50,149 nucleotides of DNA from an uncultured Clostridia bacterium (lineage in GTDB: Bacteria; Bacillota; Clostridia; HGM11327). The notes beneath the pieces are model-generated. The model was not told the origin of the DNA. It made no database searches and saw nothing but the letters and a program-made list of their open reading frames with translations. Shown here in pieces: positions 1-50,149 of the stretch. Position 1 is the first letter of the stretch; each line of letters begins with the position of its first letter. The DNA is taken from NCBI GenBank assembly GCA_945918795.1, contig CAMEIT010000011.1:1-50149 (forward strand). The letters are read 5' to 3'. The position numbers and the translations under genes are program-made.

Positions 1-121
1 AAACGTAAATTTAATGAGCATCTTGCCGCCATACTCTCGGCGGGAAGATGCTCAAACCGCAAAGCGTTTTAAAGTTTTCGGGTCTGGGGACTTTTTCAAA
101 AGTCCCCAAAAAAGTCCCCGG
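1..121 (-). repeat. Double-hairpin 3'-end repeat, copy 1
   Basis: Read on the minus strand, this is one of three copies of an element of about 110 bp. It begins just after the ilvE stop codon. The first hairpin is a near-perfect palindrome at 86-107 (arms GGGGACTTTT and AAAAGTCCCC). A short conserved linker containing CCCGAAAACTT follows, then a second, longer hairpin at 16-53 with arms GAGCATCTT and AAGATGCTC around an inner CCGCC/GGCGG stem. It ends with AATTTACGTTT. This copy also has a partial duplication of the first arm at 108-119. It has no coding capacity and no transposase. It probably acts as a 3'-UTR or transcript-end structure; the function is inferred only from position. Confidence 0.85.
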
Positions 122-127
122 GAAAAA

Positions 128-1195
128 TCACAATTTAATTCTCCAACCGAACGGGTCATCCTTTTTGCCCCACTGAATACCCGTAATTTCATCATAGAGT
201 TTCTGTGTAAGCTGACCGATTTTACCCTCGCCTATTGTCATAACATCATCCTTATAGCGGAGCTTACCGACAGGAGAAACGACAGCGGCTGTACCTGTTC
301 CGAACACTTCTTCGAGGTCGCCGTTTCTTGCGGCTTCAACGAGTTCATCAACGGAAATTCTTCTTTCTTCAACTGTAAGTCCCCAATGTTTACATACAGC
401 GATTACAGAATTACGTGTAACGCCCGGCAAAATACTGCCGTTAAGAACAGGAGTTACGATCTTACCCTTTATTTTGAAGAAAATATTCATTGCGCCGACC
501 TCTTCGATATATTTTCTTTCCACGCCGTCGAGCCAGAGCACCTGAGAGAAACCGCTGTCATGTGCTTTAACCTGAGCGATAAGAGAAGCCGCATAGTTAC
601 CGCCTGTTTTAGCGAAGCCCATTCCGCCCTTTACAGCGCGAACATATTCATCTTCGATCCAGATACCTACCGGTGCAAGGCCGCTCTCATAATAAGCGCC
701 GCTCGGAGAAAGAATTATGATAAAGAGATATGTTTTAGACGGAGCAACGCCCAAGAACTCATCTGTTGCAATTATGAACGGACGAATATAAAGTGACGTA
801 CCTTCATCCGACGGAATCCAATCCTTATCCACGCTTACAACAGCTTCAACAGCCTGAACAAAATCCTCTTCGGGAATTTCCGGAATGCACAGACGCTTAT
901 TGGAAGCGTTTGCACGTTTTGCGTTCATATCAGGTCTGAAGAGATATGTGCTTCCGTCCGCGCCCCTGTAAGCCTTCATGCCCTCAAACATTTCCTGTCC
1001 GTAATGGAACACCATAGCCGCAGGAGAAAGCGATATATTATGAAACGGAACTATTCTCGCGTCATGCCAGCCCTTGCCCTCTGTGTAATTCATTACAAAC
1101 ATATGATCCGTAAAAATGTGTCCGAATCCCAATTTTTCACCTTTACAAGGCTTCTGCTTCGGTGAAGAAGTCTTTTCTATTTTAATATCCAGCAT
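128..1195 (-). CDS. ilvE: Branched-chain amino acid aminotransferase
   Basis: A 355-residue fold-type IV PLP aminotransferase that interconverts valine, isoleucine or leucine with their 2-oxoacids, using glutamate/2-oxoglutarate. The length is normal for the family. The likely PLP lysine lies in GFAKTGGNYAAS, and the conserved GTGTAAVVSPVG motif that contacts the phosphate is near the C-terminus. The start chosen is the ATG at 1195, preceded by AAAGGGTG; an upstream in-frame start would put the ribosome binding site inside the gene. It is the last gene of the operon that begins with the Val T-box at about 7249, 40 bases after the oxidoreductase gamma subunit. That fits a final transamination of the 2-oxoacid made by the preceding subunits. 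A double-hairpin repeat follows the stop codon directly. Confidence 0.93.
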   Translation of the reverse strand: MLDIKIEKTSSPKQKPCKGEKLGFGHIFTDHMFVMNYTEGKGWHDARIVPFHNISLSPAAMVFHYGQEMFEGMKAYRGADGSTYLFRPDMNAKRANASNKRLCIPEIPEEDFVQAVEAVVSVDKDWIPSDEGTSLYIRPFIIATDEFLGVAPSKTYLFIIILSPSGAYYESGLAPVGIWIEDEYVRAVKGGMGFAKTGGNYAASLIAQVKAHDSGFSQVLWLDGVERKYIEEVGAMNIFFKIKGKIVTPVLNGSILPGVTRNSVIAVCKHWGLTVEERRISVDELVEAARNGDLEEVFGTGTAAVVSPVGKLRYKDDVMTIGEGKIGQLTQKLYDEITGIQWGKKDDPFGWRIKL

Positions 1196-1235
1196 AATAT
1201 CACCCTTTCTTAATATATGCAATTTTCAAATAAAA

Positions 1236-1775
1236 TTATTTGTCGTAATTATATCCCATTTCAAGCGCCTTAAGGTTTACATCCAGAAGGTTCGCGTGTT
1301 TTGCCGATACAACCTTTTTCAATGCGTCAACTATATTGTCGTAAGAAACAACGCCCGTTTCACGAATCACCTTGCCAACCATTATCATATTGGCAAGCGT
1401 TGAAATGCCTGCTTCGTTTGCCATTTGTGTTGCTGGAATGTAAAATGTATCAACGTCTGTTCTCGCAACTTTTCTTTCGATAAGTGTTGAGTCCACAAAT
1501 ATTTTAGCGTCCTTTACGGCAGCATTCTCATATTTGTCGAGTGACGGAAGGTTCATTACCATGAGCACATCGGGGTTTGAAACGATAGGCGAGCCGACCG
1601 GGTCATCGCTTACGATAACACTGCAATTTGCAGTGCCTCCGCGCATTTCAGGGCCGTATGACGGAAGCCAGCTGAGCTGTTTTCCTTCAAGAAGAGCCTT
1701 GTAAGCTATGAATTTACCTGCAAACAACACTCCCTGTCCGCCGAATCCTGCAATAAGAATCTGAACTGTTCCCAT
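1236..1775 (-). CDS. 2-oxoacid:ferredoxin oxidoreductase, gamma subunit (VOR/KOR type)
   Basis: A 179-residue gamma subunit of a four-subunit 2-oxoacid:ferredoxin oxidoreductase. The family signature IAGFGGQGVLFAGK is at the N-terminus. The subunit takes part in the reversible reaction 2-oxoacid + CoA + oxidised ferredoxin to acyl-CoA + CO2 + reduced ferredoxin. The start at 1775 is chosen because the end of the beta-subunit gene supplies AAGGAGG at the right distance, and only one base separates the beta stop from this ATG; the two subunits are therefore translationally coupled. Sequence alone does not separate 2-oxoglutarate from branched-chain 2-oxoacid specificity. The neighbours (aminotransferase, acyl-CoA synthetase, Val T-box) favour 2-oxoisovalerate and its relatives. 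Confidence 0.88.
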   Translation of the reverse strand: MGTVQILIAGFGGQGVLFAGKFIAYKALLEGKQLSWLPSYGPEMRGGTANCSVIVSDDPVGSPIVSNPDVLMVMNLPSLDKYENAAVKDAKIFVDSTLIERKVARTDVDTFYIPATQMANEAGISTLANMIMVGKVIRETGVVSYDNIVDALKKVVSAKHANLLDVNLKALEMGYNYDK

Positions 1776-1776
1776 A

Positions 1777-2538
1777 TCATTTATCCTCCTTTGCCTGTAT
1801 CTCGGCACTTCTGTCCTTGTAAACACCGAGAGGATAATAAGGTATCATTTTCTCGTCTACCCATTCAAGTGCCTTTTCGGGAGTCATGCCCCAGTTTGTA
1901 GGACAAGTCGAAATGACCTCAACAATGGAAAAGCCTTTATTGTTTATCTGATTTTCAAAAGCTTTCTTTATGATTTTTCTTGCATTGTTAATGTTTTTTA
2001 CGTTGTTTACGGCAACTCTCGCAATAAACTCGGGACCGTCCAGCGTAGAAAGCAACTCGCATACTCTTATCGGGTAGCCTACCGTCTTAACGTCTCTGCC
2101 GTAAGGCGATGTCTGAGTTACCTGACCCGGAAGTGATGTCGGCGCCATTTGTCCGCCCGTCATGCCGTAAATTGCATTGTTTACGAATATAACCGTAATA
2201 TTTTCATTTCTTGTTGCAGAATGAACAGTCTCCGCCATACCAATTGAAGCAAGGTCGCCGTCGCCCTGATATGTAAACACGATATTATCGGGATTTGCAC
2301 GCTTAAGACCCGTTGCAACAGCCGGAGCACGTCCGTGAGCCGCTTCAACCATATCGCACGCGAAATAATTGTATGCCATAACTGCACATCCGACAGGCGC
2401 AACGCCGATTGTTCTGCCCTCTATTCCCAGATCGTCTATTGCCTGAGCAACAAGGCGGTGAATTATACCGTGTGTACAGCCCGGGCAGTAATGAAGGGGT
2501 GTATCGGTAAGAGATTTCGGTTTGTCAAATACTATCAT
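1777..2538 (-). CDS. 2-oxoacid:ferredoxin oxidoreductase, beta subunit (TPP-binding)
   Basis: A 253-residue beta subunit that binds thiamine diphosphate. The family motif YCPGCTHG is near residue 18, and the TPP/Mg motif GDGDLASIG with the downstream [11 protein letters not shown] is visible. It forms the catalytic site together with the alpha subunit. The ATG at 2538 overlaps the alpha-subunit stop by one base (TGATG), and AGGAGG lies 9 bases upstream; a GTG one codon earlier (2541) is also possible. It is in the middle of the Val T-box operon. It could serve 2-oxoglutarate or branched-chain 2-oxoacids; I favour the latter from context. Confidence 0.9.
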
Positions 2539-3599
2539 CACATTTTACCTCCTGCGGCTTCTTCTATTTTTGCCAAAACCTGTTCCGGAGTCGGAATCAT
2601 TCCGCCTGCACGGTTGCAAAGCATTACAGGTCTTTGACAGCGTATTGCAAGCTCGACGTCCTCTATCATCTGTCCCATTGAAAGCTCGACAGATATGAAT
2701 GCTTTAGCCTTGTCGGCAGCATCAAGAAGAGTCTTTTTCGGGAACGGCCACAATGTTATGGGACGAATAAGTCCTGCCTTGATTCCCTTTTCACGAGCCG
2801 CAATTACGGCGTTTTTGGAAACACGAGCCGCAATTCCGAATGCAACAACGCAATATTCAGCGTCATCCATCATGAACGTTTCGCAACGTGCCTCATTTTC
2901 CTCAATAGTCTTGTATCTTTCGTATCTTGCAAAATTCTGCTGTTCCAATTCTTCCGGAACGAGGCTCAGAGAATTAATTATGTTATGCTTTCTCTGCATT
3001 TTCGTACCTGTCACAGCCCACGGCTTGTCAAACGTTTTTACCGAGTCAGCCGAAAGCTCAACAGGCTCCATCATCTGACCCATTGTGCCGTCTGCAAGAA
3101 TCATAGCCGTAACTCTGTATTTGTCAGCAAGCTCAAAGCCCGTAATGGTAAGATCCGCCATTTCCTGAACAGATGCCGGAGCGAGCACAATCATGTGATA
3201 GTCACCGTGACCGCCGCCTCTTGTTGCCTGGAAATAATCAGACTGTGACGGCTGAATACCGCCCAAGCCCGGACCTCCGCGCTGAACGTTTACTACCAAA
3301 GCAGGCAGGTCGCTTCCCGCAAGATAGGAAAGTCCCTCGCTCTTTAATGACATACCGGGGCTTGACGAGGATGTCATGACTCTGTATCCGGCGCTCGATG
3401 TGCCGTAAACCATATTTATTGCCGCAACCTCGCTCTCTGCCTGCAAGAACGTACCGCCTATTTTAGGCATACGCTTTGCCATATATGCTGCAATTTCAGT
3501 CTGAGGTGTAATAGGATACCCGAAGTAATGTCTGCAGCCTGCCAGAATCGCGGCCTCGGCAATAGCTTCGTTACCTTTCATAAGAACTTTATCTGCCAT
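2538..3599 (-). CDS. vorB: 2-oxoacid:ferredoxin oxidoreductase, alpha subunit (VorB-like)
   Basis: A 353-residue alpha subunit with the pyrimidine-binding domain of pyruvate:ferredoxin oxidoreductase first ([16 protein letters not shown], then [14 protein letters not shown]) and the transketolase C-terminal-like domain after it. Stand-alone proteins of this size in clostridia are commonly assigned to 3-methyl-2-oxobutanoate (2-oxoisovalerate) oxidoreductase, and I recognise the family on that basis. The ATG at 3599 is preceded by AAAGGA at 12 bases; an in-frame TTG at 3611 sits right on that site and is rejected. It is cotranscribed with the ferredoxin subunit (20-base gap) and the beta subunit (overlap). 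In the biosynthetic direction it would add CO2 to isobutyryl-CoA or 2-methylbutyryl-CoA. Confidence 0.88.
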
Positions 3600-3619
3600 T
3601 TTATATACCAATCCTTTCT

Positions 3620-3826
3620 TTACTTTTCTACTGTAATAATACAGTCAGGACACATAGTAGCGCAGAAAGCACATCCTATACATTTGCTCTGATCTGTAAT
3701 TTCCGCAGGAGAATGCCCTTTTTTATTGATTTTGTCCTTTGCAATAACAATCAGCTTTTTCGGACAAGCTCCCACGCAAAGTCCGCAGCCCTTGCAAAGG
3801 TCTGTTTTGAATGTCAATTTTGCCAT
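3620..3826 (-). CDS. 2x[4Fe-4S] ferredoxin, delta subunit of the 2-oxoacid oxidoreductase
   Basis: A 68-residue ferredoxin with two complete cluster motifs, CKGCGLCVGACP and CIGCAFCATMCP, each typical of a [4Fe-4S] cluster. In four-subunit VOR/KOR enzymes such a protein is the delta subunit that passes electrons between the TPP site and free ferredoxin. A strong site (AAGGAGAGG) precedes the ATG. It is the first of the four oxidoreductase genes, 20 bases before the alpha subunit and 64 bases after the P-loop ATPase. Confidence 0.93.
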   Translation of the reverse strand: MAKLTFKTDLCKGCGLCVGACPKKLIVIAKDKINKKGHSPAEITDQSKCIGCAFCATMCPDCIITVEK

Positions 3827-3890
3827 AATTACCTCTCCTTATTTATAATTTTATTATTAACACAGTCTGTATTTGAAGCTCAATATACAT

Positions 3891-4568
3891 TTACACGTGT
3901 TTTATATCAAAATATTTTTTCTGAAGCGTCATTGGAAATACGCCCTCAAGCTTCTCCGATAAATCAAGCGCAACATTATTTTCCGCCGTTGTCATGATTA
4001 TCGGAATACCGCTCATCTGAGAAAGCTCTTCTGCAAGAGGCACTGTTTTCAGCACGTCATACGGCGATGTTTCCCAGCCTATGTTGGAATTGTTTGCAAT
4101 GGCAGTAAACATTATTCCGCACGCCTGCTCTATTTCGCGCATAACCTCGAGAGCGTCATTCGGTGTCTGAGTCAGCGGCCGATAGAAATTTGCCACAAAC
4201 ACCATTTCGTAATTGTTCTCTTCCAGAATATACGGAGTATATCTTCCGAGTGCAAGCGCTCCCCTGTCGTCTCCGCCTATATCCATTACAGCATATCTGT
4301 CTTTTCTCTCAACCAAGCTGTACAGCTCCTGCGGAAGTGCAGGCAGGTCAACGTTTGAATTTGCAAATGCCGAAGATATAAGCGGTATTCCCGCCGCTAA
4401 AAGCTCTGCCTCGCTGTCCTTCGTCCTGAAGTACGGATTTACTATATCAAGATCGGCAACGCTCACGTCATACCCGAGATTTTTGAGATAAAACGCATAA
4501 TTTACCGCAATATTTGTTTTGCCGCTGCCGTAATGTCCGGCAAAAAGTGTTACTCTTTTATGCTCCAT
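3891..4568 (-). CDS. P-loop ATPase of the MinD/CobQ-like type, function unknown
   Basis: A 225-residue nucleotide-binding protein. The Walker A motif GHYGSGKT is at residues 11-18, and VADLDIVNPYFRT follows, giving the deviant Walker/switch pattern of SIMIBI-class (MinD/NifH/CbiA-like) ATPases. No membrane segment or metal-binding cysteine pair is seen. The ATG at 4568 has GGGAGAGG upstream, while the longer reading frame starts without a site. It lies between the acyl-CoA synthetase (72-base gap) and the ferredoxin (64-base gap), so it belongs to the branched-chain operon. A role in maturing or activating the oxidoreductase, for instance in metallocluster handling, is only a guess. Confidence 0.7.
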   Translation of the reverse strand: MEHKRVTLFAGHYGSGKTNIAVNYAFYLKNLGYDVSVADLDIVNPYFRTKDSEAELLAAGIPLISSAFANSNVDLPALPQELYSLVERKDRYAVMDIGGDDRGALALGRYTPYILEENNYEMVFVANFYRPLTQTPNDALEVMREIEQACGIMFTAIANNSNIGWETSPYDVLKTVPLAEELSQMSGIPIIMTTAENNVALDLSEKLEGVFPMTLQKKYFDIKHV

Positions 4569-4640
4569 AAAATCCTCTCCCCCGAAAATACGGCTCATTC
4601 ATAGTATGATTCCGTATTTTTCGCCGTAAGGCACTAATTA

Positions 4641-6935
4641 TTACAGCTTGCTTCTTATTATTTTTCCGCTCGTCGTTTTAGGCAGTTCGTCCTTGAAAAC
4701 AACTATTCGCGGATATTTATAAGGCGCTGTTTTGTGCTTTACGTATTCCTGAATTTCTTTTTTAAGCTCATCCGTTGCAACGGTGCCCTTTGTAAGAACG
4801 ATACTCGCCTTGACTACCTGACCTCTCACATCGTCCGGAGCAGCAGATACTCCGCATTCCAATACATACGGAAGCTCCATTATAACATTTTCTATTTCAA
4901 ACGGTCCTATCCTGTATCCCGACGATTTTATAACGTCGTCAATACGTCCTACATACCAGAAAAATCCGTCCTCGTCTTTGTACGCCACATCGCCCGTATG
5001 ATACATACCGTCATGCCATGCTTCGTTTGTTTTCTCTTCATCAAGATAATATCCCTCAAACAGTCCGCACGGAACGCATTTGTCTGTTTTTACGACGATT
5101 TCGCCCGTCTGACCTACATCCACCGAATTACCGTCATTATCAACTATATCTATATCGTACGTCGGCACGGGCTTGCCCATTGAACCTATCTTGTGCGGTG
5201 CGCCTATAAGGTTACCTATCATAAGCGTGCTTTCGGATTGTCCGAAGCCCTCCATGACTTTAAGGCCCGTGAGCTTTTCAAGCTGCTTGAACACCTCGGG
5301 ATTGAGTGCTTCTCCGGCAATCGTTGCGTGCTCTACCGATGAAAGATCGTATTTGGTAAGATCTTCCTTTATCATCATTCTGTACATCGTAGGCGGCGCA
5401 CAGAAAGTTGTAATATGATACTTTGCAAACAGCGGAAGTATATCCGACGCATTGAATCTGTCAAAATCATATACGAACACAGCCGCTTCACACAGCCACT
5501 GTCCGTAAAGCTTTCCCCACATCGCCTTTGCCCAACCCGTATCGGAAATAGTCAGATGCAAGCCGTTCGGGTCAACGCAGTGCCAATATTTTGCCGTAAC
5601 AAAATGTCCGAGCGCGTACTTGTGATTGTGGGCGGCAATTTTCGGGTATCCGGTCGTTCCCGATGTAAAGAACATGAGCATTAAATCATTGCCTTTCGGC
5701 GAATCTGTCGTTTTCTCGAATTTACTGCTGTAAAGCGTATATTCCTCATCAAAATTATGCCAGCCGTCACGGTTGCCGTTTACTATTATCTTTGTTTTGA
5801 GTCCCGGGCAATCCTCTGCCGCGAGCTCTGCCTGATGAGCTGTGTCGCCGTCTGCCGTACACAATATTGCGCTTACTCCTGCGGCATTGAATCTGTACTC
5901 AAAGTCATGCTCCTGAAGAAGATTTGTCGCAGGTATTGCAATAGCGCCGAGCTTGTTGAGTCCGAGCATTGCAAACCAGAACTGATAATGTCTTTTAAGA
6001 ACAAGCATTACCCTGTCGCCCTTTTTTATACCCAAAGCCTTAAAATAATTTGCACACTGTGATGATGCCCTCTTGATGTCGCGGAATGTGAAAATCCTTT
6101 CCGTTTTATTTCTGTCAAGATGCACCATTGCGGTTTTGTCGGGCTTTTGTGTACCCAATACATCGACTACATCAAATGCGAAATTAAATTCATCTGCATT
6201 TTTGAATTCGACCTTTACGGGTGTACCGTTTGCATCGGTCCGGGTATCTATCCACTTTTTATAAACGCGATTTTCCGCCTCATCTCCGATATACCTCGGC
6301 GAATAAGGAGTCGTTGCTTTTTCTTCGGAAAGCTCCGGTATAGGCTCGCCCGACGGATTCAGCACGATTGCATAGAACAAGCAATCCTCGCCCTCGACAG
6401 CTATCATTCCGTGCGGAGTTGAGCTGTCGTAATATATGCTGTCACCCTCATGAAGAATTTCCTTATGAGAGCCTATCTGCACCATGAGTGCGCCTTTTAT
6501 TACAATATCGCATTCCTGTCCGTCATGCGTTGTAAGCTCAATATCTTTCCTCTGAGCATCCTCACTGAACGAGGCATTAACAAGAAGCGGCTCTGCTATC
6601 CTGTTTTTGAAGGTTGAGGCAAGATTGTAGTAAACCATGCCGTGAGCTTTTTCAATTCTCTTGCCGTCGCCCTTGCGAGTCACGGTATAAGATGCAAGCG
6701 TAGGGCTTGTACCCTCAATTATATCCGTGACATCAACGTTAAACGCCAACGCACAGCGATAAATAAAGGCAAACGTAAGATCCGATTTTCCGTTTTCGCA
6801 CGCAATATACTCATCAAGAGACACATCCGTTTTGCGCGCCATTTCTTCAGCCGAAAGGCCTTCGATTTCACGAAGCTCCCGTATTCTGGCTGACATTTCC
6901 TGTAGCCTGTAATCAAGCCCGGTGATCTGTTTCAT
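4641..6935 (-). CDS. XRE-HTH + cupin + acyl-CoA synthetase fusion (Val T-box regulated)
   Basis: A 764-residue three-part protein. Residues about 10-75 form an XRE-type helix-turn-helix, and about 115-195 a cupin with candidate metal ligands H137, E141 and H175. The rest, from about 245, is an AMP-forming acyl-CoA synthetase of the medium-chain (ACSM-like) group. The adenylation motif TSGTTGYPK is at 424-432, the hinge region reads GRIDDVIKSSGYRIGPFE, and the C-terminal catalytic lysine lies in LPKTTSGKIIR. The HTH-cupin half resembles small-molecule-sensing repressors. The ATG at 6935 follows AGGAGG; an open upstream extension is only T-box leader. It heads the operon with the ATPase, the oxidoreductase and ilvE. 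The substrate is inferred to be a branched short-chain acid such as isobutyrate. Confidence 0.85.
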   Translation of the reverse strand: MKQITGLDYRLQEMSARIRELREIEGLSAEEMARKTDVSLDEYIACENGKSDLTFAFIYRCALAFNVDVTDIIEGTSPTLASYTVTRKGDGKRIEKAHGMVYYNLASTFKNRIAEPLLVNASFSEDAQRKDIELTTHDGQECDIVIKGALMVQIGSHKEILHEGDSIYYDSSTPHGMIAVEGEDCLFYAIVLNPSGEPIPELSEEKATTPYSPRYIGDEAENRVYKKWIDTRTDANGTPVKVEFKNADEFNFAFDVVDVLGTQKPDKTAMVHLDRNKTERIFTFRDIKRASSQCANYFKALGIKKGDRVMLVLKRHYQFWFAMLGLNKLGAIAIPATNLLQEHDFEYRFNAAGVSAILCTADGDTAHQAELAAEDCPGLKTKIIVNGNRDGWHNFDEEYTLYSSKFEKTTDSPKGNDLMLMFFTSGTTGYPKIAAHNHKYALGHFVTAKYWHCVDPNGLHLTISDTGWAKAMWGKLYGQWLCEAAVFVYDFDRFNASDILPLFAKYHITTFCAPPTMYRMMIKEDLTKYDLSSVEHATIAGEALNPEVFKQLEKLTGLKVMEGFGQSESTLMIGNLIGAPHKIGSMGKPVPTYDIDIVDNDGNSVDVGQTGEIVVKTDKCVPCGLFEGYYLDEEKTNEAWHDGMYHTGDVAYKDEDGFFWYVGRIDDVIKSSGYRIGPFEIENVIMELPYVLECGVSAAPDDVRGQVVKASIVLTKGTVATDELKKEIQEYVKHKTAPYKYPRIVVFKDELPKTTSGKIIRSKL

Positions 6936-6964
6936 ATATTCCTCCTGATTATGGGACAGATAAC

Positions 6965-7002
6965 AAAAACCCGTCCCAAAGATATGATTTCTTTGAGACG
7001 AG
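6965..7002 (-). terminator. T-box-controlled terminator of the Val leader
   Basis: An intrinsic terminator inside the leader: stem CGTCTCAAAGA/TCTTTGGGACG, then GGGTTTTTG. It competes with the antiterminator formed by the T-box core. It is nearly identical to the terminator in the Ile leader at 9704-9744, as expected for duplicated units. Confidence 0.9.
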
Positions 7003-7249
7003 TTATAAATCACATTTATACCCGCGGTACCACTCAAATTGCAGCGGAAAAACCGTGCCCCTTTCAGACTCAAACAAGTCCTATGCGTTTACGCAGCATA
7101 ACGGGAAAGTTCTACTCACGCAAGAAGCGTTTTCTTCTTTCCGACTCAGAAGCTACCGACATTGAAAACACATTACCGACAGCTCACACCAAACGCCGCC
7201 TCTCTGAAAAGTATGTTGTTTTCCGTCCTCTTCGTCAACGTCTTTAATT
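6965..7249 (-). ncRNA. T-box leader, predicted Val (GUA) specifier
   Basis: A T-box riboswitch on the minus strand in front of the synthetase-VOR-ilvE operon. Stem I carries AGAGAG and GGTGTGAG elements. The specifier region reads GTA-G-CTTC-TGAG, putting the codon GUA (Val) at 7156-7154; the same alignment in the pheS leader gives UUC. The T-box core GAGTGGTACCGCGG is at about 7021-7035, with a UGGU bulge that fits an A73 tRNA. It is followed by a terminator hairpin (6971-7002, arms CGTCTCAAAGA/TCTTTGGGACG) and a T-rich tail. Uncharged tRNA-Val should allow read-through. T-box identity is very secure; the codon call is moderately secure. Confidence 0.92.
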
Positions 7250-7255
7250 TAGGCA

Positions 7256-7284
7256 ATTATATCATATCTTAAGTATAATGTCAA
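7256..7284 (-). promoter_or_regulatory. Sigma-A promoter of the Val T-box operon
   Basis: Minus-strand consensus promoter: TTGACA at 7284-7279, a 17-base spacer and TATAAT at 7261-7256. Transcription should start near 7249, just before stem I of the T-box. Confidence 0.9.
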
Positions 7285-7318
7285 CAGTTTTAATATATGA
7301 AATTTTCAAAATGTGTTC

Positions 7319-9589
7319 TTACAGCTTATTTCTCTGTATTTTGCCGCTTATTGTTTTCGGAAGCTCGGTTCTGAATTCAACTATTCTCGGATATTTGTAC
7401 GGAGCTGTATGCTTCTTTACGTATTCCTGTATTTCCTTTTTGAGTTCCTCTGTGCCCTCTACTCCCTTTACAAGAACAATGCTTGCTTTTACTACCTGAC
7501 CTCTTATTTCATCAGGTGCCGCAGATACGCCGCATTCAAGTACATACGGAAGCTCCATTATAACGTTTTCTATTTCGAAAGGTCCTATGCGGTATCCGGA
7601 CGATTTGATAACGTCGTCTATTCTGCTTACATACCAGAAATATCCGTCCTCATCTCTCCATGCAACGTCTCCCGTATGATACATACCGTCATGCCACGAA
7701 TCCTTTGTTTTCTCCTCGTCGAGGTAATATCCGTTGAAAAGACCGCACGGTGCTTTTTTATCTGTTCTGATTACAATTTCGCCGTTTTCACCTATTCCGA
7801 CAGGTTTGCCGTCGCCGTCAACAATATCAATATCGTAAAGCGGAACAGGCTTGCCCATTGAACCCGGTCTCGGCGTCGTACCTCTCAGAGTACCTATCGT
7901 AAGCGTTGTTTCCGTCTGACCGAAGCCCTCGTTTATCTGAAGTCCGGTTGCTTTTTCAAACTGATAGAATACCTCCGGGTTAAGAGCTTCACCCGCTGTT
8001 GTAGCACGATGTATTGAGCTTAAGTCAAATTTTGAGAGATCGTCCTTTATAAACATACGGTACATTGTAGGCGGTGCGCAGAATGTTGTAATGTTGTATT
8101 TTGCAAACATGGGCATTATATCCGACGCATGGAATCTTTCAAAGTCGTATACGAATACAGCGCCCTCGCAAAGCCACTGTCCGTAAAGCTTGCCCCAAAG
8201 AGCCTTTCCCCAGCCTGTATCCGATATTGTGAAGTGCAGGCCGTCGCGTTCAACGCAATGCCAATATTTTGCCGTTATATAGTGCCCGAGAGCATATTTA
8301 TAGCTGTGAGCCGCAATCTTCGGATATCCGGTTGTGCCGGATGTAAAGAACATTATCATGTTGTCGCTTCCGCAAGCCGTATCCTCCGTTCTTGCGAACT
8401 TGCCGCTGAAAAGATTGTACTCTTCGTCAAAATTTCTCCAGCCTTCGCGCTCGCCGTTTACTATTATCTTTGTCTTTACCTGAGGACATTTTGCCGCAGC
8501 GAGGTCAACCTGATGCGCCGTGTCACCGTCTGCCGTACACAATATTGCGCTGACTCCTGCGGAATTGAAGCGGTATTCAAAATCATGCTCAAGAAGCTGA
8601 TTTGTTGCCGGTATGGCGATTGCGCCGAGCTTATGCAGACCGAGTATTGCAAACCAGAACTGATAATGTCTTTTGAGTACGAGCATTACTCTGTCGCCCT
8701 TTTTAATTCCGAGCGACTTAAAATAATTCGCACACTGTGCCGATGCACGCTTTAAGTCCTTGAATGTAAAGCGTCTTTCCGTCTTGTCGTTTGAAACGTG
8801 TATCATGGCAAGCTTGTCGGGATACTTATCGGCTATTGCGTCTATCGTATCAAATGCGAAATTATATTTTTCCTCATCATTAAACGATATTGCAGTCAGG
8901 CAACCGTTTTCGTCCTCTGTGCAGTTAATGAATTTCTTTGCAAGCAGATCCTCCGACCTTCCGGCGGAAACTATGCTCTGATGAATCTCTTTTTCATCAA
9001 CATTTTCCTCACCCGGAAGCACGACAGCGCAGAAAACGCAGTCGGCACCGTCAACAGCTATCATGCCGTGCGGTGTTCCGCTGTCATAATATATGCTGTC
9101 GCCTTCATGAAGCACAACAGTATGCTTGCCCACCTGCACCTTGAGACTGCCGCTGACTATGAGGTCAAATTCCTGACCGCTGTGTGTTGTGGTATGTATC
9201 GGGAGCTTCTGCTGTTCCTCGGAATATTCGTATTTAACCCAATACGGTTCTGCGATTTTGTTTCTGAACAGCGGAGCAAGATTGCTTATTTCTATGCCGT
9301 ATTCCTTTGCGGTAAGCTGACCCTCGCCCTTGCGCGTAACTGTAAAAGATGAAAGCTTGGCGCTGTGACCTTCAAGAATATCCGTAATTTCAATATCAAA
9401 AGCAATCGCGCATTTATGAATGAACGTAAAAGGTAAATCTGCTTTTGCATTTTCATACATTACATATTCATCTGTTGTAACATCTGTTTTATCCGCCATT
9501 TCTTCCACGGAAAAACCCATTATGTTTCGCATCTCTTTTATTCTCGATGCGACTTCCTCCAATCGGCTTAAAGCGTTGTCATTTGCCAT
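7319..9589 (-). CDS. XRE-HTH + cupin + acyl-CoA synthetase fusion, paralogue (Ile T-box regulated)
   Basis: A 756-residue paralogue of the synthetase at 4641-6935 with the same three parts: HTH at about residues 10-70, cupin at about 115-190 and ACSM-like AMP-forming synthetase after that. It keeps FFTSGTTGYPK, GRIDDVIKSS-like (SRIDDVIKSSGYRIGP) and LPKTISGKIQR. The synthetase halves are strongly similar over long stretches, while the HTH-cupin halves have diverged more. The ATG at 9589 is chosen because GAGGAG lies 8 bases upstream; the in-frame ATG two codons earlier is too close to that site. It is its own transcription unit, ending just before the promoter of the next operon. The inferred substrate is 2-methylbutyrate, from the Ile T-box. 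Confidence 0.85.
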   Translation of the reverse strand: MANDNALSRLEEVASRIKEMRNIMGFSVEEMADKTDVTTDEYVMYENAKADLPFTFIHKCAIAFDIEITDILEGHSAKLSSFTVTRKGEGQLTAKEYGIEISNLAPLFRNKIAEPYWVKYEYSEEQQKLPIHTTTHSGQEFDLIVSGSLKVQVGKHTVVLHEGDSIYYDSGTPHGMIAVDGADCVFCAVVLPGEENVDEKEIHQSIVSAGRSEDLLAKKFINCTEDENGCLTAISFNDEEKYNFAFDTIDAIADKYPDKLAMIHVSNDKTERRFTFKDLKRASAQCANYFKSLGIKKGDRVMLVLKRHYQFWFAILGLHKLGAIAIPATNQLLEHDFEYRFNSAGVSAILCTADGDTAHQVDLAAAKCPQVKTKIIVNGEREGWRNFDEEYNLFSGKFARTEDTACGSDNMIMFFTSGTTGYPKIAAHSYKYALGHYITAKYWHCVERDGLHFTISDTGWGKALWGKLYGQWLCEGAVFVYDFERFHASDIMPMFAKYNITTFCAPPTMYRMFIKDDLSKFDLSSIHRATTAGEALNPEVFYQFEKATGLQINEGFGQTETTLTIGTLRGTTPRPGSMGKPVPLYDIDIVDGDGKPVGIGENGEIVIRTDKKAPCGLFNGYYLDEEKTKDSWHDGMYHTGDVAWRDEDGYFWYVSRIDDVIKSSGYRIGPFEIENVIMELPYVLECGVSAAPDEIRGQVVKASIVLVKGVEGTEELKKEIQEYVKKHTAPYKYPRIVEFRTELPKTISGKIQRNKL

Positions 9590-9703
9590 AACCATATCTC
9601 CTCAGTTAATATTTATAAAACCTCAATATTGTTTTCAACATGAATCCGTGTTCTGTACACAATACAGCCTGTCTTCCCGATGTTACATACAGAGCAATAC
9701 CCA

Positions 9704-9744
9704 TAAAAAAAGCTCGTCCCAAAGTTATATTCTTTGAGACGAGC
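9704..9744 (-). terminator. T-box-controlled terminator of the Ile leader
   Basis: Stem GCTCGTCTCAAAG/ CTTTGGGACGAGC followed by a run of seven T on the minus strand. It is the alternative fold to the T-box antiterminator. Confidence 0.9.
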
Positions 9745-9975
9745 ATATATACATATATAATACCCGCGGTACCACTCAAATTGCGACAGTTACCTGCCAC
9801 CTCTTTTAAGGCTTTGCACTTACGCAGCATTTTCGGAAGATGTCTACTCGCATACAGCTTTCGGACCTTCAGCTCGGAAGGGATTGGAACTTGAGTTGGC
9901 TTACTACCGGGCTCACACCATCCCCGGCTCTCTGAGAGAAGATTCACTCGTCCGTCTTCGTCATCGCTTTTATCG
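9704..9975 (-). ncRNA. T-box leader, predicted Ile (AUC) specifier
   Basis: A second T-box riboswitch, upstream of the second synthetase. Stem I has AGAGAGCCGG and GGTGTGAGCC elements. The specifier region reads ATC-C-CTTC-CGAG, putting AUC (Ile) at 9884-9882. The base after the codon is C rather than the usual purine, which lowers certainty. The T-box core GAGTGGTACCGCGG lies at about 9763-9776, and a terminator (9712-9744) with seven T follows. The leader ends about 115 bases before the start codon, longer than for the Val leader. Confidence 0.9.
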
Positions 9976-9980
9976 GCAAT

Positions 9981-10009
9981 ATAATACCACATATTTTATA
10001 TTTTGTCAA
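9981..10009 (-). promoter_or_regulatory. Sigma-A promoter of the Ile T-box unit
   Basis: Minus strand: TTGACA at 10009-10004, a 17-base spacer and TATTAT at 9986-9981, directly before the T-box leader. Confidence 0.88.
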
Positions 10010-10044
10010 TACCTTTTTTCTTTCGAAAACACTTATCTTGAAGC

Positions 10045-11415
10045 TTAAATATTAATTCCGCGCTTTGGCAGTATTTTTTTGGTAATCACAATATAAGCTA
10101 TGCCCATAATCAATACCGTAAATATCCAGCTTGCGGGATAACACATATACAGAGCCTGCATTGTATGTATCTTCTCAAAAACGGTATAAATCCATACTAT
10201 TCTGAAAGCGCATATTCCCGTAATACTCATAATTGCGGGCACCGTTGCATAACCCATGCCTCTGAGAGTACCCATTTGAACCTCAAGAATACCGCAAATA
10301 AAATACGTCGTCAGAATACATGACATACGTGTCAGTCCGTATTCTATCGCCATGCCGGAGGCATCCGGAGAATAAAGCTTCAAAAGCAATTCGCCCGAAG
10401 CATACATTCCCCAACCCATTACAATTCCCGTGAGAACGCATATTAAAGTACATAGCGCATATATCTTGTTGATTCTTTTATAATTCTTTGCGCCCATGTT
10501 CTGCCCTACAAACGTGATTGCAGTCTGATTAAAGGCGTTCATTGACGTATACGTAAGCCCTTCAATGCTTGCCGAAGCCGCAGAGCCTGTATTCATATCA
10601 ACATTTCCGAAGCTGTTAAGTGAGGATTGTATAAATACATTTGAGATATTGAACATTACCGATGTAGCACCGGCAGGAATACCGTATTGAAGTATGAGAA
10701 CTGCTTTGTCCTTGTAAAGGCGCAAGCGTTTTATACTCAATTTACAGCAATCATTAAGTCTTACAAGGCGCTGTATAACAAGAACAGCCGATATATATTG
10801 TGATATGATCGTTGCAAGTGCCACGCCCGCAACATCGAGACCGCACACGGCAACAAAGAATAAATTCAAAAGCACATTTATTATGCCCGATGACATCAGA
10901 TAATACAGCGGACGCTTTGTGTCGCCCTTTGCTCTCAGTATTGCGCTAGCGAAATTAAAAAGCATTGATGCCGGCATACCCAAAGAATAAATACGGAGAT
11001 ACAGCGTTGACTGCTCGAGCAATTCCTCCGGAGAAAGCATCCACTTTAAGAATTGGCGCGAACATAAAACACCGACCATAAGCATAAATAATCCGCTTAT
11101 TACAGCAATCGAAATTGCGGTATGAACTACTTCGGATGAGCCTTTGTCGTCTTTTCTGCCGAGACTCATTGCGAGTGCGGCATTTGTGCCTATCGAAAGC
11201 CCCAAAAACAAGCTCAATATGAGATGAATTAAAGCAGTAGTTGAGCCGATAGCGGCAACCGCTGTGCTTTCGGGTCCGCTGAACTGCCCAACTATAACTA
11301 TATCTGCTGCATTATATAATATCTGTAATACGCCTGTTGCAATAACAGGAAGCGCAAATCGCATTATACCGCTCACAAGCGGTCCGTTTATCATATCAAT
11401 TTCGCGTTTTTTCAT
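10045..11415 (-). CDS. MATE family efflux transporter
   Basis: A 456-residue integral membrane protein of the MATE (multidrug and toxin extrusion) family, with about twelve hydrophobic segments. The typical opening (MINGPLVSGIMRFALPVIATGVLQILYNAADIVIVGQF in the first 50 residues) and the internal duplication with MGAKNYKRIN in the second half are visible. It would export a cationic drug or a metabolite in exchange for Na+ or H+. No clear ribosome binding site precedes the ATG at 11415 (or the alternative Met at residue 8). It lies only 35 bases after the synthase gene at 11451, so it may rely on read-through from it. The substrate is unknown. Confidence 0.92.
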   Translation of the reverse strand: MKKREIDMINGPLVSGIMRFALPVIATGVLQILYNAADIVIVGQFSGPESTAVAAIGSTTALIHLILSLFLGLSIGTNAALAMSLGRKDDKGSSEVVHTAISIAVISGLFMLMVGVLCSRQFLKWMLSPEELLEQSTLYLRIYSLGMPASMLFNFASAILRAKGDTKRPLYYLMSSGIINVLLNLFFVAVCGLDVAGVALATIISQYISAVLVIQRLVRLNDCCKLSIKRLRLYKDKAVLILQYGIPAGATSVMFNISNVFIQSSLNSFGNVDMNTGSAASASIEGLTYTSMNAFNQTAITFVGQNMGAKNYKRINKIYALCTLICVLTGIVMGWGMYASGELLLKLYSPDASGMAIEYGLTRMSCILTTYFICGILEVQMGTLRGMGYATVPAIMSITGICAFRIVWIYTVFEKIHTMQALYMCYPASWIFTVLIMGIAYIVITKKILPKRGINI

Positions 11416-11450
11416 TGCAATTATGTATAATCAATCGTCAAATAACAGTT

Positions 11451-12824
11451 TTACACTTTGAATCTGCCGGGAGCAAATTTCTCTATAAGCTCAAGCATTT
11501 CTTCGTCGCTTATAACAGTCTGTCTGCCGCCTTCATATTCCTTATCTATCCATTCTTTGATTTTGAGTACAAGCTCGCTCTTTTTGTCGATCTTTTCATC
11601 ATCTTTAAGATTGAAGTACACATTGATCCAATATGCTATTCCCGCCAAGCCCGACGTGTTACTGCACGATACGAGCGCAGGTCTTTTGAGCAATTTATTT
11701 GTATCAAAAATATTGTAAATTTCTTCATCCTTAAGCAAGCCGTCGGCGTGAATACCCGCTCTCGTTATGTTGAAGTGTTTGCCTACAAATGGCGTCATAT
11801 CCGGAATATCGTATCCGATATTGTTCCTGAAATAATCGGCAAGCTCCGTGATAACGGTCGTATCCATTCCGTCGAGAGTGCCTTTAAGCGACGCATATTC
11901 GAATACCATTGCCTCAAGCGGAATATTTCCCGTTCTCTCGCCTATTCCGAAAAGAGAGCAGTTTACTGCGGACGCACCGTACATCCACGCAACAGCCGCA
12001 TTGACAACGCCCTTGTAAAAATCATTATGACCGTGCCATTCAAGCTGCTCCGAATGTATGCCCGAATAATGCTGTAAGCCGTAAACTATACCCGAAACAC
12101 TTCGCGGCAACGCAACGCCCGGATAAGGGATTCCGTAGCCCATTGTATCGCACGCTCTTATTTTGATCGGTATGCCCGACTCCTGAGAGAGCTTCATGAG
12201 CTCGTTTGCAAAAGGCACAACAAAGCCGTAAAAATCAGCTCTCGTTATATCCTCAAAATGGCAACGTGGAACAAGACCCGCATTTATTGCGTCTTTAACC
12301 ACAGCCATGTAGTGCTCGAGTGCCTCAGAACGAGTCATTTTCAGCTTCTTGAATATATGGTAATCCGAGCAGCTGACAAGAATACCCGTCTCTCTTATGC
12401 CTATATCCTTGACTAATTTGAAGTCTTCCTTTGTAGCTCTAATCCACGTTGTGATCTCGGGAAATTTATATCCCTTTGCCATGCAACGCTCCAAGGCTTC
12501 CCTGTCCTTTTTGCTGTATACAAAAAATTCAGTCTGGCTTATTATTCCGTTTTCACCGCTGAGTCTGTGCAGCATATCGAACACATCTTCTATCTGCTTT
12601 GCGGAATACGGAGCCTGCGACTGCTGACCGTCTCTGAACGTCGTGTCGGTTATTCTTATCTTGTCAGGCATTCCCATAGGAACGTGCCTGTAATTGAACG
12701 GTACTTTAGGAACCTCCGTATACGGAAAAATTGCCCTGAACAATTCAGGTTCTTTTACATCATGAAGCTCATACTCGTACGGGTCAAGCTCAAGCAAATT
12801 TGTTTTATCATTTATTTCTATCAT
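11451..12824 (-). CDS. HMGL-family acyltransferase: Re-citrate synthase / homocitrate / isopropylmalate synthase-like
   Basis: A 457-residue member of the DRE-TIM metallolyase family. The signature TDTTFRDGQQSQAP is near residue 60, and the metal-binding WHGHNDFYKG is in the C-terminal half of the barrel. It lacks the full C-terminal leucine-regulatory domain expected in a normal LeuA of about 510 residues. Its long N-terminal extension (ELDPYEYELHDV) matches a clostridial group I associate with Re-type citrate synthase, which makes citrate from acetyl-CoA and oxaloacetate in anaerobes. Isopropylmalate or homocitrate synthase activity remains possible. AAAGGA precedes the ATG. A strong promoter lies 270 bases upstream, so the mRNA has a long leader. 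Citrate would feed 2-oxoglutarate and glutamate, the amino donor for the adjacent aminotransferase. Confidence 0.7.
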   Translation of the reverse strand: MIEINDKTNLLELDPYEYELHDVKEPELFRAIFPYTEVPKVPFNYRHVPMGMPDKIRITDTTFRDGQQSQAPYSAKQIEDVFDMLHRLSGENGIISQTEFFVYSKKDREALERCMAKGYKFPEITTWIRATKEDFKLVKDIGIRETGILVSCSDYHIFKKLKMTRSEALEHYMAVVKDAINAGLVPRCHFEDITRADFYGFVVPFANELMKLSQESGIPIKIRACDTMGYGIPYPGVALPRSVSGIVYGLQHYSGIHSEQLEWHGHNDFYKGVVNAAVAWMYGASAVNCSLFGIGERTGNIPLEAMVFEYASLKGTLDGMDTTVITELADYFRNNIGYDIPDMTPFVGKHFNITRAGIHADGLLKDEEIYNIFDTNKLLKRPALVSCSNTSGLAGIAYWINVYFNLKDDEKIDKKSELVLKIKEWIDKEYEGGRQTVISDEEMLELIEKFAPGRFKV

Positions 12825-13090
12825 TATAACAGGTTCCTTTCTTCGGGAATAAAGCCCTCATTGTTGCTTTATTTGCAGAATTATCGGTTTTATCCGAGAA
12901 TTTTCCAAACAAGCCGCATCAAATCATCATTTTTTTACACTGATCCCGAATTATCCCAACAAAAACCGGCTCATCAAAAATCTCTGTATTTGAATCCGCT
13001 CTGCAAGCATCGGTAATAAACTAATGCCCACCGGCGTCGGTTTGATAGCCGTAATTGCCTGATATTCATTTTTAACGTTATTTGTGTTAC
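12825..13090 (-). other. Long 5' leader of the citrate/isopropylmalate synthase-like gene
   Basis: About 260 bases between the promoter at 13091-13119 and the ATG at 12824. It contains a possible 31-codon reading frame (ATG at 13056, minus strand) rich in Arg with several Leu. I found no convincing ribosome binding site for it, no strong terminator hairpin and no known riboswitch core. A small TCGG/CCGA hairpin is near 12889. Length alone suggests regulation. Confidence 0.35.
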
Positions 13091-13119
13091 ATTATACTAT
13101 ACAAATGCAAGTTTGTCAA
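13091..13119 (-). promoter_or_regulatory. Sigma-A promoter of the synthase-MATE unit
   Basis: Minus strand: TTGACA at 13119-13114, a 17-base spacer and TATAAT at 13096-13091. It is back to back with the plus-strand promoter at 13301; the roughly 180 AT-rich bases between them show no clear operator. Confidence 0.88.
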
Positions 13120-13300
13120 TAGTTTCTTGCATTTTATTTAAAAAGCTTTAATAAATTCATTCCGACAACAAAATATTACACTCAAGTGCCGTTTTGCATT
13201 ATTTGTTGTCGTTCAAAGCAAATAATTCGGCTTTAGACAACCAAAATCGCAACAAAAAGTACAAACGGCTCAAAATATGCGAACAAGCATAATTTTGTCA

Positions 13301-13329
13301 TTGACAAAGTTCGACATTTATCTTATAAT
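13301..13329 (+). promoter_or_regulatory. Sigma-A promoter of the cupin-prs unit
   Basis: TTGACA at 13301-13306, a 17-base spacer and TATAAT at 13324-13329, 49 bases before the cupin start codon. Confidence 0.9.
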
Positions 13330-13377
13330 ATCTATGTAAAAATATAAAGCATTATTTGCCGCAAAGGAGAATACTAT

Positions 13378-13725
13378 ATGTATATTTCAGGTAACGAATA
13401 TGAATTTGAAAAGCGCATTGCAATGCGCGGCGGCGACGGCGAGGTTATTCTCGAGCACGTCTCAAAAAACAATCTTCCGGCAAATGTCCGTCTTATGGCA
13501 AGAATTACTTTGAACAAAAACTGTTCCATAGGCTACCATGTACACGAAAATGAAACTGAGATTTTCCATTTTATAAGCGGATCAGGTACAGTTGATGACA
13601 ACGGCACGATCAGAGAAGTAAGCTCAGGAGATTCACTTATCACTCCGAGCGGCTCGGGACACGCTGTTTCCAACAAAAACGATGAACCGCTTATTATTTT
13701 TGCCACAATAGTATTAAGTAAATAA
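13378..13725 (+). CDS. Small cupin-domain protein
   Basis: A 115-residue single-domain cupin. The first motif is GYHVHENETEIFHFISGSG, with ligands H, H, E, and the second is PSGSGHAVSN, with the final H, so a metal site looks intact. Such one-domain cupins include sugar or polyketide isomerases and small-molecule sensors; no specific reaction can be read from the sequence. AAGGAG lies 9 bases before the ATG. It is followed after 30 bases by the PRPP synthetase gene and shares its promoter. Confidence 0.85.
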   Translation: MYISGNEYEFEKRIAMRGGDGEVILEHVSKNNLPANVRLMARITLNKNCSIGYHVHENETEIFHFISGSGTVDDNGTIREVSSGDSLITPSGSGHAVSNKNDEPLIIFATIVLSK

Positions 13726-13755
13726 ATATTTTATATATACAGGAGATTTTTCTAT

Positions 13756-14919
13756 ATGGTTTTCACAAATGATGAATACAGCGTACTGCCTGTTGGCGAA
13801 TTGGGAATAATTGCGTTGCCGGGATGCGAAGCATTTGTTAATCAGATCGATGAATATTTGCTGAAATGGCATCACAATCGCCACTTAAATCTTATGATTC
13901 AGGACGATACCAATCACATTGACACATTCAAGATCGATGTTGTCTGCCCTCGTTTCGGTACAGGCGAAGCAAAAGCGCTTATCAAAGAAACTGTAAGAGG
14001 TAAGGATCTTTATCTTATCTGCGATCCGTTCAACTACGGTGTAAGATACACAATGTACGATATGTCTGTTCCCATGAGCCCTGATGACCATTTCCAGGAC
14101 CTCAAGAGAGTAATATCGGCTGTCAGCGGAAAAGCTCGCAGACTTACCGTAATAATGCCCATGCTTTATGAAGGCAGACAGCACAAGCGCACCGCACGTG
14201 AGTCTCTTGACTGTGCTCACGCACTCCAGGAGCTTGTAAATATGGGCGTTACAAATATAATCACATTCGATGCACACGACGGACGTGTTCAGAATGCCGT
14301 TCCGCTCGGTGGCTTTGAAACGATCTCACCTGCATACCAAATGGTAAAAGCATTGGTTCACAATGTTAATAACATCGAAATAGACAAGGACAAAATGCTC
14401 ATCGTTTCACCTGATGAAGGCGGTATGTCACGTTGTATGTATTATTCTTCCGTTCTCGGACTTGACCTCGGTATGTTCTATAAGCGCCGCGATTATTCTG
14501 TTGTCGTAAACGGCAGAAACCCGATTATCAGCCACGACTTCCTCGGCAAGGACGTAAGCGGCAAGGACGTAATAGTCGTTGACGATATGATTTCTTCAGG
14601 CGAATCCATGCTTGATGTTGCCGCTCAGCTCAAATCGAGAAATGCAAAAAGAATATTCGTTTTCTCAACATTCGGTCTTTTCTGCAACGGTCTTGAAAAA
14701 TTCGATGAGGCTTATGCAAAGGGCACTATTGACAGAGTGTTCACTACAAACCTTATTTATTCAACACCTGAGCTTCTCAAGCGCGAATGGCACGTATCCG
14801 TTGATATGTCAAAGTACGTTGCACTTATTATCGATACGCTTGCTTATGATAAATCCTTGAGCAACGTTCTCAGCTCAAGCGAAAGAATCAAAAAGCTTCT
14901 TGATTCACTCAAGAAATAA
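13756..14919 (+). CDS. prs: Ribose-phosphate diphosphokinase (PRPP synthetase), divergent long form
   Basis: A 387-residue PRPP synthetase, which makes 5-phosphoribosyl diphosphate from ribose 5-phosphate and ATP for nucleotide, His and Trp synthesis. The PRPP-binding loop is VVDDMISSGES, and the ATP/Mg region contains RQHKRTARE and FDAHDGRVQNA in place of the classical DLHA motif. It is about 70 residues longer than the classical enzyme, with extra sequence at the N-terminus and in the middle, as in a clostridial subgroup. AGGAGA precedes the ATG. A bidirectional terminator follows at 14942-14989. Confidence 0.88.
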   Translation: MVFTNDEYSVLPVGELGIIALPGCEAFVNQIDEYLLKWHHNRHLNLMIQDDTNHIDTFKIDVVCPRFGTGEAKALIKETVRGKDLYLICDPFNYGVRYTMYDMSVPMSPDDHFQDLKRVISAVSGKARRLTVIMPMLYEGRQHKRTARESLDCAHALQELVNMGVTNIITFDAHDGRVQNAVPLGGFETISPAYQMVKALVHNVNNIEIDKDKMLIVSPDEGGMSRCMYYSSVLGLDLGMFYKRRDYSVVVNGRNPIISHDFLGKDVSGKDVIVVDDMISSGESMLDVAAQLKSRNAKRIFVFSTFGLFCNGLEKFDEAYAKGTIDRVFTTNLIYSTPELLKREWHVSVDMSKYVALIIDTLAYDKSLSNVLSSSERIKKLLDSLKK

Positions 14920-14941
14920 TCAAAACTCAAAACAAAATCAA

Positions 14942-14994
14942 AAACGTCCCTTAAGCCTTACTGTTTCAGTCAATGCTTAAGGGACGTTTGGTTT
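14942..14994. terminator. Bidirectional terminator between prs and the nucleoside kinase
   Basis: A 15-bp perfect stem (AAACGTCCCTTAAGC / GCTTAAGGGACGTTT) with an 18-base loop. T-rich tracts lie on both sides, the better one on the minus strand (TTTTTGATTTTG). It sits between convergent genes. Confidence 0.9.
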
Positions 14995-15007
14995 TACCGA
15001 ATGATTT

Positions 15008-16633
15008 TTATACGTAATTAGAACCGCCGATAAATTCTCTCAGGAGCGACGTACACGGAACGACGTCATCATCGACAGACTGCACGTACTTCATTATTTT
15101 CTGTATCTTATTCACCTGAATGAAGTATCTGCTGTTTTTATCGATGTTTTCAATAAGCGGCATTATATGCTTTTTAAGCACTGCAAGCTCATATGTCAGC
15201 TCGGAATTGAATATATAATCCGCCTCCTCCTGATAAGGATATATCCACCTGAATTCGCCTCTGCGTACAGACTGCCACATCGCCAATGTATCCTCTATCG
15301 GCGTTCCTCTGAACTTGTTGTCACGCACTATGCGGCGTATGAGTCGGCACGTTGTTGTCGATACGGGAGTATGGTTGTCAATGTTTATATGCGATAATGC
15401 ACTGATGTATATTTTGTACTTATTATAACGCGGAATAAGCTGTGTGAGCGTCTCATTAAGCCCGTGTATTCCCTCAACTATTATGCAGTCATCATTTCCG
15501 AGGCGAACAACCTCACCGTTTTCTCGTTTTCCCTTTTCGAAATTATATGACGGGAGCATAACTTCTTTTCCTGCTATAATGTTTACAAGGTCGTTATTAA
15601 AACGTTTGAGGTCTATTCTGTCTATATGCTCGAGGTCAGCCGCCGCCGCAGGGTCAAGCTTGTCGCGGTCAATAAAGTAATCGTCGCATGAAATCGGAAT
15701 CGAGCGTATTCCTCTTACGGCAAGATGCGTCTGCAGCTTTCTTGAAAGCGTCGTTTTGCCTGATGAAGAAGGTCCTGCAATAAGTATGATTTTTATGTTT
15801 TTAATATCGGCGCTGATGTTGTCCGCAATATTAGATATTTCTTTTTCATGAAAAATTTCGGACATATTTACAAGCTTTTTCAGTTTGCCCGAATCGATTG
15901 CATCATTAAGCTCGGCAATGTTCGACACGCCGCACACCTTGCCCCATTCCTCTGCACGCCAAAGTGCCTTGTCAAATTTGACTGACTGCTCAAAATCAGG
16001 TATCTGCCCTCCAAGCTCGTGCCTCGGGTACATTATAACAATTCCGGGTGAATGAAAATGCAGCTTAAATCCGCGCAAATAGCCCGTAGAAGGCATCATG
16101 TATCCGTAAAGATAATTGCATTCCTTGTTGCATCTGTAAATATGCGCAGTGCTTTCGGGTCTGTAACGGAGAAGCTCCGTTTTATCGTCATATCCGCAGT
16201 CGGAATAAATTTTTGCGGCAGCCTGTTTTGATACTGTTTCTTTTGTGAAAGGAATATTCTTTTTTATTAAAGAGAGCATTTCTTCTTCGATTTTGCGTAC
16301 AACATCTATATCAATGTCGGCTCCGTCTATTTCGCAGTATTGTCCTCTCGACAAGCTGTACATAAACCTTACCTCAGCCCGCGGAAAAAGTCTGTTTACA
16401 GCCATTATAAACACAAACTTCAATGTTCTGTAATATATACGTACTCCGTCCTCCGTCGTAAGGTCAAGCGGTTCAATGCTGCAATCGTAATCTATAACCT
16501 TGTTCAAATCATACACTCTTCCGTCAACGAGTGCGGCAACACAGTATTTGTCGTATTTTTCGCGGAGTATATCGCAAAGCATACTCGGCGCATTAAAACT
16601 GAATTCCTTTTGGCATATCCTGACAGTAAACAT
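15008..16633 (-). CDS. Nucleoside (uridine-like) kinase with N-terminal TGS/tRNA-synthetase-type domain
   Basis: A 541-residue protein. The first 60 residues look like a TGS domain. The next section, to about residue 260, resembles the second additional domain of threonyl-tRNA synthetase (YRTLKFVFIMAVNRLFP, HSPGIVIMYPRHELGG). The C-terminal half is a phosphoribulokinase/uridine kinase domain with the P-loop GPSSSGKTT near residue 290 and SCDDYFIDRD after it. This arrangement is a known clostridial family annotated as nucleoside kinase; the true substrate and the role of the tRNA-synthetase-like half are unclear. GGAGGA precedes the ATG. It is the last gene of the nagA-flavoprotein-kinase operon, 35 bases after the flavoprotein gene. 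Confidence 0.85.
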   Translation of the reverse strand: MFTVRICQKEFSFNAPSMLCDILREKYDKYCVAALVDGRVYDLNKVIDYDCSIEPLDLTTEDGVRIYYRTLKFVFIMAVNRLFPRAEVRFMYSLSRGQYCEIDGADIDIDVVRKIEEEMLSLIKKNIPFTKETVSKQAAAKIYSDCGYDDKTELLRYRPESTAHIYRCNKECNYLYGYMMPSTGYLRGFKLHFHSPGIVIMYPRHELGGQIPDFEQSVKFDKALWRAEEWGKVCGVSNIAELNDAIDSGKLKKLVNMSEIFHEKEISNIADNISADIKNIKIILIAGPSSSGKTTLSRKLQTHLAVRGIRSIPISCDDYFIDRDKLDPAAAADLEHIDRIDLKRFNNDLVNIIAGKEVMLPSYNFEKGKRENGEVVRLGNDDCIIVEGIHGLNETLTQLIPRYNKYKIYISALSHINIDNHTPVSTTTCRLIRRIVRDNKFRGTPIEDTLAMWQSVRRGEFRWIYPYQEEADYIFNSELTYELAVLKKHIMPLIENIDKNSRYFIQVNKIQKIMKYVQSVDDDVVPCTSLLREFIGGSNYV

Positions 16634-16668
16634 AACTATCCTCCGTTTCGTATATTTTATTTATATTG

Positions 16669-17889
16669 TTATACATTCATTCCTGCCGTATAACCCGTAG
16701 AAAATGCTATCTGCAAATTAAATCCGCCCGTATACGCATCCACATCGATTACCTCTCCTGCAAAAAACAGTCCTTTTACGAGCTTTGATTCCATTGTGGA
16801 CGGATTTATCTGCTTTGTATTTACGCCACCCGACGTTATTATTGCCTCCGTTATAGGTCTCGGGCATTTGACTGTGAGTGCAAAATGCTTTAGTGCCTCT
16901 GTCAGATGACGTCTGTCCTCTCTTGTTATCTGATTTATCTTTTTTTCATGCTCAATACCGCAATAATCCGCAATTACGGGTATCATTTTGGAGGGAAGCA
17001 GATCAACGAGTGCATTAACAAAATTTTTATTGCTGTACATCTCAAAATCACGTTTTATTCGTTCCTCGAGCTTTTCCTCCGAAAGAGCAGGCTTCAAATC
17101 TATTTCCAGCCTTGCGCCCGTAATATTCCTTACAAATGCGGAAGCACTCAATATTACAGGGCCCGAAACACCGAAATGCGTAAACAAAAGCTCGCCGAAA
17201 TCGTCATAGAGGAGCTTTCCCGTTTTGCCGTCAAACACTTTAAGCCCTATGTTGCGCAGTGAGAGTCCCTGCAAAGAAAGCACGTTTTTCTCAACCGTTT
17301 CAAGCGGAACAAGCGACGGCTTTGGAGTCACTATTTCATGCCCAAGCGATGCCGCAAGCGCATATCCGTCCCCCGTCGAGCCTGTCAGCGGATAAGATTT
17401 TCCGCCCGTTGCAATAACGGCACTCTCGCATTTGAGAAGAGTATTGTTATCAAGCCGAACACCGACAACCTCGCCGTTATTTGTTACTATTCCCGAAGCT
17501 CTCCCCTGAACGATTTTTACATTCTGACTTTTCATTGATGCCACAAGAGCATTAAGAATGTCCGATGACTTATCGGATACGGGGAAAATTCTTCCGCCGC
17601 GCTCCTCTTTAAGCTTTACACCGCGGTTTTCAAAAAATTCCATTAAATCGTTATTGGAAAAATTCTTCAGTGCGCTGTAAAGAAAGCGTCCGTTTACGGG
17701 TGTATTTGCAATAAATCCGTTAATATCGCACGAATTTGTGAGATTGCATCTTCCCTTTCCGGTAATAAGAAGCTTTTTGCCCGGAGTGCCGTTTTTCTCA
17801 ACGACAACCACATTGTTTCCGTTTTTTGCGGCTGTTATTGCCGCCATCATTCCTGCCGGACCTGCGCCTATGACAACTACGTTACTCAT
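16669..17889 (-). CDS. BaiN/HI0933-family FAD-binding oxidoreductase
   Basis: A 406-residue flavoprotein. The FAD dinucleotide-binding motif GAGPAGMMAA is at residue 8, and the family fingerprint GKKLLITGKGRCNLTN is near residue 40. A central insertion domain and the C-terminal ATGGKSYPLTGSTGDGY and GGFNLQIAFSTGY motifs are present. The family includes the bile-acid enzyme BaiN, but most members have no known substrate; adjacency to nagA does not explain it. The ATG at 17889 overlaps the nagA stop by 8 bases, so translation is coupled. Confidence 0.88.
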   Translation of the reverse strand: MSNVVVIGAGPAGMMAAITAAKNGNNVVVVEKNGTPGKKLLITGKGRCNLTNSCDINGFIANTPVNGRFLYSALKNFSNNDLMEFFENRGVKLKEERGGRIFPVSDKSSDILNALVASMKSQNVKIVQGRASGIVTNNGEVVGVRLDNNTLLKCESAVIATGGKSYPLTGSTGDGYALAASLGHEIVTPKPSLVPLETVEKNVLSLQGLSLRNIGLKVFDGKTGKLLYDDFGELLFTHFGVSGPVILSASAFVRNITGARLEIDLKPALSEEKLEERIKRDFEMYSNKNFVNALVDLLPSKMIPVIADYCGIEHEKKINQITREDRRHLTEALKHFALTVKCPRPITEAIITSGGVNTKQINPSTMESKLVKGLFFAGEVIDVDAYTGGFNLQIAFSTGYTAGMNV

Positions 17890-19066
17890 TCATGAAAACC
17901 GTCTTTCCGCCGATAATAGTTCTTTTTATATTAATATCATCATCAAACAATACTATATCGGCATCCTTTCCTGCTGCAATACTGCCCTTGTTTATATCCT
18001 TTTTAATTATTCTTGCCGGTGTAAGTGATGCCATGCGCACAGCATCAACGAGCTTGACCTCGGCAAGCTTATACATATTGCGCACAAGTCTGTCTGTCGT
18101 CGCAACACTGCCCGCAAAAGACTGTCTGTCGGGAAGCTTTGCAACTCCGTCCTCGACTATTACGCGAGTTCCGTTTTTGCGGCTTCCGAGTATGCTTTCT
18201 GTCACGTTTTGTCCTGCCGCATTCGTTGCGTCCGTGACGAGCGCTATTCTGTCGGCACCCTTTATTTTGTAAATGAGCTGCAACAAAGCTTTAGGCAAAT
18301 GGCAGCCGTCCGCAATGACTTCAACCGTCAAATCATCTATAAGGAATGCGCTTTCCACCACGCCTGCATGGCGGTACGAATTAACTCTGAAAACGCCCGT
18401 CATTCCCGAATAAATGTGCGTTACGTGCCTGTATCCCGCCTCATAGCCCTTTACCACATCATCGTAATCCGCATTTGTATGTGCTATTGACGCAACTATG
18501 CCCTTTTCGGTGAGATACCTTGCAAATTCGGGTGCGCCCTCAAGCTCGGGTGCGGAACACCACATCAATATGCTGTTATATTTTTCGGCAATTTCTTTGT
18601 ACTGTTTTTCCTGCGGTGGCGTAATGTACTCGGGATTCTGCGCGCCGCACTGCGCGAGTGAAAAATAAGGTCCCTCAAGATTGAATCCGAGCATATTCGC
18701 TCCGTCCTTGTTTGCTTTTACTGCGTCATCGAAAGCATCAAGAGCCGCTTTTAATTCCTCAAACGTACAAGCAAGCGTTGTCGGAAGCAAGGATGTCGTT
18801 CCGTGTATAGCATGAGCCCTCGCAACACCCAAAAATGACTCCGTATCGCCGTCCATAAAAGAATAACCGCCGCCGCCGTGTACATGAATATCAACGAAGC
18901 CGGGCGACACATACAAGCCTTTTGCATCTATCACATAGTCCGCATCAGTGCCTATTTTCGCGTCATCAATTACAGCTTCGATCTTGTTGCCGTTTATAAT
19001 GACGGATTTATTTTCAACTATTCTGTTGGGCAAAATAATTTTTCCGTTTGTAATAAGTGTTCTCAT
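17882..19066 (-). CDS. nagA: N-acetylglucosamine-6-phosphate deacetylase
   Basis: A 394-residue amidohydrolase that removes acetate from GlcNAc-6-phosphate, feeding amino-sugar catabolism and cell-wall recycling. Metal and catalytic features are visible: VDIHVHGGGG, NLEGPYFS (Glu), SIAHTNAD (His), HVTHIYSGM (His) and VTDATNAAG (catalytic Asp). The length is normal. AAGGGAG is 13-14 bases before the ATG, a slightly long spacing. No nagB lies next to it. It is preceded by two near-identical copies of a promoter-containing repeat. Confidence 0.93.
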   Translation of the reverse strand: MRTLITNGKIILPNRIVENKSVIINGNKIEAVIDDAKIGTDADYVIDAKGLYVSPGFVDIHVHGGGGYSFMDGDTESFLGVARAHAIHGTTSLLPTTLACTFEELKAALDAFDDAVKANKDGANMLGFNLEGPYFSLAQCGAQNPEYITPPQEKQYKEIAEKYNSILMWCSAPELEGAPEFARYLTEKGIVASIAHTNADYDDVVKGYEAGYRHVTHIYSGMTGVFRVNSYRHAGVVESAFLIDDLTVEVIADGCHLPKALLQLIYKIKGADRIALVTDATNAAGQNVTESILGSRKNGTRVIVEDGVAKLPDRQSFAGSVATTDRLVRNMYKLAEVKLVDAVRMASLTPARIIKKDINKGSIAAGKDADIVLFDDDINIKRTIIGGKTVFMNE

Positions 19067-19110
19067 TTATAAATCAAAACTCCCTTCAAGAATGTCATAC
19101 CAAATATAAA

Positions 19111-19269
19111 CAGGTGAAGTTTTATGCTTCAAATAAAACCTTCCTTGAAAATCAATAATTTCGGTTTTATTATAACATAAATCTTCCTTGAGAAACAACA
19201 AATGAGATTTATGTTTCAATAAAATCTACCTTTGAAATCAATAATTGTGATTTTATTATAACATAAAAC
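19111..19269 (-). repeat. Tandem duplication (86-bp period) carrying two promoters upstream of nagA
   Basis: Two imperfect direct repeats (19111-19183 and 19201-19269, period 86) on the minus strand. Each contains TATGTTATAATAAAA, then AATTATTGATTT, then a palindrome-like GATTTTATT..CATAAATC or GTTTTATT..CATAAAAC. Each copy supplies a TATAAT (19260-19255 and 19174-19169) with TTGTTT upstream at 17 and 18 bases. The palindromes right after each -10 look like operators. They probably give regulated tandem promoters for nagA-flavoprotein-kinase. Confidence 0.7.
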
Positions 19270-19283
19270 AGTTTTAAAAACAA
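19255..19283 (-). promoter_or_regulatory. Upstream promoter of the tandem pair before nagA
   Basis: TTGTTT at 19283-19278, a 17-base spacer and TATAAT at 19260-19255. The second copy has TTGTTT at 19198-19193, an 18-base spacer and TATAAT at 19174-19169. Confidence 0.7.
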
Positions 19284-19342
19284 CACAATTACATGATTCC
19301 TAATTATACTTGCAGCTTGCATCAAAAGACAATAACCTGAAT

Positions 19343-19376
19343 AAAAAAACGCCTCGGCAAATGCTTGCCAAGGCGT
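19343..19376 (-). terminator. Terminator of the glycolytic operon
   Basis: Stem ACGCCTTGGCAAG / TTTGCCGAGGCGT on the minus strand, then seven T, 30 bases after the eno stop codon. Confidence 0.92.
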
Positions 19377-19405
19377 CCGAAAGATTATTTAGATTAATCC
19401 TTTTA

Positions 19406-20734
<1,329 letters not shown>

Positions 20735-22282
20735 TTATTTAATCAGACTTTCGCCTGTCATTTCTTCGGGTATCTTCATTCCCATAATATCAAGCATTGT
20801 CGGTGCTATATCGGCAAGCTTTCCGCCGTCCTTCAGCTTGACGTCCTTGTGAATATTGCTTACGCATATGAACGGAACCTTGTTTGTCGTATGAGCCGTG
20901 TGCGGCTGTTTTGTCACAGGGTCGATCATTTTTTCGGCATTGCCGTGATCTGCCGTAATAAAAAGATTATAATTGATTTTATTCAGCGCCTCAAGAACAC
21001 GTCCTATGCAAGCATCAACGGTTTCAACCGCTTCGACGGCAGCCGGAATAACTCCCGTGTGTCCTACCATGTCGCAGTTCGCATAATTGAGTATTATTAC
21101 GTCGTACTTGCAGGCTTCTATCTGCTCAACTACAGCATCTGTTACTTCGTTTGCGCTCATAGACGGCTTCAAATCGTACGTTGCAACCTTCGGCGACGGA
21201 ATAAGAATTCTGTCCTCATTCTTGAACGGGTCATTAAGACCGTTATTGAAGAAGAAGGTTACATGCGCATACTTTTCCGTTTCGGCAATATGAAGCTGTG
21301 TCAGACCGTTATCAGAAAGATATTCGGCAAGCATATTCTTCGGCGTTCCCTGCGGTTCAAAAGCAACGTGTACTTTGCCTGCAAAGGATTCGTCATACTG
21401 CGTCATCGTTACGTAATACAAATTCTTCGGAGCATATTTTCTTTCAAAGCCGTTGAAGTCATCATAAACAAGCGTTCTTGTGATTTCTCTTGCTCTGTCC
21501 GGTCTGAAATTGAAGAACACGATTGAATCGTTATCTTTAATCGTCGCAACAGGCTTTCCGTTTTCGGTAATAACGCATGGAACAACAAATTCGTCCGTAA
21601 CGCCTGCATCATAAGAATTCTGCATTGCTTCAGCAGCAGACGAAGCAGTATTGCCTTCTCCGTAAACAAGAGCCGCATAAGCCTTTTCTATTCTGTCCCA
21701 GCGGTTATCTCTGTCCATAGCGTAATATCTGCCGGATACAGAAGCGATTTTGCCGTTGCCTATTGCTTTGAGCTGTTTTTCGAGCTCTTCAATATAACCC
21801 TTGCCGCTTGACGGCGGAACATCTCTGCCGTCCATAAAGCAATGAACATAAACTCTGTCAAGACCCATTCTCTTTGCCAACTCAACAACGGCAAGCAAGT
21901 GATCCGTATGTGAGTGTACACCGCCGGGAGAAACAAGTCCGTATATGTGCAGTGACGAATTATTTGTCTTAGCGTTTTCGACAGCCTCCAAGAGAACCTT
22001 ATTTTTGAAGAATTCGCCGTTTTCAATCGTGCGCGTTATTCTCATAAGCTCCTGGTCAACGATTCTGCCCGCACCTATGTTTATATGTCCTACCTCGGAA
22101 TTGCCCATTTGTCCGTCAGGCAAGCCTACCGCTCTGCCGCTTGCGTCAATAAGCGTATACGGACACGTTTCGAAAAGCTTTGTGAGATTCGGCGTTTTCG
22201 CCATTTTCACTGCATTGCCTTCCGTCTCGTCGGTTATGCCGAAGCCGTCCATAATTATAAGCATTGTTAAATCTTTTTTCAT
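20735..22282 (-). CDS. gpmI: 2,3-bisphosphoglycerate-independent phosphoglycerate mutase
   Basis: A 515-residue Mn-dependent mutase that converts 3-phosphoglycerate to 2-phosphoglycerate. The metal-binding IMDGFG is at the N-terminus, the catalytic Ser lies in GNSEVGHINIGAGR, and NYANCDMVGHTG and TADHGNAEKM are near the C-terminus. The ATG at 22282 is preceded by GAGAG, a modest site. A TTG six codons earlier (22300) overlaps the tpiA stop region and is less likely. It is the fifth gene of the operon. Confidence 0.96.
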   Translation of the reverse strand: MKKDLTMLIIMDGFGITDETEGNAVKMAKTPNLTKLFETCPYTLIDASGRAVGLPDGQMGNSEVGHINIGAGRIVDQELMRITRTIENGEFFKNKVLLEAVENAKTNNSSLHIYGLVSPGGVHSHTDHLLAVVELAKRMGLDRVYVHCFMDGRDVPPSSGKGYIEELEKQLKAIGNGKIASVSGRYYAMDRDNRWDRIEKAYAALVYGEGNTASSAAEAMQNSYDAGVTDEFVVPCVITENGKPVATIKDNDSIVFFNFRPDRAREITRTLVYDDFNGFERKYAPKNLYYVTMTQYDESFAGKVHVAFEPQGTPKNMLAEYLSDNGLTQLHIAETEKYAHVTFFFNNGLNDPFKNEDRILIPSPKVATYDLKPSMSANEVTDAVVEQIEACKYDVIILNYANCDMVGHTGVIPAAVEAVETVDACIGRVLEALNKINYNLFITADHGNAEKMIDPVTKQPHTAHTTNKVPFICVSNIHKDVKLKDGGKLADIAPTMLDIMGMKIPEEMTGESLIK

Positions 22283-22296
22283 GCTTTTTCTCTCAA

Positions 22297-23043
22297 TCAA
22301 TAATTTACAACCTTTGAAAAATCTTCAGCCTTGAGGCTTGCTCCGCCTATAAGACCGCCGTCAATATCGGGCATACTCATAAGCTCGGAAGCGTTCTTCG
22401 GATTCATGCTGCCGCCGTACTGTATACGTATCGCCTCGGCAGTTGCCTCGCCGTACATATCCTTTACGATTGAACGGATAAATCCGATAACTTCTTCAGC
22501 ATCCTCTTTCGTTGCAGTAAGGCCTGTTCCTATAGCCCAAACAGGCTCGTATGCAATAACACACTTTTCAACCTGTTCGTTTGTCATGTTTGCAAGAACG
22601 AGTCTTGTCTGCTTTTCAACAACGGCATGAGTTATGCCCGATTCACGCTCGGATTTCAATTCGCCAACGCATATAATAGGCGTGATGTTTCCCGCAAGAG
22701 CCGCAAGCGCTCTCTTGTTTACAACCTCATCTGTTTCGCCGAAATACTGTCTGCGCTCAGAGTGACCTACAATAACGTACTCAACGCCGAGAGCCTTGAG
22801 CATATCGACCGAAACTTCAGCCGTGAAAGCGCCCGACTTTTCAAAATGAACGTTCTGTGCGCCAACCTTTATATTGCTTCCCTTGACTGCCTCAGCAACA
22901 GCGGGAATACATACAAACGGAGGGCAAACAACAACATCAACAGAAGCGTCTTTAACCAACGGCTTAAGAGCATTGACAAGCTCTCTTGCCTCATCCGGCG
23001 TCTTATTCATTTTCCAGTTGCCGGCAATAATAGGTTTTCTCAT
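22297..23043 (-). CDS. tpiA: Triosephosphate isomerase
   Basis: A 248-residue TIM-barrel enzyme that interconverts glyceraldehyde-3-phosphate and dihydroxyacetone phosphate. It has GNWKMN (catalytic Lys), VGHSERR (catalytic His), [11 protein letters not shown] (catalytic Glu) and the phosphate-gripping QYGGSMNP and GGASL. The ATG at 23043 is chosen because GAAAGG lies 8 bases upstream. The region before it (23066-23102) forms an imperfect hairpin between pgk and tpiA. Confidence 0.97.
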
Positions 23044-23065
23044 AATTTGTGCCTTTCCATAACGC

Positions 23066-23102
23066 ACACAGAAGACACGCCCGAAAGCGCATCTTCATGT
23101 GT
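23066..23102 (-). other. Intergenic hairpin between pgk and tpiA
   Basis: Imperfect stem built from ACACA/TGTGT, GAAGA/TCTTC and CGC/GCG around a small loop, without a T tract. It is more likely an mRNA processing or stability structure than a terminator. Confidence 0.45.
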
Positions 23103-23115
23103 ACAAAAATATTAA

Positions 23116-24300
23116 TTATTTATCGTTAAGAGCCTCAATGCCCGGAAGTGATTTACCCTCGAGGAATTCAAGAGAAGCACCGCCGCCTGTTGAAACGTGA
23201 GTCATCTTGTCAGCAAAGCCGAATTTTTCAACAGCTGCCGCAGAATCTCCACCGCCGATAATCGTCGTACCCGGATTAGCCGCAACAGCCTTTGCAACCG
23301 CAATCGTGCCTTCAGCATAAATCGGGAATTCGGAAACGCCTACCGGTCCGTTCCAAATGATCGTCTTAGCCTTGTTGATTTCCGCAACAAACAGCTCTCT
23401 TGTCTTAGGTCCTATGTCAAAGCCTTCCCAATCAGCGGGAATCTTGTTGCTGTCAACAATTTTCCACTCTGAATCGTTTGAGAATTCCTTGCCGATAACC
23501 GTATCAACAGGGAGCAAAAGCTTAACGCCCTTTGCCTTTGCTTTTGCAAGCATTTCCTGAGCAAGGTCAAGCTTGTCAAGCTCGCAAATGGAGTTACCTA
23601 TTTCATATCCCATTGATTTGAAGAACGTATATGCCATAGCTCCGCCGATTATAAGCACGTCAACCTTATCAAGCAGGTTCTCGATTACGCCTATCTTGTC
23701 CGAAACCTTCTTGCCGCCCAAAATAGCGAGGAACGGACGCTCCGGATTTGCAAGAGCGTTGCCCATAACGTCAAGCTCTTTCTTGATAAGCAAGCCTGCA
23801 ACAGCCGGCAGATAAGCCGCAACGCCTGCTGTGGAAGCATGAGCGCGGTGTACTGCACCGAAAGCATCGCTTACATAAATATCACCAAACTGAGCAAGCT
23901 GTTTTGCAAACTCAGGATCATTCTTTTCTTCACGAGGATCAAAACGAACGTTCTCAAGCATTACAACGTCGCCCGGCTTCATTGCATCAACGCAAGCCTT
24001 TGCGCTGTCGCCGATTACATCCTCTGCAAGAACAACAGGCTTTCCTATATACTTTGAAAGTCTTTCGGCAACAGGCTTAAGGGTGTATTTCATATCAAAC
24101 TTACCCTTCGGTCTTCCCAAGTGAGACATAAGAACAACCTTTGCGCCCTTGTCTAAAAGATAGTTTATTGTAGGTAATGCAGCCGAAATTCTTGTATCGT
24201 CGGTAATGTTGCCGTCATCATCCTGCGGTACGTTGAAGTCAACGCGAACAAGAGCTCTCTTGCCTGTGAAATCAACATCATATATTGTCGCTTTATTCAT
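23116..24300 (-). CDS. pgk: Phosphoglycerate kinase
   Basis: A 394-residue kinase that makes ATP and 3-phosphoglycerate from 1,3-bisphosphoglycerate. The family signature [13 protein letters not shown] is near the start, with [10 protein letters not shown], the nucleotide-binding [11 protein letters not shown] and the C-terminal [13 protein letters not shown] and [13 protein letters not shown]. The length is normal. AAAGGA precedes the ATG. It is separated from gap by 102 bases containing a strong hairpin. Confidence 0.97.
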
Positions 24301-24342
24301 TGCAATTTATCCTTTCGCAGTCATTTCGCATTTTATTTTATG

Positions 24343-24383
24343 TACGGAGACGCTACCCGAATGCGAAACGGCGCGTCTCCGTA
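24343..24383 (-). other. Strong intergenic hairpin between gap and pgk
   Basis: Stem TACGGAGACGC / GCGTCTCCGTA with a loop of about 17 bases and no T tract afterwards. Because the operon must be read through, it probably stabilises or processes the gap transcript, or attenuates it, raising gap over the downstream genes. Confidence 0.65.
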
Positions 24384-24402
24384 TAATGATTAATGTTGTA
24401 AA

Positions 24403-25458
24403 TTACAGTTCAGCAAAGTACTTGATTGTTCTTACCATCTGGCTTGTGTAAGAATTCTCATTGTCGTACCAGGAAACAACCTGAACCTGATATGTGTCGT
24501 CATCAACCTTAGCAACCATTGTCTGTGTTGCATCGAAGATAGAACCGAATCTGCTTCCGATAACATCAGAAGAAACGATTTCTTCGTCGTTGTAGCCGAA
24601 AGACTCAGTAGCAGCAGCCTTCATAGCAGCGTTGATGCCATCAACAGTGATGTCCTTGCCCTTAACAACTGCAACAAGAATTGTTGTTGAGCCTGTCTTT
24701 ACAGGAACACGCTGAGCAGAACCTATGAGCTTTCCGTTGAGCTCTGGAATTACAAGACCGATAGCCTTTGCAGCGCCTGTTGAGTTAGGAACAATGTTCT
24801 CAGCACCTGCACGAGCACGGCGGAGGTCGCCCTTACGATGAGGACCGTCAAGAATCATCTGGTCGCCTGTGTAAGCATGAACAGTTGTCATGATACCGCT
24901 CTGGATAGGAGCATAATCATTGAGAGCCTTTGCCATAGGAGCCAGGCAGTTTGTTGTGCAGGAAGCAGCTGAAATAACCTGATCCTCAGCAGTAAGTGTA
25001 TTGTGATTTACATTAAATACGATTGTCTTGAGGTCTTTTCCTGCCGGAGCTGAAATAACAACCTTCTTTGCGCCTGCCTGAATATGAGCCATTGACTTTT
25101 CCTTAGATGTATAGAAGCCTGTGCACTCGAGAACTACGTCAACGCCGAGCTCGCCCCAAGGAAGGTCTGCTGCCTTCGGCATAGCGTAAATAGTGATTTC
25201 TTTTCCGTCAACAGTGATTGAACCCGGAGTTACAACAGTTTTGCCGTCCTCAGCAAGTACCGGTTCCTTTGAAGTAACCGTGTGACCCTGAGCAACATAG
25301 CTGCCCTGAGCAGAATCATACTTAAGAAGATGAGCAAGCATTTTAGGGCTTGTAAGATCGTTGATTGCAACTACATCATAACCTTCTGCACCAAACATCT
25401 GTCTGAATGCAAGACGACCGATACGGCCGAAACCATTAATAGCAACTTTAACTGACAT
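24403..25458 (-). CDS. gap: Glyceraldehyde-3-phosphate dehydrogenase
   Basis: A 351-residue NAD-dependent dehydrogenase. The Rossmann motif [14 protein letters not shown] is at the N-terminus. The catalytic Cys is in [12 protein letters not shown], and VHAYTGDQ and [17 protein letters not shown] follow. Acidic residue ends the second strand (AINDLT), as in NAD-specific glycolytic GapA. AAGGAGG precedes the ATG at 25458. It follows cggR, so it is expected to be induced by sugar through CggR. Confidence 0.97.
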
Positions 25459-25569
25459 TATAATGTCCTCCTTAGAATTATGGGGTTTGAAAACCCTTAA
25501 AAATTTATACCATAATAATATGGCTTGCATCCGAACCCGAAAATCAGGCACGGGCATTTTACAATAATA

Positions 25570-26604
25570 TTAAATATTTAGCCCCAGCAGAGAGCACATT
25601 TCATTTGCGGCGCTTTCGTCTGTAACGAGAATAGTGTTTTTTATGTTTCTTATAACAGAAAGTATTGCTTTGGCTTTTTTTGCGCCGCCCGCAACGCCTA
25701 TTATTCTGTCTATTCCCTTCATTTCATCAAGCGTAATGCCTATCGTGTGCGACAGATACACAATTTCGCCGTTCTCGTTGAAATAGTATCCGAACGCCTC
25801 GCCGACAGCGCCTCTTTGAGCAATCATATCCGTAATGGGCTTTGACAAACCTCTTCTGTGCGCCATTTCGTCCGCAACGCCGATTCCGAATATAAGCATA
25901 TCAACGTTTTTGATTGCCGCCATTATTTTTTTGATATTCGGCTCGCGCATTATGGTTCTTGCAATACGCGGATTGAGCATATCCGGCAAATACAAAATAT
26001 CCGTTTTGGCATTAAGCTTGTCTGCAAAAACAGATGCTATCGTATTTGACTGTATCTCGGGATTGGTTCCGATTCCGCCTCTGCCCGGCACGACCTTAAT
26101 ATCGCTGTGCCTCGTTGAGCCGTTAAACGAATCCGCAACGCATCTCAGCGTGCTTCCTCCCGTAACAGCTATCGTATCGCCGTCCTGAATGTAATTTTCT
26201 ATTACAGCCGCAGCACTTCTGCCCAGAGTTTCCATTGAAAGCCTTGTTGCCTCTATGTCGCCCTTTGAAATTACAACACGTTTTATTCCGAGCGATTCGG
26301 CAAGCAGCTTTTCCTTTTTCTCAAAGCCGAGCACGTTGTGCATTACGGCTCCGAGCTCCTTCAAAACCTGTGCTCCGCGCTGTGTTGCGCACATACCGCT
26401 TGCAAAAATCTCCACAAGACCGCTTCTGTACATGATTTCAGTCTCGCTTCTCACGCGCCTTTCCGTCATGCCGCATTCAAGTGCGAGCGTCCTTCTGCCA
26501 ATCGGCTGACGCAGGGATATACATTCGAGAAGCCTGTATCTTTCCTTCAGGCTCTCAACCGCTTCGGGAAGCATTGCTTCAAGCACATCAAATTGAATAC
26601 TCAC
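25570..26604 (-). CDS. cggR: Central glycolytic genes repressor CggR
   Basis: A 344-residue SorC/CggR-family regulator. It has an N-terminal winged helix-turn-helix (SLRQPIGRRTLALECGMTERRV) and a C-terminal sugar-phosphate-binding domain (TGGSTLRCVADSF, PGRGGIG, FGIGVADEM, GVAGGAKKAKAI). In Bacillus, CggR represses the gapA operon and is released by fructose-1,6-bisphosphate. I chose the GTG at 26604: GAGGG lies 5 bases upstream, while the ATG nine codons earlier (26631) falls inside the operator and has no binding site. It is the first gene of the operon and therefore represses its own synthesis. Confidence 0.93.
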   Translation of the reverse strand: MSIQFDVLEAMLPEAVESLKERYRLLECISLRQPIGRRTLALECGMTERRVRSETEIMYRSGLVEIFASGMCATQRGAQVLKELGAVMHNVLGFEKKEKLLAESLGIKRVVISKGDIEATRLSMETLGRSAAAVIENYIQDGDTIAVTGGSTLRCVADSFNGSTRHSDIKVVPGRGGIGTNPEIQSNTIASVFADKLNAKTDILYLPDMLNPRIARTIMREPNIKKIMAAIKNVDMLIFGIGVADEMAHRRGLSKPITDMIAQRGAVGEAFGYYFNENGEIVYLSHTIGITLDEMKGIDRIIGVAGGAKKAKAILSVIRNIKNTILVTDESAANEMCSLLGLNI

Positions 26605-26622
26605 ATTGCCCTCGCAATCTCC

Positions 26623-26660
26623 GGGACACATTCAGTCCCGCACGTTCGCATTTTGTCCCA
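26623..26660 (-). promoter_or_regulatory. CggR operator
   Basis: Minus-strand sequence with the two-repeat layout known from B. subtilis CggR: TGGGAC-N6-CGAA-N4, then CGGGAC-N6-TGTC. The second repeat matches exactly and the first is degenerate in its right half. It lies between the promoter and the GTG start. Confidence 0.82.
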
Positions 26661-26699
26661 CGTAATATATAATTATTCTTTACGACTCGATATGTCTAT

Positions 26700-26727
26700 A
26701 TTATATCATTTTATTAAAATTATGCAA
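26700..26727 (-). promoter_or_regulatory. Sigma-A promoter of the glycolytic operon
   Basis: TTGCAT at 26727-26722, a 16-base spacer and TATAAT at 26705-26700 on the minus strand. The CggR operator lies about 40 bases downstream, so the repressor would act as a roadblock. Confidence 0.8.
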
Positions 26728-26937
26728 GTAATTTTTGTTAATATTTTTTAAATATATTTTACAGAGATTTCCTGCTCCCGTATTTGATGTGCACAAAAGT
26801 CTCTCTCACCCGAAAAGCCGAAGCCATTTTGCAAATAATATCGCTCTTAAAGCTTTATTCAGTCAACAATCTGCCTCAACGTTCAAGTGCGAGGCAGATT
26901 GTCGGAATCAAAAAATATTTTGAGGTACGTTATAATA
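26728..26937. other. Intergenic region with a 12-bp hairpin
   Basis: No gene. It holds a perfect stem at 26866-26902 (ACAATCTGCCTC / GAGGCAGATTGT, 13-base loop) between the cggR promoter and the end of fucU. No U-rich tract follows on either strand, so it is not a standard terminator, although it may end the fucU transcript. Confidence 0.5.
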
Positions 26938-27372
26938 TTACTTCACAACGCCCTTTTTCAATATGATGTTTGCGTATATAGCGCTCTCACCCGTCATAAC
27001 AACGGCATAAGCCTTCTTTGCTCTCTCATAGAAAGCGAATCTTTCCACCATATCAAATCCGTTCTTCATTCCGTCAGGATCATATTTGTTGATTATATCC
27101 TTGTACTCATCCCAGATAGTCGGAACAACATTGTCTCCCGGCACTACCTGCATAAGTGCAACAGGCTGTTCAACGTATTGGTCAAGCGGAAGCAACTGCA
27201 TTACAGCGTCCAAAATAACAGGAACGCCATGTCCGTCACATCTTATCAAATTTCTGGCAATGCTTGCACCGGGAAAATTTCCGTCTGCAATAACGATTTC
27301 ATCGCCGTGTCCCATTTCCATCAAAATCTTCAATAATTCCGGTGTCAAAACCGAAGGAATGTTTTTCAGCAT
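26938..27372 (-). CDS. fucU: RbsD/FucU-family sugar mutarotase (L-fucose mutarotase)
   Basis: A 144-residue protein of the RbsD/FucU family, which interconverts the anomers of sugars such as L-fucose or ribose. The diagnostic GHGDEIVIADGNFP (catalytic His region), RCDGHGVP and the C-terminal ERFAFYERAKKAYAVVMTGE point to the FucU branch. AAGGAGG precedes the ATG. It is 22 bases downstream of an MFS transporter gene, forming a two-gene transport/mutarotation unit. No fucose isomerase, kinase or aldolase is nearby, so the pathway lies elsewhere. Confidence 0.87.
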   Translation of the reverse strand: MLKNIPSVLTPELLKILMEMGHGDEIVIADGNFPGASIARNLIRCDGHGVPVILDAVMQLLPLDQYVEQPVALMQVVPGDNVVPTIWDEYKDIINKYDPDGMKNGFDMVERFAFYERAKKAYAVVMTGESAIYANIILKKGVVK

Positions 27373-27394
27373 AATAACTGCCTCCTTTGTAAAT

Positions 27395-28597
27395 CTATTT
27401 TTCTTTTGCTAAACGCATATTCTTCAATATTATAACGAATACAAACATAATTATCGGGAAAAACACCACCGAAAGCAGTCCGTATCTCAAGCCGTCATAT
27501 TCGTTTGCCGAACGTACCGCACTGGCGATAAATCCCACTATTCCCGGTCCCAATGAGCAGCCTATATCTCCCGCCATAGCAAGATAGCCGAACATAGGCG
27601 TTCCGCCCTCGGGACACTTGTGTGCCGCAAGACTTATGACTCCCGGCCACATTATTCCGACGGAGAATCCGCACAGCGCACAGCCTGCTATTGCAACGAT
27701 GCTGTTTGAAATAGCCGCCGTCATGATATAGCTCAGAATACACAGTGCCGAGCTCATTACAATATACTTTGTCAAATCGATTCTGTCGCCGAATTTTCCG
27801 TAAAACAGTCTTGAAATGCCCATAGTCAGCGCAAACATACACGGACCTATTATATCGCCGAGAGTTTTGGATATTCCGAGTCCCTTTTCAACAAACATTG
27901 AGCTCCACTGGCTCATGGAAAGCTCCGCCGCGCCCGAGCATATCATAAGGACAACGAAAACCCAGAATAATTTCTTTGAAAAGAGCTGTTTTGTCGAAAT
28001 ATTCTCATCCTCATTACTCAGAGATGCTATCGGAACCATTGAAAACAGAACCGTACCCACCAAAGGAAAACCTGCCCATATGAACGAAAGGTAACGCCAA
28101 TTTTCAATGCCGAACAGCGCAAAATACAGCGTTGACATTATAATAACAAGCATACTTCCCCAGCAGTAAAACGAGTGCATAAAGCTCATCTGAGCCGACT
28201 TATGCTCTGACGGCAATGCTTCCAAAATGGGGCTTCCTATTACCTCATTAAGTCCGCTGCCCATTGCATACAATATTGCCGACAGCAGTAATCCGATATA
28301 ATGGTTTTCAAATACAAACGGAAGTATTCCCAAAGCCGCAAGGCCTGTCATCTCAAGCGACTGCGACATCAGCATAACCTTCCTGTATCCTATCTTATCC
28401 GCAAACCTCGCGCCGAAAACATCCATTGAGATCTGCACGAGAAAATTTATCGTAACAAGCAGTCCGAGCTGCTCGAGGCTTATTCCAAACTCATCACTCA
28501 GCACAACAAAAAGCAGAGGCGTAAAATTGTTCACTATCGCGCTTGTAACAGACGCCAGATAGCACGCATACCTCGTATGTTGATATGTTAATTTCAT
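27395..28597 (-). CDS. MFS transporter, probably for a sugar
   Basis: A 400-residue major facilitator protein with about twelve membrane segments, and the loop motif FGARFADKIGYRKVM between segments 2 and 3. The ATG at 28597 has AAGGAA at a good distance; the longer open frame lacks a site. Coupling to the FucU mutarotase suggests uptake of L-fucose or a related deoxy sugar, but the family alone does not fix the substrate. A 23-base imperfect palindrome centred at about 28636 lies upstream and may be its operator. Confidence 0.85.
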   Translation of the reverse strand: MKLTYQHTRYACYLASVTSAIVNNFTPLLFVVLSDEFGISLEQLGLLVTINFLVQISMDVFGARFADKIGYRKVMLMSQSLEMTGLAALGILPFVFENHYIGLLLSAILYAMGSGLNEVIGSPILEALPSEHKSAQMSFMHSFYCWGSMLVIIMSTLYFALFGIENWRYLSFIWAGFPLVGTVLFSMVPIASLSNEDENISTKQLFSKKLFWVFVVLMICSGAAELSMSQWSSMFVEKGLGISKTLGDIIGPCMFALTMGISRLFYGKFGDRIDLTKYIVMSSALCILSYIMTAAISNSIVAIAGCALCGFSVGIMWPGVISLAAHKCPEGGTPMFGYLAMAGDIGCSLGPGIVGFIASAVRSANEYDGLRYGLLSVVFFPIIMFVFVIILKNMRLAKEK

Positions 28598-28625
28598 TTT
28601 ATAATTCCTTAAAATTTTAATATTG

Positions 28626-28648
28626 CCGTATATCGATCGATAACGGCT
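28626..28648. promoter_or_regulatory. Palindromic possible operator upstream of the MFS-fucU unit
   Basis: A perfect TATCGATCGATA core (28631-28642) inside a longer imperfect inverted repeat with GCCG/CGGC ends, about 30 bases before the MFS start codon. Confidence 0.5.
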
Positions 28649-28678
28649 CAAAAACGGCAAAAAAATTTACAGTTCGGC

Positions 28679-28700
28679 ACGGCAGCATTTCTGCTGCCGT
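28679..28700 (-). terminator. Hairpin after pheT, probable terminator
   Basis: Stem ACGGCAGCA / TGCTGCCGT with a GAAA loop on the minus strand. The T-rich run (ATTTTTTT) comes only about 12 bases later, so termination may be imperfect. Confidence 0.55.
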
Positions 28701-28743
28701 AAGCTTTGCTTATTGCCGATTAATAATATAAAACTCCAAGTGC

Positions 28744-31110
28744 TTATTGCTTCAGGTTTATTCCCTTTTCCGCCAAAGAGCTTATTACGCCGTCAACATA
28801 AGGCTGTATTTCGGTTCTTTGGAGAGTCTTTTCTTTCGACATGAAATGAAGCCGCACGCTTATGCTCTTCTGAACACCGTCATCATACACATCAATGAGA
28901 GATACATCGTCAAGATATTCAAAGCCGTCATTCTTCCATGCCTTTTCAATATCGGAAAATCTGATAGTATCGTTAACAACAAACGACAAATCAAAATCGA
29001 TCGACGGATATTTTGACGGTTCATCGTAAACGATGCCGCCGTTTGCACATTCGGAGAATATTCCCATATCGATTTCGGCAAAAACGATTGCCGCTTTCTT
29101 GTCTATTTTTTCTCCGCATACAGGATGCAGTGCCGACAAGTATCCGAGCACTTTGCCGTCAGCATATACACAAGCTGTATTTTTCGGATGCTGCCAATTA
29201 TGGGTAGCATTTGTATTAGCAAATTCTGCGTTGATATGCTTAATATCGTGTACGATAAGCGCAAGCATATTTCTGAGTTCAAAGTAAATTTCCTTTTCGC
29301 TCTTTGTATGGCTGAAAAGAACTATGCCGAGCTTTTTGCGCTCATTGCAGTCTCCGTCCTCTTTTAAGCCTTCAACAACGCGCGCTATTTCAAATATGCC
29401 GAAATCGGGAGCATATGATTTATTGTCGTTTGCGCATGAAAGAAGCGTCGGTATCATAGAATTACGTATAACGCTCAGTTCAGATGCCATTGCGTTTATA
29501 AGTCTTACATTGGGCTCCGGCTCTATGCCGATTGCTTCAAATTTTTTCGCGTCATTCCATATATATGAATGAATCTCATGCAAGTTGTATTTTTTGACGA
29601 GAATATCCTTTACCTGGTTTTCATCGCTTTTTGTTACAGCTCTGAGCACAGGATAAAGCGGGCTGAGAGTCGTTGTAACGGCAAAGTTATCATAGCCGTA
29701 TATGCGCGTTATTTCCTCAATAATATCCGCCGTTATGGTAACGTCCTTTGTTGCTCTCCATGAAGGAACAGTAACCGCGAATTTCTCGCCGTTTTTGTCA
29801 ACACCGAATCCAAGTGCTTTAAGTGTTGAGACTATTCTCTCGTCTGAAATTTCGATACCCGTATATCTGTCCACATAGCTCTTATCAAATTCAAGCTTTA
29901 TGGTGTCGTATTTCTTTACATAAACATCCGTAAGAGACGATATTACCTTAACATCTGCATCTGCCTCCGTAAGGAGCTTTAAGAATCTCTCGGTTGCCGT
30001 TACTGCAATTTCGGGGTCGAGCATTTTTTCGTATCTCATGCTTGCATCTGTTCTCAGTCCGAGGCGCATTGATGATTTTCTTATGCTTACGCCGTCAAAT
30101 GTTGCCGATTCAAGCAAAAGCGACGTTGTATCGTCGGCTATCGCCGAATCGAGTCCGCCCATGATTCCCGCTATTGCAACGGGCTTTTCTTTGGAGCATA
30201 TCATAAGTGTGTTTGTATCAATATGTCTTTTTACATCGTCAAGCGTTTCAAACTCAAAATCATCCTCAAATCTCCGAACCTCAATGCAGTCTACCTTTCT
30301 GAGGTCAAATGCGTGCATAGGCTGTCCGAGCTCGAGCATTATATAATTTGTCAGGTCTGCAAGGAGATTTATTGCTCTTGTTCCGCAGTAGTAAAGTCTG
30401 ATTCTCATTGCAACGGGACTTATATGTCTTGTGATGTTTTCAACCTTAATCCCTGTGTAACGGTAACAAAGCTCTTTGTCTCTTATATCGATATCGACCT
30501 TCGGCAGGTCATCATAAACAGAGCTGTCAAGCTTTTCGTACGGCTTGAGAGGTCTGCCCGTCAAAGCGGAAAATTCTCTTGCTATGCCGTAATGTCCCCA
30601 AAGATCCGGTCTGTTCGTCAAAGACTTATTGTCAACATCGAAAACCGTATCTTCAATAGGATAAATATCCTTTATATCCGTACCGAGTGCAACATCATCC
30701 TCAATATTCATCAATCCAGAATGATCATCGCTTATGCCGAGCTCTGCCTCGGAACAGCACATTCCGTGTGACTCATATCCTGCCACAACAGCACAGTTAA
30801 TCGGAGTGCCGTTTACCATGCCGCCTTCCTTTGCAAAAGCAACGATTTTTCCCTCGTAAACATTCGGCGCACCGCATACGCAGTCATATATTTTGTCTCC
30901 TGCGTCAACCTTGAGCAAGTGGAGTTTTTTTGAGTTCGGATGATTCTCAATCGAAATGATCTTTGCCACAACAACGTTGCTTGTATTCTGTCCGTAATGA
31001 TATATATCCTCAACCTCCGCCGTTGCAAGTGTAAAACGATGTATAAGACTGTCTATATCCAATCCGTCGAGATTAACGAATTCACGAATCCAATTCATTG
31101 AAACTAACAT
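28744..31110 (-). CDS. pheT: Phenylalanyl-tRNA synthetase, beta subunit
   Basis: A 788-residue beta subunit. It has the N-terminal EMAP-like tRNA-binding domain (VVAKIISIENHPNSKKLHLLKV), the B3/4 editing domain, the B5 domain, the inactive synthetase-like core and the C-terminal anticodon-binding FDX-ACB domain ending near the stop (YPSIDFDLSFVV, then RTEIQPYVDGVISSL). The length is normal. The ATG at 31110 follows AAGGAG; the longer frame starts without a site. It is 14 bases after pheS and shares the Phe T-box. Confidence 0.96.
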   Translation of the reverse strand: MLVSMNWIREFVNLDGLDIDSLIHRFTLATAEVEDIYHYGQNTSNVVVAKIISIENHPNSKKLHLLKVDAGDKIYDCVCGAPNVYEGKIVAFAKEGGMVNGTPINCAVVAGYESHGMCCSEAELGISDDHSGLMNIEDDVALGTDIKDIYPIEDTVFDVDNKSLTNRPDLWGHYGIAREFSALTGRPLKPYEKLDSSVYDDLPKVDIDIRDKELCYRYTGIKVENITRHISPVAMRIRLYYCGTRAINLLADLTNYIMLELGQPMHAFDLRKVDCIEVRRFEDDFEFETLDDVKRHIDTNTLMICSKEKPVAIAGIMGGLDSAIADDTTSLLLESATFDGVSIRKSSMRLGLRTDASMRYEKMLDPEIAVTATERFLKLLTEADADVKVISSLTDVYVKKYDTIKLEFDKSYVDRYTGIEISDERIVSTLKALGFGVDKNGEKFAVTVPSWRATKDVTITADIIEEITRIYGYDNFAVTTTLSPLYPVLRAVTKSDENQVKDILVKKYNLHEIHSYIWNDAKKFEAIGIEPEPNVRLINAMASELSVIRNSMIPTLLSCANDNKSYAPDFGIFEIARVVEGLKEDGDCNERKKLGIVLFSHTKSEKEIYFELRNMLALIVHDIKHINAEFANTNATHNWQHPKNTACVYADGKVLGYLSALHPVCGEKIDKKAAIVFAEIDMGIFSECANGGIVYDEPSKYPSIDFDLSFVVNDTIRFSDIEKAWKNDGFEYLDDVSLIDVYDDGVQKSISVRLHFMSKEKTLQRTEIQPYVDGVISSLAEKGINLKQ

Positions 31111-31124
31111 AAACGTTCTCCTTA

Positions 31125-32147
31125 TCAAATATTTTCAAACTGTGAAAGAACCTTAAGATTTCCGCTGTTAAGATCTCTTATATCCTTAATGCCGTACTTC
31201 ATCATCGCAAGTCTTGTAAGACCGAGACCGAACGCAAAGCCCGTATATTTATCCGTATCGATACCGCCCGCCTTCAGAACATTCGGGTGTATCATGCCGC
31301 ACGGACAAAGCTCGAGCCAGCCTGAATTTTTGCATGACGGACAGCCCTTACCTCCGCATATGAGGCAGTTAATATCAAGCTCAAAGCCCGGTTCAACGAA
31401 CGGGAAGAAGCCCGGTCTCAGGCGCACCTTTATGTCCTGCTTGAATACGTCCGAAAGCATGACCTTCATGAAATAAATAAGGTTCGATATAGAAATGTTC
31501 TCGTCTATCATCATGCCTTCCATCTGGAAGAATGTGTTCTCATGGCAAGCGTCTGTCGATTCGTTTCTGAAGCAGCGTCCCGGGAAAATTGCTCTGAGCG
31601 GAGCGCCGTATTTTCTCATTATGGCATTTTGCGCCGCAGATGTATGCGTCTTGAGGAGCTGACCGTTATCGAGATAATACGTATCCTGCATATCTCTTGC
31701 CGGATGATGCTTCGGGATATTGAGCGCCTCAAAGCAATGATAATCGTCTACGATTTCGGAATAATCCTCAACCGTAAAGCCCATGCTCTCAAATATCTCC
31801 TCAACCTCGCGCTGAACGAGCGTTATAGGGTGATATGAACCCTGTTCAAGCGTACACGGAAGAGTAACATCGTACTGCTCCGACTTTTCTATCATACGTT
31901 CGATGCGCTGTTTTTTCAGAAGCTCTATACGCTCAGTAATTTTTGCGTCGGCTTCCGCTTTGAGAATGTTTATTTTCTGACCGAATTCCTTTTTCTGTTC
32001 ACCCTTAAGGTCCTTAAGGTTTTTCAAAAGCTCGGTAATGTATCCCTTTTTGCCCAAATAAGCAACTCTTATATTTTCAACTTCATTTACATCGGCAGCT
32101 TTTTCCAATTCTGCTTCAAGCTGCTGTTTAACATCCGTATCCTGCAT
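31125..32147 (-). CDS. pheS: Phenylalanyl-tRNA synthetase, alpha subunit
   Basis: A 340-residue class II synthetase catalytic subunit: N-terminal coiled coil, then motif 2 (FPGRCFRNESTDACH) and motif 3 (AFGLGLTRLAMMKYG), with HHPARDMQDTYY and THTSAAQ of the Phe-binding core. An insert with four cysteines (CLICGGKGCPSCKNSG) is present, and a zinc-binding role is possible. AAAGGAGG precedes the ATG. Expression is controlled by a T-box leader at 32166-32399. Confidence 0.97.
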   Translation of the reverse strand: MQDTDVKQQLEAELEKAADVNEVENIRVAYLGKKGYITELLKNLKDLKGEQKKEFGQKINILKAEADAKITERIELLKKQRIERMIEKSEQYDVTLPCTLEQGSYHPITLVQREVEEIFESMGFTVEDYSEIVDDYHCFEALNIPKHHPARDMQDTYYLDNGQLLKTHTSAAQNAIMRKYGAPLRAIFPGRCFRNESTDACHENTFFQMEGMMIDENISISNLIYFMKVMLSDVFKQDIKVRLRPGFFPFVEPGFELDINCLICGGKGCPSCKNSGWLELCPCGMIHPNVLKAGGIDTDKYTGFAFGLGLTRLAMMKYGIKDIRDLNSGNLKVLSQFENI

Positions 32148-32165
32148 AAAATCCTCCTTTATATA

Positions 32166-32196
32166 TAAAAAAAACTCGCCACAACTAAGGGGCGAG
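32166..32196 (-). terminator. T-box-controlled terminator of pheST
   Basis: Stem CTCGCC / GGCGAG with a 10-base loop, followed by eight T on the minus strand. Confidence 0.9.
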
Positions 32197-32399
32197 GGAA
32201 ACTCACGGTACCACCCAAATTAATACTCGTACGGCAAAGTAACGCTGCCAAACGTCAATACCTACAACAAAAAAGCTTCAGTATGATACTCCGAAGTGAA
32301 CTTCAATATTCCGCATCATAAACAGGCTCACAGCCCAAGACCCATTTTCTCTGTTTTCAGCTGAAATATCTACTCTCTTCATCACAGTAACTAATGATT
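32166..32399 (-). ncRNA. T-box leader, Phe (UUC) specifier
   Basis: T-box riboswitch of pheST on the minus strand. Stem I has GATGAAGAG, AGAG and GCTGTGAGCC elements. The specifier region reads TTC-A-CTTC-GGAG, so the codon at 32300-32298 is UUC (Phe), matching the gene it controls. The T-box core GGGTGGTACCGTG is at about 32205-32217. A terminator stem CTCGCC/GGCGAG with eight T ends the leader. It validates the alignment used for the two other T-boxes. Confidence 0.96.
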
Positions 32400-32407
32400 A
32401 TATTCAC

Positions 32408-32435
32408 ATTATACCATATATTTTGAATTTGTCAA
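32408..32435 (-). promoter_or_regulatory. Sigma-A promoter of pheST
   Basis: TTGACA at 32435-32430, a 16-base spacer and TATAAT at 32413-32408, minus strand. Confidence 0.9.
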
Positions 32436-32439
32436 GCAA

Positions 32440-32484
32440 AATAAGGACTTTTTATACCGTCACCGCCGTAAAATCAGTCCTTAT
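32440..32484 (-). terminator. Terminator of the rhamnosidase gene
   Basis: Stem AATAAGGACT / AGTCCTTATT with a long loop, then TTTTG, 29 bases after the stop codon. The stem abuts the -35 box of pheST. Confidence 0.7.
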
Positions 32485-32512
32485 TCCGCCAAATCCATAT
32501 CACGCCTTTATT

Positions 32513-34834
32513 TTATGCCTTATCTGTCGGAAGCATTTTCCGGAAAAAATTCCATTTGCCCCTGCCGACAGCAAAGCAGCACTTGCCGTCCTTTAAGAAC
32601 ATGAGTCTTTCATCAAATGCCACATCAACAGCTTTTCCGTTTATCGATATTTCACTCTTTTGCCCCGATACGTCATCGCACGGAATAATTACATTTGCCT
32701 TTGCGTCAAAGTCAAACTCAATGCACAATTCAAATGCTTTTTGTGAATCGTTTTTATTGCACTCTAACTTTATATCGCCCCTAACAGACGGTATCACGGC
32801 TTTAATAAAATCAAGCTTACCCATATCCGGTGCCACCTCAAGCTCAGCGTACCCCGGTTTTGTCGGTCTTACGCCTGCCATGTATTTTGACATCGTTATC
32901 AAAGGACCGCCTGTCCACGCATGATTTTTTGTTCCCAGATTGTAATTCCAATGCTCCCACAGCGTTGTGCAGGCAAGCTCACCCTCCACCATATCATGAT
33001 AGCGCAGTTTTATTCTCTTCTGAACATCCTCCATCAAAGATACTTCGCACATTGCATCGAGAACGTATTTTTCCATATACGGACTTGAATTGTACACGCT
33101 GTTGAATACATCGCGCATTATTTTGTCTGAATTATCAAACTTTATATCCGCAATTACCGCCATTGCCGAGCATCTGTCATCGGGCGCTTCGGCGTTACTG
33201 CTTTTTATGCCGGAATCTGTTATATATGTTTGCAACGCGCTCAATACGGCGTTTTTCCGCCTGTTCAATTCCGGAATATCATCTGTATTCCCCGTTTCCT
33301 TGGCAAGCTTTATTGCGGTTTGAAGCGAATGATAATACCATATGCTTTCAAGCGGCTCTTCATCAATCTTGTCGCCCCAATCGTACCACTGCCAGCTTCC
33401 GTTTCGCCTTATGAGCCTACCCTCTTCATCAAAGTCCCATTTCATGAGATAGTTTTTAACATAAGGATAAACGTCGCCGATCAACTCTTTATTGCCCGTA
33501 TAAAGATAATACTGCCACAATCCGCATATGCCCGCCATTTCCTGTGCGGGAAGCTCCATTAAGCATCCCCCCGTAGGCACAAGAGTACGCAAAATGCCGT
33601 CTTTTGCCGAATCCGCCACTCCTATTTTATTATACCATGCCTTTTCGTACAAGTCGTACGAACGTGTATCGAGCGCATACATGAGCATCATCATTTCAAT
33701 AGTGACGTCACCCCACCATTGTGCGCGTTCTCTGTCAGGACAATCCATAAAATTGTCACGCATAGTGATATAAAGAGTTCGCGCCGACATTTTCCAGAGC
33801 TTATTGAAAAATTCGTCGTTGCAAACAAAGCTTCCCGTAAAATCGGAATCATAGCCCGATTCTCTGTATTTAAGCGCTTTTATCGTAATTCCCGCAGGCA
33901 CCGTATAATAAATATGTTCGCCCGGAATCCAAGCCAAGCCCTCAAAGGACTGTCTGCCTTTCTTTGTTACATACACGTTTTTTACGGAATATGTTGTAGT
34001 CGGTCCCTGTCCGTTCTTATAGCTGTTTGAGCGCATATCTATTTTCAAGCCCAGAATATCCGTTTCCAACTCGATATACGGAGTAAGCTGACAGTTATAT
34101 TCGGTATCAAGCCTGAGCACTTCATCGGTCTTTGTCGTATAATCCTTATATTTATAGGAATTGACGTAATCCTTAAGGCCGTAATCCTTGAACAGCGGAA
34201 TACTCCTTTTATGCAATTCATTCCAGGGCTTGCACGGCACTCTTCCTATTTCAATGGCATTTTCCCAGTGGGAATCATCAAAATCGGGCAATATCCAATT
34301 TTCATTTTCAGCTTTCCTCGCATCATAATAAACATTCGATTCCGCAATAACATCACTCGGTTGCGTTTCCTTTATACCCTCAACCGTACCGCTGTCATCA
34401 ATATATGCCGCATTCCGTTTTACCTTCCAGCTTGAATCGCTCGTCACCGTCATGCCGTCTATATCCGCCTCGAAAATAAGTCCCGGTCTTTCCGTTGTTT
34501 GTGCGGAAAAGCAGTTTTGCTCCACATCCCAATACCACGCAAGTACGGCAATCGTATTATCCCCCTTAACAATATAAGGCGTCAAATCAACCTCATCGTA
34601 ATAGCCGTCATTAAGATTAACGCCTCTTTTTAACGAGCCGTCAAAGACAACATTTACTCCGTTTATATATAGCCAATAGCGCGATTCAACCGAAATATAC
34701 GCAGTCGCGCGCTCTACGGGTTTATCCGTATGTATTTTCTTTCTGAAGTTCACCCACGAGTTGCTGCTGAATGATGAATCCCATATCCATGCGGCACTCC
34801 ATTTTCTTGTCGTATTCTTGAATTCGGCGTACAT
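32513..34834 (-). CDS. GH78-like alpha-L-rhamnosidase, cytoplasmic
   Basis: A 773-residue protein. The N-terminal beta-sandwich domains (AAWIWDSSFSSNSWVNFRK, ESRYWLYINGV) are followed by the bad-rham (alpha/alpha)6 catalytic domain. The GH78 signature DNFMDCPDRERAQWWGD holds the likely general acid Glu, and CTTLWEHWNYNLGTKNHAWTGG holds the second acidic residue. A C-terminal beta domain closes it. It lacks a signal peptide, so it would act in the cytoplasm on imported rhamnosides or short oligosaccharides. AAGGAGC precedes the ATG at 34834. It is a single-gene unit. The family is sure; the exact linkage is not. Confidence 0.85.
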   Translation of the reverse strand: MYAEFKNTTRKWSAAWIWDSSFSSNSWVNFRKKIHTDKPVERATAYISVESRYWLYINGVNVVFDGSLKRGVNLNDGYYDEVDLTPYIVKGDNTIAVLAWYWDVEQNCFSAQTTERPGLIFEADIDGMTVTSDSSWKVKRNAAYIDDSGTVEGIKETQPSDVIAESNVYYDARKAENENWILPDFDDSHWENAIEIGRVPCKPWNELHKRSIPLFKDYGLKDYVNSYKYKDYTTKTDEVLRLDTEYNCQLTPYIELETDILGLKIDMRSNSYKNGQGPTTTYSVKNVYVTKKGRQSFEGLAWIPGEHIYYTVPAGITIKALKYRESGYDSDFTGSFVCNDEFFNKLWKMSARTLYITMRDNFMDCPDRERAQWWGDVTIEMMMLMYALDTRSYDLYEKAWYNKIGVADSAKDGILRTLVPTGGCLMELPAQEMAGICGLWQYYLYTGNKELIGDVYPYVKNYLMKWDFDEEGRLIRRNGSWQWYDWGDKIDEEPLESIWYYHSLQTAIKLAKETGNTDDIPELNRRKNAVLSALQTYITDSGIKSSNAEAPDDRCSAMAVIADIKFDNSDKIMRDVFNSVYNSSPYMEKYVLDAMCEVSLMEDVQKRIKLRYHDMVEGELACTTLWEHWNYNLGTKNHAWTGGPLITMSKYMAGVRPTKPGYAELEVAPDMGKLDFIKAVIPSVRGDIKLECNKNDSQKAFELCIEFDFDAKANVIIPCDDVSGQKSEISINGKAVDVAFDERLMFLKDGKCCFAVGRGKWNFFRKMLPTDKA

Positions 34835-34874
34835 AAAAGCTCCTTGGAAAAAATAATGATTCAATGTTTATTTA

Positions 34875-34903
34875 ATTTTAACATAAATCCGCATTAAAAA
34901 CAA
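34875..34903 (-). promoter_or_regulatory. Promoter of the rhamnosidase gene, similar to the nagA promoters
   Basis: TTGTTT at 34903-34898, a 17-base spacer and TAAAAT at 34880-34875. It shares GATTTATGTTA-AAT with the tandem nagA promoters, so co-regulation is possible. Confidence 0.6.
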
Positions 34904-34937
34904 TAATATTCGTTGTTTTAAATCAATTTTTGTATTA

Positions 34938-34975
34938 TAAAAAAACGCACCCGTAACACATACGTGAACGGGTGC
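34938..34975 (-). terminator. Terminator of the alaS-ireB-ruvX-DUF1292 block
   Basis: Stem GCACCCGT / ACGGGTGC with a 13-base loop and then GTTTTTTT on the minus strand, 25 bases after the DUF1292 stop. Confidence 0.92.
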
Positions 34976-34999
34976 ATTCTTAAAATCATGATTTACGTA

Positions 35000-35356
35000 T
35001 TACTCAAGACTTTCAGCCGTCTGAATATAAACGTTGTAAAGCTCATCGAGCAAGTCGTCGTCCTCTATGCTGAGGAAAAGGTCATTGCCTTCTTCGTCCT
35101 TTGAAACTTCAAGGATTATAAGCTCGCCCTCTTCTTCCTCGTCGTCATCGTACTCTTCAAAGTCCTCTTCTTCGGCTCCGTCAAGCTCTGCAAGCTCTTC
35201 AACGTCATCCTCGTCGTCACCCTCGTAATACTCTTCGTCCGCAGGCGTAAGTACAATGTACTGCTTGCCCTCATAGTCAAACGTCATTATATGCTCAAAA
35301 TTGAGCTCCTGACCATCTTCGTCGATCAACTGTATCAAATTATCTTCGTATTCCAT
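35000..35356 (-). CDS. DUF1292 family acidic protein
   Basis: A 118-residue, very acidic protein with long runs of Asp and Glu in the middle (residues about 45-80). The flanking segments LIDEDGQELNFEHIMTFDYEGKQYIVL and GELIILEVSKDEEGNDLFLSIEDDDLLDELYN match DUF1292. Its function is unknown. It is often found next to ruvX and ireB in Firmicutes, as here. The ATG at 35356 follows GGAGG; the longer frame would start inside that site. Confidence 0.9.
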   Translation of the reverse strand: MEYEDNLIQLIDEDGQELNFEHIMTFDYEGKQYIVLTPADEEYYEGDDEDDVEELAELDGAEEEDFEEYDDDEEEEGELIILEVSKDEEGNDLFLSIEDDDLLDELYNVYIQTAESLE

Positions 35357-35485
35357 AACAGTCCTCCGTTTCTTTTTTGGCAATCATAATTGAGATTGCA
35401 TAAATAATCGGTTTTTTTGCGGTCGTTTTCAACCGTCAAATTGATTCTTTCCCGTATACAAAATTATATTCAACCGCAGGAAATA

Positions 35486-35905
35486 TTATCTCCTGCTGTA
35501 ATCGAGAAATCCCTGCAAAATAAGAACCGCCGCAATTCTGTCAACGTTCCTTTTTCTCTTCTCACGCCTCATGCCGGCATCTATCATCATTTTATGCGCC
35601 GCAACCGTCGTCAGACGCTCGTCCCAAAAATCAACAGGCAAATCGAGCTTTCCTTTCAGTGCCTCGGCAAATGCCATTACGGCTTCCGCCCTCGGTCCTA
35701 TTGTTCCGTTCATATTTTTCGGAAGTCCTACCACTACCGACTCACCGCCGAGTTCGAGCACTTTGTCTGCCGTTTTTTGCACGTCTGCCTCAAAATCATA
35801 TCCCGAACGTTCAACATTTCCGACCGCGTTTGCAATAAGTCCGCTTACGTCGCTCACGGCAACGCCTATGCGTCTGTCGCCGACATCCAATCCGACATAT
35901 CTCAC
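35486..35905 (-). CDS. ruvX: Holliday junction resolvase-like protein RuvX (YqgF)
   Basis: A 139-residue RNase H-fold nuclease. It has GLDVGDRRIGVAVSD at the N-terminus, VVGLPKNMNGTIGPRAE in the middle and WDERLTTVAAH near the C-terminus, with the acidic residues expected of the catalytic site. Members act in pre-16S rRNA processing or recombination. The start is GTG at 35905; AAGGAA lies about 12 bases upstream. It is 15 bases after ireB. Confidence 0.94.
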   Translation of the reverse strand: MRYVGLDVGDRRIGVAVSDVSGLIANAVGNVERSGYDFEADVQKTADKVLELGGESVVVGLPKNMNGTIGPRAEAVMAFAEALKGKLDLPVDFWDERLTTVAAHKMMIDAGMRREKRKRNVDRIAAVLILQGFLDYSRR

Positions 35906-35920
35906 AATAATTTCCGTTCC

Positions 35921-36205
35921 TTATTTAAGTTTTTTCGAGTCCTTTTTCAAATTATGCTCAATGTAAAAGCTTACAAGCTCTTCAATAAGGTCATAGCGTT
36001 CAAGCTTGCATATTATTGTTCTCGCATTGGCATGACTCGTAACATAAGTCGGGTCTTCGCTGAGAAAATATCCCACAAGCTGGTCAACGGGGTCATAGCC
36101 TTTCTCGAGCATGGCATTGTACACATATTCAAGAACATCGTGAGGCGTATTTACCGTATCCGGCTGTTTGCGGTATTTAATTGTGTTCATTAAATTCTTA
36201 TCCAT
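35921..36205 (-). CDS. IreB-family regulatory phosphoprotein
   Basis: A 94-residue small protein of the IreB family (formerly UPF0297/DUF965), with LEYVYNAMLEKGYDPVDQLVGYFLSEDPTYVTSHANAR as the core. In Enterococcus, IreB is phosphorylated on N-terminal Thr residues by the PASTA kinase IreK; Thr residues lie before the core here too (TIKYRKQPDTVNT). The start is uncertain: the ATG at 36205 has only a weak CAGGT upstream, and the ATG five codons later is an alternative. It is placed between alaS and ruvX as in most Firmicutes. Confidence 0.88.
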   Translation of the reverse strand: MDKNLMNTIKYRKQPDTVNTPHDVLEYVYNAMLEKGYDPVDQLVGYFLSEDPTYVTSHANARTIICKLERYDLIEELVSFYIEHNLKKDSKKLK

Positions 36206-36320
36206 ACATAGTAACCATGTACCTGCCGTATTATGGCAAAGCACTCCTTTTTTGTAGAATCTTTATTATTTCATTCCCATAAAGCTGAATGCAAAACGTC
36301 TCACCTTGATCTGTGTGCTC

Positions 36321-38954
36321 TTAATTATTTCCGGAACATCCCATTATTTTTTTGGCAGTCGAAATAATTTCGTTCTTTTTGGAAACATCCGGGCAGCTTG
36401 CCTGAGCCATATTCGGTCTGCCGCCGCCGTTGCCGCCTGCCGCTTTTGCACATTCCTTAATTATATTTGAGCAGTTGATTCCTTTTGCAACAGCCTCATC
36501 GGTTGCCGCCGCAACTATCAAAAGCTTTGAATCCAATTCCGAAACAAGCACTGCCGCGCTGCATTTCATTTTATTTCTTATCTTGTCACAGTTCTGACGA
36601 AGAATATTCATATCAGCGCCGTCAAGAACGCCCGTCACAACAGATACATCTCCAACCTTTTCGGCTTTGGAAATCAAATCGTCAAATGACGTTCCCTGCT
36701 TGCTCATCTGAACCTGTTCAAGACGCTTTTTTGTATCCTTGAGCTCATTCTGCAAGGAAGCAATCTTTTTGAGTATGTTGTCCTCATTGGACTTGAGCGT
36801 CAGCGAGATATTACTTATTATCTCATCTCTCGTCTTGAGATATTCATAAGAATTAAGACCCGTTATTGCCTCGATTCTGCGAACACCCGCCGCAACGCCG
36901 CTCTCGCTCATTATCTTGAACAAGCCTATAGAGCCCGTTGCCGGAACATGAGTTCCTCCGCAAAGCTCTGTTGAAAAATCGCCTGCGCGCACAACTCTTA
37001 CAACGTCTCCGTATTTTTCACCGAAAAGCGCCATAGCTCCGAGCTTTTTAGCATCGTCTATGTTCATTAAATCGGTCGTAACAGTCATATTCTTAAGAAT
37101 CTGCTCATTGACTCTCTTTTCAACCGCAAGAAGCTCTTCAGTCGTCATTGCGGCAAAGTGTGAGAAGTCAAATCTCAAATATTTATCGCAAACATATGAA
37201 CCTGACTGTTCAACGTGTGTACCGAGCGTTTCTCTGAGTGCCGCCTGCAAAAGATGTGTTGCTGTATGATTGCGAGCTGCCGCCATACGACGCTCAACAT
37301 TTATCTCTGCATGAACCTTATCTCCTGCCTTTACCGTTCCCGATTTTACGATGCCTTTGTGAACGAATTTACCTGCAAGCTTTGCAACGTCCGATACCTC
37401 GAACACCATATCGCCGCGCGATATTACACCGTTATCTCCTATCTGACCGCCGCTCTCACCGTAGAAAGGAGTCTTGTCCAGAACGACCGATGCTTCCATA
37501 CCCTCTTTTGCAAATCCGTCCTCGTTAAGTACGGCAATTACAGTAGCATCGTCTGTTGAATATTCATTATATCCTATGAACTCTGTCGGCTCCGATACAT
37601 TGTTAAGGTAAGTAAGAGCGGAATCGTCATAGCCCATATAGTCTGTCTGTGCTCTTGCGGAACGCGCTCTTTCCTTTTGCTCCTGCATCAAAGCGTCGAA
37701 TCCGTCTGTATCAATTGTAATTCCCGCCTCATCCGTTATTTCCTTTGTAAGGTCTATCGGGAAGCCGTACGTATCGTAAAGCTTGAATGCCTTATCGCCT
37801 GAAAGAACATTTCCGAGCGTCTTTGCTTCTTCAATATACTGCTTCAGAATATCAAGGCCCTGATCTATCGTGTTGTAGAATCTGCCTTCTTCTGTTTCTA
37901 TAATGCGGAGTATATAATCCTCTTTTTCCTTAAGCTCGGTATAAGAAACACAATTTTCTTCAATTACCGTTTTAACAACTTCCGTCAGGAATTTACCCTC
38001 TATTCCGAGGAGCTTACCGTGACGTGCCGCACGGCGCAAAAGTCTCTTGAGAACGTAGCCTCTGCCCTCGTTTGAAGCGGTAATGCCGTCGGAAACCATG
38101 AATGTAGTGCTTCTTGCGTGATCCGTAATGATACGTATGGAAACGTCGTCCTTTTCGTTTTCGCCGTATTTCTTGCCTGCTATTTCGCACACCTTTTCAA
38201 GAACTCTGCGGATAGTGTCAACCTCAAATATGTTGTCAACATCCTGCATTATAACCGCAAGTCTTTCAAGTCCCATGCCTGTATCTATGTTTTTCTGTTC
38301 AAGAGGCGTATAATTTCCGTTTTCATCTCTGTAAAATTGTGTAAATACAAGATTCCAGAATTCAACGTACCTGTCGCAATCGCAACCCGGCTTACAATCC
38401 GGTTTACCGCAGCCCTTCTCGGGGCCTCTGTCGTAAAGAAGCTCGGAGCACGGTCCGCACGGTCCGACGCCTATCTCCCAGAAGTTGTCGTCCTTGCCGA
38501 AACGGTATATCTGTTCAGCCGGAACGCCGATTTCTTTATTCCATATTTCAAATGCTTCGTCATCATTTTCATAAACAGTCGGATAAATCCTTTTCGGGTC
38601 GAGTCCCATTACCTCGGTGGCAAATTCCCACGCCCAAGCTATTGCCTCATGCTTAAAATAATCTCCGAATGAGAAATTTCCGAGCATTTCAAAGAACGTA
38701 CCGTGACGTGCCGTTTTACCTACACGCTCAATATCAGGTGTACGAATACACTTCTGACAAGTTGTGATTCTTCTGCACGGCGGTTTTTCTTGTCCCGTAA
38801 AATATGGCTTAAGCGGTGCCATGCCGGCACTTATCAATAATAAGCTCTTGTCGTTCTGCGGAACAAGCGAAAAGCTCGGCAGACGCAAATGCTGTTTACT
38901 CTGAAAAAATGACAGATATTTTTCTTTTATCTCCTGCAATCCCATGTAGCTCAT
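36321..38954 (-). CDS. alaS: Alanyl-tRNA synthetase
   Basis: An 877-residue class II synthetase. It has the aminoacylation core (FLSFFQSKQH-like start, PCRRITTCQKCIRTPDIERVGKTARHGTFFEMLGNFSFGDYF), the editing domain with zinc-binding HTATHLLQAAL and CGGTHVPATG, and a C-terminal Ala domain with GGNGGGRPNMAQA. The length is normal. The ATG at 38954 is preceded by AAAGGA at 10 bases. No T-box is present, unlike pheS; a perfect 14-bp palindrome lies just upstream of the ribosome binding site. It heads the unit with ireB, ruvX and DUF1292. Confidence 0.97.
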   Translation of the reverse strand: MSYMGLQEIKEKYLSFFQSKQHLRLPSFSLVPQNDKSLLLISAGMAPLKPYFTGQEKPPCRRITTCQKCIRTPDIERVGKTARHGTFFEMLGNFSFGDYFKHEAIAWAWEFATEVMGLDPKRIYPTVYENDDEAFEIWNKEIGVPAEQIYRFGKDDNFWEIGVGPCGPCSELLYDRGPEKGCGKPDCKPGCDCDRYVEFWNLVFTQFYRDENGNYTPLEQKNIDTGMGLERLAVIMQDVDNIFEVDTIRRVLEKVCEIAGKKYGENEKDDVSIRIITDHARSTTFMVSDGITASNEGRGYVLKRLLRRAARHGKLLGIEGKFLTEVVKTVIEENCVSYTELKEKEDYILRIIETEEGRFYNTIDQGLDILKQYIEEAKTLGNVLSGDKAFKLYDTYGFPIDLTKEITDEAGITIDTDGFDALMQEQKERARSARAQTDYMGYDDSALTYLNNVSEPTEFIGYNEYSTDDATVIAVLNEDGFAKEGMEASVVLDKTPFYGESGGQIGDNGVISRGDMVFEVSDVAKLAGKFVHKGIVKSGTVKAGDKVHAEINVERRMAAARNHTATHLLQAALRETLGTHVEQSGSYVCDKYLRFDFSHFAAMTTEELLAVEKRVNEQILKNMTVTTDLMNIDDAKKLGAMALFGEKYGDVVRVVRAGDFSTELCGGTHVPATGSIGLFKIMSESGVAAGVRRIEAITGLNSYEYLKTRDEIISNISLTLKSNEDNILKKIASLQNELKDTKKRLEQVQMSKQGTSFDDLISKAEKVGDVSVVTGVLDGADMNILRQNCDKIRNKMKCSAAVLVSELDSKLLIVAAATDEAVAKGINCSNIIKECAKAAGGNGGGRPNMAQASCPDVSKKNEIISTAKKIMGCSGNN

Positions 38955-38969
38955 GCTGTTTTTGTCCTT

Positions 38970-38983
38970 TCCATACGTATGGA
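38970..38983. promoter_or_regulatory. Perfect palindrome in the alaS leader
   Basis: TCCATACGTATGGA, a 14-bp perfect palindrome immediately before the alaS ribosome binding site. It could be an operator or an RNA dimer/hairpin site. Confidence 0.45.
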
Positions 38984-39013
38984 TAAACTTATACAATATA
39001 ATCCTTTGGTAAT

Positions 39014-39042
39014 ATTATACTCCATATGTTCCTTATTGTCAA
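39014..39042 (-). promoter_or_regulatory. Sigma-A promoter of alaS
   Basis: TTGACA at 39042-39037, a 17-base spacer and TATAAT at 39019-39014 on the minus strand. Confidence 0.9.
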
Positions 39043-39155
39043 CAAATTTTACATTCTCTCCCAATTCCGGAAAATAAACGAGCAGAAAATTCAATCCTCC
39101 GCTTTTTGTTTTCGTGGCTGAAGCTTGAATTAACAGTTTGTTAATAAAAATTGTA

Positions 39156-39183
39156 TTGACATTTTATGAAAATGAGTTATAAT
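39156..39183 (+). promoter_or_regulatory. Sigma-A promoter of the perR-like gene
   Basis: TTGACA at 39156-39161, a 16-base spacer and TATAAT at 39178-39183. Confidence 0.88.
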
Positions 39184-39199
39184 TAGAACAAATAAAACT

Positions 39200-39214
39200 T
39201 TAGAATCATTCTAA
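39200..39214. promoter_or_regulatory. Per/Fur-type box
   Basis: TTAGAATCATTCTAA, a perfect 7-1-7 inverted repeat close to the Bacillus PerR box (TTATAATNATTATAA), placed between the promoter and the start codon. It is the likely autoregulatory site. Confidence 0.82.
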
Positions 39215-39225
39215 CAGGAGGAGCC

Positions 39226-39630
39226 ATGTCGGATCTTATAGAAATACTGAATAAAGCTGATATAAGACCGTCATATCAGCGTCTGAGTATACTCGAGGTG
39301 CTTCATTCCACAAAGGAGCATCCCACAGCAGACCGTTTATACGCTATGCTTAAGGAGAAAGCGTATATCGGCATTTCAAAAGCCACTCTTTATAATACGC
39401 TGCAGCTTTTTGTTGAGAAAGGTATTATCACGCAGGTAGATATGCGTTCAAACGAAGCTCATTATGAGCCGACTGTCAGCTTTCATCCGCATTTTGTATG
39501 CGAAAAGTGCGGCAAAATCATGGATCTTGAAGGCGAGCCGCCGAAGTTTGATTTGCCGGAGGGTTTTAAGGTCAATAAGTTTACAATGAACATGAGCGGC
39601 ATTTGCAGTGAGTGTTCAAAAAATATATAA
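39226..39630 (+). CDS. Fur-family regulator, PerR-like
   Basis: A 134-residue Fur-family repressor. It has a winged helix ([14 protein letters not shown], then [20 protein letters not shown]) and a dimerisation domain with [11 protein letters not shown] and CSECSKN; Cys92, Cys95, Cys127 and Cys130 form the structural zinc site. The regulatory metal residues and the next gene (reverse rubrerythrin) point to peroxide sensing (PerR) rather than iron uptake, but this is inferred. AGGAGGAG precedes the ATG. It probably represses itself and the rubrerythrin through the box at 39200-39214. Confidence 0.9.
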
Positions 39631-39664
39631 CAGCTCTCAGCTGGAATTTAAGGAGGATTTTATT

Positions 39665-40207
39665 ATGAAGAAATTTGTTTGCAGTGTTTGCGGTTACGTT
39701 TATGAAGGCGAGAATCCGCCGGAAAAGTGTCCTCAGTGTAAGGCTCCGGCATCAAAGTTTGTTGAGCAGGCAGAAGAGATGTCATGGGCAGCAGAGCACG
39801 CTGTCGGCGTAGCTCAGGGTGTACCGGAAGATATTCTTGCAGATCTCCGCATGAATTTTAACGGAGAATGCACAGAAGTAGGTATGTACCTCGCTATGGC
39901 AAGAGTTGCTCATCGCGAAGGATACCCGGAAATCGGTTTGTATTGGGAAAAGGCTGCTTACGAAGAAGCAGAGCACGCAGCAAAATTCGCTGAATTGCTC
40001 GGTGAAGTAGTAACAGACAGCACAAAGAAGAATCTCGAAATGCGTGTTGAAGCCGAGAACGGTGCAACAGCAGGCAAAACAGATCTTGCAAAGCGCGCTA
40101 AGGCACTTAATCTTGATGCTATACATGACACAGTTCACGAAATGGCACGTGATGAAGCCCGTCACGGCAAAGCATTCAAGGGACTTCTTGAGAGATATTT
40201 CAAGTAA
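39665..40207 (+). CDS. Reverse rubrerythrin (rubredoxin domain first)
   Basis: A 180-residue peroxide reductase. An N-terminal rubredoxin domain with Cys6, Cys9, Cys22 and Cys25 comes before the four-helix diiron domain, the reverse of classical rubrerythrin. Diiron ligands are visible in [33 protein letters not shown] and [11 protein letters not shown]. Such proteins are the main NADH-linked H2O2 reductases induced by air in clostridia. AAGGAGG precedes the ATG at 39665; the open frame upstream overlaps the regulator gene without a site. It is cotranscribed with the PerR-like gene. Confidence 0.94.
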
Positions 40208-40223
40208 TTGTACGGCACATTTC

Positions 40224-40252
40224 AAAAGGGCAGATTTTTCTGCCCTTTTACA
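40224..40252 (+). terminator. Terminator after reverse rubrerythrin
   Basis: Stem AAAAGGGCAG / CTGCCCTTTT with a 6-base T-rich loop; the 3' arm ends in TTTT. Confidence 0.8.
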
Positions 40253-40485
40253 TTAACTGTTTCGGAATAATATTATCAATTTTATTTTTCCTGTTTACTT
40301 ATTCCGAGGTTTGTGTTATACTTAAATCGAAAGTGCAAAAAGCATCCGATATTTAAGTCGCAAATGTAAATAATATCCGTGCTTTCGGGTTAATTATGTA
40401 TAACGGCAGTGCCCTCGGCATTGCAGAATAAATAAATTATCGGGAAAGGAAATTTTGCTTTGCAAATTTTAAGGTTGTAATAATA

Positions 40486-41673
40486 ATGAATACAAAAGCA
40501 ATGTTCAATATCGGTTACGGGCTTTACGTCCTGACCGCAATCGAAAACGGATTTGACAACGGCTGTATCATTAATACGGTAAGCCAGGTAACATCAAACC
40601 CAAACAGAGTTTCTGTCACTGTCAACAAGCAGAACAAAACTCACGACATGATATACAATACGGAAATGTTTAATATTTCGGTTCTTACCGAAGAGACACC
40701 TTTCGACGTTTTTAAGCATTTCGGATTTCAAAGCGGCAACTCCGTAAATAAGTTCGACGGCTTTGACAAATGCACACGCGCCGAAAACGGTATCCTCTAT
40801 GTGACCGAAAACACAAATGCCTATATTTCGGGAAAAGTTATAAATAAACTTGACCTCGGCACACATACTATGTTTATTGCGGATGTTACGGAATGTAATG
40901 TTTTGTCCGAGCAGCCGTCGGTAACATATACCTATTACCAAAAGAATATTAAGCCGAAGCCCAAAAAGGAAGCCGCTCCCGCAAAAACATATTACAGATG
41001 TAAAATATGCGGTTATATATACGAAGGCGATAATCTGCCGGCAGACTTCGTTTGCCCACTTTGCAAACACGGCGCCGCTGATTTTGAAAAGGTAGAACCG
41101 GCAAATAATAATGATAATGAAAAAGGAGGAAACATCATTATGGACTTGAAAGGTACAAAGACGGAAAAGAATTTGCAGACAGCATTTGCAGGCGAATCAC
41201 AGGCAAGAAATAAATACACATATTTCGCGTCTGTTGCAAAAAAAGAGGGTTATGAACAGATAGCCGCTATTTTCCTCGCTACTGCTGAAAATGAAAAGGA
41301 ACACGCTAAAATGTGGTTTAAGGCTTTGGGTGAGCTCGGTAAGACACCTGAAAATCTTAAGGCTGCCGCTGAAGGCGAAAATTATGAGTGGACAGATATG
41401 TACGCTCAGTTCGCAAAGGAAGCAGATGAAGAAGGCTTTGCTGAATTGGCTGCTAAATTCCGCGCAGTAGGCGAAATCGAAAAGTCTCACGAAAAGAGAT
41501 ACCTCGCACTCCTCGATAACGTGGAAATGCAGAAGGTGTTCGAAAAATCGGAAGAGGTTATGTGGGAATGCCGTAATTGCGGTCACCTCGTAATCGGTAA
41601 AAAGGCTCCTCTCGTATGCCCTGTTTGCGCTCATCCTCAGAGCTACTTCGAAGTAAGAAAAGAAAACTATTGA
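40486..41673 (+). CDS. Flavoredoxin-rubredoxin-rubrerythrin fusion
   Basis: A 395-residue fusion. Residues 1-155 are a flavin reductase-like (FMN-binding split-barrel) domain. Residues 168-205 are a rubredoxin (Cys172, Cys175, Cys190, Cys193). Residues 219-345 are a rubrerythrin diiron four-helix bundle ([33 protein letters not shown]), and 358-390 a second rubredoxin (Cys362, Cys365, Cys378, Cys381). The first two parts correspond to high-molecular-weight rubredoxin. Together they could move electrons from NAD(P)H-linked flavin to the peroxide-reducing site within one chain. The linker encodes AAGGAGG 10 bases before an in-frame ATG at 41140, so a separate 177-residue rubrerythrin may also be made. 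The main start has only a weak AAGG site. Confidence 0.9.
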
Positions 41674-41680
41674 TTTATTT

Positions 41681-41788
41681 TCCGGGGACTTTTGAAAAAG
41701 TCCCCGGGCCCGAAAACTTAACCTGCTTTGCATCTGTGCATCTTTCCGCCGAGAGTATGGCGAAAAGATGCACATTTAATTTACGTTT
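41681..41788 (+). repeat. Double-hairpin 3'-end repeat, copy 2
   Basis: Second copy, plus orientation, starting 8 bases after the rubrerythrin fusion stop. First hairpin 41684-41705, second hairpin 41736-41773 (arms GTGCATCTTT / AAAGATGCAC), then AATTTACGTTT. The outer arm bases differ from copy 1 (GTGC for GAGC) but keep pairing, a compensatory change. Confidence 0.85.
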
Positions 41789-41985
41789 CTTTTTAAGGTT
41801 TTTTACGGTAAATTTTTGATATACGGCACATATATCTTAAAAAAGAAAAGAGAATTTAATGTCCTCGAGCGATGACTACCACAGGCATCGCTTGAGGACA
41901 ACAACAAAGTTTGTTAAAGTTTCGGTCAAGCCTTTTCAAAGGCTTGTAGGGTTCGGGGCAACGCCCCGAGAAAAGAAAAGAAAAA
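41789..41985 (+). repeat. Second, different hairpin cluster
   Basis: No gene. It holds a 14-bp imperfect stem at 41861-41899 (GTCCTCGAGCGATG / CATCGCTTGAGGAC), a perfect palindrome at 41927-41946 (CAAGCCTTTT/ CAAAGGCTTG) and a 7-bp hairpin at 41953-41969 (TCGGGGC / GCCCCGA). The layout, a T-rich-centred palindrome then a GC hairpin after a GGG linker, resembles the first repeat family with different sequence. There is one copy in this window. Confidence 0.6.
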
Positions 41986-41991
41986 AATGAA

Positions 41992-42020
41992 TTGATTATT
42001 TAAGGAAAGTATGATAAAAT
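41992..42020 (+). promoter_or_regulatory. Promoter of the rhomboid-like gene
   Basis: TTGATT at 41992-41997, a 17-base spacer and TAAAAT at 42015-42020, 32 bases before the ATG. Confidence 0.65.
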
Positions 42021-42051
42021 ATAGGAAATTCAAAAGAGCAAGGAAACTATT

Positions 42052-42702
42052 ATGAAGTGGATATACAAATTAGAATACAAATACGGCAGGAGAGCCATCG
42101 AGAATTTAATGTACTACATTGTCGGCGGCATGGCTGTTGTATTTATCATGGAGATACTACTTGTAAGCACGGGGAGGATAAGCAGTCTGTCGGGGCTGTT
42201 AAGCTTTGACAGAGACCTTATACTTCAAGGTCAAGTTTGGAGAATAATCAGTTTTATATTTCTTCCGCCGAACTCGAGCACGTTATTCATGGTATTTGCC
42301 TTATATTTATATTACATGATAGGCACATCGCTTGAGCACACTTGGGGCAGCTTCAGGTTCAACGTATATTATTTCATGGGTGTTATATGCACGATAATCT
42401 GCGGATTTATAACGGGGCACACGACGAACGTATATTTGAACATGTCATTATTCTTTGCATTTGCGGTACTGTTCCCCGATTACAAGCTGATTTTATTTTT
42501 TGTATTACCGATCAAGATAAAATATCTTGCGCTTTTGGACGCAGTATTTTTTGTCATATCACTAATAACGGTTCCGTGGGCATACAAGATTGCCCTGCTT
42601 GTTGCAATAGGAAACTTTTTCCTGTTCTTTTGGGAAGATTTCATCAACAAGCTCAAAATTACAATTACGCATATCAAGTCGAAACGAAACTTCAACAAAT
42701 AA
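42052..42702 (+). CDS. Rhomboid-like membrane protein lacking the catalytic motif
   Basis: A 216-residue protein with about six membrane helices. Rhomboid-fold features are present: GQVWRIISFIFLPP (the W-R loop) and LEHTWGSFRFNVYYFMGV. Where active rhomboids have GxSG, this protein has YLNMSLFFAFAVLFPD, with no Gly-x-Ser-Gly and no clear catalytic His, so it is likely a pseudoprotease. AAGGAA precedes the ATG. It is followed after 51 bases by the DUF1080 gene and may share its transcript. Its role is unknown. Confidence 0.75.
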   Translation: MKWIYKLEYKYGRRAIENLMYYIVGGMAVVFIMEILLVSTGRISSLSGLLSFDRDLILQGQVWRIISFIFLPPNSSTLFMVFALYLYYMIGTSLEHTWGSFRFNVYYFMGVICTIICGFITGHTTNVYLNMSLFFAFAVLFPDYKLILFFVLPIKIKYLALLDAVFFVISLITVPWAYKIALLVAIGNFFLFFWEDFINKLKITITHIKSKRNFNK

Positions 42703-42753
42703 TTCGTGCGACTTTATATAGAAAATTAAAATATTCAAAGGAGAATTTGAATT

Positions 42754-43347
42754 ATGGGATACGAAAAGGTTGTATTGTTTGACGGCAAAGACCTCAGCAA
42801 ATGGAGAAAAGCGCATACCGAGTCAAGTCCTGCCGAATGGATAATCGGTGACGACGGCGCTATGACAGTAAACGGCGGCGACATAGTAAGCACTGAAACA
42901 TACCGTGACGCACACATTCACGTTGAATTCTGGCTTCCGTATATGCCCGAATCACACGGACAGGAAAGAGCAAACAGCGGTGTATATGTACACGGCTGCT
43001 ACGAAATACAGGTACTCGATTCATACGGAATCGAAAAGCCTGCCGACAATGACTGCGGCGCTTTGTACAGCATTTATGCTCCTCTCACAAACGCAAACCG
43101 CAAGCCTGAAGAATGGCAGGCATACGATATATATCTGTATGCTCCGCGTTTCAACGAGAACGGCGAAGTAATCGAGGACGGACGTATGACTGTACTGCTC
43201 AACGGAATCGTTGTACAGAACAACATTGTTCTTCATACAAACACACCGGGCGGCGAAACATCATACCGTGTTGCGGAAGGTCCTCTCCTTCTTCAGGATC
43301 ACGGCGACAAGGTTCGTTTCCGTAACGTTTGGTTTGAGCGTTTATAA
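42754..43347 (+). CDS. DUF1080 / 3-keto-disaccharide hydrolase-like protein
   Basis: A 197-residue beta-jelly-roll protein of the DUF1080 family. It has the typical opening VVLFDGKDLSKWR, then HVEFWLPYMPESHGQERANSGVYVHGCYEIQVLDSYG and the late VLLNGIVVQNN and GPLLLQDHG. Characterised relatives hydrolyse 3-keto-glycosides made by Gfo/Idh/MocA-type dehydrogenases, and such a dehydrogenase is encoded convergently next door (43477-44529). It has no signal peptide, unlike many Bacteroidetes members. AAAGGAG precedes the ATG. Confidence 0.85.
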   Translation: MGYEKVVLFDGKDLSKWRKAHTESSPAEWIIGDDGAMTVNGGDIVSTETYRDAHIHVEFWLPYMPESHGQERANSGVYVHGCYEIQVLDSYGIEKPADNDCGALYSIYAPLTNANRKPEEWQAYDIYLYAPRFNENGEVIEDGRMTVLLNGIVVQNNIVLHTNTPGGETSYRVAEGPLLLQDHGDKVRFRNVWFERL

Positions 43348-43390
43348 TAAAAGCTCGAAAGACTTGTATTTAAGTACATCAGATAAAGCA

Positions 43391-43427
43391 AAAATCCCGA
43401 CGGAAATATTCCGGCGGGATTTTTTTG
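43391..43427 (+). terminator. Terminator of the DUF1080 gene
   Basis: Stem AAAATCCCGACGG / CCGGCGGGATTTT, running into seven T on the plus strand. Confidence 0.92.
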
Positions 43428-43431
43428 CAAC

Positions 43432-43468
43432 AAAAACGACGCATCACTGCTTTGCCTTGATGCGTCGT
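43432..43468 (-). terminator. Terminator of the Gfo/Idh/MocA gene
   Basis: A perfect 11-bp stem ACGACGCATCA / TGATGCGTCGT with a TTTTG tail on the minus strand, between convergent genes. Confidence 0.88.
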
Positions 43469-43476
43469 ATAAATTA

Positions 43477-44529
43477 TTAAATCATTTCATCGAATACTAT
43501 TGCGCTGTTTGTTTCAGCAGACTTGAAGCAAGCCTCCATAACCTGAAGAACACGTCTTACCTGGTCGAGCTTAACTATCTGCTCTTCCTTGCCGTCTATT
43601 GCCTTGACAAGATTGCGGTAAAAATCATGAACATCCGAAACAGGTCTTTCGATCTCGTAAGTGTCGAGCGTTATCTCATCTCTCGGAGCCATTGTCTTTG
43701 TAATTCCAGCCGCAGTCTGAACCGGAGCAACCTCTTTTTCGTTCCATGCCTTCAGCTTTGCAATCTTGCACTTCTTCTGCCAATCTTCAATAAGTGCAGA
43801 GCCCTTTCTGCACTGCATATAGAAACGCGGCATATAAATAAAGTTGTACGTTCCGACTTCGACCGTTGCCCTCTTGCCCGATTCAAACGTCAGATGAAGA
43901 TTGAATCCGTCATCAACCTCGTCTGTTGTGATGTTTGTGATCTCGCAGTAAACCTTTGCAATCTTTTCGGGAATAAGCAGAAGCATCTGGTCGATAAGGT
44001 GAACACCCCAGTCGAGAATCATGCCGCCGCCGTAAGGCTTATGGCATCTCCAGTCGGACGGAATACCTCTTGAACCGTGAACACGTGACTCAATATTGAT
44101 CGTTTCGCCGATTTCTCCACTGTTGATGATTGACTGTATTGCCAAATAATCCACATCCCAACGTCTGTTCTGATGAACGGTAAACAGCTTGCCCGACTTC
44201 TTTGCGGCCTCGCACATTTCATCAAAATCAGCAACGGAAAGTGCAACAGGCTTTTCACAAACAACATTTTTACCTGCGAGCAATGCCCTTGTGACAATTT
44301 CCTTGTGTACGTCATTAGGCGTTGCGCAAACAACAATATCAACTTTAGGATCGTCGAGCACAGCCTCAAATGAAGAATATGCAAAAATGCCCCTGGATTC
44401 AGCTAAATCCATTCTCTCTTTTTTAATATCGTAAATGCCGCTTAATTGAACAACATCGCTGTTCAAGGCATGATTTGCATGCCAGCCGCCCTGACCGCCA
44501 TAGCCAATAATAGCTACATTCTTTTTCAT
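43477..44529 (-). CDS. Gfo/Idh/MocA-family oxidoreductase
   Basis: A 350-residue NAD(P)-dependent sugar or cyclitol dehydrogenase. It has an N-terminal Rossmann fold (VAIIGYGGQGGWHA), the conserved EKPVALSVADFDEM lysine motif and the GGMILDWGVHLIDQMLLL region of the C-terminal domain. The substrate is not evident. Being convergent with a DUF1080 protein, it may act in a 3-keto-glycoside pathway, oxidising a sugar at C3. GAGG lies 10 bases before the ATG at 44529; an ATG five codons earlier is less well placed. Confidence 0.9.
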   Translation of the reverse strand: MKKNVAIIGYGGQGGWHANHALNSDVVQLSGIYDIKKERMDLAESRGIFAYSSFEAVLDDPKVDIVVCATPNDVHKEIVTRALLAGKNVVCEKPVALSVADFDEMCEAAKKSGKLFTVHQNRRWDVDYLAIQSIINSGEIGETINIESRVHGSRGIPSDWRCHKPYGGGMILDWGVHLIDQMLLLIPEKIAKVYCEITNITTDEVDDGFNLHLTFESGKRATVEVGTYNFIYMPRFYMQCRKGSALIEDWQKKCKIAKLKAWNEKEVAPVQTAAGITKTMAPRDEITLDTYEIERPVSDVHDFYRNLVKAIDGKEEQIVKLDQVRRVLQVMEACFKSAETNSAIVFDEMI

Positions 44530-44645
44530 TGATATATACCTCATTTCTCCGAAGCAATCCGTATATAAAGCATTGCTTCCCCAAAATTTTTACAGCATTG
44601 ACGGCAAACAAAATCTTGCGATTATCTGTTGCCATATTTGCCAAT

Positions 44646-44674
44646 ATTATATCATATCGAAAATATAATGTCAA
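44646..44674 (-). promoter_or_regulatory. Sigma-A promoter of the Gfo/Idh/MocA gene
   Basis: TTGACA at 44674-44669, a 17-base spacer and TATAAT at 44651-44646. The remaining gap 44675-44795 is AT-rich with nothing recognisable. Confidence 0.9.
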
Positions 44675-44795
44675 TCTTTATATGAAAAAACTTTACAAAT
44701 TTACATTACATTTTTTCACAGATCACGTTTTTCAGTTTTTCACAATTAAAATTGCCCGTCTGTCGATAAAAAAAGGCGTCAAATCGTTGTCTTAA

Positions 44796-44828
44796 CAAAA
44801 AGAACAGCCTTAATCGGGGCTGTTCTTA
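44796..44828 (-). terminator. Terminator of the PrsA-like gene
   Basis: A perfect stem AAGAACAGCC / GGCTGTTCTT with an 8-base loop and then TTTG, minus strand, 40 bases after the stop. Confidence 0.9.
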
Positions 44829-44868
44829 ACATACTGACTGTTATTTTAACTATACGTAACAAATCTTA

Positions 44869-45870
44869 TCAATATAAGAGCGTCTCAAAGCTTATATCGT
44901 CATAATACTCGGATACGATTTCGATATTTTGTTTGTCAATATATTCCTCTAATAAATCGTCAAGGAAATTGTTTTCCATTTCTTCCCTGAACGTGTCTAT
45001 ATTCTTCAGAACATCATCGTCAAATCCGAGGCGCAAATATATATAATATCCGCTTGTTCCCGTTATCACGCCGCTGTAAGTGCCCTCTTCAAGTGCAGAA
45101 AGGTGCTTTACGAGGTCTGAATCGTAATTTTTAACGGCATAATATCCGTTCGGATAAGAAGAAACGTTTGGATCTCTCGAATATTTCTTCATAAGAGTCG
45201 TAAAGTCTCCCCCGTTGTCAAGCTGTTCGATTATGCTGTCCATCAACTGTTTGTTAGTCTGTGTTCCGTCATAATCAAATCTCACATATATCTGTTTGTA
45301 ATGAATATAGTTTTCATACACATAATTCTGAATATCCGAGGTTGAAAGCTGATTTACGCCGTTATCACCGAAATAATAATCATATATCATTGAAGAAAGC
45401 TCATCTGATTCAAGAAGCTTTCTGAACAGTGCCTCATCAAGCATTGCGTCCTTGAGGTCGTTTTCAAAAGCCTCGTTGCTACCGCTTGCCGCCTTGTATT
45501 CTTTGAGCAATGAATTTACATTGTTACGGTTTTCTTTTTTCAGCTCGATTCCGAGAGCATCCGCAAGCTCGTACTTTGCATATGCGTACTGTATATGCTC
45601 AAGCACTGTTTTTTTCAGTTCCTCAAGAGAGCCTTCGTTCTTCTCCCAATACTGTTCATCACCCAGATCCATATCGGTTTTTATCATTGAATAATAATAC
45701 CTGTATTCAAAAAGAGAAATTTCCCTTGAATCGATTTTCAAAAGGGTATCAACGGGCACATACTCCCCGTCAATAAGGAGAGACTGTACTTCCATTTTCT
45801 TCGTACAGCCGGCAATGCAAAACGCAAGCATACACAAAACCGAAAATACACAAACAATTTTTTTCTTCAT
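44869..45870 (-). CDS. PrsA-like peptidyl-prolyl isomerase lipoprotein
   Basis: A 333-residue secreted lipoprotein. A basic start and hydrophobic stretch end in the lipobox LAFCIAGC, so the mature protein begins at Cys22 and is anchored outside the membrane. The middle is a SurA/PrsA-type helical domain. A parvulin-like PPIase domain follows (YKQIYVRFDYDG, GGDFTTLMKKYSRDP, SALEEGTYSGVITGTSGYYIYLRLG). It probably helps exported proteins fold. The ATG at 45870 gives the best signal peptide; the ribosome binding site is weak, and a start eight codons earlier is possible. Confidence 0.85.
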   Translation of the reverse strand: MKKKIVCVFSVLCMLAFCIAGCTKKMEVQSLLIDGEYVPVDTLLKIDSREISLFEYRYYYSMIKTDMDLGDEQYWEKNEGSLEELKKTVLEHIQYAYAKYELADALGIELKKENRNNVNSLLKEYKAASGSNEAFENDLKDAMLDEALFRKLLESDELSSMIYDYYFGDNGVNQLSTSDIQNYVYENYIHYKQIYVRFDYDGTQTNKQLMDSIIEQLDNGGDFTTLMKKYSRDPNVSSYPNGYYAVKNYDSDLVKHLSALEEGTYSGVITGTSGYYIYLRLGFDDDVLKNIDTFREEMENNFLDDLLEEYIDKQNIEIVSEYYDDISFETLLY

Positions 45871-45894
45871 ACATTCATGATTCTTTCGCATCAA

Positions 45895-46136
45895 ACAGCG
45901 AAGAACGTCCTTTCCAATGTTTACAACATATAAAATTCTATCCGTAAAGCCTGTTCTTGTGATATTATTTTACCATAAAACATAAAAAAAGTATACCGCT
46001 TTACTTAAAAATTTACATATTGAAACATATCCGTAAATATACAAACAAGGAGCATATTTACGAATACGCAGCGGTACGTTTTCCATTGCTCACAGCGCAG
46101 AATATATACTCGTAAAATGCTCCCGTCAATTATTCA
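45895..46136. other. Intergenic region with nested inverted repeats
   Basis: No gene. A 9-bp perfect inverted repeat (CGTAAATAT / ATATTTACG, 13-base loop, 46032-46062) lies inside a wider pair (GTATACCGC at 45991, GCGGTAC at about 46071). It lies upstream of the PrsA-like gene and downstream of the aminotransferase. No clear promoter was found. Confidence 0.4.
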
Positions 46137-46160
46137 AAATAAAGCCGCACCGGCTTATTT
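46137..46160 (-). terminator. Terminator of the aminotransferase gene
   Basis: Stem AATAAGCCG / CGGCTTTATT with a 3-base loop and TTTTG, starting right at the stop codon. Confidence 0.75.
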
Positions 46161-47354
46161 TCACTTCAATTTGCTTACAAAATCGGCAATTCTCGCAAGT
46201 CCCTCTTTGATGTTATCCTGAGATGTTGCATAAGAAAGTCTGATGTAATCGTCACAGCCAAACGCAATACCCGGCACTACCGCAACATTTGCGTATTCAA
46301 GAAGTGCTTCTGCAAGCGCCATAGAGCCGTTTATGACCGTGTCGTTTATCTTTTTGCCCTCGATAGCCGATATATCCACCATAACATAAAATGCACCCTT
46401 CGGAGTTTTGCACGAAATACCGTCAATGTCATTAATGAGCTTTACGATCAGATTTCTTCTTGCTTCAAATTCGCCTCGCATCTCATCCATAAACTCCTTC
46501 TCGTGACGCAGTGCGACAACGCTCGCATACTGTGCTATTGAATTGGGATTAGACGTTGAGTGCGACTGAAAGCTTGACATTGCCTTTATGACGTGTTCCG
46601 GAGCCGCCGCATAGCCTATTCTCCAGCCCGTCATGGCAAATGCCTTCGACATTCCGTTGACAACGATCGTATTCTCTTTTACTTCGGGTGAAATTTGCGC
46701 AATGCTGAAATGATGCTCGCCGTCATAAACGAGTTCCTCATATATTTCATCGGAAATTATCGTTAAATCGTGTCTTAAAGCAACTTCCGCCAGCGCTTCC
46801 AGCTCTTCTTTCTCATAGACAGCGCCGTTAGGATTATTCGGACTGTTAATAACAACGGCTTTTGTCTTTGGAGTTATGGCATTTTCAAACTGTTCAGCCG
46901 TCATTTTGAAATCCGTATCCTTTGTATCTACAAATACAGCCACACCGCCCGAGAGCTTTACCATTTCGGGATAGCTCAGCCAATACGGAGACGGAATTAT
47001 AACCTCATCACCCGCATTGAGCAGAACTCTGAACGCATTGTAAAGAGAATGCTTTGCTCCGTTTGATACTATAATCTGAGACGGTTTATAATCGAGTCCG
47101 TTATCTCTTTTCAGTTTTTCGCAAATTGCTTCCTTCAATTCGGCTGTACCCGATGCAGGAGTATATTTTGTCACTCCGTTATGTATAGCTTCAATCGCCG
47201 CGTCCTTAATAAAATCGGGAGTATCAAAATCAGGCTCCCCTGCTCCGAACGCAATTACATCTCTGCCTTCTTTTTTAAGCTTTGCCGCCTTTGCACTTAT
47301 TACGAGCGTCAGTGACGGTGACATACTGCTTGAACTGTCATTTAACCGTATCAT
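46161..47354 (-). CDS. Aspartate-type aminotransferase (class I, PLP)
   Basis: A 397-residue class I aminotransferase, most similar in pattern to AspB-type enzymes that interconvert aspartate/2-oxoglutarate and oxaloacetate/glutamate. It has FGAGEPDFDTPDFIK, the SPNNPNGAVY substrate loop, SDEIYEELVYDG and the PLP lysine in NGMSKAFAMTGWRIGYAA. The length is normal. The ATG at 47354 lacks a nearby ribosome binding site; AAAGGG lies about 33 bases upstream with a small ATTCTT/AAGAAT hairpin between. Its exact amino-acid specificity is uncertain. Confidence 0.9.
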   Translation of the reverse strand: MIRLNDSSSSMSPSLTLVISAKAAKLKKEGRDVIAFGAGEPDFDTPDFIKDAAIEAIHNGVTKYTPASGTAELKEAICEKLKRDNGLDYKPSQIIVSNGAKHSLYNAFRVLLNAGDEVIIPSPYWLSYPEMVKLSGGVAVFVDTKDTDFKMTAEQFENAITPKTKAVVINSPNNPNGAVYEKEELEALAEVALRHDLTIISDEIYEELVYDGEHHFSIAQISPEVKENTIVVNGMSKAFAMTGWRIGYAAAPEHVIKAMSSFQSHSTSNPNSIAQYASVVALRHEKEFMDEMRGEFEARRNLIVKLINDIDGISCKTPKGAFYVMVDISAIEGKKINDTVINGSMALAEALLEYANVAVVPGIAFGCDDYIRLSYATSQDNIKEGLARIADFVSKLK

Positions 47355-47434
47355 ATCATCAGCAATATTCTTGAAAAGAATACCCTTTCTTTACTATATT
47401 TTGCATAAAATAATTTCAGCACTTGCAATTTGTA

Positions 47435-47463
47435 ATGATACCACAAAACATCAAAAAATGCAA
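47435..47463 (-). promoter_or_regulatory. Promoter of the aminotransferase gene
   Basis: TTGCAT at 47463-47458, a 17-base spacer and TATCAT at 47440-47435, minus strand. Confidence 0.6.
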
Positions 47464-47614
47464 TAGTTTTATTTAAAAATTTCAAAAATCATTGTTATTT
47501 TGTTTTAAATAAATTCAAACACGCCTCGTATTGATATATTTTGTACGTAATTATTCAAATTCACACCACAAATACGTGTCCTTGCACGCATCGAACGGTT
47601 TCAAAAAAGAAATT

Positions 47615-48469
47615 TTATTTTCCGTTTCTTGCATAATCAACCACGATCCTATCTCCGAAAATGTTCGACATGGTGGAAAACAGATCGCTGTCGAAAAAGC
47701 CGTCGTCTGCACAAACACGTATTCTGACGGGAGCGGCTACAAGCAATATTCCGATGAGAAGGTCGTCTTTGTCTATGCCGTCCTTTTTTGCGGTTTCGTA
47801 TAATGAAATATCTATCGGCGCATTGTTTCCGTCTGTAAGCGTATATCCGGTGCTGTCAACATTCACTTTCAATTCGTACAGCTTCGGATTTCTGTCGTCA
47901 ACAAGATGCTGAAGTGTGGCAATAAATTCCATGTATTTGATTTCGTCCGATATACTTGCCAGCATAAAATAGGTATGCTCGCTTATACATTTCTTAAAAT
48001 CGTCTATTCTGAATCTTATAAACGAGCTTACCGCAAATATTCCGCTTTCCAGCATATTCTCAAGTGCGCGCTTGTATATTGCCGTATACCAGCTTCGTTT
48101 TTTGTTGCCTTTAATCTCCGCCTTTAGCCTTGTTACAATACCCTCGTTTATCAGCCTGCAAACGGAATCCCTGTCAAGATATTCGCTGTGTCCTTCCAGC
48201 TCATATTCCACAATTTCTCTTATATATCTGCTCGGCATACTGAAAAGTATATAGCAAACAATAGTATCAACAGTCTTTTTTACGAGCTTAAGTACCTCCT
48301 TTTTCATTGTTCTCGCATAACGTTTTTTGCGCAAAGGAGTGACTGACAGCACAATATACTTTTCATTTTCTCTTCTGTCAACAGCAGCGAATGTAATGCT
48401 TTTCACAAGCTTTTCGGCAATTTCGCCGGCTATATCCGTTTTGTCTTTTTCTATGAGTAATTTAAGCAT
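47615..48469 (-). CDS. YtxC-family putative sporulation protein
   Basis: A 284-residue cytoplasmic protein without membrane segments. The pattern SSFIRFRIDDFKKCI, then EIKYMEFIATLQHLVDDRNPKLYELKVNVD, and a C-terminal half ending in a GDRIVVDYARN-like strand, resembles the YtxC family seen in spore formers. The function is not known. The ATG at 48469 has AAAGGA 9 bases upstream. It is 61 bases after the polysaccharide deacetylase gene, same strand, and may be cotranscribed. Confidence 0.65.
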   Translation of the reverse strand: MLKLLIEKDKTDIAGEIAEKLVKSITFAAVDRRENEKYIVLSVTPLRKKRYARTMKKEVLKLVKKTVDTIVCYILFSMPSRYIREIVEYELEGHSEYLDRDSVCRLINEGIVTRLKAEIKGNKKRSWYTAIYKRALENMLESGIFAVSSFIRFRIDDFKKCISEHTYFMLASISDEIKYMEFIATLQHLVDDRNPKLYELKVNVDSTGYTLTDGNNAPIDISLYETAKKDGIDKDDLLIGILLVAAPVRIRVCADDGFFDSDLFSTMSNIFGDRIVVDYARNGK

Positions 48470-48530
48470 ATTCCTCATTCCTTTCCGCTTCATTATATGC
48501 AATACGGGATTTTTATGTAATTACTCCTTT

Positions 48531-49400
48531 TTATTTTATTTTCGACATAAAGCGCTCCGTTGACAATGTGCTGTCTCTGTTGAATCTTTTCAGGCTGTAC
48601 AGGCAGTCCTTGTCTCTTGTTATATAATTGAGTTTCTCATAGCACGACAGCGATGCTTTGAAGCCGAGCTCTTTCAAAAGCTCCTCCGACTCATCACATA
48701 TGTATCCGTACGGATACGTAAATGTATTTGGCGTTATAGAGCATTTTTCCGTGAGAAGTATCTGCGTTCGCATTACGTCCGAACAGAACTTTGATTTGTA
48801 CTCGTCATAGCTTTCGTTCGCCATTATTTTACAGCCCTTGCGCACCTTTGTGGAGTGCATTTCGTATGAGTGATTCTGAAATTCAACGTATCCCGATTCG
48901 GACATTTCCTTGATATTGTCCCACGTAAGATGCGCATACGACGGATTCAGGTCCATTGAATTGCTGAATATCTCGCTGTACGAGCCTACTATAGATACGA
49001 CCGCTTTCATATCGTATTTAACAAGGAGCGGATACATATATACAAGATTGTTGTAATAACCGTCATCAAACGTTATTATAATAGGCTTTTCCGGAAGCTC
49101 CGTTCCCTCATATACATAGCTTATCAGGTCGCTCATAAATATACTTGTGTAGCCGTTGTTTTTTATCCATATCAGGTCGGCTTCAAACTGCTCCGGCGTC
49201 ACTATGTACTTAGTTTGCACCTTTGCACTCTTTAATATACTATGGTACATTATTATCGGGAGCTTTATGCCGTCCTCTTCATTGACGGCAATGCTCGAGC
49301 CTGTTATTACTCCGCCTATTGCCGATGCCGCTAAAATCACAACCGCAAGCATGGCGATTACTCTTCTTTTTGCAAAAAAACATTTTATTTTTTCTATCAT
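48531..49400 (-). CDS. Membrane-anchored polysaccharide deacetylase (NodB domain)
   Basis: A 289-residue protein with one N-terminal membrane segment (VIAMLAVVILAASAIGG, residues about 14-30) and an extracellular NodB domain. It has LPIIMYHSI, the catalytic TFDDGYYNN and FQNHSYEMHS (metal His pair), and FTYPYGYICDES. Such enzymes remove acetyl groups from peptidoglycan or other GlcNAc polymers; in spore formers several act on the cortex. The ATG at 49400 follows AAGGAG; the longer frame lacks a good site. It is divergent from ylmC. Confidence 0.9.
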   Translation of the reverse strand: MIEKIKCFFAKRRVIAMLAVVILAASAIGGVITGSSIAVNEEDGIKLPIIMYHSILKSAKVQTKYIVTPEQFEADLIWIKNNGYTSIFMSDLISYVYEGTELPEKPIIITFDDGYYNNLVYMYPLLVKYDMKAVVSIVGSYSEIFSNSMDLNPSYAHLTWDNIKEMSESGYVEFQNHSYEMHSTKVRKGCKIMANESYDEYKSKFCSDVMRTQILLTEKCSITPNTFTYPYGYICDESEELLKELGFKASLSCYEKLNYITRDKDCLYSLKRFNRDSTLSTERFMSKIK

Positions 49401-49527
49401 ACCGTTCTCCTTCATTAACTTAAAAATATTTTTATAAATATTATGTAACAGACCGCTCATTTATGGCATAGAATGTAATGATAAAATAAAAACAGTACAT
49501 AGCTTATAACTCAAGGAGGTTATTATC

Positions 49528-49761
49528 ATGAAAGCATCTGAACTCAGACAAAAAGAAGTCATAAATATTAAAACAGGTAAGCGCCTCGGTAATATTATCG
49601 ACTATGATATAGATTTGCGCTCCGGTCGCGTAACGGGCGTGTCTGTGCCCGTGCAAGGCAAATTTTCAATACTCGCTAAAAATGATCAGGATATATTCGT
49701 AGCATGGGAAAAAATAAAAAAAATAGGCGATGATGTCATTCTTATCGAAACCGAGGATTGA
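49528..49761 (+). CDS. YlmC/YmxH-family sporulation-linked PRC-barrel protein
   Basis: A 77-residue small protein made of a single PRC-barrel-like fold. MKASELRQKEVINIKTGKRLGNI and DYDIDLRSGRVTGVSVP are the family hallmarks. Members are common in spore-forming clostridia and bacilli; their role is not defined. AAGGAGG precedes the ATG. The divergent gap 49401-49527 shows no secure sigma-A promoter, so a sporulation sigma factor may be used. Confidence 0.9.
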   Translation: MKASELRQKEVINIKTGKRLGNIIDYDIDLRSGRVTGVSVPVQGKFSILAKNDQDIFVAWEKIKKIGDDVILIETED

Positions 49762-49844
49762 TTCGGAATAAATCTTGCGCTATGATAATATATTTTATTG
49801 TCTGTATTAATCGGCAAAACGTACTGCAATGAAAGGATAAGCTT

Positions 49845-50063
49845 TTGCTTTGCACCGTAAAAGCAATAGTTCAAATTTTGATTATGAAAAGATTGATAAA
49901 ATATATCGTAAGAGCCGTAATAGCCGCCGCTACTGCACTGCTCCTTACCTTGTTTAATGTCGGAATTACTCTCCCCGTTAATGTTCTTACCGTCGCTGCA
50001 TCCGTTCTCCTCGGCGTGCCCGGAATAGTCTTGTCCGTAATCCTTTGTAATTATATTTTTTGA
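49845..50063 (+). CDS. BofA-family protein (pro-sigma-K processing inhibitor-like)
   Basis: A 72-residue membrane protein with two hydrophobic segments. The conserved C-terminal signature LPVNVLTVAASVLLGVPG matches BofA, which in Bacillus inhibits the SpoIVFB protease in the outer forespore membrane until sigma-K activation. I chose the TTG at 49845 because AAAGGA lies 7 bases upstream. The first ATG (49884) has no site and would give 59 residues with almost the same membrane segments. Double-hairpin repeat copy 3 begins 8 bases after the stop codon. Confidence 0.78.
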   Translation: MLCTVKAIVQILIMKRLIKYIVRAVIAAATALLLTLFNVGITLPVNVLTVAASVLLGVPGIVLSVILCNYIF

Positions 50064-50070
50064 GGTTTTT

Positions 50071-50149
50071 CGGGGACTTTTGAAAAAGTCCCCGAGCCCG
50101 AAAACTTTAAACTGCTTTGCATCTGCTCATCTTCCCGCCGAGAGTATGG
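50071..50149 (+). repeat. Double-hairpin 3'-end repeat, copy 3 (cut by window end)
   Basis: Third copy, plus orientation. The first hairpin at 50072-50093 is identical in sequence to copy 2; then GCCCGAAAACTTTAAACTGC and the left arm and loop of the second hairpin follow, up to the last base of the window. Confidence 0.85.

Follow-up and report, generated by a model that had tools for sequence, protein, structure and literature searches.

The minus-strand leader at positions 6991-7247 of the window (the whole stretch of DNA analysed, 50,149 nucleotides in length) is very probably a class I T-box that senses tRNA-Val and turns on an operon dedicated to valine synthesis via reductive carboxylation. 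In the mechanism we propose, uncharged tRNA-Val(UAC) would pair through its anticodon with a GUA specifier and through its ACCA end with a UGGU bulge, favoring the antiterminator and allowing the operon to be read. The acyl-CoA synthetase encoded first (ACS1) would then convert isobutyrate to isobutyryl-CoA, VorDABC would use CO2 and reduced ferredoxin to carry the latter to 2-ketoisovalerate, and IlvE would yield valine by transamination. A paralogous synthetase under tRNA-Ile control, ACS2, would activate 2-methylbutyrate and thereby feed an isoleucine branch.

The Leader Is a Complete Class I T-Box

The RNA at 6991-7247 is confirmed as a complete and regular class I T-box. An Rfam covariance search over 501 bases aligned it with the whole of the RF00230 model (positions 1-219 of 219; 81.7 bits, E 3.1e-18), the check that an earlier note on this DNA had proposed, though the score stays below the 93-bit gathering cut-off, which is why a default Rfam scan comes back empty for this leader. 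The pheS T-box in the same window (32185-32394, 92.4 bits) likewise falls short, and 9 of the 16 T-boxes in the genome score below the gathering cut-off; the threshold is strict for these leaders, and an empty default scan is misleading.

All elements lie in order on the minus strand. The leader is preceded by a sigma-70 promoter (7256-7284) that matches the consensus at 12 of 12 positions, with TTGACA and TATAAT separated by 17 nt and a TG before the -10 box, and that ranks at the top of 27 candidate sites scanned in 10.4 kb. Further along, a T-box bulge UGGU (7029-7032), complementary to the 3' ACCA of the tRNA-Val(UAC) encoded in the genome, is contained in an antiterminator UUUGAG...CUCAAA (6991-7038, -11.2 kcal/mol), followed by an intrinsic terminator with a U run (6968-7004; 15 pairs, core hairpin -14.6 kcal/mol). 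Antiterminator and terminator have in common the 12-base CUCGUCUCAAAG, and as is characteristic of class I T-boxes they are mutually exclusive and stand upstream of the regulated gene, here ACS1. The minimum free energy fold of the whole leader is uninformative, with a z score of -1.35. Across aligned leaders, 97.3% of helix cells are paired as against 83.3% in shuffles (0/500), and 21 of the 24 pairs of the Stem I, II and III helices have changed on both sides. The earlier note had ascribed all T-box parts to the span 6965-7284, which begins at the start of the -35 box (7284) and ends just beyond the terminator, and this is borne out by the full-length model match, the bulge, the two alternative hairpins and the covariation.

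A Proposed Valine Operon Follows the Leader

Behind the leader, seven genes follow on the minus strand. ACS1 (4641-6935), our proposed isobutyrate-CoA ligase, joins an XRE-type helix-turn-helix (HTH) and a cupin domain to an AMP-forming acyl-CoA synthetase, whose AMP-binding (220.5 bits) and AMP-binding_C (74.1 bits) domains are both over cut-off, confirming the earlier note's placement of a Val T-box before such an enzyme. A CbiA/MinD-like P-loop ATPase (3891-4598) is below the Pfam cut-off and is kept in these operons. Next come vorD (3620-3826), a 68-aa ferredoxin-type subunit with ferredoxin Cys motifs that is conserved before vorA; vorA itself (2538-3611), of the 3-methyl-2-oxobutanoate dehydrogenase subunit VorB family (NF005507, 546 bits, cut-off 399); vorB, the beta (TPP) subunit (1777-2541), above the PF02775 and below the TIGR02177 cut-off; and vorC, the gamma subunit (1236-1826; TIGR02175, 82.9 bits, cut-off 81.1). 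These four are predicted to supply all subunits of a 2-ketoisovalerate:ferredoxin oxidoreductase (VOR). The branched-chain aminotransferase ilvE (128-1222; TIGR01123, over cut-off) completes the series. The contrast that the earlier note drew with ilv genes does not hold, because the ACS1 operon, with vorDABC and ilvE, is itself part of a valine pathway.

We infer that ACS1 to ilvE are co-transcribed. The alternative, that the T-box governs ACS1 alone and that the ATPase, vor and ilvE genes have a promoter of their own, would make for a smaller regulon and is unlikely: a promoter-like site does precede vorD (3910-3882, minus strand, 10 of 12 matches), but sites of such quality arise by chance in the scan, the gaps between genes are short (42, 64 and 8 bases, then overlaps), and within the operon the terminator scan turned up no strong candidate on the minus strand. 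In other genomes, moreover, the vor operon stands behind another branched-chain T-box. Of eight vor operons fetched where ACS1 stands alone, one follows an Ile T-box with ACS2 and four a leuA-type gene that has a pair of T-boxes, of which the first reads CUC (Leu); the operon of L161 is cut off by its contig end, and near those of L164 and L167 no T-box was seen. In L168-L171 the order is tandem T-boxes (first CUC), leuA, an AMP-binding/TIM-barrel fusion, ilvE, the ATPase and vorDABC. A leuA relative is also present in the window's genome, so that leucine, too, could come from 2-ketoisovalerate.

Two Paralogues Carry Two Specifiers

A second class I T-box, absent from the earlier note, lies 2.7 kb upstream of the first on the same strand (9732-9973, 73.9 bits, E 3.1e-14), with a sigma-70 promoter of 11 of 12 matches (9981-10009), a specifier reading AUC (Ile; 9882-9884) and a terminator found by the terminator scan (9712-9744). 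It precedes ACS2 (7319-9595, minus strand), a proposed 2-methylbutyrate-CoA ligase that is 68% identical to ACS1 and is likewise fused to the N-terminal, regulator-like HTH and cupin part. The genome holds a third relative (G000:C33:23629-25260; 46%) that has no HTH-cupin part and contains one in-frame TAA.

The arrangement of T-box, ACS2, T-box, ACS1, ATPase, vorDABC and ilvE recurs in relatives, mainly from the guts of ruminants and other animals. A T-box precedes ACS1 in 76 of 80 related loci, all 76 codons being GUA or GUC, and the ACS2 T-boxes show AUC in every case in which a specifier was obtained; vor genes follow ACS1 in 56 of the 80, several of the remaining loci ending at a contig edge. 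An order-level search gave only the window's own genome, and a class-level sample was used, in which the Val/Ile pattern recurs: 26 of 30 synthetase loci are T-boxed, 11 with GUA (the window's own included) and 15 with AUC. The other four, which show no T-box motif, come from the genomes of one family (f13) that has kept ilvC. A T-box is thus not universal on these synthetases, being missing in 4 of the 80 loci and throughout that family; with the Rfam model none was found in L053, L064, L067, L096, L143 or L152.

In a tree of 158 synthetases, the switch between Val and Ile specifiers occurs exactly once, and only 7 of some 763 alignment columns set the two groups of enzymes apart (at the level of at least 90%). 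The sole fully fixed difference in the catalytic domain, immediately following the GW-motif Trp, is A469 in the Val enzyme and G463 in the Ile enzyme, a position that we take to correspond to Val310 of acetyl-CoA synthetase, which is part of the acetate pocket. The AlphaFold model of ACS1 is moderate (pLDDT 68.5) and weak at this place (below 50 for residues 466-472), so the assignment of A469 to the pocket comes from sequence alignment; an Ala in the clade proposed to use a C4 acid and a Gly in that proposed to use a C5 acid would fit the sizes of the substrates, offering a one-residue hypothesis of substrate choice. The closest solved structure, the acyl-adenylate synthetase of Methanosarcina acetivorans (PDB 3etc; 47% identical over the catalytic part), has Gly at the clade-separating position, as in the Ile clade, and presumably prefers 2-methylbutyrate. 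Its solved chain differs from ACS1 in having no HTH-cupin part, and to our knowledge T-box control would not be expected in an archaeon such as its source.

Among curated families, the best match of both synthetases is MbcS (NF047394), in which membership was rejected at 450.4 and 445.6 bits against an equivalog cut-off of 850; with so wide a gap the substrate of ACS1 cannot be named by family. Should ACS1 and ACS2 chiefly provide branched acyl-CoA to prime branched-chain fatty acids, as MbcS does, the T-box would serve only as a proxy for branched-chain supply. We regard this as improbable, since beyond the rank of MbcS as best NCBIfam model the score lies far under its cut-off, vorDABC and ilvE continue the operon, and a primer function would not require separate tRNA specificities for the two paralogues, although the synthetases may serve both purposes. 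Valine and isoleucine synthesis would account for these pairings: a T-box specifier in effect tags a pathway by what it finally makes, and the two specifiers here point to isobutyrate as the likely substrate of ACS1 and 2-methylbutyrate as that of ACS2.

The Classical Route Is Missing

The window's own genome, which is 94.8% complete, lacks IlvB, IlvC and IlvD. Across the 27 genomes with ACS1, made up of this one and 26 others, ilvC, ilvD and ilvB are each over cut-off in a single genome (G023), and one more (G015) has ilvD and ilvB relatives under cut-off; VorB is present in all 27. In control genomes, all three genes are present in 14 of 14. Among 147 genomes of the class, ilvC occurs in 6 of the 32 with a full-length ACS as against 75 of the other 115 (Fisher p 4.5e-6, shared ancestry being ignored), and most of the genomes compared are draft MAGs. 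A route to isoleucine from propionyl-CoA via 2-oxobutyrate was considered and rejected, as it would still need the absent ilvBCD.

The same absence weighs on the direction of the pathway. Gut Clostridia ferment amino acids and oxoacid:ferredoxin oxidoreductases are reversible, so the operon could in principle be degradative, taking valine to isobutyryl-CoA from which ACS1 would release isobutyrate. Such a role is very improbable and was rejected on two grounds, namely that T-boxes turn genes on when an amino acid runs short, the opposite of what breakdown would call for, and that with ilvBCD absent the cell could not make valine at all without the isobutyrate route; AMP-forming synthetases, in addition, favor acyl-CoA formation.

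The Specifier Codon Reads Valine

Specifiers were read as three bases followed by one unpaired base and then the lower Stem I helix, the "+0" frame that is preferred among the three frames admitted in TBDB (PMC7778990). On the Val leader this rule gives GUA at 7156-7154, followed by an unpaired G (7153) and the helix CUUC (7152-7149) paired with GAAG (7233-7230), all on the minus strand. Applied by eye in the same genome, it returns the expected codons for pheS (UUC), metG (AUG), proS (CCC), ileS (AUC), trpE and trpB (UGG), asnB (AAC) and hisS (CAC); it misfits thrS and yields no clear codon for valS. The thrS T-box (L010, G000:C31:22770-22977), with a UGGA bulge, gives GCC and not ACN by the lower-helix rule, and the valS T-box (L016, G000:C6:38998-39196) is weak, at 61.3 bits, with an unusual Stem I.

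The codons of the ACS1 leaders were parsed automatically, with three misread and one unparsed case read again and cross-checked by alignment. Over 47 leaders, the window's and 46 from relatives, the codon columns hold G in 47, U in 47, and A in 44 or C in 3, while the flanking columns vary (T in 43 and G in 4 before the codon, G in 41 and A in 6 after it). The helix adjoining the specifier is paired in 100% of leaders and has compensatory changes in three of its four pairs. The earlier note's reading of GUA, aligned on the CTTC stem as UUC is for pheS, is therefore upheld by the rule, the alignment and the covarying helix, and it agrees with the function encoded downstream, a vor-ilvE valine operon. 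It is highly improbable that the T-box is real and senses some other tRNA, for instance through GGU (Gly) one base earlier, a triplet that is present in the window because the base before GUA is here a G and that another of the TBDB frames would admit: GU is invariant with a third base of A or C while the bases on either side vary, the same rule is correct for pheS, metG, ileS, trpE and others of the genome, and the UGGU bulge requires a discriminator A, which tRNA-Val has.

A Regular T-Box with an Unusual Target

In architecture the Val leader resembles the known class I T-boxes (RF00230; B. subtilis ilv-leu and tyrS; TBDB), with which it shares Stem I with the AG bulge and specifier loop, Stems II and III, the UGGN bulge, the antiterminator and the terminator, and the Val, Ile and Leu specifiers (GUA/GUC, AUC and CUC) are the ones usually preferred. 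It differs in its target, here an acyl-CoA synthetase with a ketoisovalerate:ferredoxin oxidoreductase and not ilvBCD or valS. No earlier report of such a target was found in the literature covered, which does not include the main surveys (Vitreschak 2008; Gutierrez-Preciado 2009). The target is thus unusual, as the earlier note had stated, but only as regards the enzymes controlled, the logic being that of an ordinary T-box on an operon that makes valine by an alternative set of enzymes. The same note had also seen in the T-box direct evidence of the synthetase's physiological product. It does inform on the product, but "direct" is too strong: combined with the operon content, the missing ilvBCD and the match of paralogues with specifiers, the Val T-box is strong indirect evidence of what the pathway makes.

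Microbes of the rumen and hindgut take up isobutyrate, 2-methylbutyrate and isovalerate and build amino acids from them, a biochemistry that dates from the 1960s and 1970s. Rumen tracer work established the conversion of isobutyrate to valine and of 2-methylbutyrate to isoleucine (Allison and Peel 1971; Robinson and Allison 1969, as cited in PMC7356843), and the overall conversions of this branched-chain volatile fatty acid carboxylation pathway are those proposed here; the pathway was described by tracer biochemistry, whereas we now propose particular genes for it, organized in an operon and controlled through tRNA. The operon thus offers candidate genes and substrates for the rumen route, and the combination of T-box, ACS and vor with no ilvBCD provides a simple genomic marker of dependence on cross-fed branched-chain acids. 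More tentatively, the HTH-cupin part might be a second sensor, with the synthetase binding its branched acid or its acyl product and acting on transcription; the operon would then be gated by tRNA charging (need) as well as by how much precursor is available, and each T-box/enzyme pair would form its own amino-acid-specific circuit, parallel to the other, in organisms dependent on their neighbors' branched-chain volatile fatty acids. We consider this possible but doubtful.

Other T-boxes of the same genome precede further genes of interest. At L097 (G000:C17, 5256-11646, minus strand), a Tyr (UAC) T-box is followed by an AMP-binding ligase, frameshifted in this assembly, IorA and IorB (indolepyruvate:ferredoxin oxidoreductase), a GyrI-like protein and a PaaK-type (phenylacetate-CoA) ligase, an arrangement suggesting that aromatic amino acids are made from aryl acids under T-box control, by the same logic as in the Val operon. 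Another Tyr (UAC) T-box (L005/L098, G000:C37:19802-20057, minus strand) precedes a PutP-like sodium:solute symporter, which may transport tyrosine or an aryl acid, and a GCA (Ala) T-box (L002, G000:C4:40935-41168) precedes an aminotransferase that is likely an alanine transaminase.
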